Source: a virus. From it: DNA of 64,000 nucleotides. This document shows positions 1 to 64,000 of the stretch, piece after piece. Made by a program: the position numbers and the translations under genes. The stretch's first letter is position 1; the number at the start of each line of letters is the position of its first letter. Under the pieces are notes generated by a model. That model was not told the origin of the DNA. It did not search any database and saw only the letters and a list, made by a program, of their open reading frames with translations. The DNA is taken from positions 1-64,000 of the IMG/VR virus record IMGVR_UViG_3300034101_003146; one strand, given 5' to 3'.

Positions 1-372
1 TTTTCGGATTGGAAGTTGTCCATTTCTTTTTGGGTTTTCATAGTCAGCCAAATAAAGTGTATTTAAATTCATTAATTGTGGTAAATCTTCAGCTAGTTCA
101 CGGTTGTCAATTGGGTTCATCTCGGAAGAAATGTATAAACAAGTTCTACCTGGGTTATTTTTCTCAATTCCTGACATTTTATCAACCAACAAAGTGGTTT
201 TACCAGAACCAGGTTCACCAACAACAACTGTAATAGTGGCAGGCATTGTACCACCTTTTTTAGATATGATATTATCGACAAATTTACCACATTTAAGTGG
301 TATAAACACTTCTGGTGGGAAATTAAAATCAGTTAATTTTACTATTTGTAGTTTTTGTTCGGACTTTGACAT
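1..372 (-). CDS. RecA/RadA-like P-loop ATPase, N-terminal part (runs off window)
   Basis: This is the first 124 codons of a gene reading out of the left edge. The start is an ATG at 372, behind a good Bacteroidota-type promoter. A Walker A motif GEPGSGKTT lies at about residues 56-64, preceded by the hydrophobic strand TITVVV and followed about 30 residues later by LYISSEM. That arrangement is typical of RecA, RadA and DnaB-type ATPase cores. In a T4-like phage the likely role is a replicative helicase or recombination ATPase. The window holds too little of the protein to decide between DnaB-like helicase and RadA-like protein, and no zinc finger is visible before the P-loop. Confidence 0.7.
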   Translation of the reverse strand, partial: MSKSEQKLQIVKLTDFNFPPEVFIPLKCGKFVDNIISKKGGTMPATITVVVGEPGSGKTTLLVDKMSGIEKNNPGRTCLYISSEMNPIDNRELAEDLPQLMNLNTLYLADYENPKRNGQLPIRK

Positions 373-402
373 ACAGTTTTATTTAGTTTTTAATTACGTT
401 TA

Positions 403-434
403 CAAATATATAACATTTTCAATAATTACACAAA
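403..434 (-). promoter_or_regulatory. Bacteroidota-type sigma promoter for the RecA-like gene
   Basis: On the minus strand TTTG (434-431) is followed by 20 nt and then TATATTTG (410-403). This fits the Bacteroidota housekeeping consensus TTTG-N19/20-TAnnTTTG. It would give a leader of about 25 nt before the ATG at 372. It implies host-sigma (early or middle) transcription of the ATPase gene. Confidence 0.6.
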
Positions 435-441
435 TTTATTT

Positions 442-681
442 ATGGAAAATAAAGAAATGGTAAATCATCCACAACATTATGGTGGTAAAGATAATAAATA
501 TGAGGCAATTAAAGTAATAGATACTTGGGGTTTAGGTTTTTCTTTAGGAAATACGGTAAAATACATCTCAAGAGCGGGTAAAAAGAACCCTGAAAAGGAA
601 TTGGAGGATTTAAAAAAGGCCCTATGGTATTTAAACCACCATATAGAACAACTAGAAAATAAATTGAAAGAAAATTCGTGA
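442..681 (+). CDS. DUF3310 family small protein
   Basis: A 79-residue protein with the pattern VNHPQHYGG near residue 7, then YEAIKVIDTWGLGFSLGNTVKYISRAGKK and EDLKKALWYLNHHIE. This is the signature of DUF3310, a small phage family sometimes annotated as nucleotide kinase-like. The biochemical role is not established. It overlaps nothing, is divergent from the RecA-like gene and precedes the DHH gene by 28 nt. The stop is TGA, which shows TGA works as a stop in this genome. Confidence 0.8.
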   Translation: MENKEMVNHPQHYGGKDNKYEAIKVIDTWGLGFSLGNTVKYISRAGKKNPEKELEDLKKALWYLNHHIEQLENKLKENS

Positions 682-688
682 TATTTAT
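681..688 (+). promoter_or_regulatory. ATATTTAT late-type element before DHH gene
   Basis: GATATTTATT lies 21 nt before the ATG at 710, in the sense orientation. It is one of about 23 such elements in front of genes in this window. Confidence 0.45.
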
Positions 689-709
689 TTAATAAATAAA
701 AAATATTAA

Positions 710-2125
710 ATGTCAACATTACTTTTAGAAAAGAATATATTAATAGAATCTGGTATTAGAAAAATAAAAGAATTATCACAAAGATATGATAAGGCTAAAA
801 TCTATTTCCACCAGGATTTGGATGGTGTTACTTCGGCTCTTGGAATGAAAAAATACCTAGAAGATAATGGTATTAAAGTTGTTGATGCTGAAATTATACA
901 ATATGGTGACCAAGAATTTAGTATAAAAAAACCTATGGCTAAAGGTGATATTATGCCAGTTTTGGTTGACTTTGCCCACGGCAAACCAATGTTTGTTATA
1001 CATACGGACCACCATGATAAACAAGTAGGTGCTGAAGTGGGAGCTTCTAAATCTTTTAGACAGTCTAGATCAAATGTTGAAACTATATCACAAATAATGT
1101 CAACAAAAGAACTATTCCCTAGTTTCGATGTTAATATGATATCAACCATTGATAGTGCCAATTACACTAAAATGGGTATTACACCTGAACAAGTCATGAA
1201 TTATGTTTTTAATTTAGACAAAGAAAAAAGTTTAGAAGATAATAAGAAAGCTATGGCTCTTGTATGTAATAAACTTTTGTTGGCGTATAAAAACAAACCA
1301 AGATTTTTAGAAAGGTTGGTTATGGAATCAAGTCCTTCTTTATTGAACATATACCAAAACATAGTTAGAATGGCGAAAGAAGAAGGTTACGCGTCACCAG
1401 AATTAATGTCACAATATTCTAAAGAATATGGTGAAACTATGAAAAATAGTGAGAATGTTAAATATGATGAAGAAACAGGTATTATATCACAATATGGTGG
1501 TGGTTCCATGATTAAACCAGGTTCATATGATAGGTATGTACCATTTAAAAACTTTCCTGATGCTAATTTCTTAATCATTGCTTGGCCTTTAGGTCTTTTA
1601 CAAGCATCTTGTAACCCATTTAAACCTGAAAGAAGTATAAAGGGTATAAATCTGGGTGAAATAGCACAAAATGTGTTAAAAAAATACGAACAAGACTTAA
1701 AAAATATAATTATCTCTGTAGATACCTTAAAATATTTTGCTGAAAAACATAAATCTTTCTCTGAAGAAAGTGTTGGGTTTACATTTAAAGATTTGATGTC
1801 TTTATATGGTGATGTTGGTGAAGGTGTTAATGGTCTAAATAAAATCCCAGAAGGAGCGGCACCTGATTATACCGTTGAAAGATGGCAAAAAGCCTTAAAA
1901 GCTGTTATGGACAAACACTACTCAAGTTTGAGTGAAAGAGAAGTAAAGGCATTAAAAATGTTAACCATTACAGGTTGGGATATTATTCAAGCCAACAGTG
2001 GGGGACATAAATGTATAACTAACATATCGGGGTTAATGTATTTCGGTAAACAAGGTAAGGAGTGGTTATTGAAATTACAGGCAGAATTTAAAAATGAATT
2101 AGAACGTTTGGTTTTAAATCAATAA
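710..2125 (+). CDS. DHH-family phosphoesterase (RecJ/NrnA-like)
   Basis: A 471-residue protein. Motif I, HQDLDGVTSALG, is at about residues 34-45, a hydrophobic LVDF strand is near residue 85, and the signature HTDHHDKQ is at about residues 98-105. Near the C-terminus (about residue 432) NSGGHKCITNISG resembles the GGxH motif of a DHHA1 substrate-binding domain. The family contains Mn-dependent exonucleases and oligonucleotide or cyclic-dinucleotide phosphodiesterases. A DNA or RNA exonuclease, or removal of nanoRNA or signal nucleotides, are all plausible. Its 3' end overlaps the convergent endonuclease gene by 7 nt. It is longer than NrnA (about 320 residues), with a central region I cannot assign. 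Confidence 0.8.
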   Translation: MSTLLLEKNILIESGIRKIKELSQRYDKAKIYFHQDLDGVTSALGMKKYLEDNGIKVVDAEIIQYGDQEFSIKKPMAKGDIMPVLVDFAHGKPMFVIHTDHHDKQVGAEVGASKSFRQSRSNVETISQIMSTKELFPSFDVNMISTIDSANYTKMGITPEQVMNYVFNLDKEKSLEDNKKAMALVCNKLLLAYKNKPRFLERLVMESSPSLLNIYQNIVRMAKEEGYASPELMSQYSKEYGETMKNSENVKYDEETGIISQYGGGSMIKPGSYDRYVPFKNFPDANFLIIAWPLGLLQASCNPFKPERSIKGINLGEIAQNVLKKYEQDLKNIIISVDTLKYFAEKHKSFSEESVGFTFKDLMSLYGDVGEGVNGLNKIPEGAAPDYTVERWQKALKAVMDKHYSSLSEREVKALKMLTITGWDIIQANSGGHKCITNISGLMYFGKQGKEWLLKLQAEFKNELERLVLNQ

Positions 2126-3570
2126 AAATACTCATAAACTAAACTACCACAATCATATATTCTATAAATACCACGATTTAACATTATTTGATGTTCGGTT
2201 TTATTAGGATCATAACCTTCTTTAACTAAAACATCTTTTCTGAAATTATATCTGTTAATCCTATTTTTTTTTATTAAATAATAATAATTAGGTTTCGTTT
2301 TACTTTTCAAAGTGAAACCCAAGATTTCGTATAACCCACCAATAGACCAAGACCTATCGGCATAACTAACAACACTAATTGGTTTATATTTATCAAGAAA
2401 ATGTTTAAATAATTTTGAAGCACCACCTATAACGGATGTATTTAGTTTAGAACAAAATCTTAACATCTCCCAATAACCTAACTTACTTTTACTACCTAAT
2501 ACTTTACGTAACGAACCAAAACCCATAACCGAAACCAATTCTTCTTTATGATATAACCCCAACTTGACGGATGAGTTAACATTACCTTGTATATGGTTTT
2601 CATTTAAAAATTTTTTGTATATTTCCGGGTTTAGTTCTTTTATCGTACAATTACGTCCATAAATTTTATTAGGTACCGAATTTAATAAATTAGATATTCT
2701 AGATTTAACTATATCCCTTCTAATATCCCAATCATCTTCCCATATATGTATTAAATGTATACCTTTGTTTGTGAAATATTCTGTTTTATCTATATGGTAA
2801 TCTTTATATTTAAAAAACTCACTATGCCAATGTAAACCATTAAACTCAAAACCCAATTTTAACTCAGGTAAATATATATCAATCTCTTTACCTTCTTGTC
2901 TATATGACTGTATAATATCGGTATTTGTGTTCTTTTTAATAAAATCATAGATATCTAATTCCTTTAATGATTGATTCTCGTTAATTGGGTTACATATTGT
3001 ACATATATTATTTATGAACCTTTTTCTATTGTGATATAATTTTTTATCTATCACATATTCACCACCATGTTTATCACAATACTTTACGATGTTTTCATCG
3101 TCCATAGATATTATATTTTCTTGATGTATGTATTTACCATAAATAGTGTTTTTTCTTTTATTAACTATTTTTTCTTTTTTGTTAACATACTCTTCACTAT
3201 GACTAAAATGTTCAGTACCGTACTTATTTAACCATGTAGATTTTATTTTATTTTTAGTACTTTCGGTTTGGAAGTGGTGTTCAACTCCGTATCTTTCAAT
3301 GAAAGTTTTTTTAGTTTTATTTTTACAACAATCGACTGAACACGCATAAAAACCACCATTATTAATGGATCTTAAATACCTTCTATATGGGTGTTTTTTT
3401 ATGTTACCACAAACATCACATTTACAGTTTATTTTTATGTTACTACCACTATTTAATTGTGTGGGATGTATTTTAATAATATCATATGGTCTAACATCTA
3501 AACCAATAGATTTAAAATGTTTAATCTGTGCAGGATTAACTTTTATTTCAATTTCTGTATCTAATATCAT
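2119..3570 (-). CDS. Free-standing Vsr-like (EDxHD-type) homing endonuclease with GNAT-like C-terminal domain
   Basis: A 483-residue protein. The N-terminal third has CxxC pairs (CKCDVCGN, ACSVDCC) and KYGTEHF/RYGVEHHF repeats like those of phage homing endonucleases. The nuclease core, EIDIYLPELKLGFEFNG then LHWHSE, and IHLIHIWEDDW, is at about residues 225-285. It matches the Vsr-related EDxHD family described from fractured phage genes. After IYGRNCTIKEL (about residue 305) comes a domain with LGLYHKEELVSVMGFG, MLRFCSK and SYADRSWSIGGLYEILGF, which looks GNAT-like. That half is clearly paralogous to the gene at 40072-41673. It is inserted convergently beside the DHH gene and has an ATATTTAT element before its start. 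Confidence 0.8.
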   Translation of the reverse strand: MILDTEIEIKVNPAQIKHFKSIGLDVRPYDIIKIHPTQLNSGSNIKINCKCDVCGNIKKHPYRRYLRSINNGGFYACSVDCCKNKTKKTFIERYGVEHHFQTESTKNKIKSTWLNKYGTEHFSHSEEYVNKKEKIVNKRKNTIYGKYIHQENIISMDDENIVKYCDKHGGEYVIDKKLYHNRKRFINNICTICNPINENQSLKELDIYDFIKKNTNTDIIQSYRQEGKEIDIYLPELKLGFEFNGLHWHSEFFKYKDYHIDKTEYFTNKGIHLIHIWEDDWDIRRDIVKSRISNLLNSVPNKIYGRNCTIKELNPEIYKKFLNENHIQGNVNSSVKLGLYHKEELVSVMGFGSLRKVLGSKSKLGYWEMLRFCSKLNTSVIGGASKLFKHFLDKYKPISVVSYADRSWSIGGLYEILGFTLKSKTKPNYYYLIKKNRINRYNFRKDVLVKEGYDPNKTEHQIMLNRGIYRIYDCGSLVYEYFY

Positions 3571-3575
3571 ATAAT

Positions 3576-3583
3576 ATAAATAT
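3576..3583 (-). promoter_or_regulatory. ATATTTAT late-type element before endonuclease gene
   Basis: Minus-strand AGTATATTTATATT ends only a few bases before the ATG at 3570. A transcript starting downstream of it would be nearly leaderless. Confidence 0.45.
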
Positions 3584-3624
3584 ACTGTAATACAATAATG
3601 TCCAGCGTTTTTACACCCATAAGC

Positions 3625-3632
3625 ATATTTAT
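3625..3632 (+). promoter_or_regulatory. ATATTTAT late-type element before membrane-protein pair
   Basis: CATATTTATT lies 15 nt before the ATG at 3648. Confidence 0.45.
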
Positions 3633-3647
3633 TATAAAATATATAAA

Positions 3648-3896
3648 ATGAAAACTAAATTAAAACAAATTTTTTTACAAATATTCACAACTAAAATCGG
3701 TTGGTTGGGATTTTCCATGTTTTGTGCCATACTATTTGGTACAATAGCAGAGGATCATGAATGGGCATATATACCTTTTATATTATCTTGGGTTTGGCCA
3801 GTTCTTTATACCTTAATTGGTATAGCATACGCTTGGATTATAAATCCTATCAGACAGTACAAAGAAACCAAAAAACTAAAACAGAATAAAAAATGA
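3648..3896 (+). CDS. Small two-helix membrane protein
   Basis: An 82-residue protein with two hydrophobic segments (about residues 17-33 and 42-66) separated by the short acidic stretch AEDHEW, and a lysine-rich C-terminal tail. The positive-inside rule would put both ends in the cytoplasm. It overlaps the next gene by 4 nt (ATGA), so the two are probably translated together. No function is recognised. A holin-like role is possible from size and topology, and a glucosaminidase-type lysin lies just beyond the next gene on the opposite strand, but this is only inference. Confidence 0.6.
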   Translation: MKTKLKQIFLQIFTTKIGWLGFSMFCAILFGTIAEDHEWAYIPFILSWVWPVLYTLIGIAYAWIINPIRQYKETKKLKQNKK

Positions 3897-4291
3897 TTTA
3901 TTTTTCATTGGTTTTTATAATATTAGCGTCAATATGTAACGCTATAATGGATAAATCTACACACCACTACCACACTTCAATTTTTAAGAAATTTAATAAT
4001 GAAATGTGGTGGAATGGTGAAATATCTTGGAAAAATAAGTATGTTGATGGTGATTATTCTAAAGGTAGGGTTAAATGGTTTTTTGGTTTAAACAAACCTG
4101 TACAATTGACAGATGCTTTTCACTTTTTTAAAATGTGGATGGTAATATTTGTATGTTTAAGTATTATAACATTTGATAAATGTTTAAACTATAATTGGTT
4201 AATTTTTTTAACGTTTTTAACCATTTATGGTACTTTATGGAATGTAACATTTTCTTTATTCTACAATAAATTACTTAATCAATCTAAATAG
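3893..4291 (+). CDS. Conserved membrane protein, hypothetical
   Basis: A 132-residue protein with an N-terminal hydrophobic helix (residues 1-17, possibly a signal anchor). A tryptophan-rich soluble part follows, with the pattern WWNGEISWKNKY at about residues 38-50. Two more hydrophobic segments lie at about residues 88-102 and 110-128. I recall similar WWN/SWKNKY proteins from Bacteroidota but know no function for them. It is translationally coupled to the upstream membrane protein and overlaps the convergent lysin gene by 13 nt at the 3' end. Confidence 0.55.
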   Translation: MIYFSLVFIILASICNAIMDKSTHHYHTSIFKKFNNEMWWNGEISWKNKYVDGDYSKGRVKWFFGLNKPVQLTDAFHFFKMWMVIFVCLSIITFDKCLNYNWLIFLTFLTIYGTLWNVTFSLFYNKLLNQSK

Positions 4292-4872
4292 GATTCAATA
4301 TTATTCCTAATTTTTTTTAATTCTATTAAATAGTTACCATTATTTGGGTGATTAACATCGTAATAGTTCATTTCTTTTAAAAAATTTAAATATTCTTGTT
4401 CGGTCTTTAATTTACTTAAACCAACATATGATTGATACATGGCATAATCTATAACAGCGTCCTTCCAATTATTATAATAAGCGTGACCAAGTTGTGAACC
4501 ATTTTGTTTGTTGGGTCTTCTGGATGCTTCCTTCATACCAAAAGGGTTATGATTGATTTTAAAAATATGTGATTTTAAACCACTTTCTTTTATTGCCTGA
4601 GCAAATACCAATTCAGGAAATCTAATGTTAATTTCTTTCAAGTAGTTATAAAATTTTCTTTTTGTAAAAGAAGAGTTTTCGGTCTCATTATAAATCATAA
4701 TAATATCTTTTTCCATTATTTCCGATTTAATACCTTTATCAAAACCGTAATTATATACTAAAATAGTAAAAGTTGTACTTAAAAGTGTTAGAAAAAATAC
4801 TATTTTAATACTTAAATCCCTACTCAAAACTGAGTAAGAAAGAGATTTTTTATCCCAAAAATAAACTTTCAT
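4279..4872 (-). CDS. Membrane-anchored glucosaminidase-type lysin (GH73-like)
   Basis: A 197-residue protein with one N-terminal transmembrane or signal-anchor segment at about residues 22-42. The lysozyme-like region follows: FPELVFAQAIKESGLKSH (catalytic Glu in KES), NPFGMKE and YYNNWKDAVIDYAMYQ. That pattern is typical of GH73/FlgJ-type N-acetylglucosaminidases, which cut the peptidoglycan glycan strand. An N-terminal anchor suits a signal-arrest-release endolysin, which would need no separate holin for export. It has its own promoter-like region next to the clpC terminator. A virion-associated lysin is an alternative. Confidence 0.75.
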   Translation of the reverse strand: MKVYFWDKKSLSYSVLSRDLSIKIVFFLTLLSTTFTILVYNYGFDKGIKSEIMEKDIIMIYNETENSSFTKRKFYNYLKEINIRFPELVFAQAIKESGLKSHIFKINHNPFGMKEASRRPNKQNGSQLGHAYYNNWKDAVIDYAMYQSYVGLSKLKTEQEYLNFLKEMNYYDVNHPNNGNYLIELKKIRNNIESYLD

Positions 4873-4889
4873 ATTGTTAATAATTTATA

Positions 4890-4897
4890 CAAAAATA
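4890..4897 (-). promoter_or_regulatory. Possible Bacteroidota -7 element for the lysin gene
   Basis: Minus-strand TATTTTTG matches TAnnTTTG, 17 nt before the ATG at 4872. The -33 position is only T-rich rather than TTTG, so the call is weak. Confidence 0.3.
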
Positions 4898-4916
4898 AAC
4901 ATTTTATTTTAAATAA

Positions 4917-4944
4917 AAAACCCCTCTTATCGAGGGGTTTTAAA
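4917..4944 (-). terminator. Rho-independent terminator of the clpC C-half
   Basis: A stem of CCCCTC / GAGGGG (4921-4926 with 4932-4937), loop TTATC, has T-runs on both sides. It ends the clpC C-half transcript and could also act on the opposite strand. Confidence 0.8.
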
Positions 4945-7218
4945 TTACTCACTTTTATCTTCTTTCTTTTTAGAAGATTTAGGTTTTTTAATTGTAACCT
5001 TAATATCTTCGATTTTGGTATCGTAAGATATTGTTACAGTATCACCTAATGAGATGTCACCGTCTAACACTTTTTCCGCGATAGGATCTTCAACGTATTT
5101 TTGAATGGCTCTGTTAAGAGGACGTGCTCCATATTTTTCATCATAACCTTTTTCAATCAAATACTCTTTTAAAGTATCATCTAATTTAAGGGTATAACCC
5201 ATTTCTTTTACACGCTCAATTACATCATTAAGTGGGATATCAACAATTCTACCAATATCTTCCTTACCTAAAGATTTGAACACAATCACATCGTCAAGAC
5301 GATTTAAAAATTCAGGTGAAAACGCCTTTTTAAGGGAATCCTGTATAACATTTTCAGCATCGTCATCAATCTTATCAAGTTTAGCTTTGGTACCATACCC
5401 TACACCAGTACCAAATTCTTGTAGTTTACGTGCTCCTACATTTGATGTCATAATGATTAAACAGTTTTTAAAATCAACCTTACGACCTAAACCATCACTT
5501 AAATGACCATCATCAAAAACTTGAAGAAGAATGTTAAAAACATCTGGGTGTGCCTTTTCAACCTCATCCAATAGGATAACAGAGAATGGTTTTCTTCTGA
5601 TTTTTTCGGTTAATTGACCACCTTCTTCGTATCCAACATATCCTGGAGGAGCCCCAATCAATTTAGATACAGAATGTTTTTCCATGTATTCCGACATGTC
5701 AACACGAATTAAAGCGTCAGTGGAACCAAAAATACTTTGAGCCAACATTTTAGCTAAATAAGTTTTACCAACACCAGTAGGACCTAAAAACATAAAAGAA
5801 CCGATTGGTTTATTTTTGTTTTTAATACCTATTCTATTACGTTTAATAGCTTTGGTGATTTTATCAATGGCGGAATCCTGACCAATAACTTTTCCTTTGA
5901 TTTCTTTATCCATGGTACGGAGTTTTTCGGTTTCTGTTTGACCTACTTTAGTTACAGGTATACCTGTTACCATAGATACGACTTTTGCTACATCATCTTC
6001 TGACACAACAGGTCTTGATTTGTCCAAAGATTTTGACCATTCGTTGGTGGCGTTTTCTAACTCATCTTGTAATTTTTTTTCCTCATCACGAAGTTTTGCC
6101 GCATCTTCATAACGTTGAGCTTTAACCACATCGATTTTTTGTTGACCTATTTCAGAAATTTTTTCTTCCAAATCAACGATATTTTTTGGTGGTTTGATGT
6201 GAACTTGTAGTCTCGCACCAACCTCATCCATGATATCGATAGCTTTGTCAGGTTGTTCACGGTCATTAATGTAACGGTCAGCTAAATTAACACAAGCTTC
6301 AATAGCTTCAGGTGTGTAATTAACTTTGTGATGGTCTTCGTATTTATTCTTAATGTTGTTAAGAATAACCAAAGTTTCATCTTTTGACGGTGGTTCAACA
6401 AGAACCATCTGAAAACGTCTAGCTAAAGCTCCGTCTTTTTCTATGTTTTCACGGTACTCATCAAGAGTTGTGGCCCCAATACATTGAATTTCACCTCTTG
6501 CTAAAGCGGGTTTAAGAATGTTAGACGCGTCTAGTGAACCTGAAGCGTTACCAGCTCCAACCATAGTATGAATTTCATCTATGAATAAAATAACATCGTC
6601 AGTCTTCTCCAATTCCTGCATAATACCCTTCATTCTTTCTTCAAATTGTCCACGGTATTTAGTTCCGGCAACTAAGGATGCTAAATCCAAACTAACTACA
6701 CGTTTATCAAAAAGAATACGAGGACATTTTCTCTCAACAATCTTAAGAGCTAACCCTTCTACAATAGCTGTTTTACCTGTATTATGACTAACAATACCGT
6801 TGGATAAGTATCTATGGTTAGTGTCTTTAACTTCAAAGTCGTAAGTGTCATGTACACCTATATTTTCTTTATCAACAACTTCGAAATACCCATCATCAGT
6901 TTTAACTCTATCACCTAATTCAATCAAAACTAAAGGTAACCAAAAAGCTTTATCTAGTTTTTTTGTTCTATCATCAACATCCTCGACCATTACATAATGA
7001 TCTTCTGAAGCTTTTAGGTTATAACCGTTAGATAAAACTATTTTATAACTAGTTTTACCCCTTTTCTTAATTAATGAACCTAAATTAGAAAACCCTTCAT
7101 CAGTTTCTATCTGATAAGTACCACCTTCATTTTTAACCATCTCAAAGAATTCCGATACAGTCATTTCAACCTTATCGTTTATCTCCAAACTTAATTTTTC
7201 TTTTGTGTTTTCCATCAT
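4945..7218 (-). CDS. clpC: ClpC-like AAA+ unfoldase, C-terminal half preceded by C-intein fragment
   Basis: A 757-residue product. Residues 1-146 are a C-terminal intein fragment: block-B-like NGYNLKASEDHYVMV with His74, and block F/G VHDTYDFEVKDTNHRYLSNG ending in SHN, with Thr as +1 residue. The extein resumes as TGKTAIVEGLALK, the second half of the D1 Walker A motif. Next come Walker B VILFIDEIHTM, a UVR-like middle region (RYEDAAKLRDEEKKL), D2 Walker A GPTGVGKT, Walker B VILLDEVEKAH and the D2-small domain. GVGYGT sits where ClpC has its VGF ClpP-binding loop. After trans-splicing with the product at 8417-9178 the protein would be about 840 residues, normal for ClpC. The ATG overlaps the upstream nuclease stop (ATGA). 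Confidence 0.9.
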   Translation of the reverse strand: MMENTKEKLSLEINDKVEMTVSEFFEMVKNEGGTYQIETDEGFSNLGSLIKKRGKTSYKIVLSNGYNLKASEDHYVMVEDVDDRTKKLDKAFWLPLVLIELGDRVKTDDGYFEVVDKENIGVHDTYDFEVKDTNHRYLSNGIVSHNTGKTAIVEGLALKIVERKCPRILFDKRVVSLDLASLVAGTKYRGQFEERMKGIMQELEKTDDVILFIDEIHTMVGAGNASGSLDASNILKPALARGEIQCIGATTLDEYRENIEKDGALARRFQMVLVEPPSKDETLVILNNIKNKYEDHHKVNYTPEAIEACVNLADRYINDREQPDKAIDIMDEVGARLQVHIKPPKNIVDLEEKISEIGQQKIDVVKAQRYEDAAKLRDEEKKLQDELENATNEWSKSLDKSRPVVSEDDVAKVVSMVTGIPVTKVGQTETEKLRTMDKEIKGKVIGQDSAIDKITKAIKRNRIGIKNKNKPIGSFMFLGPTGVGKTYLAKMLAQSIFGSTDALIRVDMSEYMEKHSVSKLIGAPPGYVGYEEGGQLTEKIRRKPFSVILLDEVEKAHPDVFNILLQVFDDGHLSDGLGRKVDFKNCLIIMTSNVGARKLQEFGTGVGYGTKAKLDKIDDDAENVIQDSLKKAFSPEFLNRLDDVIVFKSLGKEDIGRIVDIPLNDVIERVKEMGYTLKLDDTLKEYLIEKGYDEKYGARPLNRAIQKYVEDPIAEKVLDGDISLGDTVTISYDTKIEDIKVTIKKPKSSKKKEDKSE
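6781..7218 (-). other. C-terminal fragment of split intein (IntC, 146 aa)
   Basis: Codons 1-146 of the C-half gene. The fragment ends in His-Asn directly before Thr of the Walker A motif, the normal C-terminal splice junction of a class 1 intein. It contains the block B His and blocks F/G, so only block A lies on the other fragment. No endonuclease domain is present in it. Confidence 0.88.
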
Positions 7219-8363
7219 ATTATTTGTTTAATATCCTCAATTATTTTTTTATAATCAGTATTATGTATTAAATTTAGTTTATTTTCTTTACAAAATAAAA
7301 CTTTTTTAAACATTTTTTCTTCATATTCTTTAAGTACTTTATTTGATACCCAATTACTATTTTTTACTAAACCAAAGTACTCTATATATAAATCATATTT
7401 AGGTAAATAAAAATCGTACCTAAAACTACTATTAGGGTATCTATTATTATGTATGAAACCTACCTTATTTTCAGTTAAAAACACCCCAATCTCTAATTCA
7501 CCGTTACTATTAAACAAATGTTCGTTATATACCCAAAAATTAGAAAACTTTGTTTGTATAACACCTAATTTATTTAATATGGTAATTTTTATAGTATTAC
7601 TGTCAACTTTAAAAAATTTTTGTAAAACCTTAGAATTACATATAAACAATATATCTGTAACACTTTTAATATCTAAGTTGTTTTTTACATATTCACCTAA
7701 TTCATCTAATGTGTTGCATCTTTCTAAAAGAGAAAGTAATGCGTTACGGTTATCTTCGGTATAGGAAAGTTTATTTAAACAATTGATAACCCAATCGTCT
7801 TTAAATTTATTAGTAAAAAATTCAAAACTAGAACTATCACGGTTTACTTCACCTTTAAATTTTGATAGTGAATTTATCCACTTTTGTTGTCTATCGTTAA
7901 ATTTTTTTAAACCTAACTCTTGTCCGTATTTTTCAATACATTTTTCTTTTGAAAATGTTGTTTGTGTTTCTTTAACCTTAAGTTTGGATTCCTCTACAGA
8001 AAAACCCTTATTCAACCAATAATCTAAATTAGATGGTAACAATCTTTTGTTACAATCAACTTTTTTAGCTGATGAAGTTTGTAATTTACTAACAAGTTTA
8101 TCAGCCTCCTCTAATGTATAACCTCTACATAACCAAAAATTAATGTTTCTATTACTTTCACCACCTAAAAATTCTTTTAGAAAAGTTTTAACACCTTTAT
8201 AGGTAATGGTTTTAGTGTTTAAAATCTTATTCAGTATTTTAGGGTAATATTCTTCGTTAAAAGAGATAAAATTGTTATAAAACTTTTGATTAGTAACAAA
8301 ATTTTCCATATCCTGTACAGAATTTATATCTTTTACAACTTTTTTACGATAAGTTATTAACAT
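7215..8363 (-). CDS. Nuclease (probable homing endonuclease) lodged between the split-intein halves
   Basis: A 382-residue protein. The N-terminal part has two similar modules, FWLCRGYTLEEADKLVSKLQ (about residues 77-96) and YWLNKGFSVEESKLKVKETQ (about 115-134). KYGQELGLKKFNDRQQKW follows. This W-x-x-x-G-[YF]-[ST]-x-E-E module is known from phage homing endonucleases and probably binds DNA. The C-terminal 100 residues look like a PD-(D/E)xK nuclease: LEIGVFL (Glu), SFRYDFYLP (Asp) and YDLYIEYFGL (Glu). The stop overlaps the start of the clpC C-half (ATGA), and an ATATTTAT element and a hairpin precede the gene. Its place between the intein fragments matches the fractured-gene arrangement, in which the nuclease spreads the split. 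Confidence 0.8.
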   Translation of the reverse strand: MLITYRKKVVKDINSVQDMENFVTNQKFYNNFISFNEEYYPKILNKILNTKTITYKGVKTFLKEFLGGESNRNINFWLCRGYTLEEADKLVSKLQTSSAKKVDCNKRLLPSNLDYWLNKGFSVEESKLKVKETQTTFSKEKCIEKYGQELGLKKFNDRQQKWINSLSKFKGEVNRDSSSFEFFTNKFKDDWVINCLNKLSYTEDNRNALLSLLERCNTLDELGEYVKNNLDIKSVTDILFICNSKVLQKFFKVDSNTIKITILNKLGVIQTKFSNFWVYNEHLFNSNGELEIGVFLTENKVGFIHNNRYPNSSFRYDFYLPKYDLYIEYFGLVKNSNWVSNKVLKEYEEKMFKKVLFCKENKLNLIHNTDYKKIIEDIKQII

Positions 8364-8374
8364 AATAAAATAAA

Positions 8375-8402
8375 ACTGGTGTTTCTATTTACGGACACCA
8401 GT
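8375..8402 (-). promoter_or_regulatory. Hairpin in the leader of the embedded nuclease gene
   Basis: A perfect 8-bp stem ACTGGTGT / ACACCAGT with a 12-nt loop, followed on the minus strand by TTTTATTTT and then the ATG at 8363. It may end read-through transcripts from the clpC N-half, or hide the start of the nuclease gene in long transcripts. Confidence 0.6.
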
Positions 8403-8408
8403 CTTACT

Positions 8409-8416
8409 ATAAATAT
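8409..8416 (-). promoter_or_regulatory. ATATTTAT late-type element between clpC N-half and nuclease
   Basis: The element begins at the base right after the TAG stop of the clpC N-half and precedes the leader hairpin. It would drive the nuclease together with the clpC C-half. Confidence 0.5.
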
Positions 8417-9178
8417 CTATTTATCTATAAAAGTGTGGGTTGATAAATCAGATACTTTTTTAACCCTAATAACCGTATCACCCAATACACATCCTGGTTC
8501 TCCAATTAAAATTGGGTTGTTCTTTTTACGTCTTGAAAGAATTTGCGAAACCCTTTCAATTTCATCAGATCTACCAATAATTGGATCTATTTGACCGTCA
8601 GAGGCCAATTTAGTAATATCCCTACCAAAGTTATCTAGGATAGGTGTTGTTGACTTACCTTGTGAAGCTTTTTTAGCTTTTTTACCGTAGTCTTCAATTT
8701 CTTCAAAATCTCCTGTCATATTAATTATTTTTTGTTCTTTCAAATTTAATAAAGTTTCTTTAAAAGTTCTATAGGTTATACCCTGATTTCCTAAAACTTT
8801 TGTTCCATCTAATGTACGATTTTTTAATATAGATAAAACAATATGTTCAACATTTATTGTATCATCTCTTAATTTATCGGATTCCAACTCGGCTGAACTT
8901 AAAGCGTGTTTGGAGGATTCACTTAAGGGAACTATTTTTATTTCTACAATATTAGGGTTTTTTATTTTAAGTCTCAAGTAGCCTTCCAATTTTTCCATTA
9001 AATCTGTTACATCTGAACCCATTTCTTTAAAAACATCAACAGCACCGTTTTCTTTATCATTAAAAATGGCTAATAATATATGTTCAGGTTTAATTTTGGC
9101 GTCATTAAGTCTAATTGATTCCTTAAAAGCACTTTTAAGAATACCTTTTAATTTAGGTGTCATTTTTTTCATTATCAA
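8417..9178 (-). CDS. clpC: ClpC-like AAA+ unfoldase, N-terminal half followed by N-intein fragment
   Basis: A 253-residue product. Residues 5-150 form a Clp N-domain with two repeats ([18 protein letters not shown] and [15 protein letters not shown]). The D1 entry follows as [19 protein letters not shown] and ILIGEPG. The host sequence stops at Gly229 inside Walker A and is followed by [12 protein letters not shown], a typical intein block A with Cys1 and GDTxI. Only 24 intein residues are encoded before the TAG stop. The missing TGKTAIVEG is found as the extein start of the gene at 4945-7218. The unspliced protein could not bind nucleotide at D1, so trans-splicing appears to be required for function. 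Confidence 0.9.
8420..8491 (-). other. N-terminal fragment of split intein (IntN, 24 aa)
   Basis: This starts with the Cys codon at 8491-8489 directly after GEPG, contains block A (CVLGDTVI) and ends at the gene's stop. A 24-residue N-fragment is far shorter than the about 100 residues of DnaE-type split inteins, and resembles the atypically split AceL-TerL intein (about 25 residues). Confidence 0.88.
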
Positions 9179-9243
9179 TCAATTTTATTTCTTGATTAAT
9201 ATATTTAAAAATAAATAAAAGGAAAGTTTTATATATAAGGTCT

Positions 9244-9251
9244 ATAAATAC
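9244..9251 (-). promoter_or_regulatory. GTATTTAT variant of the late-type element before clpC N-half
   Basis: Minus-strand AGTATTTATAG lies about 65 nt before the start at 9178. One base differs from ATATTTAT. Confidence 0.3.
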
Positions 9252-9298
9252 TATCCTTTTTGGGATAAATTCATTAAGTTTTATAAAAAATTAATATT

Positions 9299-9505
9299 AT
9301 GGTCTATAAAAAAGTTACAATTTGGTTTAAAACAGACCCTACAGCTAGGGAATTTGACACGTCAGTTATTGCAAATGATTATGATAAAGTTTCTGTTACA
9401 ATTTCTGGTGATTATTTAATTCTATCACTACACAGTGAAGAAAGTGTTACAACAGAGGTACATCATTTAAGTACCATAAAAAATTGGATTACATATATGA
9501 GTTAA
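9299..9505 (+). CDS. Hypothetical small protein
   Basis: A 68-residue protein with a beta-rich pattern of alternating hydrophobic residues (KVSVTISGDYLILSLH) and no membrane segment or known motif. It is the first gene of a run of small plus-strand genes leading to thyA, and ends one base before the next ATG. I do not recognise the family. Coding is supported by codon use like its neighbours and by tight packing. Confidence 0.55.
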   Translation: MVYKKVTIWFKTDPTAREFDTSVIANDYDKVSVTISGDYLILSLHSEESVTTEVHHLSTIKNWITYMS

Positions 9506-9506
9506 T

Positions 9507-9809
9507 ATGTTTATAGAGAGAAAAGAAAACGAAAACGGTGTAATTTCTTGTTTATTTAAATCATCAAATATTTTGGCGTCTGATTATAATAAAGATAAAA
9601 AAGAATTAGTTGTTACATTTAATGCAGGACGTAGATACACATATTCAAACGTAGATCCTAAAGATTATCATAGGTTTGAAATGGCTGAAAGTCAGGGTGA
9701 AATGTTTAATAAACATATTAAAAAATACCCTACAGTGAAAAATCCAGATGTAGACCCATCCGAATTGTTAAATAAAGTAAATCAGATTATAAATGAAATT
9801 AAAAAATAA
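9507..9809 (+). CDS. KTSC-domain protein
   Basis: A 100-residue protein whose residues 20-70 fit the KTSC pattern: SSNILASDYNKDKKELVVTF, then NAGRRYTYSNVDPKDYHRFEMAES and GEMFNKHIKKYP. KTSC domains are short beta-rich modules common in phage and bacterial proteins. RNA- or lysyl-tRNA-synthetase-related roles have been proposed, but none is proven. The last 30 residues form a probable helix. It overlaps the next gene by 17 nt. Confidence 0.75.
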   Translation: MFIERKENENGVISCLFKSSNILASDYNKDKKELVVTFNAGRRYTYSNVDPKDYHRFEMAESQGEMFNKHIKKYPTVKNPDVDPSELLNKVNQIINEIKK

Positions 9810-9981
9810 ATATAGGGAAATCAAAACAGGTTTTATTTTTAAGGTTATCAATTTCACCATTACTTTAGACGGTATTGTTGATAGGTTACATTTAAAACGT
9901 ATTGATACTGAAGACGTTTTAGAGGTGGGTGAAGATAGATTTCAGAGAAACTTTATAAATTTAAATGACGAAAAAGGTTAA
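9793..9981 (+). CDS. Hypothetical small protein
   Basis: A 62-residue protein starting inside the end of the KTSC gene. The pattern YREIKTGFIFKVINF...LHLKRIDTEDVLEVGEDRFQRNFI looks like a small beta-barrel of the kind seen in short phage proteins. No family name can be given. Coding is likely because of its position in the gene run and its codon use. Confidence 0.5.
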   Translation: MKLKNKYREIKTGFIFKVINFTITLDGIVDRLHLKRIDTEDVLEVGEDRFQRNFINLNDEKG

Positions 9982-10040
9982 ATCATAGAAAGTAAATTAA
10001 CAGAAACACAATCAAATAATCTTTAATCAATTAAAAATTT

Positions 10041-10343
10041 ATGTTTTCATCAAATCATCCTTGGATAATGATATTAGGAATATTTACTTCCTTAATTTTT
10101 ATTGTGGGTAGTGCGTATTTTGTATATCAAATGTTCGCTAAAAACACGAAGGAAATCTTAGTAAGATTTATACTCGTTGTGTTTACATCCCTTGTTGCAC
10201 TTTTTATTGTCGATAAAACAATTGCTTGGAAGGTTTCATTATTGACAATAGAACAGAGTAATCAATTATTTGATTTAATAAGAACTTTAGTCTTAATGAT
10301 ATTTTCTTATTATTTTGGTACTAAAGAAGCGAAACAAGAATAG
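10041..10343 (+). CDS. Small membrane protein, three predicted helices
   Basis: A 100-residue protein with hydrophobic segments at about residues 8-28, 41-60 and 77-92 and a charged tail (FGTKEAKQE). Size and topology would suit a class I holin, but the nearest lysin gene is 5 kb away on the other strand, so the role is open. It lies in the plus-strand run between the KTSC gene and a lipoprotein gene. Confidence 0.55.
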   Translation: MFSSNHPWIMILGIFTSLIFIVGSAYFVYQMFAKNTKEILVRFILVVFTSLVALFIVDKTIAWKVSLLTIEQSNQLFDLIRTLVLMIFSYYFGTKEAKQE

Positions 10344-10377
10344 TTAAAATACATTATAGTTTATAAAAAATAAAGTT

Positions 10378-10680
10378 ATGAAAAAATTATTAATCATTAC
10401 ATCCATGTTATTAACCGGATGTGTAACTCTTAAAAAATACGATACTACTGGATTTTCAACGAGAGGACATTATATATTATATAATTCAGATACCGTGGCG
10501 AAATTAAGTAATATTGAATATTCTTTAGACGGCGGAAAATTTGTTAAGGAAATGACATTTAAATTACTTGATATGAGATATGGTGAAAATGTAGAAAATA
10601 TGATTTACTATATACATAAAAAGAAATCTGAATGGGAAATTGAAATTGATTATCCTGTAGAAAATTACAAATTTGATTAA
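10378..10680 (+). CDS. Small lipoprotein
   Basis: A 100-residue protein with a short positive start (MKK), a hydrophobic stretch and the lipobox LLTGC at residues 12-16. Signal peptidase II should therefore cut before Cys16 and leave a lipid-anchored outer- or inner-membrane protein of about 85 residues. No domain is recognised in the mature part. Phage-encoded lipoproteins often alter the host surface (superinfection exclusion, receptor masking) or act as outer-membrane spanins. Nothing here separates these options. Confidence 0.7.
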   Translation: MKKLLIITSMLLTGCVTLKKYDTTGFSTRGHYILYNSDTVAKLSNIEYSLDGGKFVKEMTFKLLDMRYGENVENMIYYIHKKKSEWEIEIDYPVENYKFD

Positions 10681-10702
10681 ATGAATAAGGAGGTTTTATA
10701 TT

Positions 10703-11035
10703 ATGAGTAAAGAACGATATAATAAGATTATTGATGAAGTATATTCTAGGTATGAAAAAAATTTTTTAGGTCATGAAGATATACCTAATAAACAATTATT
10801 TTTATTACAATGTGAGGTGGATAAAAAATTCTCTGATAGATGGGGATTGAGGATTGAGGAACGTGAGTTGAGTATTGTTGAACGATTAGATATAGTGACA
10901 AAAACATACGGTTCAGTATTTGATCCATTTGATTTTATTGAAGTTTCACATAAAGAAATTGATGAATTATATCCAGTCCCGTTTAAAGAAATTGTATTAT
11001 TTTATAAGGGAGAAGAAATTAAAGTTTATGAATAA
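10703..11035 (+). CDS. Hypothetical protein with a strong Shine-Dalgarno site
   Basis: A 110-residue, mostly helical, charged protein (RYNKIIDEVYSRYEKNF, NKQLFLLQCEVDKKFSDRW) without known motif. AAGGAGG stands at 10687-10693, 10 bases before the ATG. This is unlike nearly all other genes in the window, which show no Shine-Dalgarno sequence. That could mean unusually efficient translation or recent arrival from a donor that uses such sites. It is followed by thyA after 20 nt. Confidence 0.55.
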   Translation: MSKERYNKIIDEVYSRYEKNFLGHEDIPNKQLFLLQCEVDKKFSDRWGLRIEERELSIVERLDIVTKTYGSVFDPFDFIEVSHKEIDELYPVPFKEIVLFYKGEEIKVYE

Positions 11036-11055
11036 ATTAGATAGATTAAATAAAA

Positions 11056-12117
11056 ATGAACACATTAGATAAACAATACACAGACCTACTCCAAGACATA
11101 TTAGATAATGGTGTTGAAAAAGATACACGTAACGGAAAAGTAATATCAGTATTTGGAAGACAAATACGTCATAAAATGAGTGACGGATTTCCACTTCTTA
11201 CAACTAAAAAAATGGCTTGGAAACAAATTGTAACTGAATTATTATGGTTTTTAAGAGGAGATACCAACATTAAGTTTTTAGTTGACAATGGTTGTCATAT
11301 TTGGGATGGTGATGCGTATAAGAGATATTGGTTTAATTGGAAACCTATGTTAGAAGATTGTGGTGAGGATTTAACTCCACACACACAAGAAGAGTTTATC
11401 AATCGTATCAAAACAGATGATGAGTTTGCTAAGAAGTGGGGTGAACTCGGACCCGTGTATGGGAAACAGTGGAGAGATTGGACTGCAAATCCTAACCACA
11501 CTTGGGGTGTAGACCAAATCGCAAACCTAATCAACGACCTTAAAACAAATCCTGATTCAAGGAGACTAATGGTTTCAGCTTGGAATGTAGGAGAATTGGA
11601 TTCAATGGTTCTTCCACCTTGTCATTATGGATTTCAAGTTTATACAAGAGAGTTGAGTTTAACTGAAAGATATGAATTGACAGGGATTTTCGGTAAAGAA
11701 AAATTACCAGGAGAACCTTCATATACAGAAGAACAACAACACTCTTTGTTAGATGAATTAGTACCTAAACGAGCAATCTCTTTAATGTACAACGCCAGAA
11801 GTCAAGACGTTCCGTTGGGAACTCCATTCAATATATCATCCTACGCATTATTATTAGAGATAATCGCTAAGATGGTTAATATGGTTCCTGATGAATTGAT
11901 TAGTAATATGGGTGATTGTCACGTCTATCTAAACCAAATCGATGGAATTAAAGAACAATTAACAAGAGAACCTTTTGAGTTACCGAAATTAGTTATTTCT
12001 AATCAAGTTTATTTTAACGAAGGTATTGACGAATTTTTGAATAGTTGTTTAATAACCGATTTTCAAATTGAGGGTTATCAAAGTCATCCAACAATAAAAT
12101 TCCCACTTTCTAATTAA
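11056..12117 (+). CDS. thyA: Thymidylate synthase
   Basis: A 353-residue ThyA-type enzyme that methylates dUMP to dTMP with methylenetetrahydrofolate. The catalytic loop LPPCHYGFQ (about residues 188-196) contains the nucleophilic Cys. The substrate motif RSQDVPLGTPFNISSYALL is present, as are the N-terminal phosphate-binding FGRQIRHKMSDGFPLLTTKK and GPVYGKQWRDW. It is about 90 residues longer than E. coli ThyA (264). The extra parts are near residues 90-140 (GEDLTPHTQEEFINRIKTD) and before the dimer motif (ERYELTGIFGKEKLPGEPSYTEEQQHS), regions where other phage and eukaryotic enzymes also carry inserts. It supplies dTTP for phage DNA synthesis in an AT-rich genome. Confidence 0.95.
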   Translation: MNTLDKQYTDLLQDILDNGVEKDTRNGKVISVFGRQIRHKMSDGFPLLTTKKMAWKQIVTELLWFLRGDTNIKFLVDNGCHIWDGDAYKRYWFNWKPMLEDCGEDLTPHTQEEFINRIKTDDEFAKKWGELGPVYGKQWRDWTANPNHTWGVDQIANLINDLKTNPDSRRLMVSAWNVGELDSMVLPPCHYGFQVYTRELSLTERYELTGIFGKEKLPGEPSYTEEQQHSLLDELVPKRAISLMYNARSQDVPLGTPFNISSYALLLEIIAKMVNMVPDELISNMGDCHVYLNQIDGIKEQLTREPFELPKLVISNQVYFNEGIDEFLNSCLITDFQIEGYQSHPTIKFPLSN

Positions 12118-12147
12118 TTTTAATTGTATGTTTAAAAGTTATATAAA

Positions 12148-12597
12148 ATGGAATTAGTTACTACTTACATTTGTAAACAATCCGATATTGGAGTACACGC
12201 CAACATGTTTGGTGGTACTATATTAGGATTAGTTGATCAATCGGCTGGAGCATATGCCTCGCAAATTTGTGATACCCCAAGGATGATTACGGTTAAGATT
12301 GATGAATTGATATTTGAAAAACCTATTAGAATATCAAATATTGTTAAGATATATTGTAAGGTACAAGAATTTGGTAATACATCTGTAACATTATATGTTG
12401 AAGTACGAAAACATAATGTTAGAACGGGAGTTCAAGATTTAATTTTACATACAAAAATTAAATTTGTACATGTAGATGAAGAAGGTATTCCATTACCAAT
12501 ACCGGAACGTATTAAATCGCGTTATCATAACCGATTAGAAAAATTTAATAAAGGTTTATTGAGTGATGAAGAACGATTATTGGAAAAAAAAGTTTAA
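12148..12597 (+). CDS. Hotdog-fold acyl-CoA thioesterase (YciA/BFIT-like)
   Basis: A 149-residue protein with the hotdog signature HANMFGGTILGLVDQSAGAYAS at about residues 17-38, including the catalytic-type Asp in VDQ. RMITVKIDELIFEKPIRISNIVKIYCKVQEFG follows, as in acyl-CoA thioesterases of the YciA/BFIT group. Such enzymes hydrolyse acyl-CoA. A phage copy may adjust host lipid or acyl-CoA pools. It lies 30 nt behind thyA, probably in one transcript, and meets the next, convergent gene without a gap. Confidence 0.8.
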   Translation: MELVTTYICKQSDIGVHANMFGGTILGLVDQSAGAYASQICDTPRMITVKIDELIFEKPIRISNIVKIYCKVQEFGNTSVTLYVEVRKHNVRTGVQDLILHTKIKFVHVDEEGIPLPIPERIKSRYHNRLEKFNKGLLSDEERLLEKKV

Positions 12598-12930
12598 CTA
12601 TATTTGTCGATAAACTTTAACATCGTAAACAGATAAACAAGGTTTATCTTCGGCGGTAACTTCAGATTTTGTTTTATACACAAAAACAGGTCCTTCTGTA
12701 TATGTAATGTAACGAAGATTTTTAGTTTCATCATCATAACCTAAAAACATAACTCTAATATCTTCATAACCGTACTCACTTAATATTTTTTTAACCAAAT
12801 ACTTTAAATCCTCACCAGTACAGGTTATAGCGTCCAATCTAGACGCAATATCTTCAACATTAAAGTCATTAATACGAGCTTCAATTAACTTTTTTATTTG
12901 ACTTTCTTTTAAAATTATCTTCTTTGCCAT
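12598..12930 (-). CDS. Hypothetical protein with targeting-like N-terminal helix
   Basis: A 110-residue protein beginning KKIILKESQIKKLIEARI, an amphipathic basic helix like those at 33000 and 44649 (KVIRLNENDIEKLVKKI), which I interpret as a capsid-targeting tag. The rest (VLDAITCTGEDL-like start, then YEDIRVMFLGYDDETKNLRYITYTEGPVFVYKTKS) is beta-rich and not recognised. It is expressed alone from an ATATTTAT element facing away from the next gene. Confidence 0.6.
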   Translation of the reverse strand: MAKKIILKESQIKKLIEARINDFNVEDIASRLDAITCTGEDLKYLVKKILSEYGYEDIRVMFLGYDDETKNLRYITYTEGPVFVYKTKSEVTAEDKPCLSVYDVKVYRQI

Positions 12931-12939
12931 TCTATTTTA

Positions 12940-12947
12940 ATAAATAT
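12940..12947 (-). promoter_or_regulatory. ATATTTAT late-type element, leftward arm of divergent pair
   Basis: It lies 9 nt before the ATG at 12930 and, with the element at 12953-12960, forms a palindrome with only CTGGG between the two 8-mers. Confidence 0.5.
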
Positions 12948-12952
12948 CTGGG

Positions 12953-12960
12953 ATATTTAT
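12953..12960 (+). promoter_or_regulatory. ATATTTAT late-type element, rightward arm of divergent pair
   Basis: It lies 8 nt before the ATG at 12969. Confidence 0.5.
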
Positions 12961-12968
12961 AATGTAGC

Positions 12969-14192
12969 ATGAAATCAAAAGTAAAAATAAAAGAAGTAAA
13001 GAAAATTACTAAAAGTGATAGAACTATCGACTTAACTGGTTTTAAAATGCAAGACCATCTTAACCCTAAAATATGGGGTGATAACCAAAAACTACGTCCT
13101 GAAATTAAAAAAAATTTACTTAAAATCGCTGATGATTATTTTGAAGGTTTAGAACTTGAGGGGGTTGATATTGATGATATAACATTTACCGGTAGTTTAG
13201 CTAATTACAATTGGTCACAATACTCCGATGTAGATTTACACATATTAATAGATTATAAAGAAGTACCTGTGGACGAAAATTTAGTACAAGACTTTTTAAA
13301 AACTAAAAGTACTTCTTGGAATAATAACCACGATATAAAAATATATGGTTATGACGTTGAATTATATGTTCAGGATATTTCCGAAGAACATGTTTCAACA
13401 GGTGTTTATTCTATATTATATGATAAATGGTTAACACAACCAAGTAGAAAAAAAATTACTGTTGATAATATAAACGTAAAATTAAAATCTAATCGTATAA
13501 TGGATTCTATTGATGACTTATACGATGAAATGAAAGATGAAAAAAATTACGATACTGTAGTAAAAAAGGCTGACAAGATTAAAGATAAGATAAAGAAGAT
13601 GCGTCAAGCTGGTTTAGATGAGGTTGGTGAATTTTCGGTTGAGAATATGGTTTTTAAAGTTTTAAGACGTAATGGTATGTTAGAAAGATTATCAGATATT
13701 AAAACTGTGGCTTATGATAAATCTGTTTCATTATCGGAATCATTAAAAGAAAGTTTTGGTGATTTTAATTGGGTTGATGAAATTCCAGAACTATCACCGT
13801 GTGAACAATTCATACTTGATAAATTATCGGAATGTGAATTGGTAGGATTAAAAAAACGACCTGGATGGACAAAATATGTTAATAAAAATGGTGATTTTTT
13901 ATTCCTAGATAATATCAATACTGGTACCGATAAACCAATTTTATACGCAGATTATGATAAAATTTGGTTAAAATGTAAGGAAATGGGGGTTTCTTATGAA
14001 GAATTTCAGAAAATTTGTAAGCATATGTTGTATGAAACCCATGAACGAAAGGTATCTACAGCCTTTTGGTCTGATGTATCTTTTTTATTACCGTTGTATG
14101 AAACCCATGAACGAAAGGTATCTACAGCTGAAATATTTGACGCTTTAAATAATGATAAGTTGTATGAAGTCCATAAACGAAAGGGAAAATAA
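12969..14192 (+). CDS. Nucleotidyltransferase-domain protein with C-terminal 22-residue repeats
   Basis: A 407-residue protein. FTGSLANYNWSQYSDVDLHILID at about residues 73-95 is a Pol-beta-type nucleotidyltransferase core (GS, then DxD), and VELYVQD (about residue 136) can supply the third acidic residue. A basic helix (KKADKIKDKIKKM) follows. LKESFGDFNWVDEI near residue 260 resembles the start of the protein at 29837-32140. The C-terminus has LYETHERKVSTA twice and LYEVHKRK once, each 22 residues apart. The substrate (tRNA, antibiotic or protein) cannot be told from sequence. It sits in the block of putative internal head proteins. Confidence 0.65.
   Translation: MKSKVKIKEVKKITKSDRTIDLTGFKMQDHLNPKIWGDNQKLRPEIKKNLLKIADDYFEGLELEGVDIDDITFTGSLANYNWSQYSDVDLHILIDYKEVPVDENLVQDFLKTKSTSWNNNHDIKIYGYDVELYVQDISEEHVSTGVYSILYDKWLTQPSRKKITVDNINVKLKSNRIMDSIDDLYDEMKDEKNYDTVVKKADKIKDKIKKMRQAGLDEVGEFSVENMVFKVLRRNGMLERLSDIKTVAYDKSVSLSESLKESFGDFNWVDEIPELSPCEQFILDKLSECELVGLKKRPGWTKYVNKNGDFLFLDNINTGTDKPILYADYDKIWLKCKEMGVSYEEFQKICKHMLYETHERKVSTAFWSDVSFLLPLYETHERKVSTAEIFDALNNDKLYEVHKRKGK
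14028..14184 (+). repeat. 66-bp-period direct repeats inside the nucleotidyltransferase gene
   Basis: A 35-bp unit beginning ttgtatgaaacccatgaacg is identical at 14028-14062 and 14094-14128. A shorter, diverged copy is at 14160-14184. The period is exactly 66 bp (22 codons), so the frame is kept, while the 31 bp between the conserved parts have diverged completely. Confidence 0.85.
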
Positions 14193-14214
14193 ATATAATT
14201 TAGTAAAATAACAG

Positions 14215-14222
14215 ATATTTAT
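14215..14222 (+). promoter_or_regulatory. ATATTTAT late-type element before 14242 gene
   Basis: AGATATTTATATAA lies about 20 nt before the ATG at 14242, probably driving the run 14242-19078. Confidence 0.5.
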
Positions 14223-14241
14223 ATAAAAATAAAATTTAACA

Positions 14242-14511
14242 ATGACAGGAGATATTATACACTCATTGGCTAATAGTGATTTTGATGATTACTATTATTT
14301 TGCCGTATTAATACCTAATGGTGTTGTTTGTAGTATTTACGGACAAACTTTACCATCTATGGCAGCACCAATAACGGTTAATGTTGGTATTACACAAAAA
14401 TCTAATGTAACTGGTAGTGTGTTTTTAATCGGTAGAAAAAAACCAGAATATATGGCAGATTTATTATCTAACGATCCAGGTAATGCTGACGGAACTTATT
14501 CAATAAGATAG
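14242..14511 (+). CDS. Hypothetical small protein, possibly virion-associated
   Basis: An 89-residue protein with a beta-rich centre (YYFAVLIPNGVVCSIYGQTLP, ITVNVGITQKSNVTGSVFLIG) and no charge clusters. No family is recognised. It is the first gene after an ATATTTAT element and is followed after 3 nt by the acidic repeat protein, so it is expected to be a late, perhaps structural, product. Confidence 0.55.
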   Translation: MTGDIIHSLANSDFDDYYYFAVLIPNGVVCSIYGQTLPSMAAPITVNVGITQKSNVTGSVFLIGRKKPEYMADLLSNDPGNADGTYSIR

Positions 14512-14514
14512 ACT

Positions 14515-16848
14515 ATGGGAAATATAACTAATAAACAATTAGAAAGAATGAAAATGTTAATGGGTGGTGTTAAACCTGTTAATGAAAGTGTTAACCTTTC
14601 TTCTATTGCATTAACAAAAAAAGCACCTAACGATAAATATTATAGTATTGTTAGAGAAACTAATAAATATTTTATTAAGGAATCTATAGATGGTGTTAAC
14701 TACGACTACATTGGTGGTTTAGGTAATAAAAATAAAAACCAATTTAATTCATATGAAGATGCCACTAGACGTTTAAATTTAATGTTTGAGGATTTTAATA
14801 GAACTTATGGTATTGAAGTAGGTACTAATATTTTGACACCAGATTTAATTCAAGAAAAAAAGTTTGTAATTAAAACAAAAAAGAAAAAGAAATCTAAAGG
14901 TTCAGAAGAAGCAACAGGTTTTGATTTTGGTGGTGAAGAAGAAACTACTGATACAGAAACTGATACTGATACCGAAACAGAAGGTGGTGAAGAATTTGAT
15001 TTTGGTGGTGAAGAAGAGACTACTGACGCGGAAACTGATACCGAAACTGATACTGAAACAGAAGGTGATGAAGAATTTGATTTTGGTGGTGAAGAAGAAA
15101 CTACTGATACAGAAACAGAAGATGGTGAAGAATTTGATTTTGGTGGTGAAGAAGAGACTACTGATACAGAAACTGATACTGAAATCACAGATGATGAAAC
15201 TGATGAAGATTTAGATTTAGAGAGTGATAGTGAGGATAATATTAAAGATATACAAAAATTAACAGGTAAGTTAGGTCAAAAACTTAGAGATACTGAAGAT
15301 GTTTCTTCAGATTTAAGTAAATGGGTAGCTAAAAGTGTTATATCGGCGTTAGATTTAGACCTTATGGATAGTGAAGATAAAAAAGATATTATCCGTGCAA
15401 TTAAGAAAAAAGGTAAAGAAGATTCCGATGCTGAGTTTGATTTTATGAGTAATGATCCTGAAGATGATGAAGATGATTATGACTGGTACCCAGACCGAGA
15501 ATTTAAAGAAAAATTCTTATCATCATATGAAGATGACGATGACGATGTTGAGTATGATTGGAGTACATTAACTGATGAAGAAAAGTCTAGGTTAATGACT
15601 ACTGAGGATGAAGAAACTGATTACGGTCCAGGTGATGAAGATGTTGAAGGTTCTGAAATTATTCTAGATGATTATATGGAAGATGATGATTATATAGAAG
15701 ATGATGGTGATTTGGTGGATTGGAATAGTTTGTCTGATGAAGAAAAAGGGGTGGTTTTAAACCCAAAAAAAGATTATATGGGTGGTTGCACTGACTATAT
15801 GAGTGGTTGTAAAGATTATATGGACGACCCTTATATGATGCCAAAAACAGCACCAACAAAACCAACAACAAAACCTGATGTAAAACCAGGTACAGATAAA
15901 CCAACAGTAACACCATCAAAACGTCCATTTACTCGTCCACCACATATTCCGCCAGATGAAGAATCAGCACCTAAAGCTTCAGAAGGTGAAGATTTTTACG
16001 GTATAAACTATGACAATGACGATACTTTAGATTATATGGGTGATGTAGATGACATCGGTGGTAAACTACGTGGTAGACCCACTAATAAATCAATAACAAG
16101 TAGAGGTACGTTACCTAAATCATATTTAAGTGACAAACAAAGGTTAAATAAATTGGCTAAAAGTTTTGCTGATTTAGATATGAAAGATGAATACACAACT
16201 GGTAATGTGGTTCCATATTACGATGATGTTAGAAGAAAAGGTGACTTTGGGTATGAAAATTTGCCATCAGAAAAATGGCGTAAAAACCCTTTAGAAAATG
16301 ACACCAAATTTGATTACGATTTTGAACAAGATGATATTGTGGTAAACCCTAACAAAATCAGAACTAATTTTGATTATATGCAAGATTTAAGTGAAGACCA
16401 TTTAAATACAAAAATGGTATCTATAGAACAAGAAATGGCTTATGAAGATGTTGAGGATATGGCTAGACAAAATGGTTTAGAAATATCGTGGGATAAAAAA
16501 GATAAGTCTTCAGATCCTGAAGAGGAAACTGTTTATTTAAACCTTAAACGTGGTAATAAAATTGTAGGTAGTGTTAGAATTAATGCTGTTGGTGATGTTG
16601 AAATTGGTGGTCCTATGAAAAAATCATTTAAAGGACAACCTCTTGACAATCTTAATGATTTTTACGAATATTTGGGTGAAAAAAATATAGAAATGAGTCC
16701 AAAAACAGCACCAACAAAACCAACAACAAAACCTGATGTAAAACCAGGTACAGATAAACCTACCCCTAGTAAAAGACCATTTACTCGTCCACCACATATT
16801 CCACCAGATGAAGAATCAGCACCTAAAGCAAGAGTAAAAAGAAAGTAA
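14515..16848 (+). CDS. Large acidic repeat protein, putative internal head protein
   Basis: A 777-residue protein. It starts with a helix (ITNKQLERMKMLMGG), a small domain (residues 40-110) and a lysine-rich patch. Four copies of EEFDFGGEEETTD with runs of T-D-T-E then span about residues 135-235. An acidic middle follows, with KDYMGGCTDYMSGCKDYMDD (about 420-440). A proline-rich block beginning PKTAPTKPTTKPDVKPG occurs twice, at about residues 443 and 729. The very acidic composition resembles scaffold or core proteins of T4-like heads. The repeats suggest expansion by slippage or recombination. It overlaps the next gene by 1 nt. Confidence 0.6.
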   Translation: MGNITNKQLERMKMLMGGVKPVNESVNLSSIALTKKAPNDKYYSIVRETNKYFIKESIDGVNYDYIGGLGNKNKNQFNSYEDATRRLNLMFEDFNRTYGIEVGTNILTPDLIQEKKFVIKTKKKKKSKGSEEATGFDFGGEEETTDTETDTDTETEGGEEFDFGGEEETTDAETDTETDTETEGDEEFDFGGEEETTDTETEDGEEFDFGGEEETTDTETDTEITDDETDEDLDLESDSEDNIKDIQKLTGKLGQKLRDTEDVSSDLSKWVAKSVISALDLDLMDSEDKKDIIRAIKKKGKEDSDAEFDFMSNDPEDDEDDYDWYPDREFKEKFLSSYEDDDDDVEYDWSTLTDEEKSRLMTTEDEETDYGPGDEDVEGSEIILDDYMEDDDYIEDDGDLVDWNSLSDEEKGVVLNPKKDYMGGCTDYMSGCKDYMDDPYMMPKTAPTKPTTKPDVKPGTDKPTVTPSKRPFTRPPHIPPDEESAPKASEGEDFYGINYDNDDTLDYMGDVDDIGGKLRGRPTNKSITSRGTLPKSYLSDKQRLNKLAKSFADLDMKDEYTTGNVVPYYDDVRRKGDFGYENLPSEKWRKNPLENDTKFDYDFEQDDIVVNPNKIRTNFDYMQDLSEDHLNTKMVSIEQEMAYEDVEDMARQNGLEISWDKKDKSSDPEEETVYLNLKRGNKIVGSVRINAVGDVEIGGPMKKSFKGQPLDNLNDFYEYLGEKNIEMSPKTAPTKPTTKPDVKPGTDKPTPSKRPFTRPPHIPPDEESAPKARVKRK
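14914..15186 (+). repeat. Acidic coding repeats (EEFDFGGEEETTD units)
   Basis: Four in-frame units with near-identical DNA (gaagaatttgattttggtgg and following) are separated by variable numbers of acc/act-gat-gaa codons. The variable T-D/T-E runs point to replication slippage. Confidence 0.8.
15841..15902 (+). repeat. 62-bp exact direct repeat, copy 1 (proline-rich block)
   Basis: Identical to 16699-16760. The similarity continues more loosely through the following RPFTRPPHIPPDEESAPKA codons. Confidence 0.85.
16699..16760 (+). repeat. 62-bp exact direct repeat, copy 2 (proline-rich block)
   Basis: Second copy, 858 bp from the first, in the same frame and ending the protein. Confidence 0.85.
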
Positions 16849-17261
16849 TGAAAGAATTATACTTAATTTATGTAAATAAAATAGGTACTAACCATAAGGG
16901 CGAAAATATTTTTGAGTTTTTATTCTCAAACTCTTTGGATTTAGATTGGGATGAAAGTTGGTACGAATCCTCGGTTGTTACTGATAAAAATGATTTAACA
17001 CCAAACCCAAGTTTTATTAAATTTGTTGGAAATATTAAAACATCTGAATTTGATTTGGAATTGATACAAAATTCAGGAGTATTTCAAATTTATAATGCAG
17101 TAGAAGGTATTATCGCTTTGGCTTGGGAAAAATTAGAAGATGACGGTGACTACCCTGAAGAACGTTTAATATTTAAATTTGGTGATACATTGGAATCAGT
17201 TGAAGAAAAATTATACTCATTAGATTTAGTATTCGACAAAGATAAAAAAACTAAAGTATAA
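16848..17261 (+). CDS. Conserved hypothetical protein
   Basis: A 137-residue acidic protein with a fold-like pattern LYLIYVNKIGTNHKGENIFEFLFS, LDLDWDESWYESS, then IIALAWEKLEDDG and RLIFKFGDTLESVEEKLYSLDL. I recall similar proteins in other T4-like phages but not a function. It overlaps both neighbours by one base (TAATG type), indicating coupled translation with the acidic repeat protein and the coiled-coil protein. Confidence 0.6.
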   Translation: MKELYLIYVNKIGTNHKGENIFEFLFSNSLDLDWDESWYESSVVTDKNDLTPNPSFIKFVGNIKTSEFDLELIQNSGVFQIYNAVEGIIALAWEKLEDDGDYPEERLIFKFGDTLESVEEKLYSLDLVFDKDKKTKV

Positions 17262-19078
17262 TGGCTAGAAAATTAAGAGAGTTTGATGAAAAAAACATAG
17301 ACCTACAAATCAAATCTTTGGATTCTAAAAAAACAGATATCAAAAATAAGATTGATGATGCGAAGAAAAAAAGTGTGTATAATGCAAAACTATCACAATT
17401 GGCCTATTCACAAGTCGGTAACGTTAAAGAACCAACACCAGAACAAAAGGCTGCAACACAAAAAATGGAAAAAGCTAAAGGTGATAAATTTAGAGCTGAC
17501 TCTAATCAAGAAAATAATGAGGTAAGTAAATTACAAGATGAATTGAAGGCTGTGGAGTTAGAAAAAGCTAACATTTTAAAAAATAAGGATAACCAAATAA
17601 ATAATATAAAAGAAAATACAATGGCGAACTTAACTAAACAAGATATTTTACGTATATTAGAGTCTTCACAGTCAGCCATAATGACTAAAAGTGAATTAAT
17701 AGAGACAATATCAAAAAAAATATTAAAAGAAGACATGGAAGATAGTGTTAGAAGAAGTTTTGAGAGTGGTGAAAATGATTATTCGGAAATTTTAGGTAGG
17801 GATTTAACCAACCAATTGGCTAGGGAATCCTTCGAAGAAGTAGCTAGAAATATTAGGGAAAAAACTGGTAAACAAAATGTAACATTAGCGGATGTTCAAA
17901 GAATTTTAAGTAATTCCTTGGTTAGTGCCGCAAAACAAGAATATCGTATAGGTATTCAAAATTTAGAGGCTAAAGCAGTCGAAATGGTTAAAAAAAGTTT
18001 TAAAATACCTGACGGTACTATAGAATTTGAGGCCACAATATCAGGTTTACCACCAGAAATGTTGGGTTTGCCTGAAAATATTTCTGAAGAAGAAATGAGA
18101 CAAGTTTCTGAACAATATGGTTTTAAAGTAGGTAAAATTAATAGAGGTAACCTTAGAATAAATACCCCAGAACCCCAAAAACCTAGAGGTAAAAGTGAAG
18201 ACCAATTAAAATCAGCAGTCAAAAGACGTAGATATACTAATGCTATGACACATGGTGCAGCTAGAAAATCACAAAATTTACACATGCAAGATGATGAATT
18301 CCGTAGACAAAATCAACGTTTGGCTAAAGACTACAGTGATTTAATGGCAGCTAATGATGCTAATTATTTCCTATTGGATGACGCTACAATAAAAGAACAA
18401 GGATCTAGTGGTATTCACGCTGGAAATGTTAAAGTAACTACAACAAACGATGGTAGGTATAAAATTGTCGCACAAGGTATGACATTCCCAATACTTTTAC
18501 ATGAATTAGGTAAAGGTGTTATAGATCTTATGTCGGATTGGGGTAAGTCTAAAGACCCTGAAATTAGAAAATATGTGGCTGAAAAAGTAGATACGTTAGA
18601 GAATGAAACTAACGATATTCGTTTAGGTACTAAAATTTGGGAAAAATTTGTTGAACAGATACCTGTGGATAATCAAGAAGCTATATCATTAACTTGGCAT
18701 AAATTACAAGAATTAAATGATGATGAATATAATAAAATTGTGGAAGGTTTAATCGCTAATAAAACACAAGCACAAACAAAGGTTAGACAATTAGCTGATG
18801 AGGCTATAAAAGAATTAAGAGAGGAAGAAATGCAGTCCTCTTTTGGTGACGAGGATGAACCTGTTGATGATGATGAAACACCAACTGCTGATGATGATGA
18901 TGATGAGGAAGATGACATTTTAAGACGTATAATGGGTAAACAAGAACCGGAAGATGTTGAGGATGATCCGGAAACTTGGTCGAAGAAAGAATTGGATGCT
19001 GCTATAGATGATGCTTTAGATGCTGGTGATTATGACACTGTAAGAAGATTAACAGATATTTTAAACAGAAAATATTAA
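17261..19078 (+). CDS. Coiled-coil protein with internal tag-like start, putative head component
   Basis: A 605-residue protein. Residues 1-120 are strongly helical and charged (probable coiled coil). At Met121 (17621) the sequence restarts with ANLTKQDILRILESSQ, which resembles the N-terminal helices of other proteins here, so either an internal start or a fusion is possible. A middle region (about 165-440) contains the sequence FPILLHELGKGVIDLMSDWG. The C-terminus is an Asp/Glu run (DEDEPVDDDETPTADDDDDEEDD). HELGK is not followed by a second His, so a metalloprotease call is not justified. It is probably a late structural or scaffold-associated protein. Confidence 0.55.
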   Translation: MARKLREFDEKNIDLQIKSLDSKKTDIKNKIDDAKKKSVYNAKLSQLAYSQVGNVKEPTPEQKAATQKMEKAKGDKFRADSNQENNEVSKLQDELKAVELEKANILKNKDNQINNIKENTMANLTKQDILRILESSQSAIMTKSELIETISKKILKEDMEDSVRRSFESGENDYSEILGRDLTNQLARESFEEVARNIREKTGKQNVTLADVQRILSNSLVSAAKQEYRIGIQNLEAKAVEMVKKSFKIPDGTIEFEATISGLPPEMLGLPENISEEEMRQVSEQYGFKVGKINRGNLRINTPEPQKPRGKSEDQLKSAVKRRRYTNAMTHGAARKSQNLHMQDDEFRRQNQRLAKDYSDLMAANDANYFLLDDATIKEQGSSGIHAGNVKVTTTNDGRYKIVAQGMTFPILLHELGKGVIDLMSDWGKSKDPEIRKYVAEKVDTLENETNDIRLGTKIWEKFVEQIPVDNQEAISLTWHKLQELNDDEYNKIVEGLIANKTQAQTKVRQLADEAIKELREEEMQSSFGDEDEPVDDDETPTADDDDDEEDDILRRIMGKQEPEDVEDDPETWSKKELDAAIDDALDAGDYDTVRRLTDILNRKY

Positions 19079-19082
19079 AAAT

Positions 19083-19160
19083 CTTAACGTTTAGGACCGT
19101 TAAGTTATGTGGGGTGAAAGCCCCCGACTAACCCGTATGTTCGCTCCATACGGGTTTTTT
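19083..19160 (+). ncRNA. Three-hairpin structured element ending in a terminator
   Basis: In the gap between two late genes there are three successive stems. The first is CTTAACG/CGTTAAG (19083-19089 with 19098-19104). The second is GGGG/CCCC with loop TGAAAG (19111-19124). The third is ACCCGTATG/CATACGGGT (19131-19139 with 19147-19155), followed by a T-run. The last is a normal rho-independent terminator. The first two are unusual, and the GC-rich stretch stands out from the AT-rich surroundings. It could be a small phage RNA or a processed 3' UTR. Confidence 0.5.
19131..19160 (+). terminator. Rho-independent terminator after 17261-19078 gene
   Basis: A 9-bp perfect stem ACCCGTATG / CATACGGGT, loop TTCGCTC, then TTTTT. 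Confidence 0.85.
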
Positions 19161-19187
19161 ATTGTTTATTTTATAAGTAATTTATAG

Positions 19188-19195
19188 ATATTTAT
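19188..19195 (+). promoter_or_regulatory. ATATTTAT late-type element before 919-residue gene
   Basis: AGATATTTATTAG ends 3-5 bases before the ATG at 19201. Confidence 0.5.
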
Positions 19196-19200
19196 TAGAT

Positions 19201-21960
19201 ATGAAAAATAATTTTCTATTAAAAGATTTAATTTTAGAAAGTCGTTTAGATGATGTTATAAAAAAATACCCTGAAGTTCGTAAAGATACTATAGAAGGGT
19301 TATCAAGATTAGACCCATCAGGTAACAACAAATACCTTGATTGGATGGTTTATGGTAGTAGGTTGGGTGTTTCTCAGGATAGAATTGTCAAGGCTATCAA
19401 TTCATTTCATAAAAACGTTAACAAACTAACTAAAGAATTTTTAGATGAATTAATTGAAGAAAAAAAATGGGGTTGGTTACTTACTGATAATTCACCTGCA
19501 GCCAAAATTTTTCAAAACATTTATAAAAATCCTAAAGATATTAATAACTACAAAGATTATGGTATTGCTTTAGAGGTTTTTAAATTGGTTGACGAAAAAC
19601 TTAGTAAGTCTGGTGTTAAAAAGTTAGAAGCTAATGTTTTATATAATGATAGTAATCTTTTAATTTTAATACCTAAATCACATAGAGCTTCATGTTATTA
19701 CGGTTCTGGTACAAAATGGTGTACAACAAGTAAGGAATCATCTGATTACTATGATAATTACACAAAAAGAGGTACATTATTTTATATAATAAACAAAAAA
19801 GAACCTCAAACAAACCCATGGTATAAAACAGCGATTTTTGTCGATAATAACGGTGATGTCAAAGCATATGATGCTCCAGACACACCAACTGATTTAATAG
19901 ATGCTAAAAATAATATACTTAATTGGGAGAAAGTTAAGGATGTTATTGTTGACTATTTATGGTCCAAAGGTGATAAAAAAGGTGTTGGTAATTTTTATTT
20001 TGGTGATGAGTATTTATCATGGTCAAACTCAATGGGTGAGGACCCATTGTCGATATTAACATATTATGAGTTTAAAAAAATACTTGGTGGTGAAAAAAAG
20101 TTATATGATTACCTGACTAAAAGGGGTATCAACCCAATTAATTATATACCTAAAGAAAGTCTTTTACTTTTTTATATTAAAGTTAAAGAAAGTCCTGAAG
20201 AAGTTGTTAAAACCGTATGGAATGAAGCTAAAAACGAAGGTAAAAATCCTATAAGTTATTTTACTAGCGATCATAAACAATTATTAGGTATGGTTGTTAA
20301 TGGAACTATAAATGTCGATGATTTTTTAAATGAAATTATAACACACAAATATGATTTAACAGAACTGTTTAAACAGACGCCAACTACAGACGTTGTTAGT
20401 TTTATTAATTATGTATTTGGTGATGGTAATCCTAAAAATACATTCACTTCTTTTTATAACTTCCTAGATAGTTTAGAAATTAATTTATTCAGAAATGTTA
20501 GGACAACAATAGTTAAATTATTAATATCAGAGTTTTCAATAGAAGATAAAGTAAGTTTATTAGTTTCTAATATGAAATCATTAAAAGCATCAACAATTGA
20601 ATATGGTGTTTCTACTGAACAAATGTTAGCTTATTGTAGTAATGAAGAGATTAAAGAATTATTAGATAGAGATTTATTAATGGGTGTTGATTTAGACACA
20701 TTTCTTGGTGTAATTGAAAACCCAGAAGAGGCCTATTGGAGGTACGTTGCATCACTTGGTGGGGTTCCATTTCGTACGTTGGGTAGTTGGTTGAGGGACT
20801 ATGATTTTGTTGGTGATTATGTTTTAAGTAGTGGTGTTAGTAAGGTATTTAAAACCGTAAAAAGTTTCCAAGAAAGTATTAATAAAATCACAGGTTTAGA
20901 TGAATACGAAGAACCAATACTTAATGTTGTTGATACATTCACCACAGCCAGATTAGTTAAATACTTTTATAACAACAACTCTTATGTTGCCTATTTAAGT
21001 TATAAAGAAGATGATAGGTTAGATGAATTTAGTCCTGTCCAAATTGTTTTAGCTTATAATGACGCACCACCAGATGATAAGGAGTTGAAAGAAAAAGTTT
21101 TTGATGTTATAGAAGATGCCTTAGGTGGTTATAATAACGGTCAAATAAGAGAAGAAAATGGTGAGTTTTATTTAACTGTTTATAGTATGTGTGAATTTGA
21201 AGATTTAACAGCCAACGAAGAAACAAAGGATGTTTTTTGTAATAACGATGAAGAAATTGTGTGGCAGAAATACGACAGTGATATAGCTTTAGAATATACC
21301 CTACGTGTTGATGGTGTTAGTGATATGATTAAAGATTATTTATTCATACATGTTAGAGGTAAAGATATAACATTACCAGATACATATGTGGATGATTTTA
21401 AACATTGGGTTGGTGATTATAATGTTGGTGATGGTTTTAAACTAACACTATATGACGAGATAATCATGAGCCTATCAAATGAAAATCTAATAGATATTAT
21501 ATCAAATAGTAGTGAATTAAGTGATTTTAAGAAATTAATAACAGAAAGTTATAATAAAGCAGCCAATAAATACATCTCAAATATTTTAGATAAAAAAGCC
21601 ATGGATACCTTAGAAAATATATTAGGTAATAGAGGTCAATATAATAAAATGTTGATGAAAAGAAGTCTTGGTGGTAAGTCTAAACTTGTTGACACTTATG
21701 TTTATACTTTTAAATTAACACATATAGTGGATGATGTTATAGACTATACCGTTTCACTTTTACAACCGGCAAATGAAAATTCACTACCTAGTTATTATTT
21801 GGATATGATACGTGTTATGATGGATGAATCTATTGGTAGATTTGATGGTAAAATAGAATTACCTGTAGAAGAAATTGTATGGGGTGAAGATCCAGAAGGT
21901 GATAATTTTGATAAGTTATTAATTTACGAAATAGAAGATAGATTAGACATAGAACAGTAA
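19201..21960 (+). CDS. Large KWC-motif protein, putative packaged head protein
   Basis: A 919-residue protein starting MKNNFLLKDLILES, a tag-like helix with L-x-E. Residues 36-50 (RLDPSGNNKYLDWMV) and 138-200 (SGVKKLEANVLYNDSNLL, IPKSHRASCYYGSGTKWCTTS, YTKRGTLFYIINK) match the protein at 43419-44180. They form a family defined by an invariant K/Q-W-C (172-174 here). The remaining 700 residues are acidic, helical-beta mixed and not recognised. Large size, a late element and a targeting-like start suggest an internal head protein delivered with the DNA. I know no enzyme activity for the KWC domain. Confidence 0.55.
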   Translation: MKNNFLLKDLILESRLDDVIKKYPEVRKDTIEGLSRLDPSGNNKYLDWMVYGSRLGVSQDRIVKAINSFHKNVNKLTKEFLDELIEEKKWGWLLTDNSPAAKIFQNIYKNPKDINNYKDYGIALEVFKLVDEKLSKSGVKKLEANVLYNDSNLLILIPKSHRASCYYGSGTKWCTTSKESSDYYDNYTKRGTLFYIINKKEPQTNPWYKTAIFVDNNGDVKAYDAPDTPTDLIDAKNNILNWEKVKDVIVDYLWSKGDKKGVGNFYFGDEYLSWSNSMGEDPLSILTYYEFKKILGGEKKLYDYLTKRGINPINYIPKESLLLFYIKVKESPEEVVKTVWNEAKNEGKNPISYFTSDHKQLLGMVVNGTINVDDFLNEIITHKYDLTELFKQTPTTDVVSFINYVFGDGNPKNTFTSFYNFLDSLEINLFRNVRTTIVKLLISEFSIEDKVSLLVSNMKSLKASTIEYGVSTEQMLAYCSNEEIKELLDRDLLMGVDLDTFLGVIENPEEAYWRYVASLGGVPFRTLGSWLRDYDFVGDYVLSSGVSKVFKTVKSFQESINKITGLDEYEEPILNVVDTFTTARLVKYFYNNNSYVAYLSYKEDDRLDEFSPVQIVLAYNDAPPDDKELKEKVFDVIEDALGGYNNGQIREENGEFYLTVYSMCEFEDLTANEETKDVFCNNDEEIVWQKYDSDIALEYTLRVDGVSDMIKDYLFIHVRGKDITLPDTYVDDFKHWVGDYNVGDGFKLTLYDEIIMSLSNENLIDIISNSSELSDFKKLITESYNKAANKYISNILDKKAMDTLENILGNRGQYNKMLMKRSLGGKSKLVDTYVYTFKLTHIVDDVIDYTVSLLQPANENSLPSYYLDMIRVMMDESIGRFDGKIELPVEEIVWGEDPEGDNFDKLLIYEIEDRLDIEQ

Positions 21961-21983
21961 AAACCGTTAATATATGATTTAAA

Positions 21984-22018
21984 CAATGTTCTTGATATTT
22001 ATATATGAAAGAACATTG
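21984..22018 (+). promoter_or_regulatory. 10-bp inverted repeat around the terminase late element
   Basis: CAATGTTCTT (21984-21993) and AAGAACATTG (22009-22018) form a perfect inverted repeat. The ATATTTAT element (21995-22002) sits in the 15-base loop, just before the terminase ATG at 22023. Confidence 0.65.
21995..22002 (+). promoter_or_regulatory. ATATTTAT late-type element before terminase
   Basis: TGATATTTATATATG lies about 20 nt before the ATG at 22023. Confidence 0.5.
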
Positions 22019-22022
22019 ATTT

Positions 22023-23855
22023 ATGTCTAACGTAGTACAAAATAAAACACAAAAACTTCTTGAACTTGCCAAATGTATAAAAGATCCTATTTATACAATA
22101 GAAAATTATTTAACCACATTTGACCAAACACAAAAGGGGTTTGTTAGTTTTAAATTATTCCCAAAACAAAAAGAATTAGTTAAAGCCTATAAAAAAGAAC
22201 AATTTAATATAGTGATGAAACCCCGTCAGGCCGGGGTCTCAACAACAACAGCAGCTTATATAGCTGTTATGACAGCTTTAGCCGACCCACAAAGTCCTCA
22301 AAGGGTTCTAATTTTAGCTAACAAACAAGAAACAGCTATTGAGTTCCTCAAAAAAGTTAAAGATTTTACATCACAATTACCTTCTTGGATGAACGTTTGG
22401 GCTCCACCTACAAAACCTGGTGAGGAACCGTATTGGTATGATGCAGAAAAAAATTCAGCTAAACATTATCGTTTAACAAATGGTTCGGAAGTTAAAGCGG
22501 TAGCAACATCAATGGATGCTTTACGTGGTTATACACCCACATTACTTGTGATGGATGAGGCAGCCTATATTGAGGGTGGTGAGGAAGTTTACGCGGCAGC
22601 TCAACCCGCTTTATCAACGGGTGGTGGGGCCATACTGATCTCGACGCCTAAAGGTATGGACCCTCTTTATTATAAAACATACATGGCGGCCAAAACAAAA
22701 GAAAAAACCAACAACCCATTTAATATTGTTGAAATGAGATGGTTTCAAGATCCACGTTATAATAAAGATATGAAGTGGTTAAAGTTTAATGAAGCTGGTG
22801 AGGTCATAGAAGAAATTGTTGATATGAATTATGACAATTTCGACAGGTTAGAAGAAGAAGGTTGGCAACCAACATCACCGTGGTATGAAAAAATGTGTGC
22901 ACAGTTAAATCATAATCAACGTAAAATTGCACAAGAGTTGAACTGTACATTTAATGGTTCAGGTGATAACGTAATTAATGAAAAATATATAGATTATCAT
23001 AGAAAAAACAACATACAAGACCCTATTAGGACTGAATGGTTAGACGGTAACATGTGGGTTTGGGAAGATCCTCAATTTGGTCATGAATATATTTTATCAG
23101 TAGATGCTGCATCAGGTTCTGCGGATGATTTTGCATCAATTTGTATTATGGATTTTACAACAGGTTGTCAAGTAGCGGAATATCACGGTAAAGTCACTCC
23201 TGATACTTTAGGTGAAATTGCCTTTGAGTACGGTAATCGATATGAGGCCTTTGTGGTTGTTGATGTCACGGGTGGTTATGGTGGTACTTCGGTTTTAAAA
23301 ATGATTGAGCTAGGTTACTCTTCTAAAAAAATGTATTACGATGTTGTTTTAGGTATAGATTCAATCACTAATAATAAGAATTTGGAACGTCATATGCGTG
23401 ATGGGAAATTACCTGGTTTAAATTTCCAAAAAAATAGAAATATGATTGTAAACAAATTGGAGGAGGGTGTTAGATTAGATTCTTTTAAAGTACGTTCTAT
23501 TAGAGCAATTGCTGAAATGGACACCTTTGTATTTAAAAATGGTCGTCCTGACCATATGAAAGGTTACCATGATGATTTGTTAATGGGTATAGCAATGTGT
23601 TGTTATGTTGCACAAACATCATTTAAAGACTTACAGAAAAGTCAGGGACAGACTAAAGCAATGTTGGATTCTTGGGTTGTCTCCACAAATACGGCAGATA
23701 CGATACAAGAGTTAAATGTTACTGAAAATAATTATATGAACTCACGTGGTGATTTATCCAAACAAATCCAACACGCTAATTCTGAACATAATTGGGTATT
23801 TTTCGGTATGGCCGGATTTACCGATAAAAACACTAATAAAAAATTAATAAAATAA
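22023..23855 (+). CDS. terL: Terminase large subunit (T4 gp17-like)
   Basis: A 610-residue packaging motor. The ATPase has an adenine/Q-motif region FKLFPKQKELV (about residue 44), a Walker A variant MKPRQAGVSTTT (about 61-72), Walker B TLLVMDEAAYI (about 174-184) and coupling motif ISTPKG (about 203). The C-terminal RNase-H-like nuclease has acidic motifs SVDAASG (about 359), VVDVTGGYGG (about 416) and YHDDLLMGIA (about 515). Together these cut concatemers and pump DNA through the portal. Order (terminase, then portal) and length fit T4 gp17 (610). The stop overlaps the next ATG by one base. Confidence 0.95.
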   Translation: MSNVVQNKTQKLLELAKCIKDPIYTIENYLTTFDQTQKGFVSFKLFPKQKELVKAYKKEQFNIVMKPRQAGVSTTTAAYIAVMTALADPQSPQRVLILANKQETAIEFLKKVKDFTSQLPSWMNVWAPPTKPGEEPYWYDAEKNSAKHYRLTNGSEVKAVATSMDALRGYTPTLLVMDEAAYIEGGEEVYAAAQPALSTGGGAILISTPKGMDPLYYKTYMAAKTKEKTNNPFNIVEMRWFQDPRYNKDMKWLKFNEAGEVIEEIVDMNYDNFDRLEEEGWQPTSPWYEKMCAQLNHNQRKIAQELNCTFNGSGDNVINEKYIDYHRKNNIQDPIRTEWLDGNMWVWEDPQFGHEYILSVDAASGSADDFASICIMDFTTGCQVAEYHGKVTPDTLGEIAFEYGNRYEAFVVVDVTGGYGGTSVLKMIELGYSSKKMYYDVVLGIDSITNNKNLERHMRDGKLPGLNFQKNRNMIVNKLEEGVRLDSFKVRSIRAIAEMDTFVFKNGRPDHMKGYHDDLLMGIAMCCYVAQTSFKDLQKSQGQTKAMLDSWVVSTNTADTIQELNVTENNYMNSRGDLSKQIQHANSEHNWVFFGMAGFTDKNTNKKLIK

Positions 23856-24100
23856 TGGCAACGGGAAGAAATATTTCACAAAATCAACCATTTAAAGGTC
23901 AACCTAATATGAGAAGAGGTGCAGGGCCTATTTATTATAAATGGAACCCATTACCGTTTGAAAAAGGTGGTAATTTAAAACAAACTAGTTTAAAACTAAT
24001 TTGTGATAATGTTGTTGATAACATTACAACATATGTTTATGATATAGATCCCACTAACGGTAATCATTTGGCCTACGTTAATTGTGACTATGTTGAATAA
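23855..24100 (+). CDS. Hypothetical small protein between terminase and portal
   Basis: An 81-residue protein: a basic, Gly/Gln-rich first third (ATGRNISQNQPFKGQPNMRRGAG) followed by a beta-rich part (LKLICDNVVDNITTYVYDIDPTNGNHLAYVNCDYVE). No motif is recognised. Coupling to terL (TAATG) suggests a role in packaging or neck assembly, but this is inference from position only. Confidence 0.55.
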   Translation: MATGRNISQNQPFKGQPNMRRGAGPIYYKWNPLPFEKGGNLKQTSLKLICDNVVDNITTYVYDIDPTNGNHLAYVNCDYVE

Positions 24101-24138
24101 CATTCACATTTAAACATGTTGGTTTAAATTTAAACTGA

Positions 24139-24146
24139 ATATTTAT
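24139..24146 (+). promoter_or_regulatory. ATATTTAT late-type element before portal gene
   Basis: GAATATTTATG lies 33 nt before the ATG at 24180. Confidence 0.5.
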
Positions 24147-24179
24147 GTTAAAAATAACAAGTTTTGGAAAAATTCATTA

Positions 24180-26135
24180 ATGGCGGACAATAAAAATTTA
24201 ACAGTCTATCAAAAACTATTTTACATGTTTGGGCAAAACAAACCCGAACAAAGGAGTGCTACCCCTAAATATACTTTTGGTGACGGTGACTTAATTACTA
24301 CACAATCTCAACAGGATTATAATAAACAAAAATTAGAATTACAACAACAAAATTATCTTGAAGCACAATGGGCAAGAGTAGATAACGAATTATATCAAAA
24401 AGCCGTATACTATGAAACTTCTAGGATTGCTTCATATATGGATTATGAGGCAATGGAATTTACTCCGGAAATTGCAGCAGCCTTGGATATAATGTCAGAG
24501 GAATCCTGTACACCTAGTGAACAGGGTAAGATACTAACAATACAATCAAATTCTAAAAGGGTTAAAAATGTATTAGAAGATTTATTCTACAATATATTAG
24601 ACATACAAACTAATTTACCAATGTGGACACGTAATACCTGTAAGTATGGCGATAATTTTGTTTATTTAAAGATAGATAGACAAAAAGGTATAATCGGTTC
24701 AGCACAATTAACCAATATAGAAATTGAACGTAAAGAAGAAGGTTTATTTGGTAACACACCTTCATCTAATAAAGGTGACGGAGTTGCTCAAATACCTGAA
24801 AAGAAAAAACAAGTTATGTTCCATTGGAGGGATAAAGCTATGGATTTTAACCCTTGGGAGGTTGCTCATTTCCGTTTATTAGGTGACGATAGACGCTTAC
24901 CTTACGGCACATCAATTTTGGAGAAGGCAAGACGTATTTGGAAACAATTATTATTATCTGAAGATGCTATGTTGGTTTATCGTGTTGTTAGAGCACCAGA
25001 AAGACGTGTATTTAAAATCTATGTTGGTAACATAGATGACAAGGATGTTGATGCATACGTACAAAAAGTTGCTAATAAATTTAAAAGAAATCAGATAGTT
25101 GACCAAAAAACAGGTCAGGTTGATTTACGTTATAATACATTGGCCGTGGACCAAGATTATTTTGTACCAGTTCGTGATCCCAACGCACCAAACCCAATTG
25201 ATACGTTGGCTGGTGCCTCAAACTTAGACCAAATTGCTGACATTGAATATATACAAAGAAAATTATTAACAGCATTAAGGGTTCCTAAACCTTTCTTAGG
25301 TTTTGATGAGGCCACAGGTGATGGTAAAAGTTTGGCTTTATTGGATATTAGATTTGCACGTACTATTAATCGTATCCAACAATCAATGATACAAGAGTTA
25401 AATAAATTAGCTATTATACATTTATATGTTCTTGGTTTTCATGATGATTTAAATAATTTCACACTTAACCTCACCAACCCATCAACACAGGGTGAAATGT
25501 TAAAGGTTGAACAATGGAAGGAAAAAGTTCTTCTTTATAAAGATCTTGTATCACAAATTGACGGTGGTATTGCACCAACATCTCACACTTGGGCAAAAAA
25601 GAATATTTTTAATTGGACTGACGATGATATTAAAATTGACCTTGAACAACAACGTATGGAAAGAGCTGCAGCTAAAGAGTTGGAGAATACACCTGAAACA
25701 ATTAAAAAGACTGGTTATTTTGAAAGAGTTGATAAACTATATGGTGAAATTGGTGCTCCGGCTAAAACTGAAGCTGGTGCTGAAGGTGCGTCAGGTGGTG
25801 AAGAAACAGGAGGCGGTGGTTTCGGTGGCGGAGGATTTGGAGGCGGAGGAGGAGGCTTCGGAGGTGGTGATTTAGGTGGTGATTTAGGTGGTGGAGAAGG
25901 TGGAGAAGGTGGAGACCTAGGTGGTGAAGAAACTGGGGCTGAAACTGGTGGAGGCACTGAGTCTGGATTTGGTGAAAGTTTTAGATATAAGGACAAATCT
26001 ATAATAGACAAACTACTTATGGAAGGTATTCGTAAAAACGAAGACATAATGATGATGACAGATGGTATTAAAGATTTAATTGGTGAAGAAGAAATAGATG
26101 AAGATGAAGATGAATTAGATTTATTACAATCATAA
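24180..26135 (+). CDS. Portal vertex protein (T4 gp20-like)
   Basis: A 651-residue protein with the T4-type portal pattern. This includes an early YQKAVYYETSRIASYMDYEAMEFTPEIAAALDIMSEE region (about residues 70-108), EVAHFRLLGDDRRLPYGTSILEKARRIWKQL (about 225-255) and YFVPVRDP with DIEYIQRKLLTALRVPKPFLGFDE (about 325-385). It forms the dodecameric channel and initiates head assembly. T4 gp20 has 524 residues. The extra length is a C-terminal extension with a Gly-rich stretch (about 535-605) and an acidic end (EEEIDEDEDELDLL). The extension starts after KTGYFERVDKLYGEIGAPAK. Confidence 0.92.
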   Translation: MADNKNLTVYQKLFYMFGQNKPEQRSATPKYTFGDGDLITTQSQQDYNKQKLELQQQNYLEAQWARVDNELYQKAVYYETSRIASYMDYEAMEFTPEIAAALDIMSEESCTPSEQGKILTIQSNSKRVKNVLEDLFYNILDIQTNLPMWTRNTCKYGDNFVYLKIDRQKGIIGSAQLTNIEIERKEEGLFGNTPSSNKGDGVAQIPEKKKQVMFHWRDKAMDFNPWEVAHFRLLGDDRRLPYGTSILEKARRIWKQLLLSEDAMLVYRVVRAPERRVFKIYVGNIDDKDVDAYVQKVANKFKRNQIVDQKTGQVDLRYNTLAVDQDYFVPVRDPNAPNPIDTLAGASNLDQIADIEYIQRKLLTALRVPKPFLGFDEATGDGKSLALLDIRFARTINRIQQSMIQELNKLAIIHLYVLGFHDDLNNFTLNLTNPSTQGEMLKVEQWKEKVLLYKDLVSQIDGGIAPTSHTWAKKNIFNWTDDDIKIDLEQQRMERAAAKELENTPETIKKTGYFERVDKLYGEIGAPAKTEAGAEGASGGEETGGGGFGGGGFGGGGGGFGGGDLGGDLGGGEGGEGGDLGGEETGAETGGGTESGFGESFRYKDKSIIDKLLMEGIRKNEDIMMMTDGIKDLIGEEEIDEDEDELDLLQS

Positions 26136-26137
26136 CG

Positions 26138-26145
26138 ATATTTAT
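26138..26145 (+). promoter_or_regulatory. ATATTTAT late-type element before 26161 gene
   Basis: CGATATTTATAATT lies right after the portal stop, 15 nt before the ATG at 26161. Confidence 0.5.
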
Positions 26146-26160
26146 AATTAAAAAATAAAG

Positions 26161-27168
26161 ATGGATTTTGGAACAATAAAAAATACATTCACAGAGATTT
26201 TAATTGAATCTCACATTAAAAGTGATAACAAAGGTAAAAATTTATATAAAAAATTTTTAAGAACACTCAAAGAAAGTGAGACATTAAAAACATATTTTGT
26301 TGCTTACAAAAATTTAGAAGATAAAACTTTTAATACAGAAAATGAGGCTACCGAATATATTAAAGAACATATAAGTATTTTAAAAAGATATAAAGGTCAA
26401 AAAAGTATTGTTAATGAAAATAAAAAACTTATTAAATTATTAGAAAGTAATGGTTATAAAATAACACAAAAACCAAACGATTTACATAAAGCTTTAAATA
26501 ATTTAATCCGTACAAATAAAGATGTTACGACGATTGATACTATTTTGGAATCTACAAATGTTCTTAAAAAACATTTAACCACCCCCAAAATAAAATTAAA
26601 TGAAAACTTATATTCTAAAACTAAATTCTTTAAAGAGGGTGATAAAATAAAAGTGACTAGATTACCAGAAGAAAAACCTAATGACAGATTACCTAGAGGT
26701 TATGAGGGTCTTAAGATAGGTGATGTGTTGACAGTTAATAAAATATGGAGTAACACTGAAGGTGTGATTTATGGTACGGATTTTAACGATACTCATGGTT
26801 TATCTAATTATGATGTAGAAAATTTAACTGGTAAAAAATTAAAAGAAAATAAAGTAAACCCAAACAAATTTTTAAATATTGTTGTTGAAAAATACAACGA
26901 AAAATACTCCAACATAGATGAACAAGATAAAAAAATTATTAAAACAATTTTATCTAGTAGTGAAAAAGAAAAAGAAACATTATTAAATGATTTAAAAAAT
27001 GAATCCATTAACTTAATAACTAAATTGGTAAGTGAATATAACGATAATTTAGAGATTAAAGTTAGGTTATTGGAATCAAAAGATTTTCTTTATAATATGA
27101 ATTTCAATAAAGAAACTTTTAAAGACGATATTGTAAAAATATATGATTTAATGAAAAATTTAAGTTAA
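26161..27168 (+). CDS. Lysine-rich protein with tag-like start, putative internal head protein
   Basis: A 335-residue protein starting MDFGTIKNTFTEILIESHIK; ILIES fits the L/I-x-E cleavage pattern. Helical, lysine-rich halves flank a compact region at about residues 158-220 (EGDKIKVTRLPEEKPNDRLPRGYEGLKIGDVLTV, GVIYGTDFNDTHGLS) that looks like a small SH3/KOW-type beta domain. It lies between portal and the holin-like genes, where T4 has gp67/gp68 prohead core proteins, but no similarity to those can be seen. A strong terminator follows. Confidence 0.55.
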   Translation: MDFGTIKNTFTEILIESHIKSDNKGKNLYKKFLRTLKESETLKTYFVAYKNLEDKTFNTENEATEYIKEHISILKRYKGQKSIVNENKKLIKLLESNGYKITQKPNDLHKALNNLIRTNKDVTTIDTILESTNVLKKHLTTPKIKLNENLYSKTKFFKEGDKIKVTRLPEEKPNDRLPRGYEGLKIGDVLTVNKIWSNTEGVIYGTDFNDTHGLSNYDVENLTGKKLKENKVNPNKFLNIVVEKYNEKYSNIDEQDKKIIKTILSSSEKEKETLLNDLKNESINLITKLVSEYNDNLEIKVRLLESKDFLYNMNFNKETFKDDIVKIYDLMKNLS

Positions 27169-27190
27169 TTAAAAATAATTTTAAAAAGTA

Positions 27191-27228
27191 AAGGGTCTGA
27201 AGTAAAAAATTCAGACCTTTTTTATTTT
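27191..27228 (+). terminator. Rho-independent terminator
   Basis: Stem GGTCTGA (27194-27200) / TCAGACC (27211-27217), loop of 10 nt, then a T-tract. Confidence 0.85.
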
Positions 27229-27234
27229 TTCTTA

Positions 27235-27242
27235 ATATTTAT
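27235..27242 (+). promoter_or_regulatory. ATATTTAT late-type element before 27279 operon
   Basis: TAATATTTATTTAA lies about 37 nt before the ATG at 27279. Confidence 0.45.
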
Positions 27243-27278
27243 TTAAATAAATATAATCCACAAAAAACAGTTTACATA

Positions 27279-27503
27279 ATGATGGAATCCGAAAATATCA
27301 TACAACTTAGACATTTAATAGATGAGTTGGACAAACAAGATAGACTAAGTGATGAATATTATAAAATATTAAATAATATTGTTCGAATTATAAACGAAGA
27401 ACAGACTGTTATATGTGGTTTAAAAGGCAATGAAAATAAAATAAAACATTACGAAAGTATCTGTAAGAATATACTTTCGATTATTTCATCGGTTAAAGTA
27501 TGA
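27279..27503 (+). CDS. Hypothetical small helical protein
   Basis: A 74-residue, almost wholly helical protein (IIQLRHLIDELDKQDRLSDEYYKILNNIVRIINEE). The second ATG at 27282 could also be the start. It overlaps the next gene by 4 nt (ATGA) and so is probably co-translated with the coiled-coil membrane protein. No family is recognised. Confidence 0.5.
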   Translation: MMESENIIQLRHLIDELDKQDRLSDEYYKILNNIVRIINEEQTVICGLKGNENKIKHYESICKNILSIISSVKV

Positions 27504-27853
27504 GTTTAGATGACGAAAACATATCAAAAAATGGTTGGTCGGAGTATGGTCGTTTAGTTCTTAAAGAGTTAGAAAGACTTAATGCTGGACAAGAAGAAAT
27601 TAAAAGGGATTTAGATAAAAAATTTCAAGAATTAAACCAAAAAATGTCAGATTTTAAAAACACTGAAAAGGATGTTGAAGACCTTAAAAAATGGAAAGAA
27701 AGTGTTATAGAAGTATGGTCAGTAACACAAATGCAACAAGGTAAGAATGAAATTTATAAACAAAAAAATGAATGGCAAAAAGTTATTGGTATTGTTATTG
27801 CATCACAAGTTGTTGTAGGTTTATTATTAGCTTTTAAAGATAAATTATTTTAA
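27500..27853 (+). CDS. Coiled-coil protein with C-terminal membrane anchor (XhlA-like topology)
   Basis: A 117-residue protein. Residues 18-70 form a heptad-rich coiled coil (VLKELERLNAGQEEIKRDLDKK), and residues 93-112 are a transmembrane helix (VIGIVIASQVVVGLLLAF) with a short basic tail. The layout is like XhlA-type phage proteins that work with holins, or like a spanin part with the opposite topology. It is followed after one base by a two-helix membrane protein, so a small lysis or membrane cassette is plausible, though no lysin gene is next to it. Confidence 0.55.
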   Translation: MSLDDENISKNGWSEYGRLVLKELERLNAGQEEIKRDLDKKFQELNQKMSDFKNTEKDVEDLKKWKESVIEVWSVTQMQQGKNEIYKQKNEWQKVIGIVIASQVVVGLLLAFKDKLF

Positions 27854-27854
27854 T

Positions 27855-28127
27855 ATGTTAAAAGAAATTTTAAAAGAAAAAGGTAAGTGGTCACAAGGAC
27901 GTGTTTATTTATTTTTATCAATAGTGTCTTATTACATAACTTTAGGTATATTAACATACGTGGGTTTTAAAAAGAGTGAGGTTGATATGGATAAATTTAA
28001 AATGATTGTAGACGCATTGGAGTATGCTATGACATTGTTCGGTGGGTATGTTTTTGGTGGTAAATTTATTGACGCTTACAAATCGATATCTGAAAGTAAA
28101 AAAACTGATAAACAAGAAGAAACATAA
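27855..28127 (+). CDS. Small membrane protein, holin candidate
   Basis: A 90-residue protein with hydrophobic helices at about residues 18-38 and 54-72 and charged ends (MLKEILKEKGKW; SESKKTDKQEET). Size, two helices and a charged C-terminus suit a class II holin. Its neighbour has XhlA-like topology. It ends an operon closed by a terminator. The membrane call is firm; the holin role is inference. Confidence 0.5.
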   Translation: MLKEILKEKGKWSQGRVYLFLSIVSYYITLGILTYVGFKKSEVDMDKFKMIVDALEYAMTLFGGYVFGGKFIDAYKSISESKKTDKQEET

Positions 28128-28128
28128 A

Positions 28129-28152
28129 AAAACCCCTTTAGGGGTTTTTTAT
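28129..28152 (+). terminator. Rho-independent terminator
   Basis: AACCCC / GGGGTT (28131-28136 with 28141-28146), loop TTTA, A-run before and T-run after. Confidence 0.85.
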
Positions 28153-28162
28153 TTTTAAATAG

Positions 28163-28193
28163 TTTCCAACATAATAAATTTTTATTATACTTG
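28163..28193 (+). promoter_or_regulatory. Possible Bacteroidota promoter for glutamine synthetase
   Basis: TTTC, 19 nt, then TATACTTG: one mismatch in each box against TTTG-N19-TAnnTTTG, 31 nt before the ATG at 28225. It follows a terminator, so a new promoter is needed here. Confidence 0.35.
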
Positions 28194-28224
28194 TTTTAAT
28201 AATAAAAAATAAATAACAAAATTT

Positions 28225-29361
28225 ATGAATGACAAAGTTTTCTTAGAGTACATTTGGTTAGACGGTAATGTACCACAAAAACTTCGAAGTAAAACTAAAG
28301 TTGTGGATGCACAAGATATTGTAACTTCAGAAGGTACAAAAAATCAAGGTTATCCAGAGGCTAATCCACTATGGAGTTTTGATGGTAGTTCCACTAAACA
28401 AGCTGGTAAAGAATTTGATTTTAAAGGTACCGATTGTGTACTTAAGCCCGTCTATGTGGTTGATGACCCTTTAAGAGGATCCCCACACAAATTAGTTTTA
28501 TGTGAGGTATATAACCCAGACGGTAAAACACCCCATAAAACAAATACAAGATCTAAACTCACTAAATTATTAAAAGAACTTAAATTTAAGGAGTATGATG
28601 CTAACCATAACGAAGTACCTTGGTTTGGTTGGGAACAAGAGTATATAATCACTCACCCAGTAAATGAGAACAGTCCGTTTCAATATGATGGTGGCATACC
28701 TTTAGGTTTTAATAAAGATGCTGATAAACCAAGACCTCAAGGTGATTATTATTGTGGTGTTGGTGGTTTGAACACCATTGGTCGAGATATTGTAGAGGAT
28801 CACCTTAATAAATGTTCTCAAATAGGTTTATCTATTGGTGGTGTCAATGCTGAGGTGTTGATTGGTCAGTGGGAATATCAAATAGGTCCTGTGACAGCAT
28901 TGAACGGTTCAGACCAATTATGGATTTCAAGGTATATCTTACAAAGAATTGCTGAGAATTATGGTTACGACATTAGTCTACACCCTAAACCTGTTAAAGG
29001 TGATTGGAATGGTAGTGGTTGTCACGTTAATTTCTCAACAAAGGAGATGAGAGACAATAAAGGTTTAGATGTTATTTTAGAGGCTTGTGAAAAACTAAAA
29101 GTTAGACATAGAGAACATATAGAAGTATATGGTGAACATAATGAATTACGTTTAACAGGTAATCATGAAACTTCTAGTATTAATGATTTTAGTTTTGGTA
29201 ATAGTGACCGTGGTTCTAGCATAAGAATTCCTGTACAAACCTACACAAATAAAAAGGGTTACTTCGAAGATAGAAGACCGGCAGCAAACTGTGACCCATA
29301 CAAAGTTTCATTAGTTATGATTGAGACTGTTTTTGATAAGGCTGCAATAACAGTTACGTAA
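28225..29361 (+). CDS. glnII: Glutamine synthetase, type II (eukaryotic-type)
   Basis: A 378-residue GSII enzyme that makes glutamine from glutamate, ammonia and ATP. The beta-Grasp part contains LWSFDGSST. The catalytic part contains WFGWEQEYI, PQGDYYCGVGG, NAEVLIGQWEYQIGP, NGSGCHVNFSTKEMR, LTGNHETSSINDFSFG and SIRIPVQTYTNKKGYFEDRRPAANCDPY, all signature segments of GSII. The length is typical of the family (about 340-380). It lies alone between two terminators within head genes, which suggests an acquired metabolic gene. All recognisable active-site segments are intact, so it is probably active and diverts nitrogen to nucleotide and amino-sugar synthesis. Confidence 0.92.
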   Translation: MNDKVFLEYIWLDGNVPQKLRSKTKVVDAQDIVTSEGTKNQGYPEANPLWSFDGSSTKQAGKEFDFKGTDCVLKPVYVVDDPLRGSPHKLVLCEVYNPDGKTPHKTNTRSKLTKLLKELKFKEYDANHNEVPWFGWEQEYIITHPVNENSPFQYDGGIPLGFNKDADKPRPQGDYYCGVGGLNTIGRDIVEDHLNKCSQIGLSIGGVNAEVLIGQWEYQIGPVTALNGSDQLWISRYILQRIAENYGYDISLHPKPVKGDWNGSGCHVNFSTKEMRDNKGLDVILEACEKLKVRHREHIEVYGEHNELRLTGNHETSSINDFSFGNSDRGSSIRIPVQTYTNKKGYFEDRRPAANCDPYKVSLVMIETVFDKAAITVT

Positions 29362-29372
29362 CTAATAGTTTT

Positions 29373-29804
29373 ATGAAAAGAGGAAAAGAAATCAAACTCA
29401 ACCTACCCTATGAGTATAATGTTATATCAGGTGCGGTTGATAACAGAAACCCAGAATCAATCTACATACAAATATCGGCTTGGGGTAAACCAAAGAATAA
29501 AGAAGAAGAAAATTTTGACACCATTATCAAACAAAAATCAAAAAAAGTAAAACGTAAGTTGTTTGAGGTTTTAGATACTGAACAATTTTTACCAACAGCA
29601 ATTGTAGATTTTAATATGGCATCATCAGGTGTTTCTTACAATAAAAGAAGTTTTATGTCTGTAGAATTAACCTTATTCCAAAAAATACCATTACCAGTAA
29701 ATTCAAAAGAATTAATACCTAAATTAAATAAAATATCGGAAACAATTATAAAAGATATTTTTGAAAAGGATGAAGATTTTAAATTTTACAAAAAAAAGAA
29801 TTAA
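29373..29804 (+). CDS. Hypothetical protein, possibly structural
   Basis: A 143-residue protein of mixed strand and helix (KLNLPYEYNVISGAVD, SIYIQISAWGKP, AIVDFNMASSGVSYNKRSFMSVELTLFQKIPL). It follows the glutamine synthetase by 11 nt and ends at a bidirectional terminator. Similar short proteins occur among head genes of T4-like phages, but I can assign no role. Confidence 0.5.
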   Translation: MKRGKEIKLNLPYEYNVISGAVDNRNPESIYIQISAWGKPKNKEEENFDTIIKQKSKKVKRKLFEVLDTEQFLPTAIVDFNMASSGVSYNKRSFMSVELTLFQKIPLPVNSKELIPKLNKISETIIKDIFEKDEDFKFYKKKN

Positions 29805-29807
29805 CAA

Positions 29808-29836
29808 AAAACCCCGAAATTTTCGGGGTTTTATTT
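29808..29836. terminator. Bidirectional terminator between convergent genes
   Basis: CCCCGAAA / TTTCGGGG (29812-29819 with 29821-29828) has A-runs before and T-runs after, serving both the 29373 and 29837 genes. Confidence 0.85.
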
Positions 29837-32140
29837 TTAAAAATAAATTTCTTTTATAACACCTTCTAATTCTAAAGGTGACATACTTTCCCATTCGGTT
29901 ATATTGTTAGATATAACAGGTTTGCCACCATTTTGTTTATCTACCGCAATTGTAATATGTGGGGTTTTATTATCAATAACTAATTGTGTATCTACCTTGA
30001 CTGCCATGACATTATCTAACTCACCTACATGTGTAACCAATAAATCTATTGACTGACCTAATAGTGGTTTATATATTTCTTTTATTGGTCCCATATTGAT
30101 TGTCATATGGTGAGCTATTATATCCCAACCTTCAGGTATGTTTAAACTATTAATCAATTTAGTTCTAGATTGTTCCGTCAATACAACAGCCGAATAAGAT
30201 ACTTTTTTAACCTCTTCTTTCATTAACTTTTTAAACATCCCCCTTTCTATCCTATCTTTTTCTATACCTATTTCTCTACCTTTAAAACCTTGTTTCATAA
30301 TTTCTTCACCAGATGTAGTTATCTTATATTTTATAAAAGCTTCAATTAATTTTGGGTTTATATTATTTATTTGGCCAAAAATTCTTAAAGTATCATCATC
30401 CATTCTAATGGCGTCATATCTTTCTTTAAGTTTATATAAATCACCACTATTAGTATTAAAGAATTTTATTAAGAAAGCAATTTTCTTACCTTCTTCAGAG
30501 GTATATTTAAGTGTGTCAATTATGTAGTTTTCAACCAACTTAGGTTCATTACTTATAAGTAAAGTTGCTATAAGTACGATAGGATTTCTAGTTTCTATCA
30601 AAGGATCAGTTTTAACTACAAGTCTACCAAATATCCAATCCCACAGGTTTAGATTGGTTATCATTTGTGTGAAATAACCAACTGATTGTGATTGTTTAAT
30701 ACCTTTTAAAAACTCATCTCTAATCCTTTCTTGTGACAATGGTAAACCGTTACCACTTATTGGTGTTTTATCTTTAGTAATGGCATTTACGATATCTTTG
30801 TCTAATTTGGATCCAGTTCTTGATGCGAACCTAATTGACCTAAGTATACGTAATTTATCCTCATCAAAACGTTCCGATGCTGAACCAACAGTCCTAACCA
30901 AGTTTCTTTCTATGTCATCAATACCACCAACTAAGTCAACCACTTCACCTTTATCTATATCATAAAATAAAGCATTAATGGTTAAATCTCTACGTAATAC
31001 ATCTTGGTCGATTGAGGTGAATTCAACAGAATCTGGCCTACGTCCTCTCCCCAAATCTTTCCGGAAAGTGGCAATTTCATATTGACCGTCTTCGGCAACA
31101 ACGTTAACAATACCAAATTGTTCACCAACATTTATGGTTTGGTACATATTTAACATGGATTTAATTTCTTCTGGTTTAGCATTAGTAACTAAATCAAAAT
31201 CTTTAGGTTCTTGACCTAATAATAAATCCCTTACCGCTCCACCAACAACATATAATTCATAACCATTATTTTTAAAGATTTGGTTCATTTGTAATACAGA
31301 TTTTGGTAAATCCATATTTAATTTTTTTCTAATAACATTTTCTGTCATTGTAGGTTTTCTATATAAAGGGTTTTTAACAAATATTATTACATCTTCACCT
31401 TCATTCTTATCGTATTTACTAATATCTTTTAAAAAAGACCAACAATTACCATCACAATCTTTATTGTTATGATTACGGTAATTAACCTGACCAAAATAAT
31501 TTGAACCCAAGTCATCCCTACCATAAAACTTAACCAAAATTAATTCTAAACCACTATTAGATAAACCTTCATCAATTATGATACCTTCATCCCAATCAAA
31601 ATTAGATAGTTCATCACTACCATCGATAATAACTTCAAGACCTTTTTTTAATATACCGTAAGTTGGTGTGATGTATTCTTTATCGGGTTCATCGTCACCT
31701 ATAATATCATCAAACCATTCTTGGTTATCCACAACACTCTCATTTATTTTGGTTGAAACTGATATTTTTAACGTATCTTTACTTTCTTCAAATTCAGTAT
31801 AATCTCTCATAAATGACCAACATCTTTTACCCCCACAATCCCCTTTATAATTATCCCACAGCGGTGATGACATATTTATGACATTTTCTTCAAAATTTTT
31901 ATCGTTGAATTTAACTAAAATTACATCATTACCTCTAAACGGTGTAATACCAATAATTACACCAACACTTTTGTCAAAAATAACGTCAATATTGTCTTCA
32001 TCATAACCACTAATTAGTACAGAATCACCAACGTTTAACATATCTTTTGATACGGCAGGGACAAAATCAATATTCAGTGTATCTTTAACCCATTCAAAAT
32101 CATCAAATTCTTTTAACATTTTTTTAACACAATCTTTCAT
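29837..32140 (-). CDS. CCA-adding/poly(A) polymerase fused to a 2H phosphodiesterase
   Basis: A 767-residue, apparently three-part protein. The start MKDCVKKMLKEFDDFEW is tag-like. Residues 25-260 hold two related beta modules, each closing with C-x-G-x-x-C-W-S-F (about 108 and 232). Residues 285-560 are a class II tRNA nucleotidyltransferase: LYVVGGAVRDLLLG, PKDFDLVT, VLRRDLTINALFYD and FDEDKLRILRSIRFASR. Residues 640-767 hold two H-x-T motifs (HHMTINMG and PHITIAV) of a 2H phosphodiesterase, as in tRNA ligase CPD domains. The combination suggests RNA 3'-end repair: opening of 2',3'-cyclic phosphate, then CCA addition. It is divergent from the prohead protease. Confidence 0.82.
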   Translation of the reverse strand: MKDCVKKMLKEFDDFEWVKDTLNIDFVPAVSKDMLNVGDSVLISGYDEDNIDVIFDKSVGVIIGITPFRGNDVILVKFNDKNFEENVINMSSPLWDNYKGDCGGKRCWSFMRDYTEFEESKDTLKISVSTKINESVVDNQEWFDDIIGDDEPDKEYITPTYGILKKGLEVIIDGSDELSNFDWDEGIIIDEGLSNSGLELILVKFYGRDDLGSNYFGQVNYRNHNNKDCDGNCWSFLKDISKYDKNEGEDVIIFVKNPLYRKPTMTENVIRKKLNMDLPKSVLQMNQIFKNNGYELYVVGGAVRDLLLGQEPKDFDLVTNAKPEEIKSMLNMYQTINVGEQFGIVNVVAEDGQYEIATFRKDLGRGRRPDSVEFTSIDQDVLRRDLTINALFYDIDKGEVVDLVGGIDDIERNLVRTVGSASERFDEDKLRILRSIRFASRTGSKLDKDIVNAITKDKTPISGNGLPLSQERIRDEFLKGIKQSQSVGYFTQMITNLNLWDWIFGRLVVKTDPLIETRNPIVLIATLLISNEPKLVENYIIDTLKYTSEEGKKIAFLIKFFNTNSGDLYKLKERYDAIRMDDDTLRIFGQINNINPKLIEAFIKYKITTSGEEIMKQGFKGREIGIEKDRIERGMFKKLMKEEVKKVSYSAVVLTEQSRTKLINSLNIPEGWDIIAHHMTINMGPIKEIYKPLLGQSIDLLVTHVGELDNVMAVKVDTQLVIDNKTPHITIAVDKQNGGKPVISNNITEWESMSPLELEGVIKEIYF

Positions 32141-32145
32141 ATATA

Positions 32146-32153
32146 GTAAATAT
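32146..32153 (-). promoter_or_regulatory. ATATTTAC variant of the late-type element
   Basis: Minus-strand GGATATTTACTATAT runs almost up to the ATG at 32140. It differs from the core in the last base. Confidence 0.4.
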
Positions 32154-32166
32154 CCGCAACTACTGC

Positions 32167-32174
32167 ATATTTAT
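32167..32174 (+). promoter_or_regulatory. ATATTTAT late-type element before prohead protease
   Basis: GCATATTTATATAATAA lies 16 nt before the ATG at 32191, divergent from the element at 32146-32153. Confidence 0.5.
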
Positions 32175-32190
32175 ATAATAAACTTTAAAA

Positions 32191-33003
32191 ATGAAAATTT
32201 TAAAACCAGGTGAAACAAATATTAGGGGTATCATGGTGGAATATGATTCCGGTTATATATCACCAAATTTAGAATATAAAGGTAGGAAAAACTCTGACTT
32301 AATTAAAGAACATCTACAATCTTTAAATGAATTTAAATCAGGTACAAATATAGGAAAAGATGGTAGTTTACCAGAAGTTGTTATAGTTTATGCCGTATTA
32401 CAAAAATGGGGTATAGAAAATAAAAACGGTAGAATTTATCCTAAAGAAATTTTAGAAAGAGAAAACAAAAGATATCAAGAATATATAAAAATGGGTACTT
32501 CACTTGGTGAATTAAATCACCCAGAAAGTTCTATTATAGATGCTGATAGAGTTTCCCATAGAATAACAGAAACATGGTGGGAAGGTAAAACTTTGATGGG
32601 TAAATTAGAGTTGGATACTACACCAGGTTACCATAAAATGGGTATCATTAGTTCTGTTGGTGATAAGGTTGTTAATATGATTAGAAAAGGTTGGACTGTT
32701 GGTATTTCATCTCGTGGTGTTGGATCCCTTAAACAAGAAGGTGGTAAAAATGTAGTACAAGATGATTTCGAATTAATATGTTGGGATATAGTCACATCAC
32801 CATCAACACCTGGTTCTTGGATTTCAACTGACACCGCTGATTTGAAAACATTTACCGAATCAACTCAAGGTTGTAATGGTTATTCTTGTCAGTGGAATTT
32901 AGTGGAAGATGCACCTATTAAAAAAATAACGATATCTTATACTGATATTACAGATATAAAAAATAATAAATTAATAGATAGTTTAAATAAATTTTTAAAA
33001 TGA
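32191..33003 (+). CDS. Prohead core protease (T4 gp21-like)
   Basis: A 270-residue serine protease of the gp21 family. VLQKWGIENKNGRIYPKEILERE (about residues 70-92) is the family signature. GELNHPE (about 109-115) holds the catalytic His, and GISSRGVGS (about 173-181) the catalytic Ser. It matures the prohead by cutting capsid, scaffold and internal proteins after [L/I]-x-E. That is the same pattern found near the N-termini of about ten proteins in this window and in the capsid protein. It is followed, with a 4-nt overlap, by a small tagged protein, and lies before scaffold and capsid genes as in T4. Confidence 0.9.
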   Translation: MKILKPGETNIRGIMVEYDSGYISPNLEYKGRKNSDLIKEHLQSLNEFKSGTNIGKDGSLPEVVIVYAVLQKWGIENKNGRIYPKEILERENKRYQEYIKMGTSLGELNHPESSIIDADRVSHRITETWWEGKTLMGKLELDTTPGYHKMGIISSVGDKVVNMIRKGWTVGISSRGVGSLKQEGGKNVVQDDFELICWDIVTSPSTPGSWISTDTADLKTFTESTQGCNGYSCQWNLVEDAPIKKITISYTDITDIKNNKLIDSLNKFLK

Positions 33004-33644
33004 GTAAAGTAATTAGGTTAAACGAGAACGATATTGAAAAGTTGGTAAAGAGAATAATGTCTGAAGGTTTAAACCCACATTTGAAATCTTCTATTGAGGA
33101 TGTTATAAATTATGTAGAAACCCACAGTCCTGAGATTGTATATAAAATGCAAGACGGAGGTGTGGAAACATATTATACTAAATTTGAATTAAATGGAGAA
33201 AAAATACAAATAGAAGTACAACACCATTTACCTCTTCTACCACCCATTGTTAAAATAAATAATTTTCAAGAAAATAATGGGAAAAATAGAAAACTGTTAA
33301 ACGTTATTAAAAACACATTAAAGAAACAAAATAGGGTTAATGAGGCTTGGCCACAAAGAGAATTGGATAGAAAGGCAACAAGTTATCGTAGAAGGGAATT
33401 TGAACCATATAAAAGAGAAAAAAATATACAAAAACTTTTTGGTAAGTATGCTGAAGATGTACCACCACAAGTTATCCAATATTTAAGAAAAATACCTGGT
33501 ACTATAGTTAAACGTTTAGTTGATATCTATGGTTATGACAGAATTGAAGGTTATCTACAGAAAGCCGTAGCCAATCAAGTTCAGGAAAATTATAACTTTG
33601 ATGAAATTATTTCTCAAAAAAATAAATCTAACCAAAAATTTTAA
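33000..33644 (+). CDS. Protein with conserved N-terminal tag, putative head protein
   Basis: A 214-residue protein whose first 25 residues (KVIRLNENDIEKLVKRIMSEG) are nearly identical to the start of the 44649 protein. The remaining parts of the two are unrelated, so the shared piece behaves as a portable tag. RIMSE|G fits the prohead protease pattern. The rest has a beta part (YYTKFELNGEKIQIEVQHHLPLLPPIVKI) and a basic helical C-terminal half (RELDRKATSYRRREFEPYKREKN). It overlaps the protease stop by 4 nt (ATGA). Confidence 0.6.
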   Translation: MSKVIRLNENDIEKLVKRIMSEGLNPHLKSSIEDVINYVETHSPEIVYKMQDGGVETYYTKFELNGEKIQIEVQHHLPLLPPIVKINNFQENNGKNRKLLNVIKNTLKKQNRVNEAWPQRELDRKATSYRRREFEPYKREKNIQKLFGKYAEDVPPQVIQYLRKIPGTIVKRLVDIYGYDRIEGYLQKAVANQVQENYNFDEIISQKNKSNQKF

Positions 33645-33654
33645 TATTTAATTT

Positions 33655-33677
33655 GCGCAGCTGCGCTTTTGCAAAAG
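33655..33677. repeat. Two abutting 12-bp palindromes
   Basis: GCGCAGCTGCGC (33655-33666) and CTTTTGCAAAAG (33666-33677) share one base. GC-rich and highly structured in an AT-rich gap, they are followed by GATCAAAAAGATC and A-rich sequence up to the ATG at 33728. They could be a binding site, a leader structure or a weak terminator. Confidence 0.6.
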
Positions 33678-33727
33678 CAGCTTAGCAAAGATCAAAAAGA
33701 TCATAAAGCAGCAAAAAATTTTTAAAA

Positions 33728-34216
33728 ATGAATTTCGTAGATAGAGTGATATTAGAAGCAAAAAAGAAAGGTAAAAAGGTAAATCCTTGGGCTGTTTGTA
33801 CAGCATCAGTTGGTGGTAAAATAGGTGATACCAAGAGAAGTGATTGGACTGAGGCACAAAAAGAAAGATATGAAAAATGTGTTAAAGATGTAAAAAAGAA
33901 ATCACCAATTAAAGAAGGTAGAATTAATGAATATGGTGGTTATGATGATCCAAATATGTTTGCTCAACACGCTGGTGGTTATATGGGTGCCATCAAACAT
34001 CATTATAATAATATAGTTACTTCTTTAAATGAATTGGATAATTTATCTCCAGAAATTTTAGATGACCAATTAAGAAATGCTTTGGAAGATTTTTTGTCCA
34101 AGGTAGACGTTTCTGTTAGAAAATTAGGTAAAGAAGCAATTGAGGCTGAAAAAAGACATTTAGGTAAACTTAGAGGCGGAAGACCATCATCAAGAGATGA
34201 TTATGACTACGAATAA
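33728..34216 (+). CDS. Tagged small basic protein, putative internal head protein
   Basis: A 162-residue protein starting MNFVDRVILEAKKKGKK; VILE|A is an excellent match to a T4-like capsid-targeting sequence. The next part, NPWAVCTASVGGKIGDT with RYEKCVKDVKKK, is a small basic module with two Cys that I recall in other phage proteins. The C-terminal half is helical (LRNALEDFLSKVDVSVRKL). It is a likely DNA-associated internal protein, placed between protease and scaffold. Confidence 0.6.
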   Translation: MNFVDRVILEAKKKGKKVNPWAVCTASVGGKIGDTKRSDWTEAQKERYEKCVKDVKKKSPIKEGRINEYGGYDDPNMFAQHAGGYMGAIKHHYNNIVTSLNELDNLSPEILDDQLRNALEDFLSKVDVSVRKLGKEAIEAEKRHLGKLRGGRPSSRDDYDYE

Positions 34217-34239
34217 ACAAATATAACAATTTATTACAA

Positions 34240-34276
34240 ATAAGGGATATGTGGTTTACATATCCCTTATTTTTTT
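34240..34276 (+). terminator. Rho-independent terminator
   Basis: A 13-bp stem ATAAGGGATATGT / ACATATCCCTTAT with loop GGTTT, followed by T7. Confidence 0.9.
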
Positions 34277-34312
34277 GTAGAATTATACTATAAATTTAAA
34301 AAACTAAAACAA

Positions 34313-34573
34313 ATGAATGATAATGTAGCAAAATACTTCTTAGTGAAAGTAGAATTTGAAACCATTAATGAAAATAATGGCAAACCAAAAAAAATTAGAA
34401 CACAGTATCTTGTAGATGCCATGACATGTACAGAGGCAGAGGCACGTACACGTGTTTATTTAAAGGATTCCGTAATGGATTATGAAATTGTAAGTACAAC
34501 AAAAAGTCCGATTGAGGATATTATTTTAGTACCAGATCCTGAATTACAACCGAAAGTTGTAAGTAAAAATTAA
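34313..34573 (+). CDS. DUF4494-like protein
   Basis: An 86-residue protein with YFLVKVEFETINENNGKPKKIRTQYLVDAMTCTEAEARTRVYL. This fits DUF4494, a small family I associate with Bacteroidota and their phages (ending VDALSFTEAEAR in typical members). The function is unknown. It stands between a terminator and the convergent metalloprotease gene (4-nt overlap) and has no late element, so it may be expressed earlier. It supports a Bacteroidota host. Confidence 0.65.
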   Translation: MNDNVAKYFLVKVEFETINENNGKPKKIRTQYLVDAMTCTEAEARTRVYLKDSVMDYEIVSTTKSPIEDIILVPDPELQPKVVSKN

Positions 34574-35043
34574 TGTCTATATTTTTTAGGTAGACCAACA
34601 CGATCCGCCAAATCTTGAAATATACCTTTATGGTTTCTAGCCTCAGTGTCTTTATGTCCATGTGAAGCATGTATTAATTCGTGTTTCAGAATATCTTCAA
34701 CATATTCTTTATCTTCTAAGGCCTTTGGGTGTATCTTCATCATCCCAAGGTCTTTTTCATTTTCAGGATGTTTAAATGATCCAATTTTACCGGCTTTAAT
34801 ATTGTCATCAACCTTTACTACAATATTATCATCACTAACTGGTTCTTCACCAGTTATATCTTTATAAGCATTTCTAACTTTTTTACCTATTTCATCTTTC
34901 ATATGACTAATTTTTTTAGTCTCAACAGGATATTTTGATTTTTTAATAATCTTTTTTTGCATATAATCTGCTTTGTCAGAAACATCGTTTTTTGATTGAT
35001 TTTCCACGAATTCTCTTAAAATACGTCTGATTTTATCTTTCAT
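34570..35043 (-). CDS. HExxH metalloprotease-like protein with targeting tag
   Basis: A 157-residue protein using the ATG at 35043 (a GTG at 35058 would add five residues but lies across the late element). The start MKDKIRRILREFVENQ is tag-like. ILKHELIHASHGHKD near residue 135 is a zinc metalloprotease motif with the two His and Glu of HExxH, and further His/Asp residues follow. It is like short SprT- or minigluzincin-type proteins. The substrate is unknown. If packaged, it could act on host proteins after injection. Confidence 0.65.
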   Translation of the reverse strand: MKDKIRRILREFVENQSKNDVSDKADYMQKKIIKKSKYPVETKKISHMKDEIGKKVRNAYKDITGEEPVSDDNIVVKVDDNIKAGKIGSFKHPENEKDLGMMKIHPKALEDKEYVEDILKHELIHASHGHKDTEARNHKGIFQDLADRVGLPKKYRH

Positions 35044-35047
35044 ATTA

Positions 35048-35055
35048 ATAAATAT
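35048..35055 (-). promoter_or_regulatory. ATATTTAT late-type element before metalloprotease gene
   Basis: Minus-strand GATATTTATTAAT ends directly at the ATG at 35043. Confidence 0.5.
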
Positions 35056-35121
35056 CACAATTTTTTATAAAAATTTTTAACTTTTTTATTATCAACTTAT
35101 TGCACTTTGTCATCTTAATAC

Positions 35122-35129
35122 ATATTTAT
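35122..35129 (+). promoter_or_regulatory. ATATTTAT late-type element before scaffold-capsid operon
   Basis: ACATATTTATTTATAA lies about 57 nt before the ATG at 35186, with a leader hairpin in between. Confidence 0.5.
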
Positions 35130-35135
35130 TTATAA

Positions 35136-35153
35136 ATCTCGTGTAAGCGAGAT
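35136..35153 (+). promoter_or_regulatory. Leader hairpin of the scaffold gene
   Basis: ATCTCG / CGAGAT with loop TGTAAG just downstream of the late element. It is probably at the 5' end of the scaffold-capsid mRNA, where it could protect a very abundant transcript from decay. Confidence 0.55.
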
Positions 35154-35185
35154 AATATAACCATTAAAAACAACAAATAAAGAAA

Positions 35186-36694
35186 ATGGCAAACGAAAAG
35201 AAATCAATTATTGAGGAAGCTCTTCTTGAGGCACAAGAAATTGACGCCACTTTCAAATCAAACGCAAAAGAAATACTAACTCAAACTATGAGTTCAGAAA
35301 TTGAAGAAATGGTAAAGGAATCTTTAACAGGTTCGAAAAAGAGATTGAAAGAAGACGAAGAGGAAGAAGAAACGGATTTAGACCTTGATTTAGACACTGA
35401 AGAAGAAGGTGAAGAAGAGGTTGAATTAGATTTAGACACTGAAGAAGAAGGTGAAGAATCTGATGAAACTGAAATGGACATCGACTTAGGTGATGAAGAA
35501 GAGGAAACCGAAGGTGAAGAATTAGACCTTGACTTAGACTCTGATGAGGGTGAAGAAATGGGTGATTTAGACCTTGGTGATGACACTGACCTAGATTTAG
35601 ATTTAGGTGGTGATGAAACTGAAGAGGTTATGGGTGACGTTGAAACTGTGGATCTTACACAAGAACCATTATCAGACGTAATTTCAGTATTCAAAAAAAT
35701 GGGTCCTGAAGATGAAATCGAAGTTGTTAACGACAACGGTATCGTAACTCTTAAAGACAACAAATCTGGTTCTGAATACAGAATCGAAATGAACCCAGCA
35801 GGTGAAGTTGCTAGCGTTGAAGCTGGTGAGATTGAACTTGGTGAAGGTGAAGAAGGTTCTGATAACGTTATCTACGAAATAGTTGTGGATGATGAGGAAG
35901 AAATGGAAGACAAAATGTCTTATATGGACTACACTTCTGATGAGGAAGAAATGGAAGACAAAATGTCTTACATGAATTCTGATGATAACATGTCTTCTTA
36001 CATGGGTGATAAAATGTCTTATATGAACTATAAGAAAAGTGGTTTAAAACATCCTGAAAAGGCTGATTTAGATAAAGACCATGACATCACACCTTATGAA
36101 AAGAAAAGAGGTACGGCTATCGAAAAATCTATGGGAGATGAAGATTATATGGCACGTACTTTAGGTGCTGGCAGAAGATTTGGTCGTAGAGGTTTAGACA
36201 AACCAAAAGCGGCTCCACAACATCTTTATGTTGGTGAATCTACTACTCCACAAATTTCAAAACTTATCAAAGAAAACACAAACTTAAATACCAGAAATTC
36301 TGAACTTGAAGTAGAAAATAAGGAACTAAAAGAAAACTACGAAAAAATGGTAGATGCTCTTAAACAGTTCAGAACAAAACTTCAAGAAGTAGCTGTGTTC
36401 AACAGCAATCTTACTTACGCGGTAAGATTATTTACTGAAAATACAACAACTAAAGAAGAAAAAAATGACATATTAAAAAGATTGGATTCAGCTAAATCTT
36501 TAAAAGAATCTCAATCAATTTATAAACAACTTGTTAAGGAAATCTCTAATAGTAAAGCACCTATTAAGGAAACTATTGAAGAAAAAATTAACAACACTTC
36601 TTCTAGTGGGGCATTAATCAGTGAACAAAGTGTTTTTGTACATCCAGAGATTGAAAAAATGAAAAAACTTTGGGGTTACAGTTACAAAAAATAA
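35186..36694 (+). CDS. Prohead core scaffold protein (T4 gp22-like)
   Basis: A 502-residue, extremely acidic protein. Its place directly before the capsid gene and after the protease is that of T4 gp22. The start SIIEEALLEAQEID contains a cleavable LLE|A. Residues 55-150 are D/E/L repeats (DLDLDTEEEGEE). A folded part is near 155-240, DKMSYM is repeated at about 250-285, and a coiled coil (LIKENTNLNTRNSELEVENKELKENYEKM) spans about 350-395. Codon choice is more C-rich at third positions than in neighbouring genes, as expected for a highly expressed gene. It should be degraded by the protease during maturation. Confidence 0.85.
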   Translation: MANEKKSIIEEALLEAQEIDATFKSNAKEILTQTMSSEIEEMVKESLTGSKKRLKEDEEEEETDLDLDLDTEEEGEEEVELDLDTEEEGEESDETEMDIDLGDEEEETEGEELDLDLDSDEGEEMGDLDLGDDTDLDLDLGGDETEEVMGDVETVDLTQEPLSDVISVFKKMGPEDEIEVVNDNGIVTLKDNKSGSEYRIEMNPAGEVASVEAGEIELGEGEEGSDNVIYEIVVDDEEEMEDKMSYMDYTSDEEEMEDKMSYMNSDDNMSSYMGDKMSYMNYKKSGLKHPEKADLDKDHDITPYEKKRGTAIEKSMGDEDYMARTLGAGRRFGRRGLDKPKAAPQHLYVGESTTPQISKLIKENTNLNTRNSELEVENKELKENYEKMVDALKQFRTKLQEVAVFNSNLTYAVRLFTENTTTKEEKNDILKRLDSAKSLKESQSIYKQLVKEISNSKAPIKETIEEKINNTSSSGALISEQSVFVHPEIEKMKKLWGYSYKK

Positions 36695-36728
36695 TAATAA
36701 CAAATAACAATTAAAAAACCAATAAAAA

Positions 36729-38498
36729 ATGGGATATTTATTAAAATCAGGTGAAGTTGGTAATATCGGATTAAAACATCAAAAAGCAATCCGTGAGGCA
36801 ACTGTAAACAAATGGGAATCTTTAGGGTTCTTAGAAGGTCTTGAAGGCCATATCAGAGAAAACATCGCTTTGTTATATGAAAACCAAGCGTCAACTCTTA
36901 TCAGTGAAACATCTACCGCAGGTGGAGGATCTACTGGATCTTTCGAAACTGTAGTGTTTCCAATTGTAAGACGTGTATTCTCTAAATTATTAGCTAACGA
37001 TATCGTATCGGTTCAAGCTTTAAACTTACCAATCGGTAAATTATTCTACTTCGTTCCAAAAACGTCTGATAGAGTTGATGACGCAGCTTTCTTAGCTGGT
37101 ACAAACGGTGGTAAATCTATACATAGAGGTTTAGCTGTAGCTACTTGTGTTACATGTCCAGAATCTACATTCAGTGGATGTACTAAAAATCTTTATGATA
37201 TTTTCTATAACGATGGTTTATACGATCAATCAAAAGGTGAAATTACTATTAAAGTTGTTTCTGGTACAGCAGTTGTGTTAACAGCTTGTACAGGTGGTGT
37301 TGAATACGTAGCAGGAAAAACTCCAGCAGCTTCTGACGGTTCATTACGTTACCAAAAATTTGAAGTTAAAGGATTTAGCAGTACATCTCCTGGACGTTTA
37401 GTTGGTCCTGATGGAAATGAAATGGATACTGAATCTTTCTTAGCTTCATTAACAGTAGTAGCTAACGCTCAAGTATTAGACCCTTCTGGAAATGTGATTT
37501 TCAACGTAGGTGACCAAATTCCTTTCCGTTTAGTAACTCAAAAATATGGTAGAGGTATTGTTGATTACGGTGATATCTGTTCAGCAGACGGTAAATTATA
37601 CATCGAATTAGATTTTACAAGTCCAAATTGTGTTTCTTGTTCAACTAAAACATTTGATGGATATATCGGTGCTAGTTACACAGGAACTTCTGTAACATCA
37701 ACGTCTTTTGTAGCTATCGCTTGGAGACAATACGCTGATTTAGAGGCTGAATCTAACATGGGTGAGGTTTCTTTTGAACTTGAATCTGTAACTGTATCTG
37801 TTACTGAACGTAAGTTAAGAGCTACTTGGACACCTGAATTAGCACAAGATGTTAGTGCATTCCACAACATCGATGCTGAGGCTGAATTAACAGCTTTATT
37901 ATCTGAACAAGTTGCGGCTGAAATTGACCGTGAAATCTTAATGGATTTACGTAAAGGTGCAGCATGGCAATTACGTTGGGATTATAACGGATGGAAGCGT
38001 TTACCAAACAACAATGGTTACACTCAAAAAGATTGGAACCAAACTTTGATGACGGCTGTAAACCAAATCTCAGCTCAAATCCACAAATCTACTTTAAGAG
38101 GTGGTGCTAACTTCGTAGTTGTATCTTCTGAAGTATCAGCAGTTCTTGATGATTTAGAATACTTCCACGTATCTAACGCAGCTCCAGAACAAGACCAATA
38201 TAACATGGGTATTGAAAGAGTTGGTTCATTAAATGGTCGTTATACTGTTTACCGTGACCCATACGCTCCAGCATACTCTGTGATTATCGGTCATAAAGGT
38301 AAGTCATTACTTGACACTGGTTACATTTACGCTCCGTATGTACCAATGCAGTTGACACCTACAATGTACAATCCGTTCAACTTTGTACCGGTTAAGGGTA
38401 TAATGACACGTTACGCCAAAAAGATGGTGAATAACAGGTTCTACGGACATATCCGTGTTGACGGTTTACGTACATTTGACGTAAGAGAATTACGTTAA
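36729..38498 (+). CDS. Major capsid protein (T4 gp23-like)
   Basis: A 589-residue protein with the gp23 opening GFLEGLEGHIRENIALLYENQASTLISE|T. Cleavage after LISE (about residue 62) would remove the N-terminal delta region. GSFETVVFPIVRRVFSKLLANDIVSVQALNLPIGKLFYF follows, the HK97-type start. Near the C-terminus are VVSSEVSAVLDDLEYF and YVPMQLTPTMYNPFNFVPVKGIMTRYAKKMVNNRFYG. It is about 70 residues longer than T4 gp23. A Cys-rich insertion (CVTCPESTFSGC to NCVSCSTKTFDG, about 140-315) may be a surface domain. Codon use is clearly optimised. A strong terminator follows. Confidence 0.95.
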   Translation: MGYLLKSGEVGNIGLKHQKAIREATVNKWESLGFLEGLEGHIRENIALLYENQASTLISETSTAGGGSTGSFETVVFPIVRRVFSKLLANDIVSVQALNLPIGKLFYFVPKTSDRVDDAAFLAGTNGGKSIHRGLAVATCVTCPESTFSGCTKNLYDIFYNDGLYDQSKGEITIKVVSGTAVVLTACTGGVEYVAGKTPAASDGSLRYQKFEVKGFSSTSPGRLVGPDGNEMDTESFLASLTVVANAQVLDPSGNVIFNVGDQIPFRLVTQKYGRGIVDYGDICSADGKLYIELDFTSPNCVSCSTKTFDGYIGASYTGTSVTSTSFVAIAWRQYADLEAESNMGEVSFELESVTVSVTERKLRATWTPELAQDVSAFHNIDAEAELTALLSEQVAAEIDREILMDLRKGAAWQLRWDYNGWKRLPNNNGYTQKDWNQTLMTAVNQISAQIHKSTLRGGANFVVVSSEVSAVLDDLEYFHVSNAAPEQDQYNMGIERVGSLNGRYTVYRDPYAPAYSVIIGHKGKSLLDTGYIYAPYVPMQLTPTMYNPFNFVPVKGIMTRYAKKMVNNRFYGHIRVDGLRTFDVRELR

Positions 38499-38526
38499 TT
38501 AGTGTAAAAAACTAATAATCTAATAT

Positions 38527-38560
38527 AAAAGAGGGACTATAGTCCCTCTTTTTTTTTACA
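38527..38560 (+). terminator. Strong terminator after the capsid gene
   Basis: A perfect palindrome AAGAGGGACT/AGTCCCTCTT around TATA, followed by nine T. Confidence 0.9.
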
Positions 38561-38589
38561 TATACTTTTAAATTTTAGATAATATGGTT

Positions 38590-38597
38590 ATATTTAT
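38590..38597 (+). promoter_or_regulatory. ATATTTAT late-type element before HNH gene
   Basis: TTATATTTATTAATAA lies about 18 nt before the ATG at 38616. Confidence 0.45.
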
Positions 38598-38615
38598 TAA
38601 TAAACATTAGAAAAT

Positions 38616-40031
38616 ATGGCTAAGAAAATAGTTATACCAGAAGATGAAGTTAGACAAATAATAAAACTATATACTGAAGATAAACTAGGTACGCCAACTT
38701 TAAGTAGTATGTTTAATTACCATAAATCGATAATTAATAGAACATTAAAAGAAAATGGTGTTGAATTGGATACATCTGGTAGGAGATATTTAGGTGGTAA
38801 AAAAGTGTCTGACTCTAAATATTATAAAAAAAATAAAGATAAAATACTAGAAAGATATAGTGAATGGTCTAAAGAAAATAGAAGTAAACTTAGGGAGTAT
38901 CATACAAAATGGAGGGAGGAGAATAAAGATAAATTAAATAAAAAGAAAAGGGTGTATGAAAAAAACAAAAAGGACTTAGACCCAAAATATAAATTAAGTT
39001 CATATACCCGTACGGCTATATATACTTGCCTAAAAGAACGTAATATTAAAAAATATAGTAAAACCTTTAATCTATTACCCTATACCCTAGAAGAGTTAAT
39101 GGCCCATCTTGAAAAACAATTTTCAAATGGTATGTCATGGGATAACTATGGTGAGTGGCATGTGGATCACATAAAACCAATATCTAGTTTCAATATAAAA
39201 GAAGAAGGTGATAACCAATTCTTACAATGTTGGTCACTTAAAAATCTAAGGCCTTTATGGGGCGAAGAGAATATATCAAAAGGTAATAAAATATTGGCAC
39301 ACCAATATAGGATAAGAATAGAAAAAGAAGTAGAAGAAAAAGAAAAAATAGGTTTTGATTACACAAAAGCTAGTTTAAAAAATTGTATAGTAAAACCAAT
39401 AGATAGGTTTTTATGTGAAAAAATTATAAAAGAGTATGAGTGGTTGGGTTATTTACCTAAATACACTAAATACTATTTCGGTTTATTTTTTAATATAGAC
39501 GGTGAAGAGTTTTTGGGTGGTGTTGTTGCCTACCAACCGGAGTATGGTGATAATATAGGTGTTTGGGATAAATACGGTTTCACGGGTAAAATAATACAAT
39601 TAAGTCGTGGTGTTTGTCTATGGTGGACACCAAAAAATTCAGCCTCATTCATGATATCTAAAACGTTAAATTGGGTTAAAAACAATACTGATTATGAGAT
39701 TGTGTCAGCAACTGTTGATCCTAACGCAGGTGAAATTGGTACCATATATCAATCATTAGGTTGGTATTATGTTGGTTGTATGTCAGGTAATTTAAAATCA
39801 AATGGTGAAGAAATAATACGTTATGGTTATAAAATAGATGGTAAAATTTATAATCAAAGACATATAAGAAAAATGATAGGTACTGCTAAAAAAGAAGAGG
39901 TTTTAAAACATTTCCCTAATGTTGAAATTTTTAATGCGGGAAGGAAAAGAAGGTATTTTAAATTTATTAAAAATGAAGATTTACATAAAAAATCAATAGA
40001 AAATATAATTAAAACATACCCTAAAAGGTAA
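38616..40031 (+). CDS. HNH endonuclease fused to a Mom-like GNAT domain
   Basis: A 471-residue protein in three parts. Residues 1-55 are a helix-turn-helix (IIKLYTEDKLGTPTLSSMFNYHKSIINRTLKENGVEL), followed by a basic linker. Residues 140-230 are an HNH nuclease: WHVDHIKPISSFN, then LKNLRPLWGEENISKGNK. Residues 255-471 look like the Mom-type GNAT family. KYYFGLFFNIDGEEFLGGVV, LSRGVCLWWTPKNSASFMISKTLNWV and ATVDPNAGEIGTIYQSLGWYYVG all match conserved Mom-like segments as I recall them. Mom of phage Mu modifies adenine in DNA. Here the fused domain might mark phage DNA against the adjacent nuclease, or be part of target recognition. It is inserted just behind the capsid gene. Confidence 0.7.
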   Translation: MAKKIVIPEDEVRQIIKLYTEDKLGTPTLSSMFNYHKSIINRTLKENGVELDTSGRRYLGGKKVSDSKYYKKNKDKILERYSEWSKENRSKLREYHTKWREENKDKLNKKKRVYEKNKKDLDPKYKLSSYTRTAIYTCLKERNIKKYSKTFNLLPYTLEELMAHLEKQFSNGMSWDNYGEWHVDHIKPISSFNIKEEGDNQFLQCWSLKNLRPLWGEENISKGNKILAHQYRIRIEKEVEEKEKIGFDYTKASLKNCIVKPIDRFLCEKIIKEYEWLGYLPKYTKYYFGLFFNIDGEEFLGGVVAYQPEYGDNIGVWDKYGFTGKIIQLSRGVCLWWTPKNSASFMISKTLNWVKNNTDYEIVSATVDPNAGEIGTIYQSLGWYYVGCMSGNLKSNGEEIIRYGYKIDGKIYNQRHIRKMIGTAKKEEVLKHFPNVEIFNAGRKRRYFKFIKNEDLHKKSIENIIKTYPKR

Positions 40032-40065
40032 CCTATTTACTTTAATACCTAAATATGGTATAATT

Positions 40066-40073
40066 ATATTTAT
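40066..40073 (+). promoter_or_regulatory. ATATTTAT late-type element overlapping the start codon of 40072 gene
   Basis: The last two bases of the element are the A and T of the ATG at 40072. If it is a promoter, its transcript cannot start before this codon, so the gene would be read from upstream transcripts or from another start. Confidence 0.3.
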
Positions 40074-41673
40074 GGAACAAGATATAGTCAAATTTTATAC
40101 AGAGGAAAAACTATCAATTAACCAAATATGTGAAAAATTACGTATAGGTAAATTAAAAGTTAAAGATGCTTTAATTAAGAACGGTGTAAAATTAAATAAA
40201 AGAGGCAGTAAAGTTAAACATATAATAAAAGATATTGATTATAGTGTTTACGATAAAAAAGTTCTTAAATGTAAGAAAACTGGTAAAATAATAAAAGACG
40301 TTTTAAATAGGTCAGGCTTTGTTGTTATACATTTAAAAAAAGTTTATGGTATTGAATTACCATCAACGTTCAAAAGGAATATGATAACAAAAACCACTGG
40401 TAAGTTATGGTATGAAGAATATTTTGATTTAATAGATGATGTTGTAATTGAAAAAGATAAGTGGGTTTGCCCTATATGTGATTGGTCTACTAACGATGTT
40501 AAAAATTTGGGGGGTTTTATAACCAAACACGTTAGGTCACATGATTTTAATAATATTAAAGAATTCTTCGAATACTACCCAACAGTTAGGATAGATTTAA
40601 AAGAGGAAAAAATATTTTTAGATAACCCAAAATCTTTTATAAACTGTGGGATATGTGAACAACCTTTTAGATCCATATCTAACACACATTTAAAATCACA
40701 TAATATAACATTAGAAGAATATAAAACTAAATATGGTGAGGTATTTTCTGAGGATTTTAAAAAAGAGTGTAAATCTTATTTAGATGTAGGTAGAGGTAAT
40801 ATTGAAAATAATTTCACATCTAAACATCAGAAAGAAATATCTGATTACATACAAAGTTTAGGTGTGACGGTTTTAAATAATCATAAAAAATCTTTAAACG
40901 GTGTTGAAATTGATGTCTATATCCCTGAACTAAAGATAGGTTTTGAATATAATGGTTTGTTTTGGCATTCAGAAAAAATGGGTAAACATAAAAACTACCA
41001 TTTAGATAAACAAAAATTAGCAAACAAACATGGTATAAAACTATATCACATTTTTTCTGATGAATGGATTAATAACCCTGAAATTGTAACGAAAAAAATT
41101 AAACATATTTTAAAGTTATCTGATAATAAAATATATGCAAGAAATTGTGTCATAAAAGAAATTGATTCTAAAGAAAAAGAAGATTTTTTAAACAAAAACC
41201 ATATACAAGGTGGTGATAAATCTAAATATAAATTAGGTGCATTATATAACGACGAATTAGTTGCTGTTATGACTTTTTCTGAATTAAGAAATGTTCTAGG
41301 TTCTAAAAAAGAAGATGGTGTCTATGAATTAGTAAGGTTTTCCTCCAAAAATGTTGTAGGTATTGCATCTAAAATGTTAAAATATTTTATTAAAAAATAT
41401 AACCCAAAAAAAATAATAAGTTATGCTGATAAAAGATGGACTTCAAGTGATAATGTATATGAAAAAATCGGTTTTAAATTAGTTTCAGAAACTAAACCTA
41501 ATTATTGGTATATAATGGGTGACAGCAAAAGATATCATAGGTATAATTTTAGGAAGGATTTACTAGTTAAACAGGGTTATGATAAAAATAAAACAGAAAA
41601 AGAAATAATGACTGATAAGGGTTATTTGTTTGTTTGGGACTGTGGTAATTATAAATACGAATGGAATAGTTGA
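40072..41673 (+). CDS. Vsr-like (EDxHD-type) homing endonuclease with HTH and zinc-finger N-terminus
   Basis: A 533-residue protein. Residues 1-45 are a helix-turn-helix (LSINQICEKLRIGKLKVKDALIKNGVKL) similar in place to that of the HNH gene upstream. A CPICDWS...H...H zinc-finger-like module (about 129-155) and an INCGICEQPFRSISNTHLKSH module (about 200-220) follow. The nuclease core EIDVYIPELKIGFEYNGLFWHSE and LYHIFSDEWI is at about 280-340. The C-terminal GNAT-like part (about 355-533: IYARNCVIKEI, ELVRFSSK, ISYADKRWTSSDNVYEKIGF) is paralogous to that of 2119-3570. It probably targets a site near the capsid gene in related phages. Confidence 0.8.
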   Translation: MEQDIVKFYTEEKLSINQICEKLRIGKLKVKDALIKNGVKLNKRGSKVKHIIKDIDYSVYDKKVLKCKKTGKIIKDVLNRSGFVVIHLKKVYGIELPSTFKRNMITKTTGKLWYEEYFDLIDDVVIEKDKWVCPICDWSTNDVKNLGGFITKHVRSHDFNNIKEFFEYYPTVRIDLKEEKIFLDNPKSFINCGICEQPFRSISNTHLKSHNITLEEYKTKYGEVFSEDFKKECKSYLDVGRGNIENNFTSKHQKEISDYIQSLGVTVLNNHKKSLNGVEIDVYIPELKIGFEYNGLFWHSEKMGKHKNYHLDKQKLANKHGIKLYHIFSDEWINNPEIVTKKIKHILKLSDNKIYARNCVIKEIDSKEKEDFLNKNHIQGGDKSKYKLGALYNDELVAVMTFSELRNVLGSKKEDGVYELVRFSSKNVVGIASKMLKYFIKKYNPKKIISYADKRWTSSDNVYEKIGFKLVSETKPNYWYIMGDSKRYHRYNFRKDLLVKQGYDKNKTEKEIMTDKGYLFVWDCGNYKYEWNS

Positions 41674-41675
41674 TG

Positions 41676-41683
41676 ATATTTAT
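41676..41683 (+). promoter_or_regulatory. ATATTTAT late-type element before KWC protein
   Basis: TGATATTTATATAC lies directly after the endonuclease stop and 4 nt before the GTG at 41688. Confidence 0.45.
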
Positions 41684-41687
41684 ATAC

Positions 41688-42536
41688 GTGAGAGATTTAA
41701 TTAGAAACATATTAAAAGAGGCTAGAGTTCCAAAAAAAGAAAAAGTTGAACTTTACAAAGATGATAATGTTATTGTGGTTGTCCCATTAACACATAGGGC
41801 TTTACAAAAATACGCTAGTTTCTGTCAATGGTGTATTAATGATGATAAATCCGAGTGGGAATATTACCATAAAGGTATACACGCGGTTATCATTCAAAGA
41901 AAACCAAAGAAAGAAAAGATAGGGATAACAGGAAATCCCGTTGCTTCAGAGATATTAATTATGTCAAGATGGGATGATGGTGGATATAGTTTTGAGGATG
42001 TTTGTGGTATATTAGGTTATGAATTTAGAAATGATAGAACATTAAACGATTACTATGTTAATGTTTCAAATGATATTAATAATTTCGCAACAAACATAGT
42101 TTATTATTCACCAGAAAACGGTATCTATGATATGGAAGATAATTTTCTATGGAATTTTAATTTTGAAATATCCGATATACCAAATATGACCCCTGAAATA
42201 ATTAGAATAACAGATCATTATCTTTGGAACGTTTTAAACGTACCACATAATGATAGTAATAATTTAAAAGAATCCGAAGAATGGTTTAAAGACATTAGGT
42301 TTGATGAGGGTGGTATAGATGATGAGGTAATGAATTACCTAAAAGATAACTACAATAAAGTTAGTAGTTATATGGGTGATTATATCGTAATAGATGAAAA
42401 ACCTTTTTATTTGAATTTTAACTCAAAAAAAAGAACGGTGGGTAAAATATATTTGGAAATTGTTGATCAATTTAAAAATGTCACGGAATCAATTTTAAGA
42501 CGTACAATTAGAACTTATATTAATAGTCTAATCTAA
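41688..42536 (+). CDS. KWC-family protein with targeting tag
   Basis: A 282-residue protein if read from the GTG at 41688; an ATG at 41673 would add five residues but sits before the late element. The start RDLIRNILKEARVPKK closely resembles the tag of the metalloprotease at 34570 (KDKIRRILREF). ELYKDDNVIVVVPLTHRALQKYA followed by FCQWCIND (about residues 22-55) is the KWC-family core with Gln for Lys. HAVIIQRK and an acidic C-terminal part (LKESEEWFKDIRFDEGG) follow. A packaged protein of unknown activity is the best guess. Confidence 0.55.
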   Translation: MRDLIRNILKEARVPKKEKVELYKDDNVIVVVPLTHRALQKYASFCQWCINDDKSEWEYYHKGIHAVIIQRKPKKEKIGITGNPVASEILIMSRWDDGGYSFEDVCGILGYEFRNDRTLNDYYVNVSNDINNFATNIVYYSPENGIYDMEDNFLWNFNFEISDIPNMTPEIIRITDHYLWNVLNVPHNDSNNLKESEEWFKDIRFDEGGIDDEVMNYLKDNYNKVSSYMGDYIVIDEKPFYLNFNSKKRTVGKIYLEIVDQFKNVTESILRRTIRTYINSLI

Positions 42537-42788
42537 AAAATCATCATCTAAATCTTCATTCCATTTATCACGTTGTATATCATCTCTATATGATTTTAAG
42601 TTTGCCAATTCTATAGAAATTCTTCTTAAATCATCATTGAGTAGTTTTATATCTTCCATTTTTTCCGAAAATAACTCATAACCAAAATCAATCAACTCTT
42701 TTTCTGTTTGTGATAAATCTTCGATACTTACAGATATCTTATCTGCCATTAATTTTATATATTGTTCTTTAAGTGATTTAATTTCCAT
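42528..42788 (-). CDS. Hypothetical small helical protein
   Basis: An 86-residue, helical, acidic protein (LSQTEKELIDFGYELFSEKMEDIKLLNDDLRRISIELANLKSYRDDI) with probable coiled coil. It overlaps the 3' end of the convergent KWC gene by 9 nt. The family is unknown. Its codon use and its place in a minus-strand run of small genes support coding. Confidence 0.5.
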   Translation of the reverse strand: MEIKSLKEQYIKLMADKISVSIEDLSQTEKELIDFGYELFSEKMEDIKLLNDDLRRISIELANLKSYRDDIQRDKWNEDLDDDFLD

Positions 42789-42817
42789 AATACAAAAATA
42801 AAATTTACCTAATTTTT

Positions 42818-43096
42818 TTAAAACCCAAACTCATTTCTTGGTGTATCTGATGTTAAAGTTTGTAAGTCCATCATTTCTTCTGTTACCTCTTCTTTTGAAA
42901 GGTGACCTTTAATATCATCATCACAACTTCTCCAAATCTCAAAAGTAGATACACCATCACCATATTGACCCCTGCCACCACCAATGACAGAAATACGGTG
43001 ACCATTGTCAAACTCCATTATAGCTTGTACACCACCCAACCCATTAGGGTGAGGTTTAAATTTTAAATCTTCAAATGTTATTCTATTTCTATCCAT
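42818..43096 (-). CDS. Conserved hypothetical small protein
   Basis: A 92-residue protein from the ATG at 43096; an ATG at 43111 would add five residues. The pattern ITFEDLKFKPHPNGLGGVQAIMEFDNGHRISVIGGGRGQYGDGVSTFEIW is well ordered, and I recall it as a widespread phage hypothetical protein (GDG.STFE). No function is known to me. It overlaps the gene upstream of it by 19 nt. Confidence 0.6.
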   Translation of the reverse strand: MDRNRITFEDLKFKPHPNGLGGVQAIMEFDNGHRISVIGGGRGQYGDGVSTFEIWRSCDDDIKGHLSKEEVTEEMMDLQTLTSDTPRNEFGF

Positions 43097-43356
43097 TGAT
43101 TTCCGTCCCAATAATTTAATTTTCTTGTTTCTAAATTGAATCTAACTGAACCTAAACTCCAAATTTCACCAACCGTCAAAATATTATTATTAACACCATT
43201 ATTAAAGGTTAAAGTATTTTCATTGTTAACATATGTTAATAATTGATTTTCAACACCAACCGCAATTAAGTCATCAAATAAGTTGTTATCATAATTAAAC
43301 TCAAATATATTATTTTTTTTGATGAAATGAAATTTTTTTAACACCTTTTTTATCAT
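43078..43356 (-). CDS. Hypothetical small protein
   Basis: A 92-residue protein with a basic start (IKKVLKKFHFIKKNN), Asn-rich middle (NNENTLTFNNGVNNNIL) and a C-terminal strand pair (VRFNLETRKLNYWDGNQWIEIE) like those in phage tail-fibre or adaptor ends. It is not recognised further. Confidence 0.45.
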   Translation of the reverse strand: MIKKVLKKFHFIKKNNIFEFNYDNNLFDDLIAVGVENQLLTYVNNENTLTFNNGVNNNILTVGEIWSLGSVRFNLETRKLNYWDGNQWIEIE

Positions 43357-43365
43357 TTATTAAAC

Positions 43366-43406
43366 ATAAAAAAGGTAGTATTAATGTAAATACCACCTTT
43401 TTTTAA
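43366..43406 (-). terminator. Terminator of the 43419-44180 gene
   Basis: A long stem formed by AAAAAGGTAGTATT and AATACCACCTTTTT (one A-C mismatch), followed by T-runs on both sides. Confidence 0.75.
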
Positions 43407-43418
43407 AATCCATAAAGA

Positions 43419-44180
43419 TTAACCGTTATATACACCATCTTTAATTGATTTTTCTTGAGCCAACTCTTTGTTGGATTTACCTTTAAGTGTTGTATTAATA
43501 ACTGTCATAACTTCTGATGGTATGATTGTCATTAAATCTATCATGTTGACAGCGTTAAGTTTAATATCTTTGGAGTCCCATATAGTTGTGGCTTCAGTAC
43601 CAACAGATTTAGATTTGTCATGGTGGAAAGCCACTTTGGAATAAATTTTATCACGAGTTTCTTCTTCTTTAACACGTTTATCAATAAAAAACACTAAAAC
43701 ACCGTTTTCGGTATATTGGTTAAAATATTTTTTAAAGTCATTTTGTTCTGAAGAAACACACCACTTTGTTGACTTACCGTAAATATTGGATGAACGGGAA
43801 GTAAGTGGTTGAACAACCAAAAAGTTATCGTCTTCATATAAAGACAAGGTTTCAAATTTTTTAACATGACTTTTTGTTACCTTTTCACGAGCCAATTTAA
43901 TCGTATCAACAATTTCTTGATTGGATGTATAAGAATAGATGTCTTTATTCTCCAATAAATTTTTATTAGATAGATCCTCAAATTCTTTCACAATATCAAA
44001 CATTTCTTTGAATGTATTGTTTTTTAATTCTTCTTTTAACCAATCAACCCAAGTCTCGGTTTGTTTAACCATAAAAGGTAAATACTTATTTGTAGAAGAA
44101 GGATCGTTTTCAGCCAAAAGTTCAATCAAATCAATATTGAATTTGGGGTTTTGTTCTTTAAGGTCTTTTTTCTTAGCCAT
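43419..44180 (-). CDS. KWC-family protein
   Basis: A 253-residue protein from the ATG at 44180; a TTG 21 codons upstream gives a longer but less likely form. DPSSTNKYLPFMV (about residues 27-39), SHVKKFETLSLYEDDNFLVVQPLTSRSS and YGKSTKWCVSSEQ (KWC at 139-141) match residues 38-175 of the 919-residue protein in order and spacing. YFNQYTENGVLVFFIDKRV follows in both. No targeting tag is visible at the chosen start. Function unknown. The family's Trp-Cys pair and downstream G-x-L-x-F/Y-x-I-x-x-K strand may form an active or binding site. Confidence 0.6.
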   Translation of the reverse strand: MAKKKDLKEQNPKFNIDLIELLAENDPSSTNKYLPFMVKQTETWVDWLKEELKNNTFKEMFDIVKEFEDLSNKNLLENKDIYSYTSNQEIVDTIKLAREKVTKSHVKKFETLSLYEDDNFLVVQPLTSRSSNIYGKSTKWCVSSEQNDFKKYFNQYTENGVLVFFIDKRVKEEETRDKIYSKVAFHHDKSKSVGTEATTIWDSKDIKLNAVNMIDLMTIIPSEVMTVINTTLKGKSNKELAQEKSIKDGVYNG

Positions 44181-44235
44181 ATTTAAACTATTTAATATCT
44201 TTAATTGTTTTGTAAAATTAATAATTTTTTTAAAA

Positions 44236-44586
44236 TCAATCAACTTTTACGAAAAAAATTTCATTAGGAAACCCACCAAAAATAAATTTAGTCACATCAC
44301 ATAACCAAATTTCTTTATTTAAATCAACACCCATATGAGATTTTAAAAAATAAAACGAACCATTACCATATTCGGTGGCCTCTCTAATTAATTTTAATTT
44401 ACTACCACCTTCAATTTCGTCAATTGATAAAAGTAAGTTAACATTATCACCACCTTCTGACACATAATCCAACATATCGTCAGCACCTTCAACCATTTCT
44501 AAATCTATTTTATCACCCGGCCATTCTGGTAAATCTATATACCATCTATTACTTGGTTCTTTATAAAATCTAAATATCTTTTTCAT
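44236..44586 (-). CDS. DUF6717-like protein
   Basis: A 116-residue protein from the ATG at 44586, chosen because the promoter lies just upstream of it. KKIFRFYKEPSNRWYIDLPEWPGDKIDLEMVEGADDMLDYVSEGGDNVNL is the pattern I know from DUF6717, a small family of bacteria and phages with no known role. It has its own Bacteroidota-type promoter, so it is probably expressed early. It ends 56 nt before the KWC gene start. Confidence 0.6.
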   Translation of the reverse strand: MKKIFRFYKEPSNRWYIDLPEWPGDKIDLEMVEGADDMLDYVSEGGDNVNLLLSIDEIEGGSKLKLIREATEYGNGSFYFLKSHMGVDLNKEIWLCDVTKFIFGGFPNEIFFVKVD

Positions 44587-44593
44587 AATAAAA

Positions 44594-44624
44594 CAAAGAT
44601 ATGGATTTTTTGTCAACATACAAA
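44594..44624 (-). promoter_or_regulatory. Bacteroidota-type sigma promoter before DUF6717-like gene
   Basis: Minus-strand TTTG (44624-44621), exactly 19 nt, then TATCTTTG (44601-44594) gives a perfect match to TTTG-N19-TAnnTTTG. The ATG at 44586 would leave a leader of only a few bases. It overlaps by one base the late-type element that faces the other way (44624-44631). Confidence 0.65.
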
Positions 44625-44631
44625 TATTTAT
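44624..44631 (+). promoter_or_regulatory. ATATTTAT late-type element before 44649 gene
   Basis: AAATATTTATATAA lies 17 nt before the ATG at 44649. Confidence 0.5.
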
Positions 44632-44648
44632 ATAAAAAACATTTTATC

Positions 44649-45068
44649 ATGAAAAAAGTAATAAGATTAAACGAAAACGATATAGAAAAGTTAGTAAAGA
44701 AGATTATGAAAGAAGAAGGTGAACAACCTAATCAGTCGAAAGAAAAATCTCTTGTGTTGTTAAAAACTAATAACGGTGAATTATCAACGGTTGATGAAAT
44801 TGTTAGAGCAATTCAACAAGCTAAAATGGCTTTTGAAGATTTATGTAACTCTAAACTAACTGGTAGAGATGGTTATACTAAAGAAATTGATGGTATTGTG
44901 AATGATTTTACTAAACTTGAAGATAAAGTTCGTAAATCAAAAGAAACTATCGGTAAATTTGTCCAACAAAAAAGTAAAGAAGACCATATGTCATATATGA
45001 AACAAAAACAAATGGATTATATGGCTAAACAAAAAAGAGCTCGTGAAGAAGGTAAATTTTACGCCTAA
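44649..45068 (+). CDS. Tagged small helical protein, putative head protein
   Basis: A 139-residue protein from the ATG at 44649, chosen over an in-frame ATG at 44601 because of the tag and the late element. Its start KKVIRLNENDIEKLVKKIMKEEG is almost the same as that of the 33000 protein. The remainder is helical, and the C-terminus holds DHMSYMKQKQMDYMAKQ, echoing the DKMSYM repeats of the scaffold. This mixture of a cleavable tag and scaffold-like motifs suggests a prohead core or internal protein. A terminator follows. Confidence 0.6.
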   Translation: MKKVIRLNENDIEKLVKKIMKEEGEQPNQSKEKSLVLLKTNNGELSTVDEIVRAIQQAKMAFEDLCNSKLTGRDGYTKEIDGIVNDFTKLEDKVRKSKETIGKFVQQKSKEDHMSYMKQKQMDYMAKQKRAREEGKFYA

Positions 45069-45072
45069 AATT

Positions 45073-45102
45073 AAAAACCCCGATTTCTCGGGGTTTTTTG
45101 TT
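45073..45102 (+). terminator. Rho-independent terminator
   Basis: CCCCGA / TCGGGG (45078-45083 with 45088-45093), loop TTTC, then T6. Confidence 0.85.
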
Positions 45103-45119
45103 AATATCATTTTGTGTTT

Positions 45120-46667
45120 TTAACACCAATCTTTTTCTGATACAACCTCAAAAGGTATTATGTCACCATATGTTCTAACTTCCCCGCTAGATTCAATTTT
45201 AATTTCAATAAAATAATCGTTAGGTATAAACCAAGATGTATCTACTAAGAAGAAATTACCATCAGGTGTCCTACTAACTTCTTGCCAATCTATATAATCT
45301 ATTTGTATATGACCACCTTCTTTAATGAATATCCTATAATAAACCTTATCCAATAAAGCCGTTTGGTCGTATGTGTAAGGTATACGTACATTAACATTCA
45401 CACGTCTAGTATCACCTCTTTTAATTTTTTCTTTTCTTTTTATACCTACCACATTAAACTCGTAATCATAAATAGACATATTACTAGCAGAACCCACACC
45501 TAATCCATTGGCATTTGCACTGTTAGTAGATCCAATTCTGTAGTAGTCAGTGTCTTCCAACACTATAAAGTCTAATATTACGTTACCTAAATGTTTAGAA
45601 CCTACTGTAACATCTTTCCATACATCACGGAATTGTATGTTACCACAATAACCAGATGTTGGATTATCGTCTACTGTTAAATTAACACAATAAACCCCTC
45701 TTGTTACTTGCGTAATACCTGATGACGGTATTGTTGTAAACAAATCGTCATTTTGGTCGTATATATCTACACCACTAAAAGTCGCATTAGTGTTCTGACC
45801 TCCGGCGTTAACATATAAACATATGTTGTTAGATTTATTTAGATAAAATTTATTTCTATCATCACTAATTCTGTCATCCCATTTTGTCTCTAAAAACGGT
45901 TCAAATACTGTATTAGTTTCTTTACCGAAAAAACCAACATACTCAGCATCCTCTAAAGGTGCCTGTTCTAAAGCAGGTTTAAAAGCCAAACCTAATCCAT
46001 ATGTAAGTCCTGTGTAACCACTTAAAATTAAACCATTTATATAATCAGTAACATCAATACAAACATTTTCATTACCAAAATCAAAATGTTGCGTAGCAAT
46101 AATTAAATTTGTACCCCCACTACATATTGTAGTACCAGAAGTACCACTAGTAGTACCAGAAGCACACCAATTACTTGGGTCGGTACCATAAACACCTTGA
46201 TTGGACCAACACGTTGTAACATCACCTCTAACAAACCAATTTGCTGGGCCCTCACAATATACTTTATCACCTTCAGCACAAGAAACAGTAGTTTGTGTGT
46301 AATCATAACCATTACCTTCACACCATGATTCTGGGACTTGGAATAATATTAATTCGAAACAAGTGGCTCTTTTGATTTCACCAACACATGATGAAACTGT
46401 TTTACATAGTTGTTCTTGGTCAAAACAAGATGTGTTAGTCATTTTTAACGTATGGGTCATCCCATTTACGTAAGGTATATCTTTAGAATTAACCTTTTTT
46501 AGTATCTCATCAAAATTTAAATCAAATATATATCTTGAGTATTTTACTTCCTCAGCTTTTAATGATCCACCGTGAAACAGTTCCACAATAGGGTTTCTAC
46601 CTGTATTAACATAAGAATCCCTAATTAAAGTGGTATCTTTATTGAAATATGTCCTTAAAATTCCCAT
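45120..46667 (-). CDS. Putative tail or baseplate structural protein
   Basis: A 515-residue protein starting GILRTYFNKDTTLIRDSYVNTGRNPIVELFHGG, rich in beta-strand patterns, Gly, Ser, Thr and Cys. It has a Trp/Cys-rich segment (ESWCEGNGYDYTQ, EGPANWFVRG, TDPSNWCASGTTSGTSGTT) between residues 113 and 180 that resembles short repeated surface modules. The C-terminal half (YFIEIKIESSGEVRTYGDIIPFEVV) looks like Ig-type or fibre-attachment domains. It directly follows the baseplate-hub gene on the minus strand and has a late element. A tail or baseplate decoration or fibre protein is likely. Confidence 0.6.
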   Translation of the reverse strand: MGILRTYFNKDTTLIRDSYVNTGRNPIVELFHGGSLKAEEVKYSRYIFDLNFDEILKKVNSKDIPYVNGMTHTLKMTNTSCFDQEQLCKTVSSCVGEIKRATCFELILFQVPESWCEGNGYDYTQTTVSCAEGDKVYCEGPANWFVRGDVTTCWSNQGVYGTDPSNWCASGTTSGTSGTTICSGGTNLIIATQHFDFGNENVCIDVTDYINGLILSGYTGLTYGLGLAFKPALEQAPLEDAEYVGFFGKETNTVFEPFLETKWDDRISDDRNKFYLNKSNNICLYVNAGGQNTNATFSGVDIYDQNDDLFTTIPSSGITQVTRGVYCVNLTVDDNPTSGYCGNIQFRDVWKDVTVGSKHLGNVILDFIVLEDTDYYRIGSTNSANANGLGVGSASNMSIYDYEFNVVGIKRKEKIKRGDTRRVNVNVRIPYTYDQTALLDKVYYRIFIKEGGHIQIDYIDWQEVSRTPDGNFFLVDTSWFIPNDYFIEIKIESSGEVRTYGDIIPFEVVSEKDWC

Positions 46668-46682
46668 TAATCTTTTTTTACT

Positions 46683-46690
46683 ATAAATAT
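46683..46690 (-). promoter_or_regulatory. ATATTTAT late-type element before 45120-46667 gene
   Basis: Minus-strand GATATTTATAGTAA lies about 15 nt before the ATG at 46667. Confidence 0.5.
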
Positions 46691-46699
46691 CATCGGGAA

Positions 46700-47809
46700 T
46701 TAATTAGTTCTAACACCTTTGCTTAAGAATGTACAACCTTCAAAATCAACATAACTGTTTTCAACCGTTAAATCTGGACTTGGTTTACTTACTCGGTTAC
46801 CTAAATTTTTATTAAACCATTTGATTAATTCTAAAGTAGGTCCACTTTTATCTGAAGGTAATCTAGAACCCTCGTGTATATGACCCTCTATATATGACCT
46901 AAGAATACTCATGAATTCCCATAAAACATCACCATAAATTAATGGGTGTAATTTGGTGTTTTCTGTTATAATTTGTTGTAAAACATCATCACCATTCAAT
47001 ATTACAGGTGCCTTACCTTTGGCTGATGAACCCATATGACTTATCAAATTCAATTTATCCGCTACTAAATTAATGTGGGTTCTATCATTCCCTAAACCTA
47101 AATTTGTTTGTGTTTCTGTTTTATTTTCTGTTGGGAATGTATGATTTATTGTGATATAAGCCGGATTTTTAATGTTTAAAGATATAGGTGGACTATTTGT
47201 GTTTAGATTTCTATAATCAATCTTACCCGATCTTAATATTATTTCATCATAATTGGATTTATTTCTTAATATTAAATCCGTATTTCTTCTACCCAATAAA
47301 GCAACATCACTAACATTAGGGTATATAGACCAATTACCTTGACTGGATTCTGGCCAATTATCATAAGCTGGTGAATATGCAGAATTCTCTGTTTGTAAAG
47401 TTGCTATATTATAGTCATTGTATTGAAAATCTGCTGGTGTTTTTTGGCCTATAACAGGACCTATATATTGCCTTCTTTGTTGTTTATTACGATAATCAAA
47501 AACAGCGACCTTAACCATCTCACCAACTTGTGGTACAATGTTAAGGAATTTAGGTAATAAAGGTTCACACCAAGGTAAATAAGCATCACTATCTTCATTA
47601 CCTAATTCTTTATTTTCTATTTTTGTTTTACCACCGGCCGGCAACAAAATTTTTCTATCAACACCTTCAATTCTGACTTTAATACGACCAGCATAAAAAG
47701 TATCGTCAACTCTTTCTACGATACCATAATACCATAAAGGAAAAGTTTTTTTATCTAATCTTGAATCACCATAACCTAGGTCAACTCTTATAAAATCATC
47801 TAAACTCAT
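46700..47809 (-). CDS. Baseplate hub protein, gp5/gpV OB-fold type
   Basis: A 369-residue protein. PLWYYGIVERVDDTFYAGRIKVRIEGVD (about residues 25-52) and LPWCEPLLPKFLNIVPQVGEMVKVAVFDYRNKQQRRQYIGPVIG (about 88-132) are the OB-fold of phage baseplate hub/spike proteins (T4 gp5 N-terminal domain, P2 gpV). No lysozyme domain follows. The middle has ITINHTFPTENK and INLVADKLNLISH, which could be a short beta-helical part. The C-terminal region contains SYIEGHIHEGSRLPSDKSG. It acts at the tail tip during injection. It overlaps the upstream gene by 4 nt. Confidence 0.8.
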   Translation of the reverse strand: MSLDDFIRVDLGYGDSRLDKKTFPLWYYGIVERVDDTFYAGRIKVRIEGVDRKILLPAGGKTKIENKELGNEDSDAYLPWCEPLLPKFLNIVPQVGEMVKVAVFDYRNKQQRRQYIGPVIGQKTPADFQYNDYNIATLQTENSAYSPAYDNWPESSQGNWSIYPNVSDVALLGRRNTDLILRNKSNYDEIILRSGKIDYRNLNTNSPPISLNIKNPAYITINHTFPTENKTETQTNLGLGNDRTHINLVADKLNLISHMGSSAKGKAPVILNGDDVLQQIITENTKLHPLIYGDVLWEFMSILRSYIEGHIHEGSRLPSDKSGPTLELIKWFNKNLGNRVSKPSPDLTVENSYVDFEGCTFLSKGVRTN

Positions 47810-47988
47810 TTATTGTTAATTCCAAACCTATTGTTTAATTCGTTATTTATTTCGTTATATTTTACTTCAATTAAGGTCCAATAATCATATAAATTAACTA
47901 AATCGGTCCTAATTTTTTCAAACTCATCTTTTAATTTTTTTTGCATTTCGATGAGTTCTGCATTACTTTTATTTTTAATCTTTTCCAT
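47806..47988 (-). CDS. Hypothetical small coiled-coil protein
   Basis: A 60-residue protein, helical throughout with heptad-like spacing (NAELIEMQKKLKDEFEKIRTDLVNLYDYWTLIEVKYNEINNEL). It sits between two baseplate genes, with an ATGA overlap to the hub gene. It may be a small baseplate or chaperone-like component. No family is recognised. Confidence 0.5.
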   Translation of the reverse strand: MEKIKNKSNAELIEMQKKLKDEFEKIRTDLVNLYDYWTLIEVKYNEINNELNNRFGINNK

Positions 47989-47991
47989 CTA

Positions 47992-48420
47992 TTAATTACA
48001 AACAACAGCTTTACCTTTAGCTATACCTACTATAGTACCAGCTGTTTGTACTGGTAAACCAGGTCCTGCAATACCAGTTGCCTGTAAAGCAGTTCCAGGT
48101 TGTATAGCAACTTGCATAACTAATTTTGTAGAAATAGCTTCAACCATTTCTTCTATTCTAATTTTTTCCATTATTTCATCTGGTGAAACTTTACCACTAG
48201 GTAACGGTCCTACAGGTATACCAGCTTCGGCTTGTCTTCTTATTATTTTTGCCGCTATTTCAGAAGCATTAAAATCACCACATCTAGCACCAAAAACAGC
48301 TGATGCGGGTAATATATTAGTTGATACAGAATTCCCTATTTTAAATAAATTAAGTAAAGCTTTTAAAATTGAATTTGGGTTTTTAAAATCTGTTTTACCG
48401 GTGTCTTTACATTTAGCCAT
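47992..48420 (-). CDS. Putative baseplate protein
   Basis: A 142-residue protein from the ATG at 48420 (AKCKDTGKTDF...); an earlier start would overlap the upstream gene's end. The first part (residues 15-60) is neutral and helical. The C-terminal third (TALQATGIAGPGLPVQTAGTIVGIAKGKAVVCN) is Gly/Ala-rich with strand pattern, reminiscent of PAAR-type or tail-tip proteins, though the PAAR signature itself is not present. Its place beside the hub supports a baseplate role. Confidence 0.5.
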   Translation of the reverse strand: MAKCKDTGKTDFKNPNSILKALLNLFKIGNSVSTNILPASAVFGARCGDFNASEIAAKIIRRQAEAGIPVGPLPSGKVSPDEIMEKIRIEEMVEAISTKLVMQVAIQPGTALQATGIAGPGLPVQTAGTIVGIAKGKAVVCN

Positions 48421-48421
48421 A

Positions 48422-49852
48422 TTAAATATATTTAGATGTGTTAGGTATTGGTGCAGCAATTATTGCACCTTCTACAATTCCTAAAACTATATTATTTATT
48501 TGTTTAATTCTTCTATCCTCCCGTTCCTTAATTATTTTTGCTGCTATTTCAGCAACTAATGAAAGTATTTCTTTTTTGAGTTGTCTAAATATTATTTCTA
48601 GTAAAGCTGCTAGAGATTCTCTTGAAACATACTCAAAAAATACTCTAGTCGCTATAGCATAATCAAAACCATCAGTAACATTAAATGTTATATCATTAAC
48701 AGTCTTCATAGATAATTTATACAATGAAACTATTTTAGGTTCTAAAATAATATTAGTAAATACTTTAGGTAATTGTTCCAACATTTTTAAATTTAAGGAC
48801 AATTTGGATACGTTTTTATCACTGTCGGGTACATTGTTGGTTAGGTCATTATTTATACTGTCTATAGATTGTGTAATAACAACATCTATTTTAGATGGAG
48901 GCGTGTTTTTTATTTCATCAGATATACCTTTCAATAAAGGTATGTTAACCGTAACAGGTAATAAACCACAACCCAAATTTAAATAAACAACACCAGTCTT
49001 TTTTTGATTGGCAATGTTTTCCATCTCATAAGTTTCTTCATTTGTAAATTTAAAGTAACTATCATCATAAACATAATCTTCTTTACAAGGATCTGAACTA
49101 TTAAATTTATCTTGTAATTTATTAACTTTTTCTAGAGCCAATAATTTTTCTATACTTGTGTTAATGTTGGGGAGATTGGCACCTAGAACACCTGTTAATA
49201 TGTTAAGAATTCTTGGTATTAAAGTCGCCAAAGTCAATAATTCTATTGAATTAATAAAATCAATTAAAAATTGATTGAAGGATTTACCAACATAAGATTG
49301 GTCTATCTTCATTTCAAAATTTTGTGTATTTTGATCGTACGTGACATCAACCAAATTTTTCCAATTACTAGACCCACCTGTTTGTATTAAATCATATAAA
49401 AACCAATTAAAGTCTTCATTAGAACTTGTTCCGTATAACATAGAGCCTATATCACTGTTTGGATCTATTTTTAACATATCAGTAAAATCTATTTTTTCAG
49501 CCTTTACTACAATTGTCGGAGCCGGACTTGGTATGTTAAAGTCAACACCACAAGCTAAACCAGCTTTAATGCCTTCAATTATACCGTCTTTTAATATTTT
49601 AATTAATTGTGGGAAAAATTGTATCAAAATTTCTGTTAAAATTCTAGTTGCCTCACATTTGGCTCTATCTTTACCGTTTTCTTGTTCTTTACATACAGTA
49701 CTAAATAAGTCTAATAGATAAGGTAATAAATTTTTACTTTTTGTGTTAACAGATTCCAATGAAGAAGTCGACTTAGTTTTCGGCAAATCCTTTAATACCT
49801 CAAATAAAGCTACATTATTAATAATTTCTGTTTTTTCTTCAATAAAACCCAT
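48422..49852 (-). CDS. Putative baseplate structural protein
   Basis: A 476-residue protein with many helical hydrophobic stretches: RILTEILIQFFPQLIKILKDGIIEGIKAG (about 70-98), ELLTLATLIPRILNILTGVLGANLP (about 205-230) and a long C-terminal helix region (LAALLEIIFRQLKKEILSLVAEIAAKIIKEREDRR, about 415-450). Other parts are acidic and soluble. No named family is evident. The position, overlapping 49852 at its start and ending next to the small baseplate gene, argues for a baseplate wedge or hub-associated protein. It is longer than most neighbours and probably late. Confidence 0.5.
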   Translation of the reverse strand: MGFIEEKTEIINNVALFEVLKDLPKTKSTSSLESVNTKSKNLLPYLLDLFSTVCKEQENGKDRAKCEATRILTEILIQFFPQLIKILKDGIIEGIKAGLACGVDFNIPSPAPTIVVKAEKIDFTDMLKIDPNSDIGSMLYGTSSNEDFNWFLYDLIQTGGSSNWKNLVDVTYDQNTQNFEMKIDQSYVGKSFNQFLIDFINSIELLTLATLIPRILNILTGVLGANLPNINTSIEKLLALEKVNKLQDKFNSSDPCKEDYVYDDSYFKFTNEETYEMENIANQKKTGVVYLNLGCGLLPVTVNIPLLKGISDEIKNTPPSKIDVVITQSIDSINNDLTNNVPDSDKNVSKLSLNLKMLEQLPKVFTNIILEPKIVSLYKLSMKTVNDITFNVTDGFDYAIATRVFFEYVSRESLAALLEIIFRQLKKEILSLVAEIAAKIIKEREDRRIKQINNIVLGIVEGAIIAAPIPNTSKYI

Positions 49853-50247
49853 TATTTAATTTTGTAGTTTTTTTTATCATCATCATCACTTTTATCACCA
49901 TCTTCATTAAAAATACCACGTAGTAAAGCCATATCTTCAGGTGTTAAAGAACCGTTTACATTACCACTTGTATCGGATTCACCACCTTTAAAAATTAATT
50001 GGCTCATTAGTTTAACTAATGATATTTTTTTATCTATAGTGGAATCAATAATTTTAAGAAGGTCGGTGTTAGCTTTATTTAAGTTGGTTAAGTCATGCAT
50101 GTCTTCTACATTAACTTTATTCTTATTTTCGTTAATTGTACGTATGCAAGTACTTCTTTGTTCTACAAGTTCATTATAAGCCTCTTGGGTTATACCCAAA
50201 AAACTTTCCGTATTTAATTTTACTTGTTTTTTCTGTGGTCTGCCCAT
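49852..50247 (-). CDS. Hypothetical protein upstream of baseplate genes
   Basis: A 131-residue protein from the ATG at 50247 (GRPQKKQVKLNTESFLG), placed behind the late element. It is mostly helical (YNELVEQRSTCIRTINENKNKVNVEDMHDLTNLNKANTDLLKIID) with an acidic C-terminus (NEDGDKSDDDDKKN). Length and position, first in the baseplate run, might fit a small terminase-like or tail-assembly protein, but no motif supports either. It overlaps the next gene by one base. Confidence 0.5.
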   Translation of the reverse strand: MGRPQKKQVKLNTESFLGITQEAYNELVEQRSTCIRTINENKNKVNVEDMHDLTNLNKANTDLLKIIDSTIDKKISLVKLMSQLIFKGGESDTSGNVNGSLTPEDMALLRGIFNEDGDKSDDDDKKNYKIK

Positions 50248-50263
50248 AATTTCTTTTTTATTT

Positions 50264-50271
50264 ATAAATAT
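50264..50271 (-). promoter_or_regulatory. ATATTTAT late-type element before the baseplate operon
   Basis: Minus-strand GATATTTATAAATAA lies 16 nt before the ATG at 50247. Confidence 0.5.
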
Positions 50272-50285
50272 CAAAATGGTGGTTT

Positions 50286-51059
50286 TTATAAACCACCATC
50301 TTTTATAAACTTATAAATACCACGATATCTTTTCATTGCGTTTCTAATATCTTTGGTACTTAACGATGTCATTTCTCTCATATAATAAAGAATTAAGTTT
50401 TTATTATACTTATTAGTTGCTTCCTTACCCTCAAAAACATTCTCCCAATTTTCCAAAATAGAAACCAAAGAATTACCAACTTTTATTTCGTTTTCGGTTA
50501 AAATTTTACTCTGTAACTCTTCTTTAATCGAATTGGATATTTCGTCTATTAATAAAGTTAAATCTAATTCTTGATTATCTATTTCATAAGAGTACTCTTC
50601 ATTTTCTTCTAAATCTGGGGCTATATCTTCATATGATATTAAAGTTTTTAGTTTTTTATCATCTTTTATTAGTTTACCTAATAAATAATGTTTACAAACA
50701 GTACCATAATAAGAATATGATTTTTTACCTTTTGATGGTTTAAATTTATGAAATTTCATCATTAAAAATGATAAAGTATCAGAATGTAAATCTTCAAAAG
50801 TCATACTTTTAGAATATAACTTATATCTTCTAATGATACTTTCTATCATTTTGTTTAATGGAGCTTGTAGGTGTTGACGATAAATTTCATTTCTCCTAAA
50901 TTCATCTTTAGTACTACCAGTCCATCTGTATCCTTCTAATGATTTTGGGTCATGTATTAAATTGCCTAAAGATAAAAACTCTTTAACAGCTAATTCTTCT
51001 ACATGCCCAAAATAAGGATCTTTTGACGGTTTTCTTCCTCTTTTTCTTTCTGTGGACAT
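50286..51059 (-). CDS. Probable late-transcription sigma factor (gp55-like)
   Basis: A 257-residue protein. The basic start (STERKRGRKPSKDP) is followed by EELAVKEFLSLG and a sigma region-2-like stretch. APLNKMIESIIRRYKLYSKSMTFEDLHSDTLSFLMMKFHKFKPSKGKKSYSYYGTVCKHYLLGKLIKDDKK spans about residues 68-140, where EDLHSDTLSFLMMKFHKF and SYSYYGTVCKHYLL resemble the core-binding and promoter-melting helices. The C-terminal helix-rich part (SLSTKDIRNAMKRYRGIYKFI) could act like the short region-4 mimic of T4 gp55. It would direct host RNA polymerase to late promoters, for which the ATATTTAT elements are candidates. It overlaps the glycosyltransferase gene by 1 nt. Confidence 0.65.
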   Translation of the reverse strand: MSTERKRGRKPSKDPYFGHVEELAVKEFLSLGNLIHDPKSLEGYRWTGSTKDEFRRNEIYRQHLQAPLNKMIESIIRRYKLYSKSMTFEDLHSDTLSFLMMKFHKFKPSKGKKSYSYYGTVCKHYLLGKLIKDDKKLKTLISYEDIAPDLEENEEYSYEIDNQELDLTLLIDEISNSIKEELQSKILTENEIKVGNSLVSILENWENVFEGKEATNKYNKNLILYYMREMTSLSTKDIRNAMKRYRGIYKFIKDGGL

Positions 51060-51859
51060 TATACTATTGTAGAAGTCTCTCTATCGAATTTTATGTTACG
51101 ATCAGCTTTAAAATAACACTCTTTACGTGAGGTACTAAACCAAAATCTGGCCTCAATAACATCGATTTTATCCGTTTCTTTATTTTGATAATTAAAAAAT
51201 AAAGAATCTGGTCTCATATTAACTTTTTTATAACCTAATTTAGGAATGGTCATTATTTTTTTATCATAATAAGTCATTCTTAATAAAAACTCATATATAA
51301 AATGAAGTTTAATACTAGGTTTTAAACCACCTACGGCTTTAAAAGCGTCTACTTTAATAACAGCACCTGACAACTGGAAGTTGGGGAAGTTTAATAAAGC
51401 ATCGTTGTCTAAAAATCCTAATTTATCAGAAAAATCTTTAGCCCACACAGGTTCATTACTAAAATGTAAGAAACGACCTTCAGGACTTACGTCTAAAACA
51501 ATAGGTAAAAAAACATCAGTTTCATCGTAAGCCTCTACGTATTTATTAACATTGTCAAACCATATTTTTGAATATTCATCATCAACTTCCAATATAGAAA
51601 AGAAAGTGGTTTTAACTTGTTCAACACCAAAATTAATTTGTGAACAAAAATCGGTATTACCTTCATTAACTACTATTCTATAATTTACGTTTTTTAAATA
51701 TTCTTCATTAATTTTAACTCCTTTTGCTGTTACAATAATAACTTCTTCCGGGTTAATTTTTTGGTTTTCAACACTTTTAATAGCCTTTTCAAAATAAGAA
51801 TTTAAAGTGTCATCCATTTTATGGATTGGGATTATGATTGTTGTTTTATTTTCTGCCAT
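51059..51859 (-). CDS. Glycosyltransferase family 2-like (GT-A)
   Basis: A 266-residue protein with the GT-A opening TTIIIPIHKMDDTLNSYFEKAIKSVENQKINPEEVIIVTAKG (residues 5-47). The acidic metal site is ILEVDDEYS (about 98-106, D-D). LSGAVIKVDAFKAVGGLKPSIKLHFIYEFLLRM (about 170-202) matches the acceptor part of GT2 enzymes. It transfers sugar from a nucleotide sugar, possibly to phage DNA, virion proteins or host surface. It is encoded beside a second glycosyltransferase and the sigma candidate, apart from the large sugar cluster at 55-64 kb. Confidence 0.75.
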   Translation of the reverse strand: MAENKTTIIIPIHKMDDTLNSYFEKAIKSVENQKINPEEVIIVTAKGVKINEEYLKNVNYRIVVNEGNTDFCSQINFGVEQVKTTFFSILEVDDEYSKIWFDNVNKYVEAYDETDVFLPIVLDVSPEGRFLHFSNEPVWAKDFSDKLGFLDNDALLNFPNFQLSGAVIKVDAFKAVGGLKPSIKLHFIYEFLLRMTYYDKKIMTIPKLGYKKVNMRPDSLFFNYQNKETDKIDVIEARFWFSTSRKECYFKADRNIKFDRETSTIV

Positions 51860-51867
51860 TTTTTAAA

Positions 51868-52941
51868 TTATTTTTCTGTTTCTACATTATTTTCCACTTC
51901 TAACGGTAGTGAAGATTTTAATTCATTAATTCTATTTGTAAAGAATTTTTCATAAACTTCTTTTATTTTTGATTTTTGTTCCTCATAAGAGTATGTATCT
52001 TTTTGTTTAGACATTTCTTCATATAACTCAGAAGGTTCACCATCCTCCAACCAAGCTTGGAAATAGTTAGCGATTAAATCAACAATCATTAATGGGTCAT
52101 GTGTCCAAAGACCGTTTTTATCTGACATCCATTCGGGTACCATGTTGGGTACTAACCCTAAAACAGGTACATTACATTTCATAGCTTCCACAGGGAATGT
52201 TCCAAAAGAAGAATCCTTGTCAATCCAAATAGCTAAACAGGATTCCGATAATGATTTAGCAAAAGTTTCTCTAGGTAAACCTCTCATATCACGGAAAGAA
52301 ACCCATTTTAAATGAGGGTATTTTAAATAAAATGCCTTGTAAAGTTTTACCAGATCTCTTTGGTCACGAGTTGAAATCGCTATTATTGGTTTTTTTGGTT
52401 TATCAGAAGGTTTAAAATATTCTGGTATACTTACAGGAATTACCTCAGCTTTAATTTTTTTAGAAAACAAACTTTCAAGATATTCTTTTTGTTTTTCGGT
52501 TGTTGTAATAACATCTGTGATACCATAATCAGACCAACTCTTACCTGGCATTAACATTTCAAAAATGTAGTCATAAGATTGTGAGAACACAATTCTTTTA
52601 GAAGGTAAATTTAAAGTTTGTTCCATTACATTTGAAAATACTTCAGGTATGATTATAAAATCTTGTGGATTAACTTTTAATTGCTGAGATTCAATTGATA
52701 CGTGTGGTATTTCAGCATAAACATCACCTAATGTATTGGCTACTGAAACGTAATCATTTTTTTCATGTAAAATTTGTGCATCATAACCTAAATCACGTAG
52801 TATTTTAGCGTGATCGTAAATGTTAGCCAAACTAGCGATTGGATTACCTTTGGTATCCATTGTGAAAAAATAAATTTTAAATTGTTTGTTCTCTAAACTA
52901 GAGATTGCGTTCTTAACGACTTGTTTAGTGTTATCTTCCAT
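51868..52941 (-). CDS. Glycosyltransferase, GT4-like (GT-B)
   Basis: A 357-residue protein with a GT-B layout. The N-terminal half has FKIYFFTMDTKGNPIASLANIYDHAKILRDLGYDAQIL (residues 20-58) and FIIIPEVFSNVMEQTLNLPSKRIVFSQS. The C-terminal half has PIIAISTRDQRDLVKLYKAFYLKYPHLKWV and SFGTFPVEAMKCNVPVLGLVPNMVPEW (about 250-276), the ExxA[ML] donor-site motif of GT4. It probably acts with the neighbouring GT2 enzyme on the same glycan. It overlaps the upstream gene by 11 nt. Confidence 0.75.
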   Translation of the reverse strand: MEDNTKQVVKNAISSLENKQFKIYFFTMDTKGNPIASLANIYDHAKILRDLGYDAQILHEKNDYVSVANTLGDVYAEIPHVSIESQQLKVNPQDFIIIPEVFSNVMEQTLNLPSKRIVFSQSYDYIFEMLMPGKSWSDYGITDVITTTEKQKEYLESLFSKKIKAEVIPVSIPEYFKPSDKPKKPIIAISTRDQRDLVKLYKAFYLKYPHLKWVSFRDMRGLPRETFAKSLSESCLAIWIDKDSSFGTFPVEAMKCNVPVLGLVPNMVPEWMSDKNGLWTHDPLMIVDLIANYFQAWLEDGEPSELYEEMSKQKDTYSYEEQKSKIKEVYEKFFTNRINELKSSLPLEVENNVETEK

Positions 52942-53314
52942 TGTTTTCTTTTATTATATTATGTTTTAATAATGTGTTAAATGACAATCTAAAGGGAATG
53001 GATAATTGTTCACCTAGTTTGGTGCTACCCATAGCTTCATCGACTATTGAATTTTCGTTTAAAATAACATCCATTAAAGCTTTGGTAGTTTCCCATTTGG
53101 TTAAATCTACTATTTGGCTGTAGTCCACAACCTCATCTACTTCATTGTTTTTTTCGGATTCAATTTCTTTTTTAGCTTCACCTAAAATATCTTCGATACT
53201 TTCAGAATTATCTAACCTTACAAATTGACTTAAAGCTTCTAAATCAAAATAAAATTCATTTCCGGCTATCTCAAACAATGAGGACTTATTATCCGTATTT
53301 TTAAATTTGTTCAT
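52931..53314 (-). CDS. Hypothetical acidic protein
   Basis: A 127-residue acidic protein (EDILGEAKKEIESEKNNEVDEVVDYSQIVDL) with a central helix region (KALMDVILNENSIVDEAMGS) and a more basic C-terminus (FRLSFNTLLKHNIIKENN). No family is recognised. It is transcribed with the glycosyltransferases (11-nt overlap). Its size and helical content would fit a small assembly or regulatory protein. Confidence 0.45.
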   Translation of the reverse strand: MNKFKNTDNKSSLFEIAGNEFYFDLEALSQFVRLDNSESIEDILGEAKKEIESEKNNEVDEVVDYSQIVDLTKWETTKALMDVILNENSIVDEAMGSTKLGEQLSIPFRLSFNTLLKHNIIKENNGR

Positions 53315-53358
53315 AAAATAGATTTAATTAATAATTGTAATAAGTAAACTTTAAAAGA

Positions 53359-54024
53359 TTAATTAAACAAATCTAATCCTATAAGTTCTTTAACTGTTTT
53401 AATAGTATATTCTGAAGGTATGTCTTTGTTATATGTTTTTTCTATTTTAATTGTGGTTTTACCTTCGGGTTTGGAGTTTAAAATTTCTGGGTGATCTGTA
53501 ATCATACAATCAACATGTTGCCAACAGTCTGTCGTATTTAAAGTAAATTTAATATCTTGTATCATACAACCAGTTTTAGATAAAAAAAATAATGTGGCAG
53601 GAATACTTCTACCTACTTCACGACTTGTTATAATAATATCATGTTTTTTCTCATTTGTTTTTAATTGTAAATCTAAACCATTAATTGATTGTACAGCACC
53701 ATCAATAACTTCATCAGCATAACCAAATATCTCTAAACAACACTTATCATATATAAATTCTTCAACAGTAATTGGTTCGTCTTTAACTTCTGTAAGTTCA
53801 AATGTTGATTCAGATTTTACAAATTCTTTTTCGTTAAATTCCGGATTAAATTCAATTTCATTTCTTACAATTTCTTCTTCAGGGAATTTAACCCACTTTT
53901 CTAAATCATAATCGTGTATGAATATTTCTTCCCCATCCTTTGAACCAAAATATTTTGTATGTGTTTTTTCTATCCTACCAAAAAAATCACGTAACACACC
54001 GTTAATTGAAACACCTATTTTCAT
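53359..54024 (-). CDS. HAD-like protein with altered nucleophile motif
   Basis: A 221-residue protein whose start KIGVSINGVLRDFFGRI aligns with HAD phosphatase motif I (DxDGVLRD), but the two Asp are replaced by Ser and Asn. Later segments keep the HAD look: DIIITSREVGRSIPATLFFLSKTGC (motif II region, about 130-155) and CMITDHPEIL (motif IV region, about 173-182). The catalytic role is therefore doubtful; it may bind without hydrolysis. It starts one base inside the phoH stop, so it is co-expressed with phoH. Confidence 0.6.
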   Translation of the reverse strand: MKIGVSINGVLRDFFGRIEKTHTKYFGSKDGEEIFIHDYDLEKWVKFPEEEIVRNEIEFNPEFNEKEFVKSESTFELTEVKDEPITVEEFIYDKCCLEIFGYADEVIDGAVQSINGLDLQLKTNEKKHDIIITSREVGRSIPATLFFLSKTGCMIQDIKFTLNTTDCWQHVDCMITDHPEILNSKPEGKTTIKIEKTYNKDIPSEYTIKTVKELIGLDLFN

Positions 54025-54821
54025 TAGTCTTTTAAAATTTGTTTTTTACCGTTATTGGTTTTCTCTTCTTCTATAGTATCAAAAATATCTTCAATAACTT
54101 TAATAATTGGGTTACGTACAATATCTTCTTCATTTCTTAATTCTACGGTACCGAAATTTGGTTTATCTTTAAAACGTTCTATAACCACTTCTAATGAACT
54201 TTCTTTTCTATTACGAATATCTTTTTGTTTAACATCACCCAATATAATTAACTTGGAGTTTTCACCGATACGTGTCATTAAAGTTCTCATGTTATCCAAA
54301 CTAATGTTTTGTGCCTCATCAATGATAATAATAGATTTATCAATACTTCTACCACGAACATAAGCTATAGGTTTTATTTCTATATATTTAGCATCCCTTA
54401 ATTTATGTGTTAAAACCTCACCTATAATTTTATTAAAGTTATCTAAAAATGAGTCCATAAATGGTTCCATCTTTTCTTCCATAGTACCCTTTAAATAACC
54501 AATCTCCTCATCCTTCAGAGTGGTAACTGATTTAACCAATATAATTTTATGGTAAGGTAATTCAGGGTTTTTTAATAACTTTAAAGCCTCGGCACATGCA
54601 AGAAAAGTTTTACCAGTTCCAGGTAAACCTGAAGCTATTGTTATTTCATTATCTTTTATGGCTTGAACCAATTTTTTTTGGTTTTCAGTTTTTGGTTTAA
54701 CGTCAACTTTAATGTTAGATAAAAATGTATTACCACCATCGTTTATTTGTTTTTGTTGATTAAAAGATTCGATATTGTCGATATCTTCTTGTGTTAATTT
54801 TTTATTTCGTCTTTTAGTCAT
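54024..54821 (-). CDS. phoH: PhoH-like ATPase
   Basis: A 265-residue protein from the ATG at 54821 (TKRRNKKLTQED). KTENQKKLVQAIKDNEITIASGLPGTGKTFLACAEALKLL (about residues 43-84) carries Walker A GLPGTGKT. Walker B is IIIIDEAQNIS (about 163-173). LIILGDVKQKDI and a basic switch region complete the superfamily 1-type PhoH core, and ILVKSVTTLKDEEIGYLKGTMEEKMEPF is family-specific. PhoH proteins are common in phages and are thought to act in RNA or phosphate metabolism; the exact role is unsettled. A decayed gene lies directly upstream. Confidence 0.92.
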   Translation of the reverse strand: MTKRRNKKLTQEDIDNIESFNQQKQINDGGNTFLSNIKVDVKPKTENQKKLVQAIKDNEITIASGLPGTGKTFLACAEALKLLKNPELPYHKIILVKSVTTLKDEEIGYLKGTMEEKMEPFMDSFLDNFNKIIGEVLTHKLRDAKYIEIKPIAYVRGRSIDKSIIIIDEAQNISLDNMRTLMTRIGENSKLIILGDVKQKDIRNRKESSLEVVIERFKDKPNFGTVELRNEEDIVRNPIIKVIEDIFDTIEEEKTNNGKKQILKD

Positions 54822-54823
54822 AA

Positions 54824-55224
54824 TTACCAACTAATTTCCGAATCTTTAAATTCGGCTGCTAAACAATCAATTTTATAATCTTTATGTCCACCTACAATTT
54901 CTTGTATTTTATTTTTTGTGGTATTTCTAATACCTTTTAACCCATGGGTTAACTCTAAATTATTACCGTATTTAATACCTTTACGATAGTTAGATTCATT
55001 ATGTCATATATAGGGATTTATTTGGAATAAAATCACTACAGCTCTTATTGTTTCAGTGTTTATATTATTTTTATTTTCATCTAAAAATAATTGTATATCA
55101 TGTGTAATAATTTTTATTTCTTTTGAATATTCTAATTTATGTTCAAGAATAAAAACTTCTTTTAATTGTACAATTGATAATCTATCAATTCCGACATTGT
55201 GGGTAAATACTTTCTGTCTTTCAT
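54824..55224 (-). pseudogene. Decayed conserved phage gene (one frameshift and one nonsense codon)
   Basis: An ATG at 55224 (overlapping the previous gene's TGA) opens KDRKYLPTMSELID, which then runs into a stop. In another frame the sequence continues as RLSIVQLKEVFILEHKLEYSKEI, IITHDIQLFLDEN and TIRAVVILFQINPYI. A TGA at 55006-55004 stands where Trp is expected. The same frame then continues HNESNYRKGIKYGNNLELTHGLKGIRNTTKNK and GGHKDYKIDCLAAEF to a TAA at 54826-54824. Joined, this is about 130 residues of a protein family I recall from many phages (function unknown). The frameshift near 55183-55190 is explained by loss of 4 bp from a TTGATTGA tandem. Confidence 0.8.
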
Positions 55225-56165
55225 TTTAATACATTATAGTAGGGATTATTTAATTTTAATAATGGTATTACTTTAATAATTTCTTTAATACCTGTTGTTA
55301 TATCTACTTTGGTTTCAAAACCTAATGATTTTATTTTATCGTAACTAACTTTATAATTTCTTTTATCCGCATCTTCACCAACGTCAGCGTAATTAAAATA
55401 AACTGATGGTATCTCTTTTTTGATTAATTCACAGATTTCTTTTTTTGAATAATTCATTGAATCCGATCCCACATTGTAAACATTGTTTTTCATTTTATCA
55501 TTATTTTTTATAGCAAATAAAAAAACACTTGCTATGTCTTTAACGTGAATAAATGTTCTTAAAAAATGTGATTCATAAATAACACCATAACCTTCTTTAA
55601 TTGATTTATATGTCAAATCGTTTACTAACAAATCTAATCTTAGTCTTGGAGAAACCCCAAAAGCTGTTGCAAATCTAAAAGCTGTACTATTTTTTCTATC
55701 CAAAACCAATTTTTCAGCATCTGTTTTAGTTCTACCATATATAGACAATGGGTTTAAGGGTGTTTCTTCTGTACAAATACCTTTAACTTCACCGTAATTA
55801 GATCCAGTAGAACCAAATAATAAATACTGATTTTCATTCATAGAATCAATAACGTTTTTTGTACCAATAACATTAACATCGTAAGATTCTTTTTCCCCCT
55901 TTTCTCTACATATTGGAAATCCGACTAAAGCGGCTAAATGGATTACTATATCATGATTTTTTATGTGTTTACTTAAATTCTCTTTATCTCTAATATCACC
56001 TTCAATAAAAGTGAAATTTTCATTAGTTATGTACGGTAACAGTTTATCACCGTTATTAAATAATAATGAATCATAAACTGTTACTTGTAGTTTGTTTTCT
56101 AACAATAATGGTATTAAAGTGGTACCTATATACCCAGCACCTCCGGTAATAAATATTTTTTTCAT
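55221..56165 (-). CDS. NAD-dependent nucleotide-sugar epimerase/dehydratase (SDR)
   Basis: A 314-residue extended SDR. The NAD site GGAGYIGTTL is at residues 8-17, HLAALVGFPICREK follows at about 74-87, and the active-site YGRTK (about 142-146) comes after the Ser/Thr region LLFGSTGSNYGEV. C-terminal NVYNVGSDSMNYSKKEI is typical of sugar epimerases such as UDP-glucose/galactose epimerase or dTDP-sugar relatives. The exact sugar is unknown. It is the last gene of the sugar operon and overlaps the hexapeptide transferase by 4 nt. Confidence 0.8.
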   Translation of the reverse strand: MKKIFITGGAGYIGTTLIPLLLENKLQVTVYDSLLFNNGDKLLPYITNENFTFIEGDIRDKENLSKHIKNHDIVIHLAALVGFPICREKGEKESYDVNVIGTKNVIDSMNENQYLLFGSTGSNYGEVKGICTEETPLNPLSIYGRTKTDAEKLVLDRKNSTAFRFATAFGVSPRLRLDLLVNDLTYKSIKEGYGVIYESHFLRTFIHVKDIASVFLFAIKNNDKMKNNVYNVGSDSMNYSKKEICELIKKEIPSVYFNYADVGEDADKRNYKVSYDKIKSLGFETKVDITTGIKEIIKVIPLLKLNNPYYNVLK

Positions 56166-56731
56166 TTAATCATATAATTTATATTGTTGTTATTAAGCCA
56201 ATTTTGTAATTGTTCTGTATTTCTGTTTCTAATAAATTTTAATGGTGATCCGACATATAATGACCAACCTTTTAAAACATCTTTATGTTTTATTAAACTA
56301 TGTGCACCACAAGATAGTCCGTTAGGTATGTTAACTGATGGTAGTATACAAGAATGTGCACCTATAGTAACAAAATCACCTAATATTACGTCACCTACTT
56401 CACCACCAAATTGTAATTCTTTAGGCACAGACGGCAAATCTAAAGAAACTATTGTATAATCACTAGAAGCACAATGTATTGAACAATGATTTGAAATTGT
56501 TGAATAGTCACCCATTTTAAATTTACCGGATCCACCAGATATAGAAACATGTGAGGCTATATGACAATTTTTACCTATCTCTATTGCACAAGAAATGTAA
56601 GCAAAATCGTCTATTATTGTGTTATCACCTATAATAGATTCTTCTGGTTTTCTAATCCTTACTGTTTTACCTATGATTACATTTTCACCACAGTACTTTA
56701 ACTTTTTTTTATCAAAAAATATGTTATCCAT
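56162..56731 (-). CDS. Hexapeptide-repeat acyltransferase
   Basis: A 189-residue left-handed beta-helix protein with isoleucine-rich hexads through most of its length (IGKTVRIRKPEESIIGDNTIIDDFAYISCAIEIGKNCHIASHVSIS, and GDFVTIGAHSCILPSVNIPNG). It has catalytic-type His in HCASSDYTIV or AHS. The C-terminal GWSLYVGSPLKFIRNR is the usual end of WbbJ/NeuD-like O- or N-acyltransferases. It likely acetylates the sugar made by the cluster, perhaps on the amino group introduced by a DegT enzyme. It overlaps both neighbours. Confidence 0.8.
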   Translation of the reverse strand: MDNIFFDKKKLKYCGENVIIGKTVRIRKPEESIIGDNTIIDDFAYISCAIEIGKNCHIASHVSISGGSGKFKMGDYSTISNHCSIHCASSDYTIVSLDLPSVPKELQFGGEVGDVILGDFVTIGAHSCILPSVNIPNGLSCGAHSLIKHKDVLKGWSLYVGSPLKFIRNRNTEQLQNWLNNNNINYMIK

Positions 56732-57872
56732 TTATAATATCAGATATCTTATCTATGTCGTTATAATTTAAATCTTGGTGATTTGGTAAATAGAACCCTA
56801 ATTTGTCTATTAAATTAGCGTTAGGGAGTTCTACCTTACCGTATTTTTCATACCACATAGGTTTATTTCCCATATTACCAGCTATTAATGGTCTAACTTC
56901 TATATTGTTGTTTAATAATTTTTTTACAACATCATTCCTATTTTCACATACAACAGGCATAGCAAAATTTGATATGAAACAGTTATTGTCTATACGTAAT
57001 TTAAGTTTAGTATTATGTATACTGTTGTTATATAAAAAGAAGTTTTCATTTCTCTTTTCAACATACTCATCCAACCTATCTATAACCCTTAAACCAATAA
57101 AGGCTTGTAAGTCTGTGGCTCTCATATTAAACCCTGGTATGTAAAAATTATATAAAGCGTCGAATTCACTACAATTATATTTTTTTCTATATTCCTCCTG
57201 TTTCCAAGATGGTATATCCCTATCCCATCCATGACTTCTCATCATTAATAAAGTGTAATAAAATTCCTCATCATTGGTGTTGATAAACCCACCTTCTATT
57301 GTACTTAAATGGTGTCCGAAATAGAGTGAAAAAAAAGAAGCGAAACCGAAAGAGCCTAAATATTTGTCATCAAATTTAGATCCCATACTTTCACAAACAT
57401 CTTCTAATAATATAACATCGTATTTTTGACATAATTCCACAACTTTATCCATTTTAGGTACAAACCCTAATGGTGAAACTAAAATTAATGTGGATGGTGA
57501 TTCTTTTATGAATATATCTTCTAGTTGTGTTAAATCACAAGATAAATCTTCTAGATTACAATCACACATTATTGGGTCTAGACCTAAAATCATAGGACTA
57601 CTAACATCAGTGGCCCAACTTAAAGCTGGCACTACTATTTTATTGTTTTTAAGTCTGTTTGAATATTTTAATGCGGCTAATGTTAGTAATATTGCCGAAG
57701 ATCCAGAATTTACGTAAACAGAGTATTTAGTACCCATTTTTTTAGACCACTTTAACTCTAATTCTTTAGTTAAAACATCTTTAGTTAGTCTGGGTATTTT
57801 ATCTTGTGATAACCATTCTATTAATGAATTAATATCATCTTTATTTATTGTATCGCTAACTAATTTTACCAT
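56724..57872 (-). CDS. DegT-family PLP enzyme with His in place of Lys (ColD/RfbH-like 3-dehydratase)
   Basis: A 382-residue protein of the DegT/DnrJ/EryC1 family. VNSGSSAILLTLAAL (about 58-72), ALSWATDV and LLEDVCESMGSKFDDKYLGSFG (PLP Asp in EDVCE) are present. The segment that normally contains the Schiff-base Lys reads SLYFGHHLSTIEGG (about 185-198), with His instead of Lys. This substitution marks ColD (GDP-4-keto-6-deoxymannose 3-dehydratase) and the CDP-sugar enzyme E1/RfbH. ColD lacks an iron-sulfur cluster, and no Cys cluster is evident here, so ColD-like is preferred. It suggests synthesis of a 3,6-dideoxyhexose such as colitose. Confidence 0.8.
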   Translation of the reverse strand: MVKLVSDTINKDDINSLIEWLSQDKIPRLTKDVLTKELELKWSKKMGTKYSVYVNSGSSAILLTLAALKYSNRLKNNKIVVPALSWATDVSSPMILGLDPIMCDCNLEDLSCDLTQLEDIFIKESPSTLILVSPLGFVPKMDKVVELCQKYDVILLEDVCESMGSKFDDKYLGSFGFASFFSLYFGHHLSTIEGGFINTNDEEFYYTLLMMRSHGWDRDIPSWKQEEYRKKYNCSEFDALYNFYIPGFNMRATDLQAFIGLRVIDRLDEYVEKRNENFFLYNNSIHNTKLKLRIDNNCFISNFAMPVVCENRNDVVKKLLNNNIEVRPLIAGNMGNKPMWYEKYGKVELPNANLIDKLGFYLPNHQDLNYNDIDKISDIING

Positions 57873-57914
57873 ATAAAAAAAATTAAATCATATAATCGTT
57901 ATTGTAAATAATAT

Positions 57915-58940
57915 TTATTTGTTTTGGTATAATATTTTATGCCATTCTATTGTTTTCTTTAAACCGTTTTCTATTGATTCGAAATCAAAAAAACCAAATT
58001 CTTCTTTATATCTTTTTAAATCTATTTTAACAGATTTTGGGCTACCAGTTAAAGTGTGTTCAGTGTTTGGTTTAATAACTTCCACATTCATTAAACTAGC
58101 TATTTTTTTAGCTATATTAAAAATACTTTTTGGTTGTATACCACCAACGTTATAAACATTTTGTTTACCTTCAAATAATATCTTCCAAAACATTATAATA
58201 GCATCCGCAACGTATATGTATGTTCTTATAGAACTACCATTATCTAATAGTTTTATTTCTTTATCTAATATAGACTTTTCAATAAAATTAGTTAGTACCC
58301 TTTTATCATTTATTTTAGTTCCTGGTCCATATGCTAAAGATAATCTAACTGATTTGGCATTAACACCAGATTTTCTATATATGTTACAAATTGTCTCACC
58401 ACATTTTTTACCTTCAATATAACAAGCTCTATTATGTTCTGGTGTTGTTCTACCTACAACACTTTCTGTTTGGTTATTATCTATTCCGGAATAAACCTCA
58501 CTACTACTAACGAATAAGAATTTACCGTTTGTGTTTAATTTTTTGAATAAAAAAAGTGTGGACGATGTATTTAATTCTATTGTTTTTAATTCATTTTCTA
58601 AGAATCTATTTGGTTGTCCGTAACCAGCGGAATGAATTATATAATCATAAGTACCTAATTTACTCTCTAAAGATTTGATATCGGTAATATCTTCATTAAT
58701 ACACTCAATTTTATCAAAATCTATAAAACACTTAAATAAATCATCTATTTTCGATTTATATATTATTGTTATTTTAATATTATATTCTATAAAAATATCT
58801 TTTAATGATAGTAATAAATAAAGACCTATTAACCCAGTTGCTCCAGTAATAAGAATTGATTTATTTTTCATTTCAGAAAAATCAACGTGTTGATGTATTT
58901 TTTTAACATCCTCATCTAGAAAATAAAATTTATTTCTCAT
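57915..58940 (-). CDS. NAD-dependent nucleotide-sugar dehydratase/epimerase (SDR)
   Basis: A 341-residue extended SDR. An N-terminal extension of about 27 residues precedes the NAD motif ITGATGLIGLYL (about 30-41). IHSAGYGQPNRFLEN, FVSSSEVYSG (Ser/Thr motif) and CYIEGKKCGET (Y-x-x-x-K, about 168-172) follow, with SVRLSLAYGPG and NVYNVGG. The pattern is nearest to UDP-glucuronate decarboxylase or dTDP-glucose dehydratase-like enzymes of O-antigen clusters. The substrate is not clear. Preceded by the TPP-enzyme pair (11-nt overlap). Confidence 0.78.
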   Translation of the reverse strand: MRNKFYFLDEDVKKIHQHVDFSEMKNKSILITGATGLIGLYLLLSLKDIFIEYNIKITIIYKSKIDDLFKCFIDFDKIECINEDITDIKSLESKLGTYDYIIHSAGYGQPNRFLENELKTIELNTSSTLFLFKKLNTNGKFLFVSSSEVYSGIDNNQTESVVGRTTPEHNRACYIEGKKCGETICNIYRKSGVNAKSVRLSLAYGPGTKINDKRVLTNFIEKSILDKEIKLLDNGSSIRTYIYVADAIIMFWKILFEGKQNVYNVGGIQPKSIFNIAKKIASLMNVEVIKPNTEHTLTGSPKSVKIDLKRYKEEFGFFDFESIENGLKKTIEWHKILYQNK

Positions 58941-59469
58941 TATAATAATCCCCCCATTCTACTAAAATAGTTGATTTACCATCTGTCCTTTCATAAGCGT
59001 ATTTATACGATTCAAAAATCTGTTCAGGTTCATCAAGTCTGATAATATCTACAGTATCACACATAGCTTTAAATCCTGCCGTAAAATCTGATATGTGTTG
59101 ATGTTGTGGATGTAAAGGTCTTTGTGACCCAATAGACGTTCTAATAATAACTTTAGGTGTATAGCCACCACTTGACATTATTTTAATCTTATCCAAATGA
59201 TTAACAATTTGGTTTGCCCCTAGAATTAAAAAATTCCATCTAGGAAATATGGACACTGGTACTGTACCATTTAAAGCCATACCAAGTGACATTCCTACCT
59301 GCATGTCTTCGTTGACAGGCATTTCTAACTTTTTGGATGTGTCAACATCTTTAATTGTTGTCGTCATAGATGTACCGTCATATTCTACAGCTTGACCTAA
59401 AAATAATGTGTCTGGTTTGGTGTTCAACCAATCCATAGATTTTTTCAATTCATCAAAATATTTTTTCAT
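58930..59469 (-). CDS. TPP-dependent enzyme, E1-beta/transketolase pyrimidine-domain subunit
   Basis: A 179-residue protein holding only the pyrimidine-binding domain of a TPP enzyme. MPVNEDMQVGMSLGMALNGTVPVSIFPRWNFLILGANQIVNHLDKI (about 51-97) has the catalytic Glu in NED, and VIIRTSIGSQRPLHPQHQHISDFTAGF (about 106-132) is the usual His-containing loop of E1-beta or transketolase. The C-terminal third domain of E1-beta is missing. It directly follows the E1-alpha-like gene (1 nt apart), so the two should form one enzyme. Confidence 0.75.
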   Translation of the reverse strand: MKKYFDELKKSMDWLNTKPDTLFLGQAVEYDGTSMTTTIKDVDTSKKLEMPVNEDMQVGMSLGMALNGTVPVSIFPRWNFLILGANQIVNHLDKIKIMSSGGYTPKVIIRTSIGSQRPLHPQHQHISDFTAGFKAMCDTVDIIRLDEPEQIFESYKYAYERTDGKSTILVEWGDYYNEK

Positions 59470-59470
59470 A

Positions 59471-60076
59471 TTAAAACTGTATTCTTTTTCCTGCTCCAGC
59501 GTGTGGGTATTTAGATTCGTATTTATAGTACATTATTTTTCTGTTTTCTTTAGCAAAATATAACTCATCGTTAGACCAAGTTTTTCTTGTATCAGTACAA
59601 ACGGATTTATTATTATCTTCAATAACATATGTTATAGGTAAATCATTATTAACAGAATACTTCCAATTTTCAAAAAATGTACCAGTCTCAGAGGTCATAT
59701 CACCAACGAAACACCAAACTTTGTTTTTACCATTTTTACGTTTAATATCCAAAGCCACACCTGTGGCTATTGGTATATTACCAGTAACAATAGCTGAAGA
59801 ATATATATTATGACTAGGGTAACATAATGTTATAGATTTACCTTTTATGATATCTTCCTTAAGTATTTCAGGTGGTACACCTTTTAATAAACATTGGTAG
59901 TGTGATCTCCAAGAACAAAAAACCCAATCTTCATCAGATATATTTTCAAATATATCAATCATTTGTTTTTCATTACCACTGTATAAGTGTACAGGGGCTT
60001 TTATTTTACCCGCGTTAAAAGTTTCGGCAATATCTTCTTCAAAATTAATTAATTCTTTTTCTGTGTATTTTCTCAT
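59471..60076 (-). CDS. TPP-dependent enzyme, E1-alpha/TPP-binding subunit
   Basis: A 201-residue protein with APVHLYSGNEKQ, FCSWRSHYQCLLKGVP (about 52-67), YPSHNIYSSAIVTGNIPIATGVALDIKR (about 91-118) and the TPP/Mg motif GDMTSETGTFFEN to EDNN (about 124-155, GD...NN). It is about 100 residues shorter than normal E1-alpha. Together with the next gene it makes a compact split TPP enzyme of the E1/transketolase type, inside a nucleotide-sugar operon. A two-carbon or ketol transfer that builds a branched or decorated sugar is plausible. Confidence 0.78.
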   Translation of the reverse strand: MRKYTEKELINFEEDIAETFNAGKIKAPVHLYSGNEKQMIDIFENISDEDWVFCSWRSHYQCLLKGVPPEILKEDIIKGKSITLCYPSHNIYSSAIVTGNIPIATGVALDIKRKNGKNKVWCFVGDMTSETGTFFENWKYSVNNDLPITYVIEDNNKSVCTDTRKTWSNDELYFAKENRKIMYYKYESKYPHAGAGKRIQF

Positions 60077-60870
60077 ATTTCATCAAAATAATAAACATTT
60101 TCAAATTGTAACCCATTTATGTAAATTGTGGCGTTTGATACACCTGAAACACCACATAAAAGACTATTACATTTTGACATGTTTAATGCATCTATCAAAA
60201 CTTCTTGACACTGTTGTGTTCTATGTAATGGTCTTGTATCAGTTTTAAAAACCGGTGATTCATTTGGTCCTACCCTAAAACAATCTTGGTAGATTAACTT
60301 GTCACCTAATTCATTTTTAAAAAAATCTAAAATCTCGTACTCTTCTGTAGCTAAATAAATTTTTTCAAAATTACCTTCGTTAAATATTTTTAATGTTTTA
60401 TCTAAAAAAACTTGATTAGTGTAATTTAAACCTATGTTTGGGTGATCTCTTACCATATCACTTCTTCTACAGTGAACAGCTAATGTTTTAAATTTTTCTA
60501 CCTCTTGATTTAACTTATTTAATATTTCTGGTTTAACTTTAACGTATTTTTGGTATAAAGAATTAAGTCTCAAACTTAATTCTTTATTTCTGTAGTTTTT
60601 TCCCTGTGCTGGATACCATCCTAAAAACAATCCGTTAGACATTTGATGGTTATTTTTATAAACATCATGTATAATTACATCTTGATTAAAGCAATATTCC
60701 CATTCATTATTGATGGGATTATGATGGTCTCTAATATTTGATGATTTAGTGAAGTCTACATAAGGTATTAAACCTAAACTATCAGCTTCATGTAAATGCA
60801 TTAAAACATGGTTAAATTTAGCAAAAAAACCATCACCATCATGTATTTTATGTATTATATAATAACTCAT
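60073..60870 (-). CDS. Fucosyltransferase-like glycosyltransferase (NodZ/FUT8-like), copy 1
   Basis: A 265-residue protein with LAVHCRRSDMVRDHPN (about 148-163), the H-x-R-R-x-D donor motif of NodZ/FUT8 and protein O-fucosyltransferases. IYLATEEYEILDFFKNEL (about 192-209) and LLCGVSGVSNATIYI (about 236-250) are the usual C-terminal segments. It is likely to transfer fucose or a GDP-6-deoxy or dideoxyhexose. It overlaps neighbours on both sides by 1-4 nt, and a related copy lies at 61787-62611. Confidence 0.7.
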   Translation of the reverse strand: MSYYIIHKIHDGDGFFAKFNHVLMHLHEADSLGLIPYVDFTKSSNIRDHHNPINNEWEYCFNQDVIIHDVYKNNHQMSNGLFLGWYPAQGKNYRNKELSLRLNSLYQKYVKVKPEILNKLNQEVEKFKTLAVHCRRSDMVRDHPNIGLNYTNQVFLDKTLKIFNEGNFEKIYLATEEYEILDFFKNELGDKLIYQDCFRVGPNESPVFKTDTRPLHRTQQCQEVLIDALNMSKCNSLLCGVSGVSNATIYINGLQFENVYYFDEI

Positions 60871-61790
60871 TAAATTCTGTTTTTGTAATAATTTATTGTA
60901 TTTTTTATACCCTCTCTAATATCAGTAAATTTGAAGTTTGGGAAATGCTCTTTAAATAGTGTTCCGTCTAAAATTTTTATAGGATCACCATCTATTTTAG
61001 ATAAATCATTTACGATTTGGATGTTTTCATTTATTTCAGATTTTACAATTTCAGCTATTTCATTTATTGTATGACCTTCACCTCTACCCATATTTATGGG
61101 GTTTGGTAATTCTTTTATCTCATTATCTATAATATATTTAATAAAATTAGCGGTATCTGGCATATAACCCCACTCCCTTATCGGTGTGCCACTGCCCCAA
61201 ACAGTAAATTCATTGTTGTTTGTTTTTACCATTTTTAACATTCTTATAATAATACCATTTAGTGCATGTACTTTATTTTCGTCATCATAATCATATTCAC
61301 CATAAGAATTTGGCATAATAATATTTATGGTTTTAATGCCGTATTGTTTCTCATAACACTTATTAATCATGTAAATAGTTTTTTTAGCCGTACCGTATGA
61401 GATAATACTAGGGTGTACCATACCGTCCCACCATTCATCTTCTTTTTGTGTGTCAGCTTTACCGGGATAGGTACAATTCGATATTGGGTTTATAACAATA
61501 CCTTTATATTCAATATCTTTCAGTATATCCCAAAGATTTATACCTAACATAATATTATATGATATAACATCAGCTGTATGAGCGTTAACATACTCCAAAC
61601 TGCCAACATAAGCTGAACAATTTATAACATAGTCTGGATTAGTTTTAACTAAAAAATCTTTTATTTTATTTTTTTCCATTAAGTCATACCCATTTCGTCT
61701 AGAAATGGTATGTACTTCATGATCTTTTAACGCATTTTGTAAATTTTTACCTAAAAAACCAAAACCACCTATTAATACTATTTTTTTCAT
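60870..61790 (-). CDS. GDP-L-fucose/GDP-colitose synthase-like SDR
   Basis: A 306-residue SDR. GGFGFLGKNL (residues 8-17) binds NADP. NCSAYVGSLEYVNAHTADVISYNIMLGINLWD (about 58-89), NPISNCTYPGKAD (Ser/Thr-Cys pair, about 101-113) and SYGTAKKTIYMINK (Y-x-x-x-K, about 131-135) correspond in order to the GMER/Fcl family, as does NIIMPNSYGEYDYDDE. Fcl-type enzymes epimerise C3/C5 and reduce C4 of GDP-4-keto-6-deoxymannose. ColC does the analogous step for colitose. The ColD-like gene at 56724 makes the second role attractive. Confidence 0.75.
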   Translation of the reverse strand: MKKIVLIGGFGFLGKNLQNALKDHEVHTISRRNGYDLMEKNKIKDFLVKTNPDYVINCSAYVGSLEYVNAHTADVISYNIMLGINLWDILKDIEYKGIVINPISNCTYPGKADTQKEDEWWDGMVHPSIISYGTAKKTIYMINKCYEKQYGIKTINIIMPNSYGEYDYDDENKVHALNGIIIRMLKMVKTNNNEFTVWGSGTPIREWGYMPDTANFIKYIIDNEIKELPNPINMGRGEGHTINEIAEIVKSEINENIQIVNDLSKIDGDPIKILDGTLFKEHFPNFKFTDIREGIKNTINYYKNRI

Positions 61791-62611
61791 TTAAAATAAT
61801 TTATTTTTTTAAAATTGTTGTTATTAAATACTTCTATAAAAATTGAAACTCCCGAGAATTCTGTACCTAAGAACCCTTCACATTTTGAGGCAAATATAAT
61901 ATCTGACATTATATCTAACAGTATCACTTTTCCGTCTTTAGTGTATAAAGACTCTAAGGATGATGTGTGATCAATTATATCGTGGCCTATTCTTACAGTT
62001 TCTTGGGTAAATAAAATATCTTCACTAAATTTAGTCTTTAAAAATTTATGAATATTATCATCTTCGGTACATAAAAATATTTTTTCATACTGACCTTCTT
62101 CGAATTCTTTTTTAATATTATTATAATAATAACTTAAATCATTTATGTCCCAACTGATAAGGTGTCTAAAGTAGGTTTCACTTAAAACGTCACTACGTCT
62201 TATATGTACGGCTAGTGTTTTATTATTACCTTTTTTTGTGTTTAAATTTTCTATTCTATTAATTAAATCATTACTTAAAGAAAACACACACCAAAATTTT
62301 TCATTAAATTCATTTATTAAATCTGGTCTAGTGTGAGGTCTTACATTAAAAAAATTTTTAACATTATTTTGGTTTACAGGCCAATTATTGCCGTATGTGA
62401 TAACATCATCAAACTCACCCTCCTTTTGTGTGAAAATATAGTCTAAACTATTTTTATCACTTTCATCATATCTTGTATTACTCCAATGTATACTTACATG
62501 ATTTTCATCGTTAGTACGGTAAATAAACTCACAAACACTAGAAAACATACAAGAAAACCCACATCTCTTAGAGTGTCCAGTTAATTTAATTAACGTATTT
62601 TTTTTTACCAT
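61787..62611 (-). CDS. Fucosyltransferase-like glycosyltransferase (NodZ/FUT8-like), copy 2
   Basis: A 274-residue protein with TLAVHIRRSDVLSETYFRHL (about 131-150), IFLCTEDDNIHKFLKTKF (about 183-200) and ECEGFLGTEFSGVSIFI-like CEGFLGTEFSGVS (about 244-256). It has the same order and spacing as copy 1 and as NodZ/FUT8-type enzymes. The N-terminus (LTGHSKRCGFSCMFSSVCEFIYR) is a GDP-fucose-type start rich in Cys. It probably adds another 6-deoxy sugar unit. It overlaps the SDR by 4 nt and the aminotransferase by 7 nt. Confidence 0.7.
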   Translation of the reverse strand: MVKKNTLIKLTGHSKRCGFSCMFSSVCEFIYRTNDENHVSIHWSNTRYDESDKNSLDYIFTQKEGEFDDVITYGNNWPVNQNNVKNFFNVRPHTRPDLINEFNEKFWCVFSLSNDLINRIENLNTKKGNNKTLAVHIRRSDVLSETYFRHLISWDINDLSYYYNNIKKEFEEGQYEKIFLCTEDDNIHKFLKTKFSEDILFTQETVRIGHDIIDHTSSLESLYTKDGKVILLDIMSDIIFASKCEGFLGTEFSGVSIFIEVFNNNNFKKINYFK

Positions 62612-63708
62612 CCTTCTTTTATTTTTTCTATAATATACTTAATATTCTCTTTTTGTAAAGAGTCGTTTATTGGTAGATGTATTTGATTATTATCGAAATA
62701 CCTTTGATTTAACAATGACATATCCTTACCACCAAAAACACTATTTTTATCAATACCCACATGTACAACTGAGACTGGTATATTATTATCTTTCATTTTT
62801 TTAACAAAGGCATCTCTATTTTCTACTAAAATAGGGTATAACCAATATGATGATTCTCTATCAGATTTATAATCCATTAATGTTATACCATTAACATTAG
62901 ATAACTCTTTATTATAATAAGAAGCTATATTTTGAATTTTACTCAATCTATCTTCTATAACTTGTAAATTACCTAATCCTAAACTAGCCGATAAATCGTT
63001 CATGTGGTACTTATAACCAACATTTACTGCGTCATATTCTCTTTCACCTAACACACCTGTTTTAGAATTTTCACGATCTATATCGAACCATCTAAGTCTT
63101 TTAACTGTTACTACATCTTCACTATTTAAACAACATAAAGCACCACCATCACCAGTAGTTAGGTGTTTAATTGCTTGAAAAGAAAATGATGTAAATCTAG
63201 ATATAGAACCTATGAGTTTATTTTTATATTTTGAACCGAAAGCGTGTGCCGCGTCTTCTATTACGGATAAACCATATTCTTCAGCAATTTTACCAATTCC
63301 ATCCATATCACAAGGATACCCACCCCAATGAACAGGAATGATGGCCTTAGTTTTTGGTGTTATTTTTTCTTTTATCGATTCTACCGATATATTACCATCA
63401 AATTTATTTATATCAGCAAAAACTGGTGTGGCTCCAACGTATAATACAGCTAAACCTGTAGCGATAAAAGTTTGAGCCGGTAATATTACTTCATCACCTG
63501 GTTTTACACCTGAGGCTAACAAAGCTAAATGCATAGTAACGGTACCACTATTTAACGTAACAGGATTAACTAATCCATATTCCGATAATTTTTTTTCAAA
63601 CTCATCAGCCTTTTTACCTGCTGAAATCATACCAGAATTTAATGTTTCGTTTACAATATCTATAGCTTTTTTAGTTATTGTAGTATTGTAAAAATTTATA
63701 TTTTCCAT
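62605..63708 (-). CDS. DegT-family sugar aminotransferase
   Basis: A 367-residue PLP aminotransferase. TLNSGTVTMHLALLASGVKPGDEVILPAQTFIATGLAVL (about 51-90), VIEDAAHAFGSKYKNKLIGS (PLP Asp in EDAAH, about 150-170) and SFSFQAIKHLTTGDGGAL (about 174-191) keep the Schiff-base Lys, unlike the DegT gene at 56724. A 3- or 4-amino sugar product is expected, which the hexapeptide acyltransferase could then acylate. The C-terminal part SVVHVGIDKNSVFG... fits the PseC/ArnB/RffA group in general. Confidence 0.85.
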   Translation of the reverse strand: MENINFYNTTITKKAIDIVNETLNSGMISAGKKADEFEKKLSEYGLVNPVTLNSGTVTMHLALLASGVKPGDEVILPAQTFIATGLAVLYVGATPVFADINKFDGNISVESIKEKITPKTKAIIPVHWGGYPCDMDGIGKIAEEYGLSVIEDAAHAFGSKYKNKLIGSISRFTSFSFQAIKHLTTGDGGALCCLNSEDVVTVKRLRWFDIDRENSKTGVLGEREYDAVNVGYKYHMNDLSASLGLGNLQVIEDRLSKIQNIASYYNKELSNVNGITLMDYKSDRESSYWLYPILVENRDAFVKKMKDNNIPVSVVHVGIDKNSVFGGKDMSLLNQRYFDNNQIHLPINDSLQKENIKYIIEKIKEGW

Positions 63709-63709
63709 A

Positions 63710-64000
63710 TTATATTCTAATCCATTCTTTAGGGAAAGTGTCGGTTAAATCGAAATGTTTATAACCAGGCCCAAACCATTCTTTTTCTGTTACTATTATT
63801 TTTTTATTTTGTTTCTGATTCATATACGCTGCCCACCAACTAAACGTTGAGTTACTTACAACATTTATGTCACACATACTCATTAGTGTAAAATCTAAAA
63901 CATTATTATTGTTATTATCTATTATATAAATATTTTTTTTAAAACCTAAATTATTTAAATAGTAGGTAACACATATTGGTACATTATCAGTAAAAATCAG
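63710..64000 (-). CDS. GT11-type fucosyltransferase, C-terminal part (runs off window)
   Basis: The last 96 codons of a gene entering from the right edge, stop TAA at 63712-63710. The sequence YIIDNNNNNVLDFTLMSMCDINVVSNSTFSWWAAYMNQ, with KKIIVTEKEWFGPGY after it, contains the strongly conserved GT11 segment (F-x-L-M-S-x-C...S-N-S-T-F-S-W-W). GT11 enzymes transfer L-fucose in alpha-1,2 linkage from GDP-fucose. It is the third fucosyltransferase-like gene of the cluster and ends just before the aminotransferase start. Confidence 0.82.
   Translation of the reverse strand: MIFTDNVPICVTYYLNNLGFKKNIYIIDNNNNNVLDFTLMSMCDINVVSNSTFSWWAAYMNQKQNKKIIVTEKEWFGPGYKHFDLTDTFPKEWIRI

Follow-up and report, generated by a model that had tools for sequence, protein, structure and literature searches.

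Free-standing homing endonucleases cut the gene that adjoins them, and the escape of the carrier is usually ascribed to differences in the sequence of the site. The locus described here raises the question of what role a Mom-type DNA modification domain might play in a nuclease encoded directly behind the gene for a major capsid protein. The window that we analyzed comprises 64 kb (64,000 nucleotides) of the 69,778-base virus record of a T4-like phage. On its + strand, the genes for terminase, portal, head maturation protease, and gp23 follow one another in this order, and a spacer of 117 bases separates gp23 from a gene whose product we call P0001. The main features of the window, with coordinates counted from its first base, are as follows.

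36729..38498, + strand: gp23 major capsid protein gene (Pfam Gp23, 1.6e-71; PHROG 138)
38430..38436, + strand: putative break site in gp23, at codons N-N-R, 63-66 bp before the stop, placed by analogy with relatives
38530..38557, + strand: terminator-like hairpin and T run (AGAGGGACTATAGTCCCTCTTTTTTTT) in the spacer that separates the fusion gene from gp23, read directly from the sequence
38616..40031, + strand: HNH-Mom fusion gene, encoding P0001 (471 aa, ATG start)
38616..38795, + strand: N-terminal three-helix, HTH-like region, residues 1-60 (AlphaFold helices 9-20, 26-33, and 37-46)
38799..39296, + strand: helical part and endonuclease-VII-like HNH nuclease, residues 62-227 (PHROG 1035 and conservation)
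39294..39350, + strand: junction, residues 227-245 (~227 is where Mom-less HNH relatives stop; model confidence is low at 218-225)
39351..40028, + strand: Mom-family GNAT domain, residues 246-471 (Pfam PF25680; Foldseek best match, 8bv8)
39645..39647, + strand: codon of S344, aligned with Mu Mom S124, alongside R331, D368, and Y378
40072..41673, + strand: gene for P0002, a Hef-type homing endonuclease with HTH, PD-(D/E)XK-like nuclease, and C-terminal Mom-like GNAT (PHROG 3339)
2119..3570, - strand: third nuclease and Mom-like gene, Hef type, 483 aa (DUF7487, PD-(D/E)XK-like, GNAT), far from gp23

The head gene cluster also contains, on the - strand at 29837-32140, a 767-aa open reading frame with a tRNA nucleotidyltransferase match; despite this match, no tRNA gene was found in the window.

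An HNH nuclease joined to a Mom-family domain

The original prediction for this gene, a fusion of an HNH nuclease with a Mom-like GNAT domain, was borne out in both halves, the Mom half by profile score and by fold. Residues 69-241 match the endonuclease VII family PHROG 1035 (1.2e-14), and E180, W181, H182, D184, H185, and N210, which hold the nuclease motif H182-x-D184-H185 ... N210, are conserved among the 30 proteins compared. The Pfam HNH profile alone scores 14.2 bits on P0001, under its cut-off of 21.4 bits. Residues 1-60 are modeled as a helical region and form a probable DNA-binding part, whose similarity to the N terminus of Hef is marginal (28% over 50 aa; E 0.035 in one comparison).

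The C-terminal part, which had been described as Mom-type, falls within the Mom family proper. In the HMM comparison that had been suggested as a check, residues 258-470 scored 68.8 bits against Pfam Mom (PF25680; cut-off, 27.1 bits; E 6.7e-19), covering profile positions 3-202 of 202, and the same residues match PHROG 1384, "Mom-like DNA modification protein" (3e-19). A Foldseek search of the P0001 model against the PDB returned not an unrelated fold but the Mu Mom crystal structure, 8bv8, in first place (E 3.9e-10; TM 0.71 by target length), with ordinary GNAT enzymes ranking below it (3e-4 and worse). A phmmer search of P0001 against the PDB gave no real match, and NCBIfam likewise gave none. 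The AlphaFold model, based on 56 sequences, has two confident domains (mean pLDDT, 87, with low values for residues 218-225 and the C-terminal end); its pTM is 0.53, and the relative placement of the domains is therefore unsure.

The entry 8bv8 is titled "inactive mutant S124A," and sequence alignment places P0001 S344 at Mu Mom S124. Together with R331, D368, G375, Y378, and Y447, this residue is kept in all 21 HNH-Mom and Mom-GIY-YIG domains of our tree and in 57 or 58 of the 58 unfused Mom domains. The conservation of R331, S344, D368, G375, and Y378 in fused and unfused proteins alike thus leaves no sign of active-site loss upon fusion. The H58-Y59 pair, a trait of Mu Mom that lies outside the Pfam PF25680 definition, is absent from P0001, which has E275-W276 instead, and for this reason its chemistry may differ from that of Mu. 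Having E-W in place of H-Y is a trait of the subfamily, fused or not, the first position being common to 51 of the 58 unfused members.

Selection has acted on the protein as a whole. Full-length relatives of P0001 in other contigs (86, 83, 70, 58, and 57% identical) argue against an assembly artefact as the source of the fusion, and purifying selection extends across the entire reading frame. Identity between the window and three distant fusions (L176, L177, and L181) is 67-73% for Mom, against 52-65% for HNH. A simple counting method gives the Mom part a dN/dS of 0.06-0.27 in every pair compared, with some pairs near silent-site saturation. As the best-kept part of the fusion in distant pairs, the Mom domain is unlikely to be a useless appendage. 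Judged from these sequence comparisons, it is complete, probably catalytically competent, and likely to be an enzyme, and its family suggests that its substrate would be DNA.

The two halves also have free-standing relatives whose boundaries coincide with the junction. Of the 80 best viral loci, 77 encode Mom-less HNH relatives of 223-233 aa (one of them cut by the contig end), which end at about residue 227, where P0001 continues. Unfused Mom relatives are mostly ~250-270 aa long and begin "M-AHQ-x-x-IR"; a motif of this type directly follows the end of the HNH part in P0001 ("...NKILAHQYRIR"), in which "LAHQYRIRIEK" is the counterpart of the N-terminal "MEAHQYKIRKEK" of other Mom proteins. 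Since free-standing relatives end and begin at this point, the HNH and Mom parts were once separate proteins. The unfused gp23-linked HNH proteins (L004-L080), which are probably UniProt A0A6J5L795, are ~50-60% identical to P0001 over residues 1-227 and occupy the same site but, unlike P0001, have no Mom domain.

The gp23 site as a candidate homing target

At the loci examined, in dozens of phages, Mom-less HNH genes lie ~75-150 bp behind gp23, and a hairpin also occurs in those related spacers that were inspected. Two loci, L009 and L095, share 99.8% identity on both flanks (1.8 kb upstream, 5.1 kb downstream), but L009 is longer by 1.2 kb, in which lie the HNH gene and a repeat of the final ~65 bases of gp23. 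Second gp23 tails are found in four loci (L009 5866-7077, L029 5901-8080, L032 5902-7155, and L094 8785-9710), in all of which the homology begins at about the same place, N-N-R, 63-66 bases before the stop. Three of the four hold an HNH gene, and the L094 insert holds another gene. Tails that start at N-N-R are what the repair of a break there would leave, and they thus point to gp23, at its 3' end, as the probable target.

This empty-site and tail evidence comes from Mom-less HNH relatives and from the L094 insert, which is without any HNH gene; no empty-site pair was found for a Mom fusion. By sequence comparison, it is well supported that the HNH lineage is mobile and aimed at gp23, and homology predicts that P0001 itself would cleave gp23. 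The suggestion in the original prediction that the gene could be a homing device is in turn well supported by its location, the empty-site comparison, the duplicated target tails, and the Mom-less HNH relatives at the site. Its other suggestion, a selfish restriction-modification gene whose Mom domain would modify and thereby protect DNA, is plausible in view of the conserved residues and the selection on that domain.

Two further observations concern the same region. Between the two gp23 tails of L094, positions 8860-9630 encode a 257-aa GNAT protein that is unrelated to Mom, with no recognizable nuclease; it had at first been read as an unfused Mom at gp23, a candidate that was rejected because it is a different GNAT protein. 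A match of the gp23 site to the Mu Mom consensus was considered and given up, since a motif this short will turn up by chance.

Mom domains joined to other nucleases

The Mom half as a single query against viral contigs recovered only three near-identical loci; going further required a profile built on five Mom domains. With a subfamily profile and two junction profiles, we collected HNH-Mom fusions from 11 contigs in addition to the window, and at least 16 contigs in which Mom is instead followed by GIY-YIG (PHROG 314 homing endonuclease; Pfam GIY-YIG). In 27 of 27 contig matches to these two forms, gp23 lies directly upstream. The 123 distinct gp23 contexts gathered in total were obtained with fusion queries and are not an estimate of frequency.

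In a phylogeny of Mom domains, which was a quick search and has long branches elsewhere, HNH-Mom and Mom-GIY-YIG form sister groups (support, 89), the former with 6 rows (support, 100) and the latter with 15 (support, 98); both stand beside unfused Mom proteins of other phages. The opposite order of their domains indicates that the two are separate fusions. A further HNH-Mom fusion, on a different Mom branch, is present in L269, from a Bacteroidales bin. Hef-like GNAT domains are followed by GIY-YIG in L186 and L253, and one Mom-GIY-YIG protein and one Hef-type protein have a segment in common (41% over 58 aa).

The open reading frame next after P0001 belongs to the Hef type. Its product, P0002, matches the PHROG 3339 "homing endonuclease" family (4.3e-104), with MTES_1575 below the cut-off, and the best PDB match of its C-terminal GNAT by Foldseek is again Mu Mom, 8bv8 (3.8e-7). 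Hef-type relatives of P0002 occur in 406 phage records and at up to 12 places in single Campylobacter phages. P0002 and the gene at 2119..3570 are also nuclease and Mom-like fusions, and these two genes, like gp23 as the putative homing site, were not part of the original prediction. Taken together, the collected proteins suggest that Mom has joined at least three kinds of nuclease, two of them always at gp23, and that these cutters carry their own DNA-marking tool.

Several other arrangements were seen among the same contigs. L194 (1469-4665) has a tandem pair of Mom-GIY-YIG genes behind a single gp23, and in L255 (2872-4860; Acidobacteria bin) the fusion partner of Mom is a region with an N6/N4 DNA methylase at its end. 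In L200 (2423-3690) and L229 (2198-3666), a PDDEXK_15 or HNH_5 nuclease gene, respectively, directly precedes an unfused Mom, start and stop touching. An unfused Mom relative in phage f2b1 (L163, 2866-3729) lies between the ribonucleotide reductase alpha and beta genes, an interval that is a spot for homing endonucleases in T4-like phages.

Possible roles of the Mom domain and known systems

On balance, we lean slightly toward a reading in which P0001 acts at the gp23 site as a free-standing homing endonuclease, with a Mom domain that serves as a DNA-marking second part similar to that of a restriction-modification system. The HNH part would cut the 3' end of gp23 in phages without the gene, and repair of the break would copy the P0001 gene in behind gp23. 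A complete Mom-family domain would have been taken in as a second enzymatic part, which would put an acyl-derived group, presumably from acyl-CoA, on the DNA of the carrier phage. Marking would shield the DNA of the carrier from the nuclease that it encodes, from restriction by the host, or from both, and the unmarked DNA of a co-infecting rival would be cut, so that homing would work like a one-protein restriction-modification system. Self-protection of this kind, predicted here from sequence, is useful only if the DNA of the carrier is marked before that of the rival. Self-marking fits the repeated fusion of Mom with nucleases, protection from host restriction fits the known role of Mom, and both may be true. 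Many HNH relatives reside at the gp23 site without Mom, an observation that speaks against this reading. More tentatively, HNH, GIY-YIG, and PD-(D/E)XK homing nucleases may each have acquired a Mom or Mom-like domain that acylates, and so marks, the DNA of the carrier. They would then form a class of modification-armed homing endonucleases in which homing runs as one-protein restriction-modification, with the REase-Mom fusions of jumbo phages as members.

Homing endonucleases often recruit DNA-binding modules, and this habit, along with the replacement of the Mu H-Y pair by E-W, would be compatible with a catalytically dead Mom domain that serves an ordinary HNH homing endonuclease as a DNA-binding or dimerization appendage. 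We consider this improbable: R331, S344, D368, and Y378 are found in every fused and nearly every unfused copy, the Mom domain is under strong constraint, and there are other candidate DNA-binding parts, namely, the HTH-like N terminus and the segment common to the Mom-GIY-YIG and Hef-type proteins. A somewhat stronger competitor, although still an unlikely one, is that the Mom domain is active but is cargo, shielding the phage from host restriction and thereby keeping a selfish gene from loss, with no role in homing. The established function of Mom in Mu is protection from host restriction (PMC7824862), unrelated phages encode unfused members of the same Mom subfamily, and Mom is the best-conserved part of the fusion. 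Cargo alone, however, does not explain why Mom is fused in a single chain to nucleases of several folds instead of being encoded by a separate gene, and a search of ~160 HNH and gp23 loci turned up no unfused Mom gene next to gp23.

The fusion could also be a restriction-modification weapon without homing, in which the nuclease would attack the DNA of the host or of a superinfecting phage and Mom would guard the phage itself. Such a system was proposed by Iyer et al. in 2021 for the jumbo-phage proteins in which Mom domains are joined to nucleases of the REase fold (PMC7824862), and the two-gene nuclease and Mom neighbors of L200 and L229 are in keeping with it. Yet the fusions are always behind gp23, Mom-less HNH relatives sit at the same place, gp23 tails are duplicated, and PADLOC, a defence search, gave no match to P0001. 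The jumbo phage PA5oct, to which Iyer et al. ascribe five momylating enzymes (PMC7824862), carries five Hef-like homing-endonuclease genes, and the structural matches of P0001 include a PA5oct protein that bears the name "putative homing endonuclease." We therefore give a weapon of this sort little credence.

If P0001 is indeed a homing endonuclease that marks its carrier, a DNA-modifying domain fused to a nuclease would be a different route to carrier escape, homing endonucleases would be linked to restriction-modification, and some genes now counted as phage momylation or defence systems would be homing endonucleases. No paper on a fusion of Mom with a homing endonuclease was found in the literature searched. 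As far as that literature shows, three things are new: the HNH-Mom and Mom-GIY-YIG types of fusion, the occurrence of both at the gp23 site alone among the contigs recovered, and the evidence for homing.

P0001 resembles Mu Mom (a methylcarbamoylase; 8bv8, PF25680) in its GNAT fold, its full-length profile match, its R, S124, D, and Y residues, and its C-terminal YPK; it differs in its fusion to a nuclease, in E-W for H-Y, and in an identity of only ~20% over the structural alignment. Like the free-standing homing endonucleases of T4-like phages (seg, mob, and Hef), it is encoded in an intergenic position that adjoins an essential gene. To our knowledge, no Mom-type domain has been described in the T4 seg (GIY-YIG) and mob (HNH) enzymes. 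In T4, segD sits between genes 23 and 24 (PMC2988022). The Hef type shares a Mom-like GNAT with P0001 but has a PD-(D/E)XK-like nuclease where P0001 has HNH. The REase-Mom fusions of jumbo phages likewise combine a Mom-family domain with an endonuclease under a restriction-modification-like logic, differing from P0001 in nuclease fold and in having been read as restriction and not as homing (PMC7824862); the words "homing" and "GIY" are absent from the main text of that study (PMC7824862). Given five Hef-like genes and five momylating enzymes in PA5oct, a comparison by gene number and name, it is probable that the genes published as REase-Mom fusions are those of Hef homing endonucleases.
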